A stretch of 24,660 nt of DNA from a virus. The first letter of the stretch is position 1; every line of letters starts with the position of its first letter. The translations under genes and the position numbers were made by a program. Under the pieces are notes generated by a model, which searched no databases, was not told the DNA's origin, and saw nothing but the letters and a program-made list of their open reading frames with translations. Shown piece by piece: positions 1-24,660 of the stretch. The DNA lies in the IMG/VR virus record IMGVR_UViG_3300006752_000216, positions 1 to 24,660 of that record; one strand, written 5' to 3'.

Positions 1-36
1 TGGTCTTTCATGTAATTTTAATCTTCTATTATTCAT
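1..36 (-). CDS. Start of a leftward gene, cut by window edge
   Basis: Only the first 12 codons are visible, reading MNNRRLKLHERP. A strong ribosome site (GAGGTGAT) lies just upstream of the ATG at 36. It follows the tRNA-Leu gene in the leftward operon. The product cannot be identified. Confidence 0.5.
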   Translation of the reverse strand, partial: MNNRRLKLHERP

Positions 37-57
37 ATTAATCACCTCAAAAATAAG

Positions 58-141
58 TGGCGGGGGTGGGATTCGAACCCACGAAGCAATACGCACCGGA
101 ATTTAAGCCCGGCCCCTTTGACCTTACTTGGGAACCCCGCC
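58..141 (-). tRNA. tRNA-Leu (anticodon UAA)
   Basis: On the minus strand the acceptor arms GGCGGGG and CCCCGCC pair perfectly. The T arm is GTGGG-TTCGAAT-CCCAC. The anticodon stem CCGGG/TCCGG encloses the loop CTTAAAT, so the anticodon is UAA, reading the Leu codon TTA. The extra arm is long, as expected for a type II leucine tRNA. The discriminator base is A and no CCA is encoded. It sits between protein genes of the leftward operon, so it is probably processed from the mRNA. TTA is very common in the window's genes, which suggests the tRNA supports viral translation. Confidence 0.93.
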
Positions 142-152
142 CTTATTTTTAA

Positions 153-449
153 TTATTCTTCTTCTCCCTTTTCAGGTTTTCCATGACAAGAGCAATTGCA
201 CCCTTTAATACAAGTCTTAACAGGTGCTTTACCAACAGAGAGTTGATAACAACCAAATGTCATTCTTTGAAAATTACCGCATCCTTTACCATTTTCACAT
301 TGATAACGGAAAACTGGTGCATCGGGCTTTGAACAAGCACATAATTGTTTTTCACAATCTGCCCACGGTTTCTTCAATTCCAGTCTGGTTGCAAAAACTT
401 CCAGAATATTTTTCTTATCTTTACTTACAAATTTTTCATATTTCATCAT
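153..449 (-). CDS. Cysteine-rich small protein, probable metal binding
   Basis: This 98-aa hypothetical protein has ten cysteines, at about residues 32, 37, 39, 51, 57, 67, 80, 84, 86 and 88, including the closing cluster C-x3-C-x-C-x-C followed by His. That pattern suggests structural zinc or an iron-sulfur site, but no family is recognised. The ATG at 449 is chosen because GGAGG lies 8 nt upstream and it overlaps the previous gene's stop as ATGA. A longer reading from a TTG at 464 would begin inside the ribosome site and is unlikely. The C-terminus is acidic and lysine-rich. Confidence 0.75.
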   Translation of the reverse strand: MMKYEKFVSKDKKNILEVFATRLELKKPWADCEKQLCACSKPDAPVFRYQCENGKGCGNFQRMTFGCYQLSVGKAPVKTCIKGCNCSCHGKPEKGEEE

Positions 450-628
450 ATTATTTTCCTCCAAAATTTTTGTTCATTGGTTTTAGCGGCAATGAACTCC
501 CACTGTTGCGCCCATGCTTCACTTATTGTATTATCAATCTCTAAGTTTCCACATTTGCACATTCTGTATCCAAATAATGTTATTTTAAACATTAATACAG
601 TATCGCATTTCATACATTTCATCATCAT
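446..628 (-). CDS. Zinc-ribbon-like microprotein (60 aa)
   Basis: A 60-aa protein with C-x2-C near the start (CMKC) and C-x-C later (CKCG), the usual two halves of a small zinc ribbon. Three Met codons open the frame, so the exact start (628, 625 or 622) is uncertain. Its stop overlaps the next gene's start by four bases, so the two are translationally coupled. It lies just downstream of tRNA-Arg. The role is unknown; nucleic-acid or protein binding is a guess from the fold type. Confidence 0.65.
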   Translation of the reverse strand: MMMKCMKCDTVLMFKITLFGYRMCKCGNLEIDNTISEAWAQQWEFIAAKTNEQKFWRKII

Positions 629-646
629 TTTATCATCTCGAATAGG

Positions 647-718
647 TGGGCATAACAGGAATCGAACCCGTATCTTCGGCTTAGAAGGCCAAAATGCTAT
701 CCATTACACCATATGCCC
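647..718 (-). tRNA. tRNA-Arg (anticodon UCU)
   Basis: On the minus strand the acceptor arms GGGCATA and TATGCCC pair perfectly, with discriminator A and no complete CCA. The T arm is ACGGG-TTCGATT-CCTGT. The anticodon loop CTTCTAA sits on a stem TTGGC/GCCGA, giving anticodon UCU, which reads AGA. AGA is the dominant arginine codon in the rightward operon. The tRNA is embedded between two protein genes of the leftward operon. Confidence 0.93.
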
Positions 719-725
719 ATTTTGT

Positions 726-1058
726 TTATTCTTCTTCCCACTTCCTCCAACTATCGTCGGGTTCAGGATGACGCTCTTCTACTCTTCGTAGGATTCCATA
801 CTCTTCCCCTTTTCCGAGAAAAAATTCCATGTCTTCAGTAGAATATTGTTCTCTATTTTCCATAACTTCTGGTAATAAATCCATATAAATTTCTACCTCG
901 GCCACAGATAATTCTGGGTCTTCAAGCATGGCTTTAAATCCTGCAATTGAGCCATATTTATCCTCAATTTTTTGCAGTTTTGCGAATCTAATGTGATTTC
1001 TGCGAAAGAGCACGATAGATTTGGGCAAATCAAGAATTAGTCTTAGCGACCAGTGCAT
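726..1058 (-). CDS. Hypothetical protein, charged (110 aa)
   Basis: The protein begins MHWSLRLILDL, is mixed-charge and probably helical, and has a strongly acidic end (WRKWEEE). The ATG at 1058 has GGAGG 6 nt upstream, so it is preferred over an upstream in-frame start at 1112. The first 29 bases overlap the end of the preceding gene. No catalytic or metal motif is seen and I do not recognise the family. The Trp at position 3 vaguely recalls the tag of the rightward operon, but the rest does not fit. Confidence 0.72.
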   Translation of the reverse strand: MHWSLRLILDLPKSIVLFRRNHIRFAKLQKIEDKYGSIAGFKAMLEDPELSVAEVEIYMDLLPEVMENREQYSTEDMEFFLGKGEEYGILRRVEERHPEPDDSWRKWEEE

Positions 1059-1401
1059 CGAATTCCTCCTTTCTTTTCTTATATATAACCCTGTGTAGAT
1101 ATTTAGGTTCATACCCCTTCATTGCTCTTTTTAAACTACTTTGGGTATTAGGTCCAAGTAGGACCCAATTATCTAAAATCTTTTCCATTGTTTCAGCCTT
1201 AGTGATATAAAAATAGCGACCGTTTTTACTATTTCTGTCATCGGTTTTTCGACCAAGTATTTTATAAATATTATTAGCATAATCATAAATATATATATGG
1301 TTTTGATAAGATTTCCTATCTTCCTTACTTATTTCATTCTGTCTCTCTAGTTCTTCTACAATCTGCGGCCAGTATTCGGCCTTCCATGGTTTATTTATCA
1401 T
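1030..1401 (-). CDS. Hypothetical protein, basic and aromatic-rich (123 aa)
   Basis: An unrecognised 123-aa protein rich in Tyr, Lys and Arg, with a central stretch YIYDYANNIYKILGRK and a basic C-terminal third. The start at 1401 has GAGGAG about 7 nt upstream. The 101-bp gap before it holds paired stems (see the feature at 1402). Basic character fits nucleic-acid binding, but no domain supports that directly. Confidence 0.75.
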   Translation of the reverse strand: MINKPWKAEYWPQIVEELERQNEISKEDRKSYQNHIYIYDYANNIYKILGRKTDDRNSKNGRYFYITKAETMEKILDNWVLLGPNTQSSLKRAMKGYEPKYLHRVIYKKRKEEFDALVAKTNS

Positions 1402-1502
1402 AATAACTCCTCATTAAAATTAAAAAACCGGGTTTTTAACCAGACCCGAAACTGGACTTGCTATACCCGCAAGTTGGGTTGGCAACAGGAAAATTACCTA
1501 AT
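1402..1502 (-). other. Structured intergenic segment in leftward operon
   Basis: This gap between two co-directional genes holds two stems on either strand: CCAG/CTGG around 1440-1455, and ACTTGC/GCAAGT with a 7-nt loop at 1456-1474. Loop bases ACCC could pair with the adjacent GGGT at 1476-1479 as a pseudoknot. An AAAACC/GGTTTT palindrome with T-tract lies at 1424-1437. It could be a leader element, processing site or weak terminator. It is not a tRNA: the 7-nt loop lacks the invariant U before the anticodon. Confidence 0.35.
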
Positions 1503-1709
1503 TTAGTAGCAACCTCCAACAATTGCTTGTGTTAGCACTACATCTGTAATATCTTCTGCGTTCATATTTGCTATCTCGTCGTGAGAAATCAATTCACCAT
1601 TAATGTAAGCCCAATGTGTAGGGTGGTCCAAAATCTGCTGAATTGCTTCGTCTGCTGATAGGTCTAATTCTGTGTGTCCTGTCTGATTTAAAATTGTTAC
1701 TTTTACCAT
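1503..1709 (-). CDS. Possible ubiquitin-like (beta-grasp) small protein ending GGCY
   Basis: The 68-aa pattern fits a ThiS/MoaD/ubiquitin-like beta-grasp: two opening strands (VKVTILNQTG and HTELDLS), a helix (ADEAIQQIL), a short strand (WAYINGELIS), and a final strand followed by Gly-Gly (DVVLTQAIVGG). In beta-grasp carriers and modifiers a C-terminal Gly-Gly is the activation site. Here Cys-Tyr follow it, so it would need trimming or may be non-functional. GGAGG lies 8 nt before the ATG. No E1-like or JAB-type gene is in the window, so a conjugation role is inference only. Confidence 0.75.
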   Translation of the reverse strand: MVKVTILNQTGHTELDLSADEAIQQILDHPTHWAYINGELISHDEIANMNAEDITDVVLTQAIVGGCY

Positions 1710-1711
1710 AT

Positions 1712-2011
1712 TTATTCCTCCAATGTTCCTTTTTCTGTTACCGTTGCGCCGTCTTTTATCTTCTCGCTGACAGCCTTACGAGTTTTTCTCTTTGTGCTTT
1801 CTATTCTTGCATCGGAAATGATACCGATTGCATGGAGTGAATCAATCATCCCCATGTAGGTAGTCATAGCCGTTTCCAATTGCGCCTGTTGTTCTTCATC
1901 GAGCCAAAGACCACCCGTTGCTTTCTTCAACATCTTTTCAATTTCTTCTTGTCCTATTAGGCCCATGTTCATTAGTCCTTCAAGTTGCTTCATATATCCT
2001 TCTTCATTCAT
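1712..2011 (-). CDS. Hypothetical helical protein (99 aa)
   Basis: A mostly helical 99-aa protein, acidic at first and lysine/arginine-rich near the end (STKRKTRKAVSEKIKDG), without Cys or catalytic motifs. The start has GGAGAG upstream and overlaps the previous stop by 8 nt; the next gene begins 2 nt after its stop. The family is not recognised. Confidence 0.75.
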   Translation of the reverse strand: MNEEGYMKQLEGLMNMGLIGQEEIEKMLKKATGGLWLDEEQQAQLETAMTTYMGMIDSLHAIGIISDARIESTKRKTRKAVSEKIKDGATVTEKGTLEE

Positions 2012-2258
2012 TATTATCTCTCCTTATTTCCCATAGGTTAACGGAGTATTTGACTCCAGTTTCTCCTGTGAGTGTAACCTTATCAACTTTGCGAATTTTA
2101 GGGTCTGCTTTCAAGACCATTCCTAAACTTCTTGCTGATTTTGCACCAGCATTTGCCGATGACTTTTTTTCAATATGTTCGAGAATTTCTTGAGTGGTCG
2201 CAGGACCATTTTCCTCAAGGTATTTTCTCGCCCATTGTCTCATACGAACCTGTGCCAT
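2004..2258 (-). CDS. Winged helix-turn-helix DNA-binding protein
   Basis: An 84-aa single-domain protein. Residues about 7-30 (ARKYLEENGPATTQEILEHI) have the 'block the next step, choose the helix' layout of a winged helix-turn-helix. A second helix follows (SARSLGMVLKADPKIRK), then a wing-like hairpin (VDKVTLTGETGVKYSVN). It is a candidate regulator for one of the two repeated operators in this window, GACATTCTCA or ACCATATGGT, though nothing shows which. The start at 2258 has GAGGGG upstream and lies 1 nt after the previous stop. Confidence 0.75.
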   Translation of the reverse strand: MAQVRMRQWARKYLEENGPATTQEILEHIEKKSSANAGAKSARSLGMVLKADPKIRKVDKVTLTGETGVKYSVNLWEIRRDNNE

Positions 2259-2259
2259 T

Positions 2260-2391
2260 TTATCCCCTCATTGAGTGAACTCTTTTCGACTGTTGTTCTG
2301 CACACTTTTCGTGAAAGCCGAGTTTAATTTCATCTGGGTGTAATAAAGACCCACCACAAATTTCACAGTTTGTTTTAATTGCATATTTCAT
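2260..2391 (-). CDS. Zinc-finger microprotein (43 aa)
   Basis: This 43-aa frame begins MKYAIKTNCEICGG and continues to LGFHEKCAEQQ, giving C-x2-C and a later H-x3-C-like pair, a treble-clef or ribbon-like half site. It overlaps the upstream gene's stop as ATGA and ends 1 nt before the next start. That arrangement supports a real gene despite its size. Function unknown. Confidence 0.62.
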   Translation of the reverse strand: MKYAIKTNCEICGGSLLHPDEIKLGFHEKCAEQQSKRVHSMRG

Positions 2392-2621
2392 TCTTCATCT
2401 CTCCTTAATGTGTGGTCGGCATAGTAGCCTTCACGGTGTATTTGTTTTGCCAAGCCTGAAAAACAAGACTTGCAAAAGTGTGTAGCAAGGCTTCCTCCAC
2501 CGGTCCAATCGTAGATAACCTTACCTTTCAATGAGTGAACTTCAAGTATATTAAGTCTACCTTCGGTAAGAACGACTTCCGCAAAACTATCACATATGTG
2601 ACATTTGGGTAGATTATTCAT
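2388..2621 (-). CDS. Zinc-ribbon small protein (77 aa)
   Basis: Two C-x2-C pairs at residues 7-10 (CHIC) and 50-53 (CKSC) frame a beta-rich middle, a classic four-Cys zinc-ribbon layout. A basic tail follows. The ATG at 2621 has GTGAGGAAG directly upstream and is preferred over an in-frame ATG at 2669. It overlaps the preceding membrane-protein gene by 8 nt and the next gene by 4 nt. Role unknown. Confidence 0.75.
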   Translation of the reverse strand: MNNLPKCHICDSFAEVVLTEGRLNILEVHSLKGKVIYDWTGGGSLATHFCKSCFSGLAKQIHREGYYADHTLRRDEE

Positions 2622-2754
2622 CTTCCTCACTCCAGTGGACAGTGACTTCCTGATTTTCAGGGAATTCAAAGTTCTTCAAATTTTTGTAAAATATTTCAGA
2701 CAGAAACATCACAAAAAGTGTGTATATTGTCACTCCAATTATTGTAAAAATCAC
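2614..2754 (-). CDS. Small one-helix membrane protein (46 aa, GTG start)
   Basis: From a GTG that overlaps the preceding stop as GTGA, this frame gives a hydrophobic N-terminal helix (IFTIIGVTIYTLFVMFL) followed by a polar acidic tail ending in EED-E. It looks like a single-pass membrane microprotein with its tail on one side of the membrane. Possible roles include host-membrane modulation, but no family is recognised. The coupled start and conserved overlap pattern support it. Confidence 0.6.
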   Translation of the reverse strand: MIFTIIGVTIYTLFVMFLSEIFYKNLKNFEFPENQEVTVHWSEEDE

Positions 2755-3182
2755 CCGTAAATCACCTCACCAAATAAAGTATACTGTAGGAAAACATCTG
2801 CTGTAATTGCATCCCAGTTTTCATCAATAAAATCATTGTAATGTCTTGGACTTTTTTCGTGCATTTTTTCTAAACCCTCAAACATTTTATTAATAGTAAG
2901 GTGGGTCTTGCCAGATGGAGTGTCCATTACTAATTCATGTCCTTTGTAACCTGAAGTTCCGGCCAATACAAAAGGAACTTGATGATACCATCTCCAACCT
3001 GTTGTCGTGTCCGAAAATTCGCTGGCAAAAAGACTGTGAAGCGTTCTTACCTTATCTTCGACACCAACACTACCTATCCAATAATTACTACCACCTTCAA
3101 AGGCTGTTACTACTAAGTCCCAAAGGTCCTGTTCTTCAATTGTTCTACCATCTATTTCTACTGTTATTCTTTTTCTACTCAT
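2751..3182 (-). CDS. Conserved phage-type protein of unknown function
   Basis: A 143-aa protein with the pattern LWDLVVTAFEGGSNYWIGSV near residue 20 and an ending ADVFLQYTLFGEVIYG. From memory, 'AFEGGSNYW' plus 'DVFLQ...FGE..YG' marks a widespread phage family without assigned function. ATG 3182 is chosen because AAGGAG sits 8 nt upstream; ATG 3188 and GTG 3191 lie too close to it. It overlaps genes on both sides. Its presence supports the viral nature of the segment. Confidence 0.85.
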   Translation of the reverse strand: MSRKRITVEIDGRTIEEQDLWDLVVTAFEGGSNYWIGSVGVEDKVRTLHSLFASEFSDTTTGWRWYHQVPFVLAGTSGYKGHELVMDTPSGKTHLTINKMFEGLEKMHEKSPRHYNDFIDENWDAITADVFLQYTLFGEVIYG

Positions 3183-3324
3183 TATCATCACTCCTTATTC
3201 CGAGTCCTTTACAGTGCGGGCAAGCCATGTGAATAAACATTCCACCGCCTCCGCACATTTTACATCTCATGCGTTCACATTGTTTGCATGAAATAACTCC
3301 TTCCATTTTAGGTCGGTGCTTCAT
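3175..3324 (-). CDS. DnaJ-type zinc-finger microprotein (49 aa)
   Basis: The 49 residues contain CKQC, CKMC followed by a Gly-rich turn, and CPHCKGLG. The last matches the C-x2-C-x-G-x-G signature of the DnaJ cysteine-rich domain. The protein lacks a J domain and is too short for two full DnaJ zinc modules, so it resembles an isolated zinc-binding piece that could contact proteins or nucleic acid. It overlaps the next gene by 8 nt. Confidence 0.68.
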   Translation of the reverse strand: MKHRPKMEGVISCKQCERMRCKMCGGGGMFIHMACPHCKGLGIRSDDNE

Positions 3325-3331
3325 GGGTAGC

Positions 3332-3583
3332 CTACACTTCAAGTCTATTCCCCCACCAAGTAATATCTACTTTCTTAGCCATTTCATGTGCTGTTTTAAT
3401 CTCTTCTACTGTCAAATCATTTGTCTTATCGACAACTGCGTTAATTAACGCCTTTACTGCTATATCATATGCTTCATCCATTTCAACATCAAGCATAAGT
3501 GCAATCTTCATTGCATCTTGCATGGACATTTTATTTTCCAAAAGGTCTCTTAGATAATCTTCCATTTCTTCTTCAATCAACAT
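3332..3583 (-). CDS. Hypothetical acidic helical protein (83 aa)
   Basis: An acidic, methionine-rich helical protein (MLIEEEMEDYLRDLLENKMS at the start), with no Cys and no recognised domain. ATG 3583 is preferred because GGTGA lies about 6 nt upstream; a GTG at 3595 is possible. It overlaps the preceding zinc microprotein gene by 11 nt. The repeated helix-turn-helix rhythm could reflect a small helical bundle. Confidence 0.72.
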   Translation of the reverse strand: MLIEEEMEDYLRDLLENKMSMQDAMKIALMLDVEMDEAYDIAVKALINAVVDKTNDLTVEEIKTAHEMAKKVDITWWGNRLEV

Positions 3584-3701
3584 TGCTTTCACCACATTTA
3601 CATTTTATTTGTAAGGTTCGCCAAGCATCTACCATCGCAACGGTCGACTTGTCATCATACCATGTCTGTTGTTCACAATCACATTTTATTATTCTTTTCA
3701 T
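3573..3701 (-). CDS. Zinc-ribbon-like microprotein (42 aa)
   Basis: The frame begins MKRIIKCDCEQQTWYDD and later reads IKCKCGESNVD, giving two C-x-C pairs about 25 residues apart, a minimal ribbon. GGAGG lies 8 nt upstream of the ATG, a very good ribosome site. It is coupled to the 30-aa frame before it and overlaps the next gene by 11 nt. No function can be assigned. Confidence 0.62.
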   Translation of the reverse strand: MKRIIKCDCEQQTWYDDKSTVAMVDAWRTLQIKCKCGESNVD

Positions 3702-3703
3702 AA

Positions 3704-3796
3704 TTATTCCTCCTCTTCTTCTATTTTTTCCAATAAAAATTTGTCATATCCGGGCAATTTAAACCCAGCAATCTCGAACATTTCGCTCACCTTCAT
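3704..3796 (-). CDS. Possible 30-aa microprotein
   Basis: A very short frame, MKVSEMFEIAGFKLPGYDKF and then an acidic tail. It is supported by an ATGA overlap with the upstream gene and by ending just before the next gene's ATG. Part of the next ribosome site is encoded by its final Glu codons. It may only serve translational coupling. Size makes the call tentative. Confidence 0.4.
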   Translation of the reverse strand: MKVSEMFEIAGFKLPGYDKFLLEKIEEEEE

Positions 3797-3981
3797 GTGA
3801 ACTTCTGCCTCATAATCTCCTTGCCTTTCACTAAAAAAATATTCTTAATGGACCCATTCTGAATCTCAGCATAATACATACAGTTCCTGTATCGAAGGTA
3901 AAAATCTCTACCGTCTTCCAGCGTTCCCTCAATTTGAGTAGGTGCTACATTTGAAGTCACTTCGTATGTTTTGATAATCAT
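3793..3981 (-). CDS. Hypothetical small beta-rich protein (62 aa)
   Basis: A 62-aa protein with alternating hydrophobic strands (MIIKTYEVTSN, GRDFYLRYRNCMYYAEIQNG, NIFLVKGKEI) resembling a small beta-sheet or barrel. It starts at an ATGA overlap with the zinc microprotein upstream. No motif or family recognised. Confidence 0.65.
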   Translation of the reverse strand: MIIKTYEVTSNVAPTQIEGTLEDGRDFYLRYRNCMYYAEIQNGSIKNIFLVKGKEIMRQKFT

Positions 3982-4130
3982 TTTTCAGCACCTGCCGCAA
4001 TTTTAAAATGCTCTCCACATTTGGGACATCTAAAGGACCAAACATTTCGAACTCTTTCGTATCGTATGAAAGCAACCTTCCATCCAACATCACAATTATT
4101 TTTACAATTCACATTTTTTATTTTAGCCAT
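3978..4130 (-). CDS. Zinc-ribbon microprotein (50 aa)
   Basis: Cysteine pairs NCKNNC near residue 9 and RCPKCGEHF near residue 35 make a four-Cys ribbon. The central segment is basic and aromatic (WKVAFIRYERVRNVW). It overlaps the previous gene by 13 nt and the next by 4 nt, and GGAGG lies about 9 nt before the ATG. Nucleic-acid binding is plausible from the fold class only. Confidence 0.66.
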   Translation of the reverse strand: MAKIKNVNCKNNCDVGWKVAFIRYERVRNVWSFRCPKCGEHFKIAAGAEK

Positions 4131-4603
4131 TCTGGTCTTCCTCCTAATTTATACTTTGCAAAATGTTTCTTTTCTGCAATGTAGTAGTTGCGATACGCTT
4201 GTATTGTATCTTCGCATTTGTATTGTTCGGGCATACACTGTGGAGGTTCTCTCCAACCTGTGCCTAAATCTTCGGGTGGATTATTTATCACACCGATGAA
4301 TTTTGAACTGCCGTGTATTTTTCCATAACGGCGAGTATATTCTTTGCACATCTCAACATATAGTTCATAATGCCATAGATATTGCTCATTCGTTTCCCTT
4401 GTCCATATGGTCGAGGGGTGATTGATGTGTGCTGGCTTGAATAAATGGTAAGATGTGTTTTTTTCGATTTTTTCCAAAGTGTCTGCCTTACACCAATAAG
4501 CGGCGCATAACATTTGAGCCGATTCTGTTATCATTTTTACAACATGTTTGTCGCATAATTCTTGTGCAGAAGTCTGCGGGTTTCCTAAATAAAATATGTT
4601 CAT
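4118..4603 (-). CDS. Conserved phage protein (CDKHVVKM family), unknown function
   Basis: A 161-aa protein opening MNIFYLGNPQTSAQELCDKH and continuing VVKMITESAQML. Later it has H-I-N-H-P-S-x-I-W, YLWHYEL, YTRRYGK and, near the end, YRNYYIAEKKHFAKY. From memory, this order of motifs occurs in many cyanophage and other phage proteins of unknown function. Conserved His, Cys and Lys residues hint at an enzyme. ATG 4603 is used because GGTGA lies 5 nt upstream. It is the first gene of the leftward operon, directly after its likely promoter and operator. Confidence 0.85.
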   Translation of the reverse strand: MNIFYLGNPQTSAQELCDKHVVKMITESAQMLCAAYWCKADTLEKIEKNTSYHLFKPAHINHPSTIWTRETNEQYLWHYELYVEMCKEYTRRYGKIHGSSKFIGVINNPPEDLGTGWREPPQCMPEQYKCEDTIQAYRNYYIAEKKHFAKYKLGGRPEWLK

Positions 4604-4670
4604 AATTGTCACCTTTTTTTAAAATTTGATTTTTCCTTCTGAAACTTTGATTTCTATACGAGTGCCTAAG

Positions 4671-4720
4671 ATATAGGTCATATTGACCGACATTCTCACC
4701 ATGAGACATATGAGAATGTC
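4671..4720 (-). promoter_or_regulatory. Left-operon promoter with inverted-repeat operator
   Basis: Reading leftward, the perfect inverted repeat GACATTCTCA (4689-4698) and TGAGAATGTC (4711-4720), 12 bp apart, is followed 10 bp later by ACCTATAT (4678-4671), a plausible archaeal TATA/BRE element. It lies about 70 bp before the ATG at 4603. A dimeric protein bound to the repeat would sit next to the TATA element and could activate or repress the operon. Confidence 0.55.
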
Positions 4721-4761
4721 AAAGTGTAGGAGATAATCCGCATACCTCATACATTTCGCAT

Positions 4762-5060
4762 GACATTCTCACTTTCTCATGTTTCTCACTCACTATGCCT
4801 TACACATATATAGATACATAATACATACTGATACATATAATAATAAGAATAAGAAAATAGAGTTAAGAGTATATGAGAATATTGAGAATATGAGAATGTG
4901 AAACACTTTGTTTTCTATAATCCAATTATATAGGACAAACTGTTTTCTCATGCGTGTCTCATATGAGAATGTCCAACGGATTGTAATAGAAAGTATAAAT
5001 TAAATAAAACATAATAAGGTAAATAATACAAAGTGTTTTTTAGGTTTGGTTTCTCATGTG
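4762..5060. repeat. Array of TGAGAATG / CATTCTCA elements
   Basis: Beyond the operator at 4689-4720, the element recurs as GACATTCTCA at 4762-4771, TGAGAAT at 4874-4880 and 4883-4889, TGAGAATGTG at 4891-4900 and TGAGAATGTC at 4964-4973. Shorter TTTCTCAT or TTTCTCAC relatives occur at 4773, 4782, 4944 and 5050. Three copies near 4874-4900 are spaced 8-9 bp, nearly one helical turn. Sequence alone cannot tell operators from replication iterons. Confidence 0.6.
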
Positions 5061-5239
5061 AACATTTGAAATAATTGGTTCAATGCGTTCAAATGACTTG
5101 AGATAGTCAATGAGGGGGTCAAATGGCTATAAGGTGGTGCGACAAGGATTGCAGCGAATGAAAGTAAGTGTAGCACTCTACACTAGGTGTAGCGCATAAC
5201 ACCACTATTATTCATCAATAATGATTATCTGTTTTAACT

Positions 5240-5249
5240 ACCATATGGT
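5240..5249. repeat. Palindrome ACCATATGGT, copy 1
   Basis: First of nine identical 10-bp palindromes (the others start at 5818, 6006, 6913, 7848, 7995, 8175, 8333 and 8708). This copy is not followed by the ACCTTAT element on either strand and lies downstream of the leftward gene at 5393. Confidence 0.75.
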
Positions 5250-5282
5250 TGCGGCATTTTAATTTGTTTCTTAGCAAACCCT

Positions 5283-5323
5283 AAAAAAAGGGCTTCCCAC
5301 CCCTCCGAAGAAGGGTGAGAAGC
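5283..5323 (-). terminator. Hairpin plus T-run terminator (leftward)
   Basis: On the minus strand an 11-bp stem with one mismatch (arms 5313-5323 and 5292-5302, 10-nt loop) is followed by a run of seven T. It lies about 70 bp after the stop of the leftward gene at 5393. T-tracts end transcription by archaeal RNA polymerase too; the hairpin may stabilise the RNA end. Confidence 0.6.
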
Positions 5324-5392
5324 GGCACTCCTGCTAAATAACAGGTGAAAACGACTGGTTTTGATTCAATCATTCGTCATCATCATTGAAGT

Positions 5393-5743
5393 TCATTGAG
5401 AACCCGCCTTAATGCTGGCAATCATGGCTTCCTTGACTTTTTCTTCAATTGCTTCAAAAGTCCGAGTCCGAGGGATAGTCAAATCCGGGAAAGCCGTAAA
5501 AACATCATTGAGCATGTTGGCAAAAACATGAATGTCTTGATTTTGCTCTTCTGTCAATGTGATTGTCAAGCGTGTTCCCTTGACAATTTGGTGTATTGCC
5601 TTGGACCATGTTTCGACTCTTGGTGAGTCGGGTCTTTTGTCAATACGCCCCAAATACATTTGAACATCTTCAATGTCCATTGGGTCTTCTGCTGTTTCAA
5701 GCCATTTGTTGGCCTTCGCTACTATCTTATCGGTGTCAAGCAT
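5393..5743 (-). CDS. Hypothetical protein (116 aa) under palindrome promoter
   Basis: A mixed-charge helical protein beginning MLDTDKIVAKANKWLETAED, without Cys clusters or known motifs. AAGGAG lies 8 nt upstream of the ATG. It is a single-gene unit: promoter with the ACCATATGGT site at 5818, terminator at 5283. An out-of-frame acidic mini-frame (MNFNDDDE) overlaps its stop. Standing alone in the control zone, it could be a regulator or replication accessory protein, but nothing in the sequence proves it. Confidence 0.8.
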   Translation of the reverse strand: MLDTDKIVAKANKWLETAEDPMDIEDVQMYLGRIDKRPDSPRVETWSKAIHQIVKGTRLTITLTEEQNQDIHVFANMLNDVFTAFPDLTIPRTRTFEAIEEKVKEAMIASIKAGSQ

Positions 5744-5791
5744 TCATATCACTCCTTCCCTTTCGGGTATTATATGCCATATCAACATAGG

Positions 5792-5827
5792 TATAAGGTA
5801 GTAAGCAAATCAACCTTACCATATGGT
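5792..5827 (-). promoter_or_regulatory. Palindrome promoter P1 (leftward, gene at 5393-5743)
   Basis: On the minus strand ACCATATGGT (5827-5818) is followed by AAGG, a spacer containing ATTTG, and after exactly 18 bp ACCTTATA (5799-5792). The ATG at 5743 lies about 49 bp further on, leaving room for a short leader with its ribosome site. The same architecture precedes three other genes or operons. Confidence 0.7.
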
Positions 5828-6015
5828 AATAATGACAGCGAATGAAAAGGAGTAAGCAGTATTCAATGAACAATACTGCTACGACGCAATGAAATAAGCC
5901 GATTTATCCTTATAATAAGCGTGGACATTCCATTTTCCGAAGGAGTAAACTCCCGGCGCTAAAATATTGCCCACCCTCTTACCGCCCTATTTTACCACTA
6001 TCGGAACCATATGGT
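5816..6015. repeat. Hairpin-bearing module, copy A
   Basis: The module starts and ends with an ACCATATGGT palindrome. In between are TAATAATGA, a perfect 9-bp stem AGCAGTATT/AATACTGCT with an 8-nt loop (5855-5880), an ACGAC box, a TATA-like CCTTATAAT, GGACA, then CCCACCC...CCCTAT...ATC just before the second palindrome. The same order occurs at 8173-8342, and a partial version at 5150-5249 shares CAGCGAATGAAA. No gene lies within. It also covers the gene-free stretch 5744-6085, which holds promoters P1 and P2. Confidence 0.6.
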
Positions 6016-6042
6016 AAGGAGAATTTGTTGAACACCTTATAT
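6006..6042 (+). promoter_or_regulatory. Palindrome promoter P2 (rightward, gene at 6086)
   Basis: ACCATATGGT (6006-6015), an 18-bp spacer AAGGAGAATTTGTTGAAC, then ACCTTATAT (6034-6042). Spacer and downstream box nearly match promoter P3 at 6913. The ATG of the next gene is 44 bp after the box. Confidence 0.7.
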
Positions 6043-6085
6043 CCATTAGCCCATGGTTTAACATACCCAAAGGGGGTTAAGTATT

Positions 6086-6736
6086 ATGTCAAAAAAAACA
6101 GACAAAAAAATGATGAGTGATGATGAATGGAATGCTTGGACCGCAGATGTGAAAACATTTGTAGCCAACAAAGATGAGGTTATGCGACTTACATCTCAAG
6201 CAGAAAACGACGAATCGTTGCGGAATGGCGAGGCTTTTAATGCCGATAACTTTGAAGATGACTTTGAAGACATTGAGAACTTCTTGAAGCGTGGTGCAAC
6301 TCGAATTGCTATGCGAGAGATTTACAAGAAAGATATTCTTTCCCGTGGTCGAAAAATGTCTCTTTGGCCTAAGCGTCAAGGTGGCGGTTCTCAAATGCCT
6401 CAATATCAACAAGCCGTTCTTAATCAAGCGGATGCAATTTACAACATGGCTTTTACGGCTTATTGGAATGTTCTTGAAGAAAACAACGCATCTCACCTTG
6501 AGATGAGTCGGGCTTCAAATGCAAATGCTACAAACGGCGCACCTTATGAAAATGTTCAAGCATTCGTTAAGGCTCGTTTGACTTCAAAGATTGCAGGTCT
6601 TAAAGGAGACATTCGCAACGGTCTTTGGACAAATGCCGACAATGAGAAAAAGTTCGACTTGTCTCAACCTCTTCAACGACCATTTGACCCTTCAAAGGTT
6701 AAGGTCGAAGAACCTTCAACTGAGGAATCGGCTTGA
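6086..6736 (+). CDS. Hypothetical protein (216 aa), possibly abundant
   Basis: This soluble, mostly helical protein has a very acidic patch (NFEDDFEDIENFL, about residues 55-67), a basic middle (RGRKMSLWPKRQGGG) and an acidic tail. Its arginine codons are mainly CGN, unlike the AGA-rich rightward operon, which could mean high expression matched to host tRNAs or a different origin. GGGGG lies about 10 nt before the ATG. It is driven by promoter P2 and followed by a probable terminator. An acidic -1-frame extension (KSFFEDDEE) overlaps its stop. No family recognised; a DNA-binding or replication accessory role is speculation. Confidence 0.82.
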   Translation: MSKKTDKKMMSDDEWNAWTADVKTFVANKDEVMRLTSQAENDESLRNGEAFNADNFEDDFEDIENFLKRGATRIAMREIYKKDILSRGRKMSLWPKRQGGGSQMPQYQQAVLNQADAIYNMAFTAYWNVLEENNASHLEMSRASNANATNGAPYENVQAFVKARLTSKIAGLKGDIRNGLWTNADNEKKFDLSQPLQRPFDPSKVKVEEPSTEESA

Positions 6737-6852
6737 AGTCCTTCTTTGAAGACGACGAAGAATGATTTTTAATTATTCGGGGAATTGACGGGTTAAAGAA
6801 AAGAACTCGCTGTGTTGAGTAAACAATGCAGGGCAAAACAAATCGGAGTTAT

Positions 6853-6880
6853 GGATTCTCCCCAAAAATCCACCTTTTTT
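6853..6880 (+). terminator. Possible terminator after gene 6086-6736
   Basis: A weak stem GGATT/AATCC with a 9-nt loop is followed by ACC and a run of six T. The T-run alone could end archaeal transcription. It separates the 6086 gene from the next palindrome promoter. Confidence 0.4.
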
Positions 6881-6912
6881 AAGGCAAGGTCTATCATACA
6901 AATTACTTTGAT

Positions 6913-6949
6913 ACCATATGGTAAGGATAATTTGTAGCATACCTTATAT
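6913..6949 (+). promoter_or_regulatory. Palindrome promoter P3 (rightward, genes 6972-7485)
   Basis: ACCATATGGT (6913-6922), 18-bp spacer AAGGATAATTTGTAGCAT, then ACCTTATAT (6941-6949). The first ATG is 23 bp after the box, so the transcript would have almost no leader. Confidence 0.7.
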
Positions 6950-6971
6950 GGGATAGGAGAGTTAATTAACT

Positions 6972-7145
6972 ATGTTTTGGAAGAAACGAGAACCGAAGTT
7001 TGTAATCAAAGTTAAACAGAATCGCTATGAGAAGTTCATTATTGATGAATTGCGTGTAAGTGCAGATAGTCAAGAAGAATTAGAAACAGAACTAATTCTT
7101 GCACTTAAACAAATCTCTCAGCAATTACAGGAGATGAACGCATGA
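6972..7145 (+). CDS. Hypothetical small protein (57 aa)
   Basis: Begins MFWKKREPKFVIKVKQNRYE and ends in a glutamine-rich helix (ALKQISQQLQEM). The basic start and helical end suggest a small coiled-coil or nucleic-acid-binding protein; the family is unknown. First gene of a three-gene operon under promoter P3, each pair joined by an ATGA overlap. AGGAGAG lies about 9 nt upstream. Confidence 0.68.
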   Translation: MFWKKREPKFVIKVKQNRYEKFIIDELRVSADSQEELETELILALKQISQQLQEMNA

Positions 7146-7324
7146 TTCATGTTGGGAATGGATTTGTTGAGAAGCCTTACACTAATTGTAAGTGGTGTCA
7201 AAATGAACTTGACCCAAACCAACACATGATGTATTATTGCGATACGGCTTGTTTCAAATCTCAAAATAAAACCGGAGGTTTAATTCAAACCCATTATGCA
7301 CCACCAGTGGAGGAAGAAGAATGA
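7142..7324 (+). CDS. Zinc-finger microprotein (60 aa)
   Basis: Contains NCKWCQNELD (C-x2-C at residues 16-19) and YYCDTACF (C-x3-C at 33-37), a compact four-Cys zinc site resembling MYM/FCS-type or HNH-adjacent fingers, with an acidic tail ending in four Glu. Middle gene of the P3 operon, overlapping its neighbours by ATGA on both sides. It is the only zinc microprotein outside the left operon. Function unknown. Confidence 0.7.
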   Translation: MIHVGNGFVEKPYTNCKWCQNELDPNQHMMYYCDTACFKSQNKTGGLIQTHYAPPVEEEE

Positions 7325-7485
7325 AATACCCAGAAAAATTTATTGTAGCCGAATTAATCAAAATGGATTTAGATGAACTTAGAGCATTATCCGATGCTCT
7401 TTGGGAAGATTGGAGAAGGGTTGATATGGCCTTGAAGGTTGTCAGCGAGATGGATAAGCAGACAAAGGAAGCAAGCGAAGAATAA
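7321..7485 (+). CDS. Hypothetical helical microprotein (54 aa)
   Basis: Begins MKYPEKFIVAELIKMDLDEL and continues as amphipathic helix with an acidic end. Its start is the ATGA overlap with the preceding gene. Last gene of the P3 operon. No motif; possibly a small dimeric helical hairpin. Confidence 0.65.
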   Translation: MKYPEKFIVAELIKMDLDELRALSDALWEDWRRVDMALKVVSEMDKQTKEASEE

Positions 7486-7725
7486 TTCCTTAGCGGTGGA
7501 GGGTGGCAAAGGGTTGGGTATGATAAGGATGGTAAGTTATCTACGCCCGTGTCAACCTTAATCTTGGTGATTTAAATGTCAAAATATAAACAAGAGTAGT
7601 AATGTCTCTTAGCCGAAAATTAATTACCGATAGGGTGCAAGGCCCTTTCCTACTCCCTAAAAAGAGATATGCAGGTTTGTTCGATAAAAATACTAAAAGC
7701 ATTTGGGCTTGTTTTCGTTTTTGTG

Positions 7726-7746
7726 CCTCGTTTATTCGAGGTTTTT
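7726..7746 (+). terminator. Hairpin plus T-run terminator
   Basis: CCTCG, a 6-nt loop TTTATT, CGAGG, then TTTTT. It lies 240 bp after the P3 operon, so it may end a long 3' untranslated region or a separate small RNA. Confidence 0.5.
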
Positions 7747-8070
7747 AACAGAACATAAGATGGCGGCTGTGAAAGGTCGGTCTTAGGTATTTTCCTGCTA
7801 TCTTTTTTTCTTTTTTTATGATAAGGCTTGACTACAAATTATTCATTACCATATGGTAAGGTATCGAGCCTAAGATTAAAAACACTTCGTTGTTTTGGAA
7901 CCTGCAAATTTTCAGACTTGTTTTTTTCTCCACCCTCAAGCCACCCTTAAACAAGTTACGCTTTGCCTGAAACTTTTTGTTTCCAAAATTTTGAACCATA
8001 TGGTTGTGCTTGGCGTGACATGTAAGTGTATAGCCAAAAATGCACACCTCACCTATATATAAGGACAATC

Positions 8071-8154
8071 TTAAAGAACTTTAACACAACCGTTCCTTTC
8101 TCCCGCCCACAAGCACACCCTATGTTCGTCTCTATCTGTGTTAAAATTCTTTAA
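8071..8154. repeat. Long inverted repeat, 18-bp arms
   Basis: TTAAAGAACTTTAACACA (8071-8088) and TGTGTTAAAATTCTTTAA (8137-8154) are reverse complements with one mismatch, 48 bp apart. A TATA-like element at 8054-8062 would place a start near the left arm, so an RNA from here would fold into a long stem closing a pyrimidine-rich loop. Confidence 0.65.
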
Positions 8155-8172
8155 CCTAATTTCTACTATGTA

Positions 8173-8342
8173 GAACCATATGGTAATAATGAGGAAGGAG
8201 TATTCACAAGATAATACTGTCACGACTGAGGAGTATATATCCTCAAATAAGAAAAGGACACTTTTCGTTTTCGTTAGTAAGTGAAACTATCTTCCCACCC
8301 ACATACCAACCCTATACTTTCATTATCTACGAACCATATGGT
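8173..8342. repeat. Hairpin-bearing module, copy B
   Basis: Same order as copy A at 5816-6015: ACCATATGGT, TAATAATGA, stem AGTATT/AATACT with an 8-nt loop (8199-8218), ACGAC, TATATAT, GGACA, CCCACCC...CCCTAT...ATC, and a second ACCATATGGT. The bases have diverged but the boxes and order are kept, which suggests selection on the elements. Just before it, TTCTAC-TAT-GTAGAA forms another small palindrome (8161-8175). Confidence 0.6.
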
Positions 8343-8375
8343 AAGTATATAATTTGTTGGGCGACCCCAACCAAA

Positions 8376-8410
8376 AGAAAGAGGGCCGAAGCCCCCCTTC
8401 TCGTTTTTTT
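8376..8410. terminator. Bidirectional hairpin terminator
   Basis: An 11-bp stem (with two G-T pairs) closed by a tetraloop: CGAA on plus, TTCG on minus. It is followed by seven T on the plus strand and by TTTT on the minus strand. It would stop the leftward gene at 8420 and any rightward transcript from the 8050-8340 region. Confidence 0.65.
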
Positions 8411-8419
8411 CATTCATCA

Positions 8420-8641
8420 TCAAACAATGCTATCCCCCACATCAATTACCCAATCAAAAATATCAATTGCAGGATGCCATGCAACTCCATCAATAATCCA
8501 ATCTTGAGAAATCCATATTTTTTCGCTACCCCTTGAATGTTCAGTAAAAAGCAAAGCCCAATAATCCTCTTGAGAATACCAAACCATTCCATACACCTTA
8601 CTGGGTTGGCCGTGTGCATTATTGCCTATCATAGAATACAT
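8420..8641 (-). CDS. Hypothetical tryptophan-rich protein (73 aa)
   Basis: A small, aromatic-rich, probably beta-sheet protein (VYGMVWYSQEDYWALLFTEH; IWISQDWIIDGVAWHPAIDI). GGTGA lies 6 nt upstream of the ATG. It forms a single-gene unit between promoter P4 and the terminator at 8376. Its stop overlaps an acidic out-of-frame tail (LFDDE), as at two other genes of this zone. Function not recognised; a protein-binding or inhibitor role is possible but unproven. Confidence 0.75.
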   Translation of the reverse strand: MYSMIGNNAHGQPSKVYGMVWYSQEDYWALLFTEHSRGSEKIWISQDWIIDGVAWHPAIDIFDWVIDVGDSIV

Positions 8642-8682
8642 TAGTAATCACCTTTCATGTTATTATCAATACTTTTTATCTC

Positions 8683-8717
8683 ATAAGGTAGTCCACAAAT
8701 TTACCTTACCATATGGT
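8683..8717 (-). promoter_or_regulatory. Palindrome promoter P4 (leftward, gene 8420-8641)
   Basis: On the minus strand ACCATATGGT (8717-8708), 18-bp spacer beginning AAGG and containing AAATTTGTGG, then ACCTTAT (8689-8683). The ATG is 42 bp downstream. Spacing equals that of P1, P2 and P3. Confidence 0.7.
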
Positions 8718-8734
8718 TCACTTTGGGAATTTTT

Positions 8735-8777
8735 TTAATTAAAAAATATTAAATACGCAAAGCCCTTCATAATAATC
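8735..8777 (+). promoter_or_regulatory. Archaeal-type promoter of the rightward operon
   Basis: An A/T-rich box (AATTAAAAAATATTAAATA, 8735-8753) lies about 30 bp upstream of the ATG at 8778, with no ribosome site between. That matches a TATA box with transcription starting at or next to the ATG, i.e. a leaderless first gene. It has no downstream ACCTTAT element on this strand, so it probably belongs to a different expression class from P1-P4. Confidence 0.5.
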
Positions 8778-9146
8778 ATGCGAGATTTTATGAAACCGGC
8801 CATGCGCCAACATAGAAATACCTTATATTTGCCCTCAATGTGGGCCATGATGGAAGAAATAGATAAAATTTTATGGCTCTGGGACCATTTTGACACACTT
8901 TGGCGCAACTCATACCCCCCTCCAGCAAAAAATCAAGAAGAATTGGGCTTAATACTTGCGGAGATACGCAAAACTCGGCAAAACTGTAAAACTTTATATA
9001 GACATTGCGAATTAGACATTAATAGTTGGAGTGCATTACAAGATTTACCTTTGGAAAGTCTCGTAATTCGCCAAAAGGGGAATACACTTGACAAAAAAGA
9101 CTCAAATAAACAAAAAGATACGGCGAAAGAAAGGGGACCCCAGTAA
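8778..9146 (+). CDS. Hypothetical protein, first gene of late operon (122 aa)
   Basis: A mostly helical protein with an aromatic centre (ILWLWDHFDTLWRNSY, about residues 31-46) and a basic, lysine-rich tail (DKKDSNKQKDTAKERGPQ). No ribosome site precedes the ATG, which fits a leaderless start from the A/T box. No catalytic motif or family recognised. It lacks the Trp-Ile-Leu-Lys tag that marks most of the following genes. Confidence 0.75.
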   Translation: MRDFMKPAMRQHRNTLYLPSMWAMMEEIDKILWLWDHFDTLWRNSYPPPAKNQEELGLILAEIRKTRQNCKTLYRHCELDINSWSALQDLPLESLVIRQKGNTLDKKDSNKQKDTAKERGPQ

Positions 9147-9209
9147 AAAAACAGAAAAGTTAAGGCCTAATAAACCAAACTATCAAAGAAAACAAAGGAG
9201 AAATAAATA

Positions 9210-9311
9210 ATGTCGGGAATAAACTTTCGCTGGGAATGGATTAAAAAAGAAAAAAATTTTTTCGCTAGTCCCAAAAAAATTACCGGCCAATTTTTCAATA
9301 AGGCGGTGTAA
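9210..9311 (+). CDS. Basic microprotein (33 aa)
   Basis: Begins MSGINFRWEWIKKEKNFF and ends KKITGQFFNKAV. AAAGGAG lies about 9 nt upstream and the next gene's ATG follows 2 nt after the stop, so the frame is likely translated. Its WEWIKK resembles the tag of its neighbours without matching it. Role unknown. Confidence 0.6.
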   Translation: MSGINFRWEWIKKEKNFFASPKKITGQFFNKAV

Positions 9312-9313
9312 TA

Positions 9314-10000
9314 ATGGGTTGGCGAGATATATTAAAGAATAAAGACCGTGATTTGGCCCAAGAGTTACTAATTTCATTTCGAGAATTTACACCAATAAGA
9401 GAAATAACTAAAGAAGAAGAAGACATGTTTCTTTCATCTATGTATTACAGCACTAAACCCCTTGTTTATAAAAGAACTTTAGAATTTATGAAACCCTTTG
9501 ATGAAATTGAGAGAGATGGTTTAGATTTTGTTTTTAAATTCGATATATATGGAGTGCCTTTTACATTTAAAATGCCGGTTTTACCGGCTGGGTTGACTGT
9601 AAAAGGTATTGGTGAAAGGGCTGAAGATACTTTCCCGGTAATGGACTCAACTCAAATGAGTTTTTGCGTAAAGGCTAATAGGGTGATGACAAATGGGGAT
9701 TTTATGGTTACACTTCTTCTCGCAAGTAAAAATAACCAATTACCTACAATTCTTACTCTTCCAGCATATGTAGAAAGACACATGCCGGAAACTAAAATGC
9801 ACAACGATACACATATTTATGATATAAATGAACACTCATACAAGGACACACTTTTAGAAAGAATATGGGAACATGTATTAGGTCTTGATGAAATAGACTG
9901 GCCCGTTTTAAATAATAATAATGATGGCGAAATACCATTGAATATTTTAAACGAATGGTTAAAGGAATACATACCTGAAGAATTATTAGAGGGATGGTAA
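9314..10000 (+). CDS. Tagged protein, paralogue 1 (228 aa, MGWRDILK)
   Basis: The N-terminus MGWRDILKNK carries the shared tag. The body shares with the next gene the blocks RTLEFM-[KR]-P, an FxVFG/FDIYG strand, and CVKA-x(4)-MTNGDF-x(2)-TL-x(2)-A-x-KNN, so the two arose by tandem duplication. A compact mixed alpha/beta fold is likely. No catalytic motif, signal peptide or membrane segment is seen. If the tag directs packaging, this would be an internal virion protein; that is inference. Confidence 0.85.
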   Translation: MGWRDILKNKDRDLAQELLISFREFTPIREITKEEEDMFLSSMYYSTKPLVYKRTLEFMKPFDEIERDGLDFVFKFDIYGVPFTFKMPVLPAGLTVKGIGERAEDTFPVMDSTQMSFCVKANRVMTNGDFMVTLLLASKNNQLPTILTLPAYVERHMPETKMHNDTHIYDINEHSYKDTLLERIWEHVLGLDEIDWPVLNNNNDGEIPLNILNEWLKEYIPEELLEGW

Positions 10001-10001
10001 T

Positions 10002-10667
10002 ATGGGTTGGCAAGATATTTTAAAGTCGGAAGAGGAAGGGCGAGATAAACTTGTAGACGAATATGTAAATAATGTTCATTTTTTTGACCCTAATATAAAA
10101 ATAAATCATATTGCTGAAAAATTTAGAGTAATAACACCTGAACGCTTAAAACCTTTAGTAAGGACTTTAGAATTTATGAGACCCATTAAAGATGATATAG
10201 ATTTCATAGGATTAGGCAAAAGAACTGTCTTATATTCTTTTGAAGTATTTGGGGAAAGGTGTACTATTTCTCAAAGATTAAATGGTTTAGGTGATATTTC
10301 TGATGATAATTATATTCAAGTAGGGGATAAAAATGTATGTGTGAAGGCTACCAGTGATATGACAAATGGTGATTTTTTAACTACCTTAGTGTATGCGGTA
10401 AAAAATAATGTTGTCCCTGACATTATAAAATTCGTCGCCTTTGCGACATATACAGGACATGAATATTCCGTGGACTCATATGTTTATGATACCAGTGAAA
10501 AAAAGTATAAAAGGTCTTTTCTTATTCAACTTTACAAGGAACGGAGATTACCTGATTCATTTTATGAAGAATTGCCTATATACAGAATCAAGGAACTTGA
10601 TATAAATGGTCTCAATTTCTGGCTTGCTAAAGCAATAGAACCTAAAGAAATATTAGGAAGGTGGTAA
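10002..10667 (+). CDS. Tagged protein, paralogue 2 (221 aa, MGWQDILK)
   Basis: Starts MGWQDILKSE one base after the previous stop and aligns with its neighbour throughout (RTLEFMRPIKDD; CVKATSDMTNGDFLTTLVYA). Identity is concentrated in the tag and these central blocks; the C-terminal thirds differ. Both end in a Gly-(Arg)-Trp pair (EGW, GRW). Function unknown; the duplication suggests dosage or divergence of a virion or injected factor. Confidence 0.85.
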   Translation: MGWQDILKSEEEGRDKLVDEYVNNVHFFDPNIKINHIAEKFRVITPERLKPLVRTLEFMRPIKDDIDFIGLGKRTVLYSFEVFGERCTISQRLNGLGDISDDNYIQVGDKNVCVKATSDMTNGDFLTTLVYAVKNNVVPDIIKFVAFATYTGHEYSVDSYVYDTSEKKYKRSFLIQLYKERRLPDSFYEELPIYRIKELDINGLNFWLAKAIEPKEILGRW

Positions 10668-10668
10668 T

Positions 10669-12267
10669 ATGGATTGGCAAAATATATTAAAGGGAGTTAT
10701 TAAGCGTGAAGATGTTATAAAAGCAGCGAAGGAAGCGATAGAAGGGGAACATAGAGAATGGGAAGTAACACATTTCTCATATCTATATTCTTCTCTGGGT
10801 AGGGGTATGGTATCTCTTAGGGTTAAAAAAAGAGATGGTGGGTCAGATATAGCATGTTTAGTAGAGAGTGAAGATATAAGATTAGACAGTATTCTCGACA
10901 AAGTGAAAGGTGAATTTGGTCGCTCCGAAAATTTAGATGCCTACAAAAAAAGGGTTGTTGAAAGTGTAAAGCCCACCTTTCGTTCTTTAAATTGGTTTTA
11001 TGAAGTTATAGAACCTATAGACGAAATAATAGACATAGGGGCGGGTTTTGAAATTATTGGAGATTCGACAAACCAATATACAATTCTTTCTTCGAGTTTA
11101 AAATCCAGTGGTTGTTATGAGGTAAGAACTTATGAGGGTTATTCTATTTGTATAGAAATAGATGAACGAAAACCTGCTGGAGATAATCTATTGGGTTTAG
11201 CATTAGGTCTACTTAACGATGAATCAACGAGCGAAAGTGTTGAAGGTCTTACGGATTATATGTCCGATTGGCAAGAACTCCAATGTCAAGTTTGTGGGCA
11301 TTTTAATGAATTTTCTATATCGGATGAGGGGTATCAGTGTGAAAATTGTACTGCAACAACACAACTTACGGATATAAGATTTGAACCAAGGTTTCAAGCA
11401 GACGAAGAAGTTCAAGATGAAGAAGGTCCTAATGGTGTGTTTAACCCCCATTTTAGGCATGTCGTGGGTGACATGTTTTTACAGGAAAATAAATTATTTA
11501 GGCTTAAATTCCCTAATGAATATGATTTAACCGTAAGAGGAGACCCTGAATCAATTTTAGAAGATACAGATAACGACAAAATATTTATTTCCAATAATAT
11601 GTTATATGACGAAGACGGTGATGAGATGGGTTTGTATGAGGTGAGAGAGATATTATCGGAAGATGTTGATTTTATTAAATTTATAGTTAAATATTTAGAA
11701 GAGGATATGTATGAAGTTTACGACTATTTAGAATATGTAAATTTAGGGGGAGATTTATGGTCCGACCGTAAAGGTGGATATTTAGGCGATGATGGTAATT
11801 TTACTGATAATATAGAAGAAATTTATAATCTTAGTGAAATGTCCGAAGAAGAATTTATTATGAACGCAATAGAAGAATGGGAATTACCTGAAGATAATGT
11901 TTTAGGTTTATTTGATTATAAGAAAGACGGGGAATATTGGATTAAATGGAATGGAAAAAAATACGAACTTGTTAACGGGGAAATGGTCGAACAGGATGAA
12001 GGCGGAATTACAAAGAACTTAAGTAGTAAATCCGTTCTCCCTATTAATATGAAGTGGACAGACTATCTTAGAAAAACCTCTAATACAAAGTCCGAGGATT
12101 GGGAATCTGCCTTAAAGAGTTTTATTTCCGATGGTAAAAAATTAGGAATACCCTTGTCTGTAATGGAATTATTAAAATTGGCAAAGGAAGCAACGACTTC
12201 GCAAAGCGAAGGTTTTGAAACTCTACATCGACCCACCTTCAGTGAGGAGGAAGAGGAAGATGTTTGA
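10669..12267 (+). CDS. Tagged multidomain protein with zinc ribbon (532 aa)
   Basis: The tag MDWQNILKG opens the protein. Residues about 100-165 (RSLNWFYEVIEPIDEIIDIG) recall the core block of the two preceding paralogues. A four-Cys zinc ribbon follows (CQVCG at 206-209, CENC at 224-227), then a long acidic region (about 245-450). A second, internal tag-like sequence MKWTDYLRK lies at 461-469, followed by a helical end and a run of Glu. This looks like a fusion of two tagged proteins. Its end overlaps the next start by 8 nt. The enzymatic role, if any, is unknown. Confidence 0.85.
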   Translation: MDWQNILKGVIKREDVIKAAKEAIEGEHREWEVTHFSYLYSSLGRGMVSLRVKKRDGGSDIACLVESEDIRLDSILDKVKGEFGRSENLDAYKKRVVESVKPTFRSLNWFYEVIEPIDEIIDIGAGFEIIGDSTNQYTILSSSLKSSGCYEVRTYEGYSICIEIDERKPAGDNLLGLALGLLNDESTSESVEGLTDYMSDWQELQCQVCGHFNEFSISDEGYQCENCTATTQLTDIRFEPRFQADEEVQDEEGPNGVFNPHFRHVVGDMFLQENKLFRLKFPNEYDLTVRGDPESILEDTDNDKIFISNNMLYDEDGDEMGLYEVREILSEDVDFIKFIVKYLEEDMYEVYDYLEYVNLGGDLWSDRKGGYLGDDGNFTDNIEEIYNLSEMSEEEFIMNAIEEWELPEDNVLGLFDYKKDGEYWIKWNGKKYELVNGEMVEQDEGGITKNLSSKSVLPINMKWTDYLRKTSNTKSEDWESALKSFISDGKKLGIPLSVMELLKLAKEATTSQSEGFETLHRPTFSEEEEEDV

Positions 12268-13381
12268 ATGGGATAGAGAAGGTGCATTAGCATTACTTGA
12301 AGAATATAAGGCTTTTTGGGGACCAAGTAAAAATTCTCAATTCGGCATTACAGGTAGGCCGGATGCCAACACTGGAAAGGTTAATGCTAAGTCTGTTTAT
12401 CTTTCGGTAGAAAATCATGGCCGTGTAGGAATGTCAAGAAAAAATATAGACTTTTCAGGTGGCGGAGCAATTTTAGAAAAACTCAAATCTTTCTTGGAGA
12501 GAGAAACCTTCCTCGAAGAAGACCTTCTTGATTTTGATGACATGGAAAGAGATTTAGCGAGAATAGAAACAAGGCCGGGTCGTAATCCCGCAAATATTAA
12601 ATTTAGAACTATGATTTCTTTTAAACCTCCGGCAGGTGAAGATGATGAACCTGAAATAGAAAGAGGTGTGGTAGCGGGTCATTTTTTGACAGTCCCGTAT
12701 TGGGAATACCGCCAATGGAAAGCGGAGAAAATTAACGAAGCCTTCGCAAGTGAAAAGCCTAAACCCGAATGGTATGCTTTTTCTAAAGAAGGTGGCGAGC
12801 CACCTCAAAACAAAGCAAAGCCTCCACTTTGGCAAGCAATCTTAGGTGAAAAAAATAGCCTAAAAAGTTTGGTTGCTGATATTAAAGAAATAGTTGAAAA
12901 GAGTATGGGGCCGGGTTCAGCACCTATAAAAATTGATGTTAATGCTAATTTAGGCTCAAGAACAGCAGAAAGATTGGCTACGGTAGCCGGATTAAATAAA
13001 GCAATACGAGAAGTTATGGCTGATGGAACTATTTACACAAAAGGTAGAAGATTCCCCGTAAAAAGTAGACTTAACGATGCGGTGAGAAATAAAACATTTA
13101 ACATTAGTTCTTCAGACCTCGCAATACTTGTAGATACCTGCACTGTCAAAATTGAAGGTGAGCGTGTTGAGATTGACGAAGTGGTTAATTACGAAAAAAT
13201 AAATAATATTACAATGCGTTTTCCTAAGAGTAATAAAACTCTTAATGCGGTTGTTCGTGCCGTTATGGGTGAACAAATGGAAACATTCAAAGTTCCCGGA
13301 AGCACCGAGGGAGATGGAATTACTCTCAAGCAACTCGATGCCATGGAAGCATTTAGCAATTTAATGAAGGTGATAAAGTGA
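12260..13381 (+). CDS. Hypothetical protein (373 aa)
   Basis: ATG 12260 (MFEWDREGALALLEEYKAFW) is chosen over an in-frame ATG at 12215 because a GAGGAGGAAGAGG site lies right upstream and the overlap with the previous gene is only 8 nt. The protein is soluble and mixed alpha/beta, with a Lys/Pro-rich middle (KPPLWQAILGEKNSLKSLV) and a beta-rich C-terminal half (NYEKINNITMRFPKSNKTL). The start has Trp and Leu but does not fit the tag. Its place in the late operon suggests a virion or assembly protein; family not recognised. Confidence 0.82.
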   Translation: MFEWDREGALALLEEYKAFWGPSKNSQFGITGRPDANTGKVNAKSVYLSVENHGRVGMSRKNIDFSGGGAILEKLKSFLERETFLEEDLLDFDDMERDLARIETRPGRNPANIKFRTMISFKPPAGEDDEPEIERGVVAGHFLTVPYWEYRQWKAEKINEAFASEKPKPEWYAFSKEGGEPPQNKAKPPLWQAILGEKNSLKSLVADIKEIVEKSMGPGSAPIKIDVNANLGSRTAERLATVAGLNKAIREVMADGTIYTKGRRFPVKSRLNDAVRNKTFNISSSDLAILVDTCTVKIEGERVEIDEVVNYEKINNITMRFPKSNKTLNAVVRAVMGEQMETFKVPGSTEGDGITLKQLDAMEAFSNLMKVIK

Positions 13382-13923
13382 ACAACAGTAGAGGCCCGTT
13401 AAATAGTAGTGGAAATTGGTGGTCGATTATTAAAGCGTATAAAGATATATTGTCATATCATTTACCCTTATTGGAAAGAATAATTAATGAATCGGATGAT
13501 GAAGAACTCGTTGAACTCATTGAAGGGTTTATTGAAATTTTTACTGAAGATAAATTCCATCTACATTTAACCCCCGGATTTACCAGTGGTGGTTCGCAGG
13601 GCGTTGGTATGACAGAAGAAACTCCACTATCTAATGAAGAAATATTAGAATTAAATGAATTTACCGAAAGAACGGCGGCTGGAGAAAACCTTACAGAAGA
13701 AGAAAGAAAGCGACAGCAGGATTTATTAGATAACTCCGGTCAAGTTATGCAGGATAACGCCTCATTAGGTGATGATTATATTATGTTCACCTTAACTCAA
13801 TATCCCGGTTTTAAAATATTAGCAGGACCAGTTACGATAGCATTTGGTGATACCACTACTTATGGTATGCAAAGTGGTAATTTATTTAAGAGACAATTAA
13901 GAGAGGCTATTGACAATGCGTAA
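13378..13923 (+). CDS. Acidic protein with tag-like WWSIIK start (181 aa, GTG)
   Basis: Starts at a GTG overlapping the previous stop as GTGA, with GGTGAT upstream. After a short Asn/Ser-rich leader, NWWSIIKAYKDIL (residues 13-25) resembles the tag displaced inward. The middle is acidic and helical (NEEILELNEFTERT), the end beta-rich. No known domain. It precedes the small-terminase-like gene and overlaps it by 8 nt. Confidence 0.8.
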   Translation: MNNSRGPLNSSGNWWSIIKAYKDILSYHLPLLERIINESDDEELVELIEGFIEIFTEDKFHLHLTPGFTSGGSQGVGMTEETPLSNEEILELNEFTERTAAGENLTEEERKRQQDLLDNSGQVMQDNASLGDDYIMFTLTQYPGFKILAGPVTIAFGDTTTYGMQSGNLFKRQLREAIDNA

Positions 13924-14578
13924 AATTCGTAAGTCTTGTCCTCTTTGTAATCATCCTGATAGGGATAACTTAGAAATAGAAATTCTTGAAGGGCGCATGG
14001 ATGCCAATGCTCTTGATAGAGAAGAAGGTTGGAGAGCCGGAACTACAAGAAAACATATGCAGGAACATTTGAATGCGTATCACGATGATTCAAATGATAA
14101 GTGTGCTTTATGTGTTGCGCCAAATAGAAAGGATTTAGAAGCGGCAATTGTAGATGGACATATGAAACCGAGCAGGGTTGCAGAATATTTAGAAGTCGGA
14201 GTCGATTCAATTAACCTACATATGAAAAAACATCTCAAACCTATCGTTCAACAATCGGCGGCATTAGATGTAGCCCGTGTAGAACTAAATGAAATTGACC
14301 TACTTTCGCAAAATGTTTCAATGTTGCAGGGTAAGATTCAACAATTTATTTTAGACAATGAAGATTTAGATTTCAAGACAGTGGATTCTTTAGTAAAACT
14401 TAGTAAAGAAATTCGTGAGTCGCTAAAGTATGCGCTCGAATTTAAGGGCAAATTAGTACATAAGCGAGAAGAAACAGTGGTGATTCAACAGATTGAAGTT
14501 ATACAAAAGGTTCTTATAGAAAGATACCCCGAAGTATGGACTGAGATACGAGATGATATTGCAGAGAGATTAGCATGA
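13916..14578 (+). CDS. Double zinc-finger/HTH protein, candidate small terminase
   Basis: A 220-aa protein with two tandem repeats of the same unit: C-x2-C-x35-H-x3-H-L (C8, C11, H47, H51; then C63, C66, H102, H106). Each unit holds an acidic helix ending in -G-x-M and a helix-turn-helix-like stretch (PSRVAEYLEVGVDSINLHMK). Small terminases and related phage DNA-binding proteins often have this Cys-pair plus HTH plus HxxxH layout. The C-terminal half is helical and suited to oligomerisation. ATG 13916 has GAGAGG 9 nt upstream; TTG 13910 is the alternative. It lies 9.5 kb from the large terminase, so another DNA-binding role is possible. Confidence 0.7.
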   Translation: MRKIRKSCPLCNHPDRDNLEIEILEGRMDANALDREEGWRAGTTRKHMQEHLNAYHDDSNDKCALCVAPNRKDLEAAIVDGHMKPSRVAEYLEVGVDSINLHMKKHLKPIVQQSAALDVARVELNEIDLLSQNVSMLQGKIQQFILDNEDLDFKTVDSLVKLSKEIRESLKYALEFKGKLVHKREETVVIQQIEVIQKVLIERYPEVWTEIRDDIAERLA

Positions 14579-15207
14579 ATTGGTTTGATATTTTAAAAAT
14601 TTCTTTCAAGCCGGTAGACCGTGATAGACCTGCACCGAGAATTAGAATGGGTGAAAGTCTTATGGGAGAAACTGCCAGTTATAACACAGCGACCGGAGAA
14701 ACTGTTATTTCTCCTAATCCTAATGTGACACCGGAGAAACTTGCCTTAGTATTAGCACATGAATCAACACATGAAGCCCAATTTAATACGGAACCAATAA
14801 TGAGGGAAATTGTTGATACCTCTGGAGATGCTATTATTTCCTTTGTATTAAGTGTGAGAGAAACACCTATCCAAAACTTATCTATAAATATGTTGGTAAG
14901 AGCATTAGATGATGTAGAATTTAACATAGGAAATGCTATAAAAACATATTTAGAACAAGAAATGGCAATAGAAACACAGGCCTACTCATTAGAGAGAAAT
15001 TTTGAAACACGAGAAGGTAGAAATAGATTTGCTCAATTTATTTTATCTTCTTTTGAGGCAAGAATTATAGGAACAATGGGAGCGGCAAATATGCAGCCAG
15101 AAAAAATCCCTATGGTTATGGAAGCACTTATTCAAGTTATAGAACCTACCGTTAGAAGAATTTTTGAATCCTTTGTAATAAAGTTAAAAAGGGGTGAGAG
15201 GCGATGA
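14575..15207 (+). CDS. Tagged HExxH zinc metallopeptidase-like protein (210 aa)
   Basis: After the tag MNWFDILKI, residues 39-70 read ATGETVISPNPNVTPEKLAL and then VLAHESTHEAQF, a zinc-peptidase motif H62-E63-x-x-H66. A downstream Glu in AIETQAY (E133) is a plausible third zinc ligand. The lead-in (TGE-x-x-I-x-P-N...TPE-x-LA-x-x-LAHE-x-TH) resembles minimal metallopeptidases of phages and bacteria. The rest is helical, with no signal peptide. In this operon it could process virion proteins, possibly removing the shared tag, or act after injection. It overlaps both neighbours by ATGA. Confidence 0.75.
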   Translation: MNWFDILKISFKPVDRDRPAPRIRMGESLMGETASYNTATGETVISPNPNVTPEKLALVLAHESTHEAQFNTEPIMREIVDTSGDAIISFVLSVRETPIQNLSINMLVRALDDVEFNIGNAIKTYLEQEMAIETQAYSLERNFETREGRNRFAQFILSSFEARIIGTMGAANMQPEKIPMVMEALIQVIEPTVRRIFESFVIKLKRGERR

Positions 15208-15563
15208 AGTGGCAAGACATTTTAAAATTTGACGACCCAACGGCCCTATTTGAAGACCTTCGTAGAGAAATTGTAGAATACTTTCCACCTCGTTATATTG
15301 GTGATGCAAACCAACCGAACTCAATTATAGGTATTATATTTCATTTAATAGATTATTTAGAAAGTCCTATGTATTCGGAAGAACGAACTCAAGGTGTATT
15401 AATTACTTTGTTAAGAAAAATTGGCGCAAAGCAGGAAGAATTTATGGAAGACGAAGGGCATGATGAAGCATTTGAAGACGGCAATACACTTTTCTATAAC
15501 ACAGTTGCAGGGATAATTGATGCGATTAGTGAAGCATTGAAATTTAGGGGGGAAAACACATGA
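15204..15563 (+). CDS. Tagged small protein MKWQDILK (119 aa)
   Basis: The tag MKWQDILKF is followed by an acidic, helical body (FEDLRREIVEYF; DEGHDEAFEDGNTLFYNTVA) with no metal or catalytic motif. ATGA overlaps on both sides bind it to the peptidase gene and the next tagged gene. Function unknown. Confidence 0.8.
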   Translation: MKWQDILKFDDPTALFEDLRREIVEYFPPRYIGDANQPNSIIGIIFHLIDYLESPMYSEERTQGVLITLLRKIGAKQEEFMEDEGHDEAFEDGNTLFYNTVAGIIDAISEALKFRGENT

Positions 15564-15784
15564 GTTGGGAAAATATACTTAAACTTGATTGGCGTGAAAT
15601 GCTGGATTCTTATATAACCGAGGACAGTTTATTTGAAAACATTTATAAACACCTTACAGACAGTCTTGGTTATAACGCGCCGTCGAAAGACGAGGTTATC
15701 GACTACTTAGAAGAAAATTACGAGAGACATAAATTATGGAAAAACTTATGGAGTGAGAAAAATGACATGGAAAAATACAATTAA
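15560..15784 (+). CDS. Tagged small protein MSWENILK (74 aa)
   Basis: Tag MSWENILKL, then an acidic-aromatic helical body ending LWSEKNDMEKYN. Its start overlaps the previous stop as ATGA; the next gene starts 23 nt before its end. No recognised family. Confidence 0.78.
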   Translation: MSWENILKLDWREMLDSYITEDSLFENIYKHLTDSLGYNAPSKDEVIDYLEENYERHKLWKNLWSEKNDMEKYN

Positions 15785-15974
15785 GAAAGAATACGGAATG
15801 CCTGATGATGAAGACCTTTTTAATAAATTAGGCATATTACAGAACAGGATTCAATATGCAATAGAATATGCTGAAAAGTTAAAAGGAAATGAAAGAGGCG
15901 AATTGAAAGAAATTATCGCTATTTTATCACAAGCAGAAGAATTGGCGCTTAAAGCAGCAGACAATTTGATGTGA
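15762..15974 (+). CDS. Tagged small helical protein MTWKNTIKK (70 aa)
   Basis: ATG 15762 is chosen over a GTG at 15753 because it exposes a tag variant, MTWKNTIKKEYG, and leaves GAGTGAG as ribosome site. The body is two or three amphipathic helices rich in Ala, Glu and Leu (a possible coiled coil). Function unknown. Confidence 0.75.
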   Translation: MTWKNTIKKEYGMPDDEDLFNKLGILQNRIQYAIEYAEKLKGNERGELKEIIAILSQAEELALKAADNLM

Positions 15975-15979
15975 TTATT

Positions 15980-16201
15980 ATGACATGGACAGACATTACT
16001 AAAAACCTTACACCTGAACAAGTAAGAACTATGGAAAACGGTGTTAAAAAAACAGGCGTTTGTCGTAGATGTAATAGAAGTGTTAAAACTTGGCAACCAT
16101 GTCCTATGAACTTACCAGCCTTACCGATAAAACCTAATTGTCCAATGAAGACTGAATATAAGGACTCAAATCGTAGAGGTCCATTTACTGCGAGGGATTA
16201 A
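15980..16201 (+). CDS. Tagged Cys-containing small protein MTWTDITK (73 aa)
   Basis: The preferred ATG gives MTWTDITKNLTPEQ, a tag variant; a GTG at 15971 is an alternative. Downstream, GVCRRCNRSVKTWQPCP and PNCPMK provide C-x2-C plus two further cysteines, a likely zinc site. The next gene begins one base after the stop. Confidence 0.75.
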   Translation: MTWTDITKNLTPEQVRTMENGVKKTGVCRRCNRSVKTWQPCPMNLPALPIKPNCPMKTEYKDSNRRGPFTARD

Positions 16202-16202
16202 C

Positions 16203-16406
16203 TTGCAATGGTTTCAGATTTTAAAGATTAAAATTATCGGTAAAAAATTTTCCGTTGATGGTAAGACCTACCACTTTAATCCTGAACAAGTTAAAGAATA
16301 TAAAAAAGAATATAATAACCCTCTTATTTCACGAGCAGATAGTAATTCTAAAAAACGAATTGCGTTAAGAAATGTTATTAGAAAATATAATATTAGGGGT
16401 GTATAA
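16203..16406 (+). CDS. Tagged basic small protein MQWFQILK (67 aa, TTG start)
   Basis: The frame starts at TTG one base after the previous stop. The tag itself (MQWFQILKIK) supports this unusual start: no in-frame ATG exists in the tag region, and starting later would delete it. The body is basic and Tyr/Lys-rich, which suggests nucleic-acid contact. No family recognised. Confidence 0.72.
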   Translation: MQWFQILKIKIIGKKFSVDGKTYHFNPEQVKEYKKEYNNPLISRADSNSKKRIALRNVIRKYNIRGV

Positions 16407-16407
16407 C

Positions 16408-16620
16408 ATGTGGTTCGATACATTGCGTAAAAAAAGTAAAGCCCGACGAAAAAAGGGTAGTAAGCAATATAAGAAAAAGAAATCTAAGGCAAAAAAAGAC
16501 GCTTGTTATCGCAAGGTAAGAAGTCGTTATAAAAAATGGCCTTCCGCTTATGCTTCCGGTGCTTTAGTTCAATGTCGTAAAAAGGGTGCGGCTAATTGGG
16601 GCAATTCAAAAAAGAAGTGA
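16408..16620 (+). CDS. Tagged very basic protein with WPSAYASG motif (70 aa)
   Basis: ATG 16408 (MWFDTLRKKSKARRKKGSKQ) has GGGGTG upstream and gives a short tag variant. A long Lys/Arg tract follows, then CYRKVRSRYKKWPSAYASGA and LVQCRKKGAANWG. From memory, the 'C-x-K-V-x3-Y-x2-WPSAYASGALVxCR' block recurs in phage and large-virus proteins of unknown function, with the two Cys perhaps binding metal. Charge alone suggests DNA binding, as for a packaged condensing protein. An upstream ATG at 16372 would overlap the previous gene by 35 nt and is disfavoured. Confidence 0.8.
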   Translation: MWFDTLRKKSKARRKKGSKQYKKKKSKAKKDACYRKVRSRYKKWPSAYASGALVQCRKKGAANWGNSKKK

Positions 16621-16624
16621 TAAC

Positions 16625-17464
16625 ATGTGGCGGGAAATACTCAAGGAAGAATCCAAATGGATGAATAGTCTTTCTGCGAGTAAGCAAAAACTTCTTGATT
16701 CCGAACCTTCTTTTGAAGTAGACATTCCTAAACTTTCATTTCCCGATAACGAAGAAGAACTACCAAAGGTTCTAAAAATTATGGAAGGTCAAGACTTAGA
16801 TAAAAAAACTATTAACGACTTAGATAAAAATAATCATAAAATGATGCTCGACATTGTTGGAGAGAAAATGTCCGAATGGGGGGATTTTATAGATGATGTG
16901 GATATTCATACCATACGACTTAAAATGAAATACGGTAGAAAGCGACCCTATGAAATCTCGGATAAAATTAAGTCTATTACAAATACGGATGACACACCTT
17001 CTTTTCCAAGCGGCCACGCTATTGAAGCATATGCGTTGGCTAAAGTTCTCGGTGAGAAATACCCCGATAAGAAAAAGGAACTTAATACTATGGCAGATTC
17101 AATTTCTCTCTCCCGTGTTCAAATGGGAAATCATTATCCAAGTGATATAGAAGCAGGTAAAAAGGTAGGACTTATGCTTGCTGATGCGTATTTAGATATT
17201 TCTAAATCTTGGGAAGATATTCTACAAAGTGGCGATAACTTTAAGAGAGAGAAGTCCGAAGGCTTACATGGGTGGTTTTCTCGACGAGGCGGAAAAGAAG
17301 GTAAAGGAAAGAAAACACAGGGAGGATGGATTGACTGTTCTTCATGTGGAAAGAAAAACGGACCTAAGCCTTGTGGAAGAAAAGATGCTTCAAAGGGTAG
17401 AAAGAGAAGATGCCGCCCTACCTGTGCGGCCTGTAAAACTTACAAAAGGAGGAAAGGAAAATGA
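16625..17464 (+). CDS. Tagged PAP2-type phosphatase fused to Cys/Lys-rich domain
   Basis: A 279-aa protein starting MWREILKEE. Residues 100-174 carry all three PAP2 (phosphatidic acid phosphatase/haloperoxidase) motifs: K-x6-RP (K100, R107, P108), PSGH (128-131) and SR-x5-H-x3-D (S163, R164, H170, D174). No membrane helix is present, so it is a soluble phosphatase of the acid-phosphatase kind. After an internal tag-like SWEDILQ (195-201) comes a basic domain, GLHGWFSRRGGK then GWIDCSSCGKK, KPCGRK and CRPTCAAC. This pattern is known from phage proteins of unknown function. The substrate is unknown; lipid, nucleotide or polyphosphate are options. Confidence 0.83.
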   Translation: MWREILKEESKWMNSLSASKQKLLDSEPSFEVDIPKLSFPDNEEELPKVLKIMEGQDLDKKTINDLDKNNHKMMLDIVGEKMSEWGDFIDDVDIHTIRLKMKYGRKRPYEISDKIKSITNTDDTPSFPSGHAIEAYALAKVLGEKYPDKKKELNTMADSISLSRVQMGNHYPSDIEAGKKVGLMLADAYLDISKSWEDILQSGDNFKREKSEGLHGWFSRRGGKEGKGKKTQGGWIDCSSCGKKNGPKPCGRKDASKGRKRRCRPTCAACKTYKRRKGK

Positions 17465-18225
17465 GTTGGCAAGATATATTAAAAAGAAAGTGGGATAAAA
17501 TTGAGGCCAAAAAGCGTAAGGTTTCCGACGACGGCCATGTTGAAGGTTTCGTTAACAGAAAGGAAAAGTTTAGCGGCACACTACCCGCAGGTGAATATTT
17601 AATAATGGATAATAAAAGTTTTGATAAAGAAATATTTAACGGTAAAGATATGAGTAATCAAAAAGAAACAAAATATACCGAGATGGAATATCCTCCTAAG
17701 AGAGATGATAGAGGTCGTTTAGTAGAACAAAGAGTCACACCCAAAGAAGCAAGGGAGAGTAATAAATATGGTCGAACTGGTCGTTCTAAATTTGAAGGTG
17801 TAGCCCAAGCGGGGCAAAGAAAGAAAGATGAATATGAATTAGACTTAACTAAACCTACACCTAAACCAAGTGGTAAAGGTAAATTTACAATGAAAACTGG
17901 TAAGAAAAGAACTCCTATTAGATTAAAGAAGGTTTCTTTTAAGAACTCTAGTTTTAGACAAGCACAGTTTGGTTTTTATCGAAAAGAAGACCCTTCAGGT
18001 GTAATTAAACTGTGCAACTTTAGTCGTGCTAATTTTAATGGGGCTAAGATGACAAATGTAACATTTGAGGATTGTGATTTTAGGGGTGTAGATTTATCTA
18101 AACTTGCAGTAGTAAGAAATGTCACATTAGTTCGCTGTAATGTTCGAGGGGCTTCACTACATAAGGGTATAAAAAATATAGAACCCCGTAATGCTGACAA
18201 GATGTATCAAGGTAAGAGGAAGTGA
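17461..18225 (+). CDS. Tagged pentapeptide-repeat protein (254 aa)
   Basis: Starts MSWQDILKRKWDK, the most typical tag. A long basic linker follows. Residues about 152-235 show pentapeptide repeats with Phe or Leu at the centre and Ala/Cys/Val before it (VSFKNSSFRQAQF; CNFSRANFNGAKMTNVTF; CDFRGVDL; CNVRGASL), which fold as a right-handed square helix. Some such proteins mimic DNA and bind gyrase, others are structural. Overlaps the previous stop as ATGA; its own ribosome site is AAAGGAGG. Confidence 0.82.
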   Translation: MSWQDILKRKWDKIEAKKRKVSDDGHVEGFVNRKEKFSGTLPAGEYLIMDNKSFDKEIFNGKDMSNQKETKYTEMEYPPKRDDRGRLVEQRVTPKEARESNKYGRTGRSKFEGVAQAGQRKKDEYELDLTKPTPKPSGKGKFTMKTGKKRTPIRLKKVSFKNSSFRQAQFGFYRKEDPSGVIKLCNFSRANFNGAKMTNVTFEDCDFRGVDLSKLAVVRNVTLVRCNVRGASLHKGIKNIEPRNADKMYQGKRK

Positions 18226-18229
18226 GAAT

Positions 18230-18652
18230 ATGTGGAAAGACGGTCTAAAGAAAAAGCAAACCAAGTTTGGTTTTCAAAGAACTTTAGCCGGTGAAAGTAT
18301 TGCTAATCTTGACCCGATTGAAGAAGCGGTGAGGCAGAAGGAGAAGGCTGACAAATCTTTATCCGAAAGAAAAAAGCGTGAAGACAAACGATTAAAGGTT
18401 GCCCAGCGTAAAGGTCAAACTACTTTGGAAAAAGAAGATGATTGTATTATTGATACGGATTTACGAATTGATAGATTTGAGGAAATGATACAGATTTGTA
18501 AAGATTTAATAGTGTTAATTAAAAGGGCAGATAATTCTCCAGACACGGATTTTGAACCTCAAATTGTGTCTGCATACAATAGTCTTATGGGAATTAATAA
18601 AGAAATATTTGAAGATTTATTTTGTCTTCGAGACCAATTGAAGGACAAGTAA
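18230..18652 (+). CDS. Tag-variant protein MWKDGLKK (140 aa)
   Basis: ATG 18230 gives MWKDGLKKKQTKFGFQ, a degenerate tag, and avoids a long overlap from an ATG at 18191. The N-terminal half is strongly charged and probably coiled coil (KEKADKSLSERKKREDKRLK). The C-terminal half is helical with three scattered Cys. It closes the tagged operon; a TATA promoter follows at once. Function unknown. Confidence 0.75.
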   Translation: MWKDGLKKKQTKFGFQRTLAGESIANLDPIEEAVRQKEKADKSLSERKKREDKRLKVAQRKGQTTLEKEDDCIIDTDLRIDRFEEMIQICKDLIVLIKRADNSPDTDFEPQIVSAYNSLMGINKEIFEDLFCLRDQLKDK

Positions 18653-18659
18653 TCAAAAA

Positions 18660-18702
18660 ACTATAAATACCCCATTCCTCTAAGAGGTAATTAGGGATTC
18701 AT
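18660..18702 (+). promoter_or_regulatory. TATA promoter with CCTC-TAA-GAGG palindrome
   Basis: TATAAATA (18662-18669), preceded by AAAAAC as a possible BRE, lies about 40 bp before the ATG at 18703, placing a start near 18690-18695. The palindrome CCTC-TAA-GAGG (18677-18687) lies between TATA box and start, a position typical of a repressor site. This promoter would give the structural block independent expression. Confidence 0.6.
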
Positions 18703-18888
18703 ATGAGTACAGAAGATAAAATTGAAGATGCTGCTGATATTGCAGAAGATATTGTAGAGTTGGCAGAAGACTTGGGGCTTATTTCCGAAGGCCAAGAGGC
18801 AAAGTATAAGGCTTTGATTAAGAAGGCGTTACCGAAAGTAATAATTGTTTTGGGTGGAGTTTTGGGAATTTACATGATGCTTAAGTGA
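18703..18888 (+). CDS. Acidic one-helix membrane protein (61 aa)
   Basis: An acidic helical N-terminal part (STEDKIEDAADIAEDIVELA), a short basic stretch (KYKALIKKALPK), then a C-terminal hydrophobic segment (VIIVLGGVLGIYMML, about residues 46-60). The basic residues before the helix suggest a cytoplasmic N-terminus. Candidates are a holin-like or virion membrane protein; neither can be shown. It is first behind a clear promoter and overlaps the next gene by 4 nt. Confidence 0.78.
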   Translation: MSTEDKIEDAADIAEDIVELAEDLGLISEGQEAKYKALIKKALPKVIIVLGGVLGIYMMLK

Positions 18889-20552
18889 TAGGTATGGTTC
18901 AACCAATAAAAGGTAGACTTGCTCGTGCTGTGCGTGAGCGCAGGGGAAATGATACTGAGTATTTAGATAAACTTAGAAATCGTGAGTTGTCTTTTAATAA
19001 TATGAAAGATATTTTAGAATTAATTGATGAGGCAAAAGATGAAACAAGTATGTTTTACGATGATATAGTTTCTAATAAAAGAGACCCTGAAAAAGTTATT
19101 GAAACCTTACAAGCCCTGTATGATGAAAAATCCAGTGAAGGGTTTGGTGCATATTATTCACTACCCTATGGCGACGGTCAAACAATTGGTGATAAAACCA
19201 CGGGCAATCCGGTTAAGTGGGTAGAAGAAAATATTCAAGAATTGTATAATCAACTACTCAATGGTAATCCGGTTGCTTTTTTAAGTGGCATGGCAATATT
19301 AATTAGTAGAGCAAGAGCCAGCAGTACACCGAGACAAAGTATTTTTGATAAACTAAAAGAATTAATTTCTAAAATACAAACCGATGATGAACGCTGGCAA
19401 TCTGTCGATACAGAACAGTTAAGCGAAGTTATCGAAGGTAATGAAATAACGCAAGGCTATAATATAGTCAAAAGACTCAACGCCTTACATGTGCAAGACA
19501 AAGAATACGCTACCATTAATTTAGGAACATGGATGAGAAGTTCAAATTACAACGAGGAAAGTTTTACAAACATAATGAGAATATATGGACACATGTTAAA
19601 TCGAACAACTTCTAATTTTACCGGCCCTCTTGTAGACTTTTTCAAAGGCGGTAATTTTGAAGTCAAAACTTCTCTATTAAGCAAACTTCTAAGGGCGAGA
19701 GGTCCTACTGCATTAGAAACTCTTTTCAGTAATTATCTTATATTTAGATTTTCAAGGGGAGGAAAGACTGGTTCTGCCGTAGGTGGGGGAGATTTAATTG
19801 GTCGAAAAAATGTGACGGATTGGGTTAAGACGGGCAAGGAACAAAAATATCCTGTATTAGCCCGTGTCGGTGATGAAACTCCTGAAGAATTATTAGAGAG
19901 AATAAGGGCAGATGTAAAACAAGACGGCAACACTAAGACTCAATTTGAACAATGGAAAAATGACATTGTTCCTCAAGTTGAAGAATTACCACGAGGGTAT
20001 TCTCGACGCATGGGAAGAAATAGGACCAAATTAGAACAAAATGAATATGTTCTTATGCTTAGTGTCTACCATAGACTTTTATTAGATAAAGAAGGGGGGA
20101 GTGATTTTACCAATATTCCTAAAACATATAATTTTGCTTCATTAAGTCAAGAAGGTGAGGATTCCTTTAAGATGAAAGCCGAGCAATTTAAAAACGCAAT
20201 AGCCTTAGCATTAACCTTTAATCCAATTTCTCTTGAAAGTATAGAAAATGTTTTCAACACATTAAAAGATTTAGAAGAAGAAGAGCCGAGAGACTATTTT
20301 AGAATTGTAGCCGAAAATGCACCTGCACTTGAGGCTCAAATAAAATCAGGCGTAGATAAATTATTTACACCTATACCTACAATAATAATTAATGAATTAA
20401 CCGAAGTGCTTTCTACACTAAATCCCAATAGGATAGAATCGCTTAAGAACTTTATAAAAATTAAAAATAAAAATCCCTACGAGTATCTACATGAGATAGA
20501 TGCTCTCTACGATGAAAATTTGGAGCAAGACCCCGACTACTATAAAAGGTGA
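18885..20552 (+). CDS. Large unrecognised protein (555 aa), probably virion
   Basis: Mostly alpha-helical and charged, with an opening basic stretch (KGRLARAVRERRG), a Gly-rich middle (RGGKTGSAVGGGDLIGRKNV) and no membrane helix or catalytic motif. The GTG at 18885 overlaps the previous stop as GTGA; an ATG at 18894 is an equally good start. Size and place just upstream of the terminase suggest a structural or assembly protein. The sequence does not show portal or capsid signatures I can name. Confidence 0.8.
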   Translation: MIGMVQPIKGRLARAVRERRGNDTEYLDKLRNRELSFNNMKDILELIDEAKDETSMFYDDIVSNKRDPEKVIETLQALYDEKSSEGFGAYYSLPYGDGQTIGDKTTGNPVKWVEENIQELYNQLLNGNPVAFLSGMAILISRARASSTPRQSIFDKLKELISKIQTDDERWQSVDTEQLSEVIEGNEITQGYNIVKRLNALHVQDKEYATINLGTWMRSSNYNEESFTNIMRIYGHMLNRTTSNFTGPLVDFFKGGNFEVKTSLLSKLLRARGPTALETLFSNYLIFRFSRGGKTGSAVGGGDLIGRKNVTDWVKTGKEQKYPVLARVGDETPEELLERIRADVKQDGNTKTQFEQWKNDIVPQVEELPRGYSRRMGRNRTKLEQNEYVLMLSVYHRLLLDKEGGSDFTNIPKTYNFASLSQEGEDSFKMKAEQFKNAIALALTFNPISLESIENVFNTLKDLEEEEPRDYFRIVAENAPALEAQIKSGVDKLFTPIPTIIINELTEVLSTLNPNRIESLKNFIKIKNKNPYEYLHEIDALYDENLEQDPDYYKR

Positions 20553-20557
20553 AATGA

Positions 20558-23233
20558 ATGAATATTATAAGTGAGCAAGAATTTGGACAACTATTAGACG
20601 AATTTATACGAGAAGGGGAATTTACTGGTAAGACTGGTAATTTTGAAGAAGATAAAGTCATATTAGATAAAAGATTAGGAATGACAGAAAAGACAGAAAA
20701 TATTGAGTCACGAGTTCCACAAATGGATGAGCGATTAAAATTAATAGCGGCCCTCTCCGACTTAGCATCTATTGTTGAATTAGATTTATTTTTAGGTTCC
20801 GAGAAAATATTTACAAAACAAAAACCTAAGTTTCTTTCCGAATCATACCCAGTAGCCGGTAGATTCTACGGACTTACTACAATTACCGAAGAGTCTTGGG
20901 AAAATAGAATTTCTGCTGGAGGTTCATTTAGTGAGAACGATTGGGAAGATACTATAGAAAATTGTTCTGCCTTTTTGGAAGATGGAGTTTTTACGAAATT
21001 TCCAGAAATAGAAGACCTTTTACGAAATATTTTCCTTGCTTTAGATGAACAGCAAGGGGGTAGAGAAACTGTCACACCTGATACAAAAAGTCTTGATGAG
21101 ATATTTGACGGCTTTAGAAAATATCAATTGACCGACGCAGGAGATAGAAAGAAAATTTACGAATACTGGGCCGATACAGACAACACATTTAAATCGTTTG
21201 AAGGTATAGTAATAGAATTACCATTATTACAAAAAATACAGGAACTTACAGGAAACGAATTAGGTGAATCGCTAAAAAGAAGAGAAGGTTCACTGGAGTT
21301 GACAACAACGGTTAATGAAGAAATGAGAGAATTTTTAGAAACAATAGATGCGGAAGAAGGGTATTCAGCCACAGTTTTAAAATATAAAAGGGCCTTAGAA
21401 AAAATTAAAAAATTAAGAATACCTAAATATACAATTACCTATTCCACCCCACCTTCTATAACACAATACTCTCAAGAAGTTTCTCTTGTTAAATTGGCAA
21501 GTGATTTGGTTAATCAAATTACAGGAGTTGACATTGAAGAATACAGAGAAATATTTTCAAGAGGTATTTCTAGCGACGAAGTGGATATTCAAGACGAGAC
21601 TAAATACGCTCGCAATGAAAATCCCGGAGACAATACAGTTTCTTCTTCTATTGATTATAATGAGCAAGTCGGTGAAGAATTATTGGTTGAAGTAGAAGAG
21701 GTCGAAAAAATGGCCGACCCACTTACATTATTAGCCGCTAAATTAAATAAATCTCGATTATATGTTGAGGGTGATTTAGCACAGAAGGTAGAGGAAAGAG
21801 TAATGACAGAATTATCCGAATACTTAGAAAGTCCGGATATTTTAGAAATGGTAAAGGAAAGTTATTTGGACCAAATTAAAGAATTTATTACAGAAATAAA
21901 AAGCGACCTCGTAAAAGAAGGCCCTTACACATTTATGATTTTAGATGATAAGAAAAATAGTTCAATACTTACTAAACTAAAGTCTGGCAAAGAAAAGTAT
22001 AAATTTACTTTAGAATATTATATACCTGTCACTCAAGATAACAATATTAAATTAATATTAAAAACTGTAGAAAAAAATTCATACATGGCTTATATTAATT
22101 CTGTAAATGAAATGGCAAATGAGTTATTTGATACCATAGTTGAAATTAAAAATATATTACCCGAAGCCCGTTTTAATAGAAATGTGGCAAGAAAACCTTT
22201 TGCTACAAGACCCGGTTCTGCAAGAACCGCTTCTCTATCAGGTGGCAATTATATTGAACAGCCGGGAGAATTTGCAGAAACCCTACAAGAAGAAAGTGAT
22301 TTGACTTACGGATTCTTCGAACAATTAGTTTCCATATTTAACCAATATTACTTTGACATTATAGACACTCGATATTTATTTGAAATGGATAAACCTAATT
22401 TTATACTATCGGATTCTTACAAAAAAATTGCCGCCCTATCTACAAAAACAGGCACAAGTGTAAGAGCGGGTATTAGAAGGGCTATGGTTAAAAGGGCAAA
22501 TATTAATATTACCCAAGAAGATTTTGACGATTTAATAGAATTCTTTGAAGGTCTTAAGCGTTATAGTCAACTCTCTGTTCCCGAAGCACTAAATATTATG
22601 GATAAAGCAATGCCAGTTTTTAGAAAACTATATCTAATGGACTTACCTAAGAGTGATTCAAGAAGAAAACAAATTACAGGAGTCAATAGAAATCTTACAA
22701 ATTACATGGGTAAGTTACTGTATGAAATACTTCTCTCTTCACAAACAATAGGTGCTAATGATTCCAACAATATTGTATTCGGAGGTAGACCTATAACCGA
22801 ATATAAAGATGCTGAAACAAACATTTCCCAATTAAAAATATTTGATGTTTTAGAAGATGAAGAGTTTATAGAATACGCTAAAGATAACGCTTTAGGAACA
22901 AAACTTAGAAATCTTAAAAGAACGCTACGAAGAAACCCGTTGAAAATTTCCAGAAGACTTACGGATAAAGATGCGATGTATAAGGCATATGTAGAAGCAC
23001 TCGACACGGTTAAATCTAATAGGGGGGAAAAAATCTATAAGGCGTATTTTAATTTTGACGATGTAGGTGATGTAGAATATGTATTAGACTTAATACACAA
23101 GGAAGATAAAATTGACTTATACGCTCGTGATATTGAAGGTATTATTAAATCATACGATTCCTTTAATACCCTATCTTCTTACTACGGAATTAGCGACGAT
23201 ATAATTTACAAAGTCAAGGGGCTATTTAGATGA
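20558..23233 (+). CDS. Large unrecognised helical protein (891 aa)
   Basis: The longest gene of the window. It is highly charged and helix-rich, with probable coiled-coil stretches (LKYKRALEKIKKLR; EELLVEVEEVEKMADPLTLL), a basic Arg/Ser segment near residues 545-560 (ARFNRNVARKPFATRPGS) and a basic region near 785-800. No membrane helix or enzyme motif is seen. AGGTGA lies 5 nt before the ATG. It could be an injection, tail or internal structural protein; the size would suit a tape measure, but typical hydrophobic segments are missing. Confidence 0.8.
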   Translation: MNIISEQEFGQLLDEFIREGEFTGKTGNFEEDKVILDKRLGMTEKTENIESRVPQMDERLKLIAALSDLASIVELDLFLGSEKIFTKQKPKFLSESYPVAGRFYGLTTITEESWENRISAGGSFSENDWEDTIENCSAFLEDGVFTKFPEIEDLLRNIFLALDEQQGGRETVTPDTKSLDEIFDGFRKYQLTDAGDRKKIYEYWADTDNTFKSFEGIVIELPLLQKIQELTGNELGESLKRREGSLELTTTVNEEMREFLETIDAEEGYSATVLKYKRALEKIKKLRIPKYTITYSTPPSITQYSQEVSLVKLASDLVNQITGVDIEEYREIFSRGISSDEVDIQDETKYARNENPGDNTVSSSIDYNEQVGEELLVEVEEVEKMADPLTLLAAKLNKSRLYVEGDLAQKVEERVMTELSEYLESPDILEMVKESYLDQIKEFITEIKSDLVKEGPYTFMILDDKKNSSILTKLKSGKEKYKFTLEYYIPVTQDNNIKLILKTVEKNSYMAYINSVNEMANELFDTIVEIKNILPEARFNRNVARKPFATRPGSARTASLSGGNYIEQPGEFAETLQEESDLTYGFFEQLVSIFNQYYFDIIDTRYLFEMDKPNFILSDSYKKIAALSTKTGTSVRAGIRRAMVKRANINITQEDFDDLIEFFEGLKRYSQLSVPEALNIMDKAMPVFRKLYLMDLPKSDSRRKQITGVNRNLTNYMGKLLYEILLSSQTIGANDSNNIVFGGRPITEYKDAETNISQLKIFDVLEDEEFIEYAKDNALGTKLRNLKRTLRRNPLKISRRLTDKDAMYKAYVEALDTVKSNRGEKIYKAYFNFDDVGDVEYVLDLIHKEDKIDLYARDIEGIIKSYDSFNTLSSYYGISDDIIYKVKGLFR

Positions 23234-24102
23234 AAGGCAAGCGTAGTAAAAGATACCCTGTTCCTTCGGGGACTCAATTCACCGAAGGTGAGGAAACTTT
23301 TACTATCGTAGGGCCTATATCGGATGAACAATTTGTAGGCTACGCAAATAGATGGCCGGAAGCAAATAGATTGCTAAGAAATAGAAAGGATAGTCCTTTT
23401 CTTTTTGCAAGTCCAGATACAAAACACTGGGTTATTTTTGATGAATTTGGTTATCCTGTTTCTAAATCCGGCATTGTTGTAATGGATGATATTATCGGAG
23501 ATGGAGGTTCTTTCACAGTAGGGGGCTATGAAAGTCATGCGGAAAAGTATGGCAATATTCAATTTTTACAAAGAGGGTTCTTTAATAAATTACAGGAATT
23601 TAGAATGCCGTATGCTAAAAATTTAGCAGAAACGGAAAAAAAGATAATTGCTTTTTCACTTTCTAATGACGCGCCTTGGAGATTACAAAGTTATAGAAAG
23701 TTGGGATTTGAAATTTTACCTCACACGAAAAAACACCCACTGTTGCCGGATAGATATTATCAACGCTTTCAAAGAGATGCTACAACATATGGCGTGTGGG
23801 TTCCTAAAAGTTTAGATGACCCTGCTATGAAAAAGGCTTGGGGAATATTAAAGCGTGGTATATCCTCAAATGCAAAAAAACTTACTGATGAAATTATGGT
23901 CGACGGTAAAGAAAGAAGTGTTAAAGAAATAATAGATTCAATGTATGCAATAATTAGTAGAGATTCTAATATTACAGGAAGACAGACAATTCCTACGAGA
24001 AATGAACTTAAAATTTATTTGTCAAGAAATAAAGAATATGTAAGTAGAAGAGTCAAAAGTGCTGGTAAAACAACTACATTTTATGAAAGGGTGATTGGTT
24101 AA
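23230..24102 (+). CDS. GNAT-like protein upstream of terminase (290 aa)
   Basis: Residues about 80-170 follow an acetyltransferase-like order: strand (SGIVVMDDIIGDG), helix (LAETEKKIIAFSLS) and the closing block W-R-L-Q-SYRKLGFEILP, typical of the GNAT motif where Tyr and Gly-Phe-Glu end the fold. The acetyl-CoA loop (Q/R-x-x-G-x-G/A) is not clear, so activity is doubtful. The C-terminal part (GKERSVKEIIDSM; IPTRNELKIYLSRNKEYVSR) looks like a winged helix. Starts in an ATGA overlap and its stop overlaps the terminase start. Confidence 0.65.
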   Translation: MKGKRSKRYPVPSGTQFTEGEETFTIVGPISDEQFVGYANRWPEANRLLRNRKDSPFLFASPDTKHWVIFDEFGYPVSKSGIVVMDDIIGDGGSFTVGGYESHAEKYGNIQFLQRGFFNKLQEFRMPYAKNLAETEKKIIAFSLSNDAPWRLQSYRKLGFEILPHTKKHPLLPDRYYQRFQRDATTYGVWVPKSLDDPAMKKAWGILKRGISSNAKKLTDEIMVDGKERSVKEIIDSMYAIISRDSNITGRQTIPTRNELKIYLSRNKEYVSRRVKSAGKTTTFYERVIG

Positions 24103-24660
24103 TGGACTTACTTACAGAAATGGATATGAAAGCCTCCGATGGTAATTTTGAATATTTCTTTACGAAAATTCTCGGATTTGAAATGGCCCCTTTTCATCGT
24201 GATTGGCTACAATCAGTTCACGACACTCAAAGAACTGTAATCATTTGTTCACGAGACCACGGAAAGTCCGTATTTTTTCACTCTTGGTGTATCTATCAAT
24301 TAATTTTTCAACCTCCACCATATCAAATGATTTACATTTCATCAAACCAAAAACAGACAATGGTTCACATGAAAGACATTGACCGAATGTTTACAAACAT
24401 TCCAGCATTAAGAAAATTCAAACCTAAGTCCGGTTGGGCTGTCGGCTCAATGAGATTAACAAACGGAAATGAAATACTTGAGCGTTCCGTTGGTTCACAG
24501 ATTCGTGGACTTCACCCTCAAGAGATTATTATTGACGACCCGATGAAGGAGTTTTCTGTTGCCGCCATACAGCGAGTTACAGATTGGTTTTGGGGAGACA
24601 TGATTCCTACTCTTCACCACACCGCTACTTTACGGATGGTCGGTACACCTTTCACATACA
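24102..24660 (+). CDS. terL: Terminase large subunit, N-terminal part (cut by window)
   Basis: The first 186 residues are present and run off the edge. They show the packaging ATPase layout: an N-terminal FHRDWLQS-type adenine-contact region, Walker A CSRDHGKS (49-56), the linking strand MIYISSNQKQT, Walker B EIIIDD (141-146) and the motif-III-like MVGTPF (179-184). The enzyme pumps DNA into the prohead and cuts concatemers with its C-terminal nuclease, which is outside the window. The start overlaps the previous stop as TAATG. This gene is the firmest evidence for a tailed virus. Confidence 0.93.
   Translation, partial: MDLLTEMDMKASDGNFEYFFTKILGFEMAPFHRDWLQSVHDTQRTVIICSRDHGKSVFFHSWCIYQLIFQPPPYQMIYISSNQKQTMVHMKDIDRMFTNIPALRKFKPKSGWAVGSMRLTNGNEILERSVGSQIRGLHPQEIIIDDPMKEFSVAAIQRVTDWFWGDMIPTLHHTATLRMVGTPFTY

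Follow-up and report, generated by a model that had tools for sequence, protein, structure and literature searches.

A dyad-symmetric TTCTCA array between the diverging gene arms of a probable magrovirus-like virus: a candidate replication origin

Gene arms and viral setting

The window analysed here is a stretch of 24,660 nucleotides from an IMG/VR virus record; the main relative used for comparison, G002, is a second IMG/VR record (IMGVR 3300028829_004116, 92 kb). A non-coding stretch of 285 bases (4689-4973), dyad-symmetric about position 4831 and hereafter called the array, lies where two gene arms diverge. It separates a leftward replication arm, which carries PolB, RFC and ERCC4, from a rightward arm. 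The first leftward gene (4118-4603, minus strand) matches a pyrimidine-dimer glycosylase family (Pyr_excise / phrog_624). In a check for an adjacent Rep gene, this glycosylase was the flanking gene and several other proteins encoded next to the array had no family match.

The leftward arm of G002 encodes a family-B DNA polymerase, a clamp-loader-like AAA protein, an ERCC4 nuclease and a Cpn60 chaperonin and includes a ribonucleotide-reductase match, and its rightward arm encodes the large terminase. The same layout, in which PolB, RFC-S, Cpn60 and ERCC4 share one arm and the terminase lies with the structural genes on the opposite one, characterizes Magrovirales (PMC10768690, PMC10160649). The gene layout of G002 matches that of published magroviruses, whose replication genes and morphogenesis genes have opposite directions of transcription (PMC10768690, PMC12999244). 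The best matches of PolB and RFC among isolates include haloviruses. Pfam searches recognised neither an MCM in G002, G005, G009 and G010 nor a TFIIB corresponding to the TFB of the type species, and we therefore leave the family placement within Magrovirales open. The viruses that carry the array are probably magrovirus-like, with marine archaea as hosts, and their resemblance to magroviruses suggests Poseidoniales as the host group. Magroviruses are abundant in surface oceans and, to our knowledge, known only from metagenomes.

No DNA similar to the window was found in a phage collection. Scans found no relatives of the small proteins encoded at 5393-5743 and 6086-6736, and PDB sequence searches found none for three proteins or for one HTH protein. 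Many otherwise different rightward proteins encoded between 9314 and 17500 (plus strand) begin with M-x-W-x-x-I-L-K (MGWRDILK, MSWQDILK, MNWFDILK); this shared N-terminal tag is present in relatives too.

Architecture and conservation of the array

The perfect 10+10 inverted repeat (4689-4698/4711-4720) reported in the preliminary description is present and begins 10 bp from ACCTATAT (4678-4671, minus strand). Its right arm reads TGAGAAACAC in G002 and G004, so this palindrome is not the conserved unit. Exact copies of the 10-bp word GACATTCTCA occur at 4689 and 4762 on the plus strand and at 4711 and 4964 on the minus strand, and nowhere else in the window; it recurs once with one mismatch (4891, minus strand) and several times with two. 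The core shared by these copies is the hexamer TTCTCA/TGAGAA, which clusters more strongly than any other 6-mer of the window: 290 bp hold 10 exact copies, whereas 300 dinucleotide shuffles gave no more than 5. The true repeat unit is this hexamer and not the 10-bp word.

Each of the 10 exact hexamers of the array is paired with one in the opposite orientation, at most 1 nt off the mirror position about 4831. Among 20,000 random placements, none matched 10 of 10 and none exceeded 8 of 10. The sites follow the order > < >>> (spacer) <<< > <, and this mirror symmetry of the whole array, absent from the preliminary description, is its key feature. An eleventh hexamer (5051) is unpartnered and lost in G002 and G004; the array proper therefore ends at 4973. 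Further repeats had been described as extending over 350 bp; they are conserved and far above chance expectation, but the array proper is shorter than that span.

Two modules, each about 100 bp long and inverted relative to each other, make up the array; each has TTCTCA..TGAGAC..TGAGAA, ACAnnnTGTAGGAGATAAT and three TTCTCA sites. The left half-module (4689-4788, plus strand) contains TTCTCA (4693), TGAGAC (4701) and TGAGAA (4711), followed by a ACAnnnTGTAGGAGATAAT-type element and a TTCTCA triplet. The right half-module (4874-4973, minus strand) is an inverted copy of the left, as judged from the mirror partners and from a half-module alignment. TGAGAC at 4701 has a mirror partner of its own, GTCTCA at 4956. 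The second element, CAAAGTGTAGGAGATAATC (4720-4738, plus strand), is conserved in relatives and in the half-module alignment; its mirror counterpart (4924-4942, minus strand) is degenerate in the window and clear in G004, where it reads CACTTTGTAGTAGATAATC. Sixteen half-modules from 8 genomes yield one consensus, which contains ACATTCTCA, ATnTGAGAA, ACAAAnTGTAGGAGATAAT and ACATTCTCATATTCTCATTATTCTCA. The outer site and the triplet are 73 bp apart, about 7 helical turns (71-72 bp in G010 and 71 bp on the left in G009).

The 8-9 bp spacing noted earlier for one group of three copies is confirmed, but there are two such triplets, mirror images of each other. The left triplet (4766-4788, plus strand) has sites at 4766, 4774 and 4783, with start spacings of 8 and 9 nt, and the right one (4874-4896, minus strand) has sites at 4874, 4883 and 4891, with spacings of 9 and 8 nt. 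Between them lies a simple-sequence spacer of 85 nt (4789-4873). This spacer corresponds to the A/T-rich tract previously noticed in mid-array, which holds for the window (76% A+T) but not for all relatives (51-79%). The A/T fraction is 0.74-0.79 in the window, G002, G005 and G006, 0.62 in G004, 0.58 in G009 and 0.51 in G010. The spacer measures about 61-95 nt in relatives and may be A/T-rich, (GA)n, (CA)n(CCA)n or (TTA)n(TATG)n(TG)n.

A comparison with related viruses had been proposed earlier; it was made, and the repeats are retained. The array layout is kept in 8 related viral genomes, in some of which the surrounding DNA can no longer be aligned. Alignments of the array region were obtained for G002 and G004 and, at 74%, for G005 and G006. 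In G010 the DNA match is limited to a short part of the array and in G009 there is none, yet the same site arrangement is present in both. L166 was detected through the site pattern alone. Exact sites with mirror partners number 10/10 in G002, 9/9 in G004, 7/8 in G005 and G006, 8/12 in G010 and 2/6 in G009, several of whose sites are degenerate. Each near-complete genome of about 90 kb (G002, G005, G009) has one array: a second group of three sites inside 150 bp was not found in G002, nor was a second group of four inside 300 bp in G005 or G009. No array was seen in G008, which ends before the divergence point, or in the nearly one-directional stretches examined of G014; these two were not counted as losses.

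Most other contigs recovered with the site pattern were set aside as unrelated or as same-strand TTCTCA ladders resembling coding repeats. Three others (L153, 699-972; L215, 4634-4872; L229, 271-532) have TTCTCA/TGAGAA clusters in a different arrangement around a (CT)n tract, which in L153 and L229 adjoin a predicted P-loop ATPase/helicase-like gene.

Promoter-like flanks and a second palindrome

TATA-like boxes, judged by eye, lie on both sides of the array, on the left in 7 of 8 genomes and on the right in most. The TATA/BRE-like box of the leftward operon, ACCTATATC (4670-4678, minus strand), is retained as (A)CCYATATC in the 5 genomes aligned, and G009 and G010 have a TATA-like stretch at a similar distance. 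Between this box and the array, and overlapping the box, is a palindrome, GGTCATATTGACC (4676-4688), identical in the window, G002, G004, G005 and G006 and absent from G009 and G010, which is possibly a further operator. The rightward box, AGTATAAATTAAATA (4992-5006, plus strand), is kept in the window, G002, G004 and G005 and altered in G006, with A/T-rich equivalents in G009 and G010. In L166, about 28 bp separate the outer site from the glycosylase start codon.

The right flank (5020-5249, plus strand) is conserved and non-coding, with 77% mean column identity over 5 genomes. It contains small hairpins, a further TATA-like sequence, CTATAAGG (5127-5134, plus strand), that has counterparts in relatives, and a copy of the palindrome ACCATATGGT at 5240. 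A structured RNA at 5108-5250 was considered and rejected, since its minimum free energy was not significantly better than that of shuffles and covariation was slight. No Rfam family matched the right flank near gathering strength. Elsewhere, a weak Rfam match to STnc420 (8371-8426, minus strand; 22.8 bits against a cut-off of 70) is almost certainly due to chance.

Nine exact copies of ACCATATGGT occur between 5240 and 8717 and none elsewhere in the window. Downstream of several of them (6006 and 6913; 5827 and 8717 on the reverse strand) lie AAGGnnnATTTG and, about 30 nt further, ACCTTAT(AT), and ACCATATGGT is probably the upstream element of a promoter class. The segments between its copies are rearranged among relatives. 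The array is unlike ACCATATGGT in sequence, layout and position, which supports, at the level of sequence, the earlier proposal of two control circuits. L215 also carries seven copies of ACCATATGGT.

Candidate functions of the array

The array had been proposed to be either an operator of the left operon or an iteron origin. Both an origin and an operator are still in play, in altered form. A simple left-operon operator does not fit a symmetric, two-sided element that has a TATA-like box on each side and persists in L166 with no such box between it and the gene, and a classical iteron origin does not fit 6-bp sites set in two inverted modules. At roughly even odds (a probability of about 0.5), we read the array as a viral replication origin with embedded control of divergent promoters at its edges. 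This reading is favoured by the mirror architecture, the single copy per genome, the elaborate size, the position between the arms and the persistence in L166. The layout is moreover kept in 8 genomes despite surroundings that cannot be aligned in G009, and nearly so in G010. Other putative promoters have a single ACCATATGGT palindrome, which is far less elaborate than the array.

For the array we infer protein binding, strand opening, origin function and promoter activity as follows. A putative virus-encoded DNA-binding protein would occupy the TTCTCA sites in the two inverted, rigid modules, and a second factor would bind ACAnnnTGTAGGAGATAAT. The two symmetric complexes might then open the simple-sequence spacer or distort it, and the viral replisome would be loaded there in both directions. 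The same complexes may additionally set transcription of the two diverging arms.

A simple-sequence spacer between inverted groups of sites is comparable to OriS of herpes simplex virus, where inversely oriented initiator boxes lie on either side of a spacer (PMC12543377). The likeness is one of architecture: in the array the sites are shorter, far more numerous and grouped in modules of about 100 bp, the spacer varies in composition and the viruses are unrelated. We know of no UL9-type protein in viruses that bear the array. In archaeal chromosomal origins, repeats flank an unwinding element (PMC5333045). The array repeats likewise flank a central stretch, but this is A/T-rich in the window and not across relatives, and no Orc1/Cdc6 gene was recognised in these viruses. 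TTCTCA is not an ORB known to us. For both systems the resemblance is limited to layout. Iteron origins of plasmids and phages, such as lambda ori, also have repeated initiator-type sites beside an A/T-rich tract, as in the window; the array differs in its short mirrored sites, which do not form a run of long identical direct repeats, and no Rep gene was recognised near it. Searches of the accessible literature, which included few subscription papers, turned up no origin in magroviruses or Poseidoniales, and the accessible magrovirus papers name neither an origin nor a master regulator.

Several observations weigh against an origin. The spacer is variable in length and not A/T-rich in G004, G009 and G010, and no known initiator (Orc1/Cdc6, MCM) was recognised. 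Orc1/Cdc6 (PF09079) is absent from G002, G005, G009 and G010, and a host or very diverged initiator is still conceivable. The GC-skew check suggested in the preliminary description was run and lends no support. In G002, cumulative GC skew is lowest near the array and highest near the convergent point, but at four-fold sites the skew keeps its sign across the array in all three of G002, G005 and G009. The switch thus reflects gene direction, and GC skew was rejected as origin evidence.

A serious competitor, which we rate somewhat lower, is a purely transcriptional account, in which an activator or repressor on each half-module of a bidirectional operator controls the nearest of two divergent promoters, those of the left operon and of a rightward non-coding leader, and the spacer does no more than link the halves. 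It agrees with the explanation of the skew by gene direction alone and with the TATA-like boxes on both flanks; in seven genomes the left box keeps a similar distance of about 15-16 bp to the outermost site, as for a promoter element. The half-modules are rigid and the spacer is variable in length and sequence, so that the halves may act independently. UAS/operator regions of divergent archaeal promoters likewise lie directly upstream of TATA-like boxes, but the array is far larger and strictly dyad-symmetric, and its strict mirror spacing and single copy per genome exceed the needs of a local operator. Furthermore, no rightward ORF of convincing size lies in the window between the right flank and the next leftward gene, and the array persists in L166 with no TATA-like box before the gene.

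A single, elaborate, conserved non-coding site per genome could also serve another DNA transaction, such as packaging (pac) recognition, recombination or segregation. This is improbable: the large terminase gene is not adjacent, no contig of the relatives ends at the array, and magroviruses are described as having no integrase (PMC12999244, PMC10768690). A last alternative is that the sites are functionless and arose by chance or as coding repeats. The same-strand ladders of other TTCTCA-rich contigs, with spacings of mostly multiples of 9 nt, do resemble coding repeats; for the array, this alternative is refuted by the shuffles, the mirror test, the intergenic position and the conservation across diverged genomes.

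Returning to the origin reading, a bolder form of it is that the array represents a new modular origin of tailed archaeal viruses, with two inverted TTCTCA modules of about 100 bp, an expendable simple-sequence spacer and an initiator that is encoded by the virus and has no relation to Orc1/Cdc6 or to known Rep proteins; we consider this rather unlikely. The array can serve as a marker for finding further relatives. As a single conserved site per genome, it offers a concrete place to test where replication of these viruses starts and which viral protein directs it.
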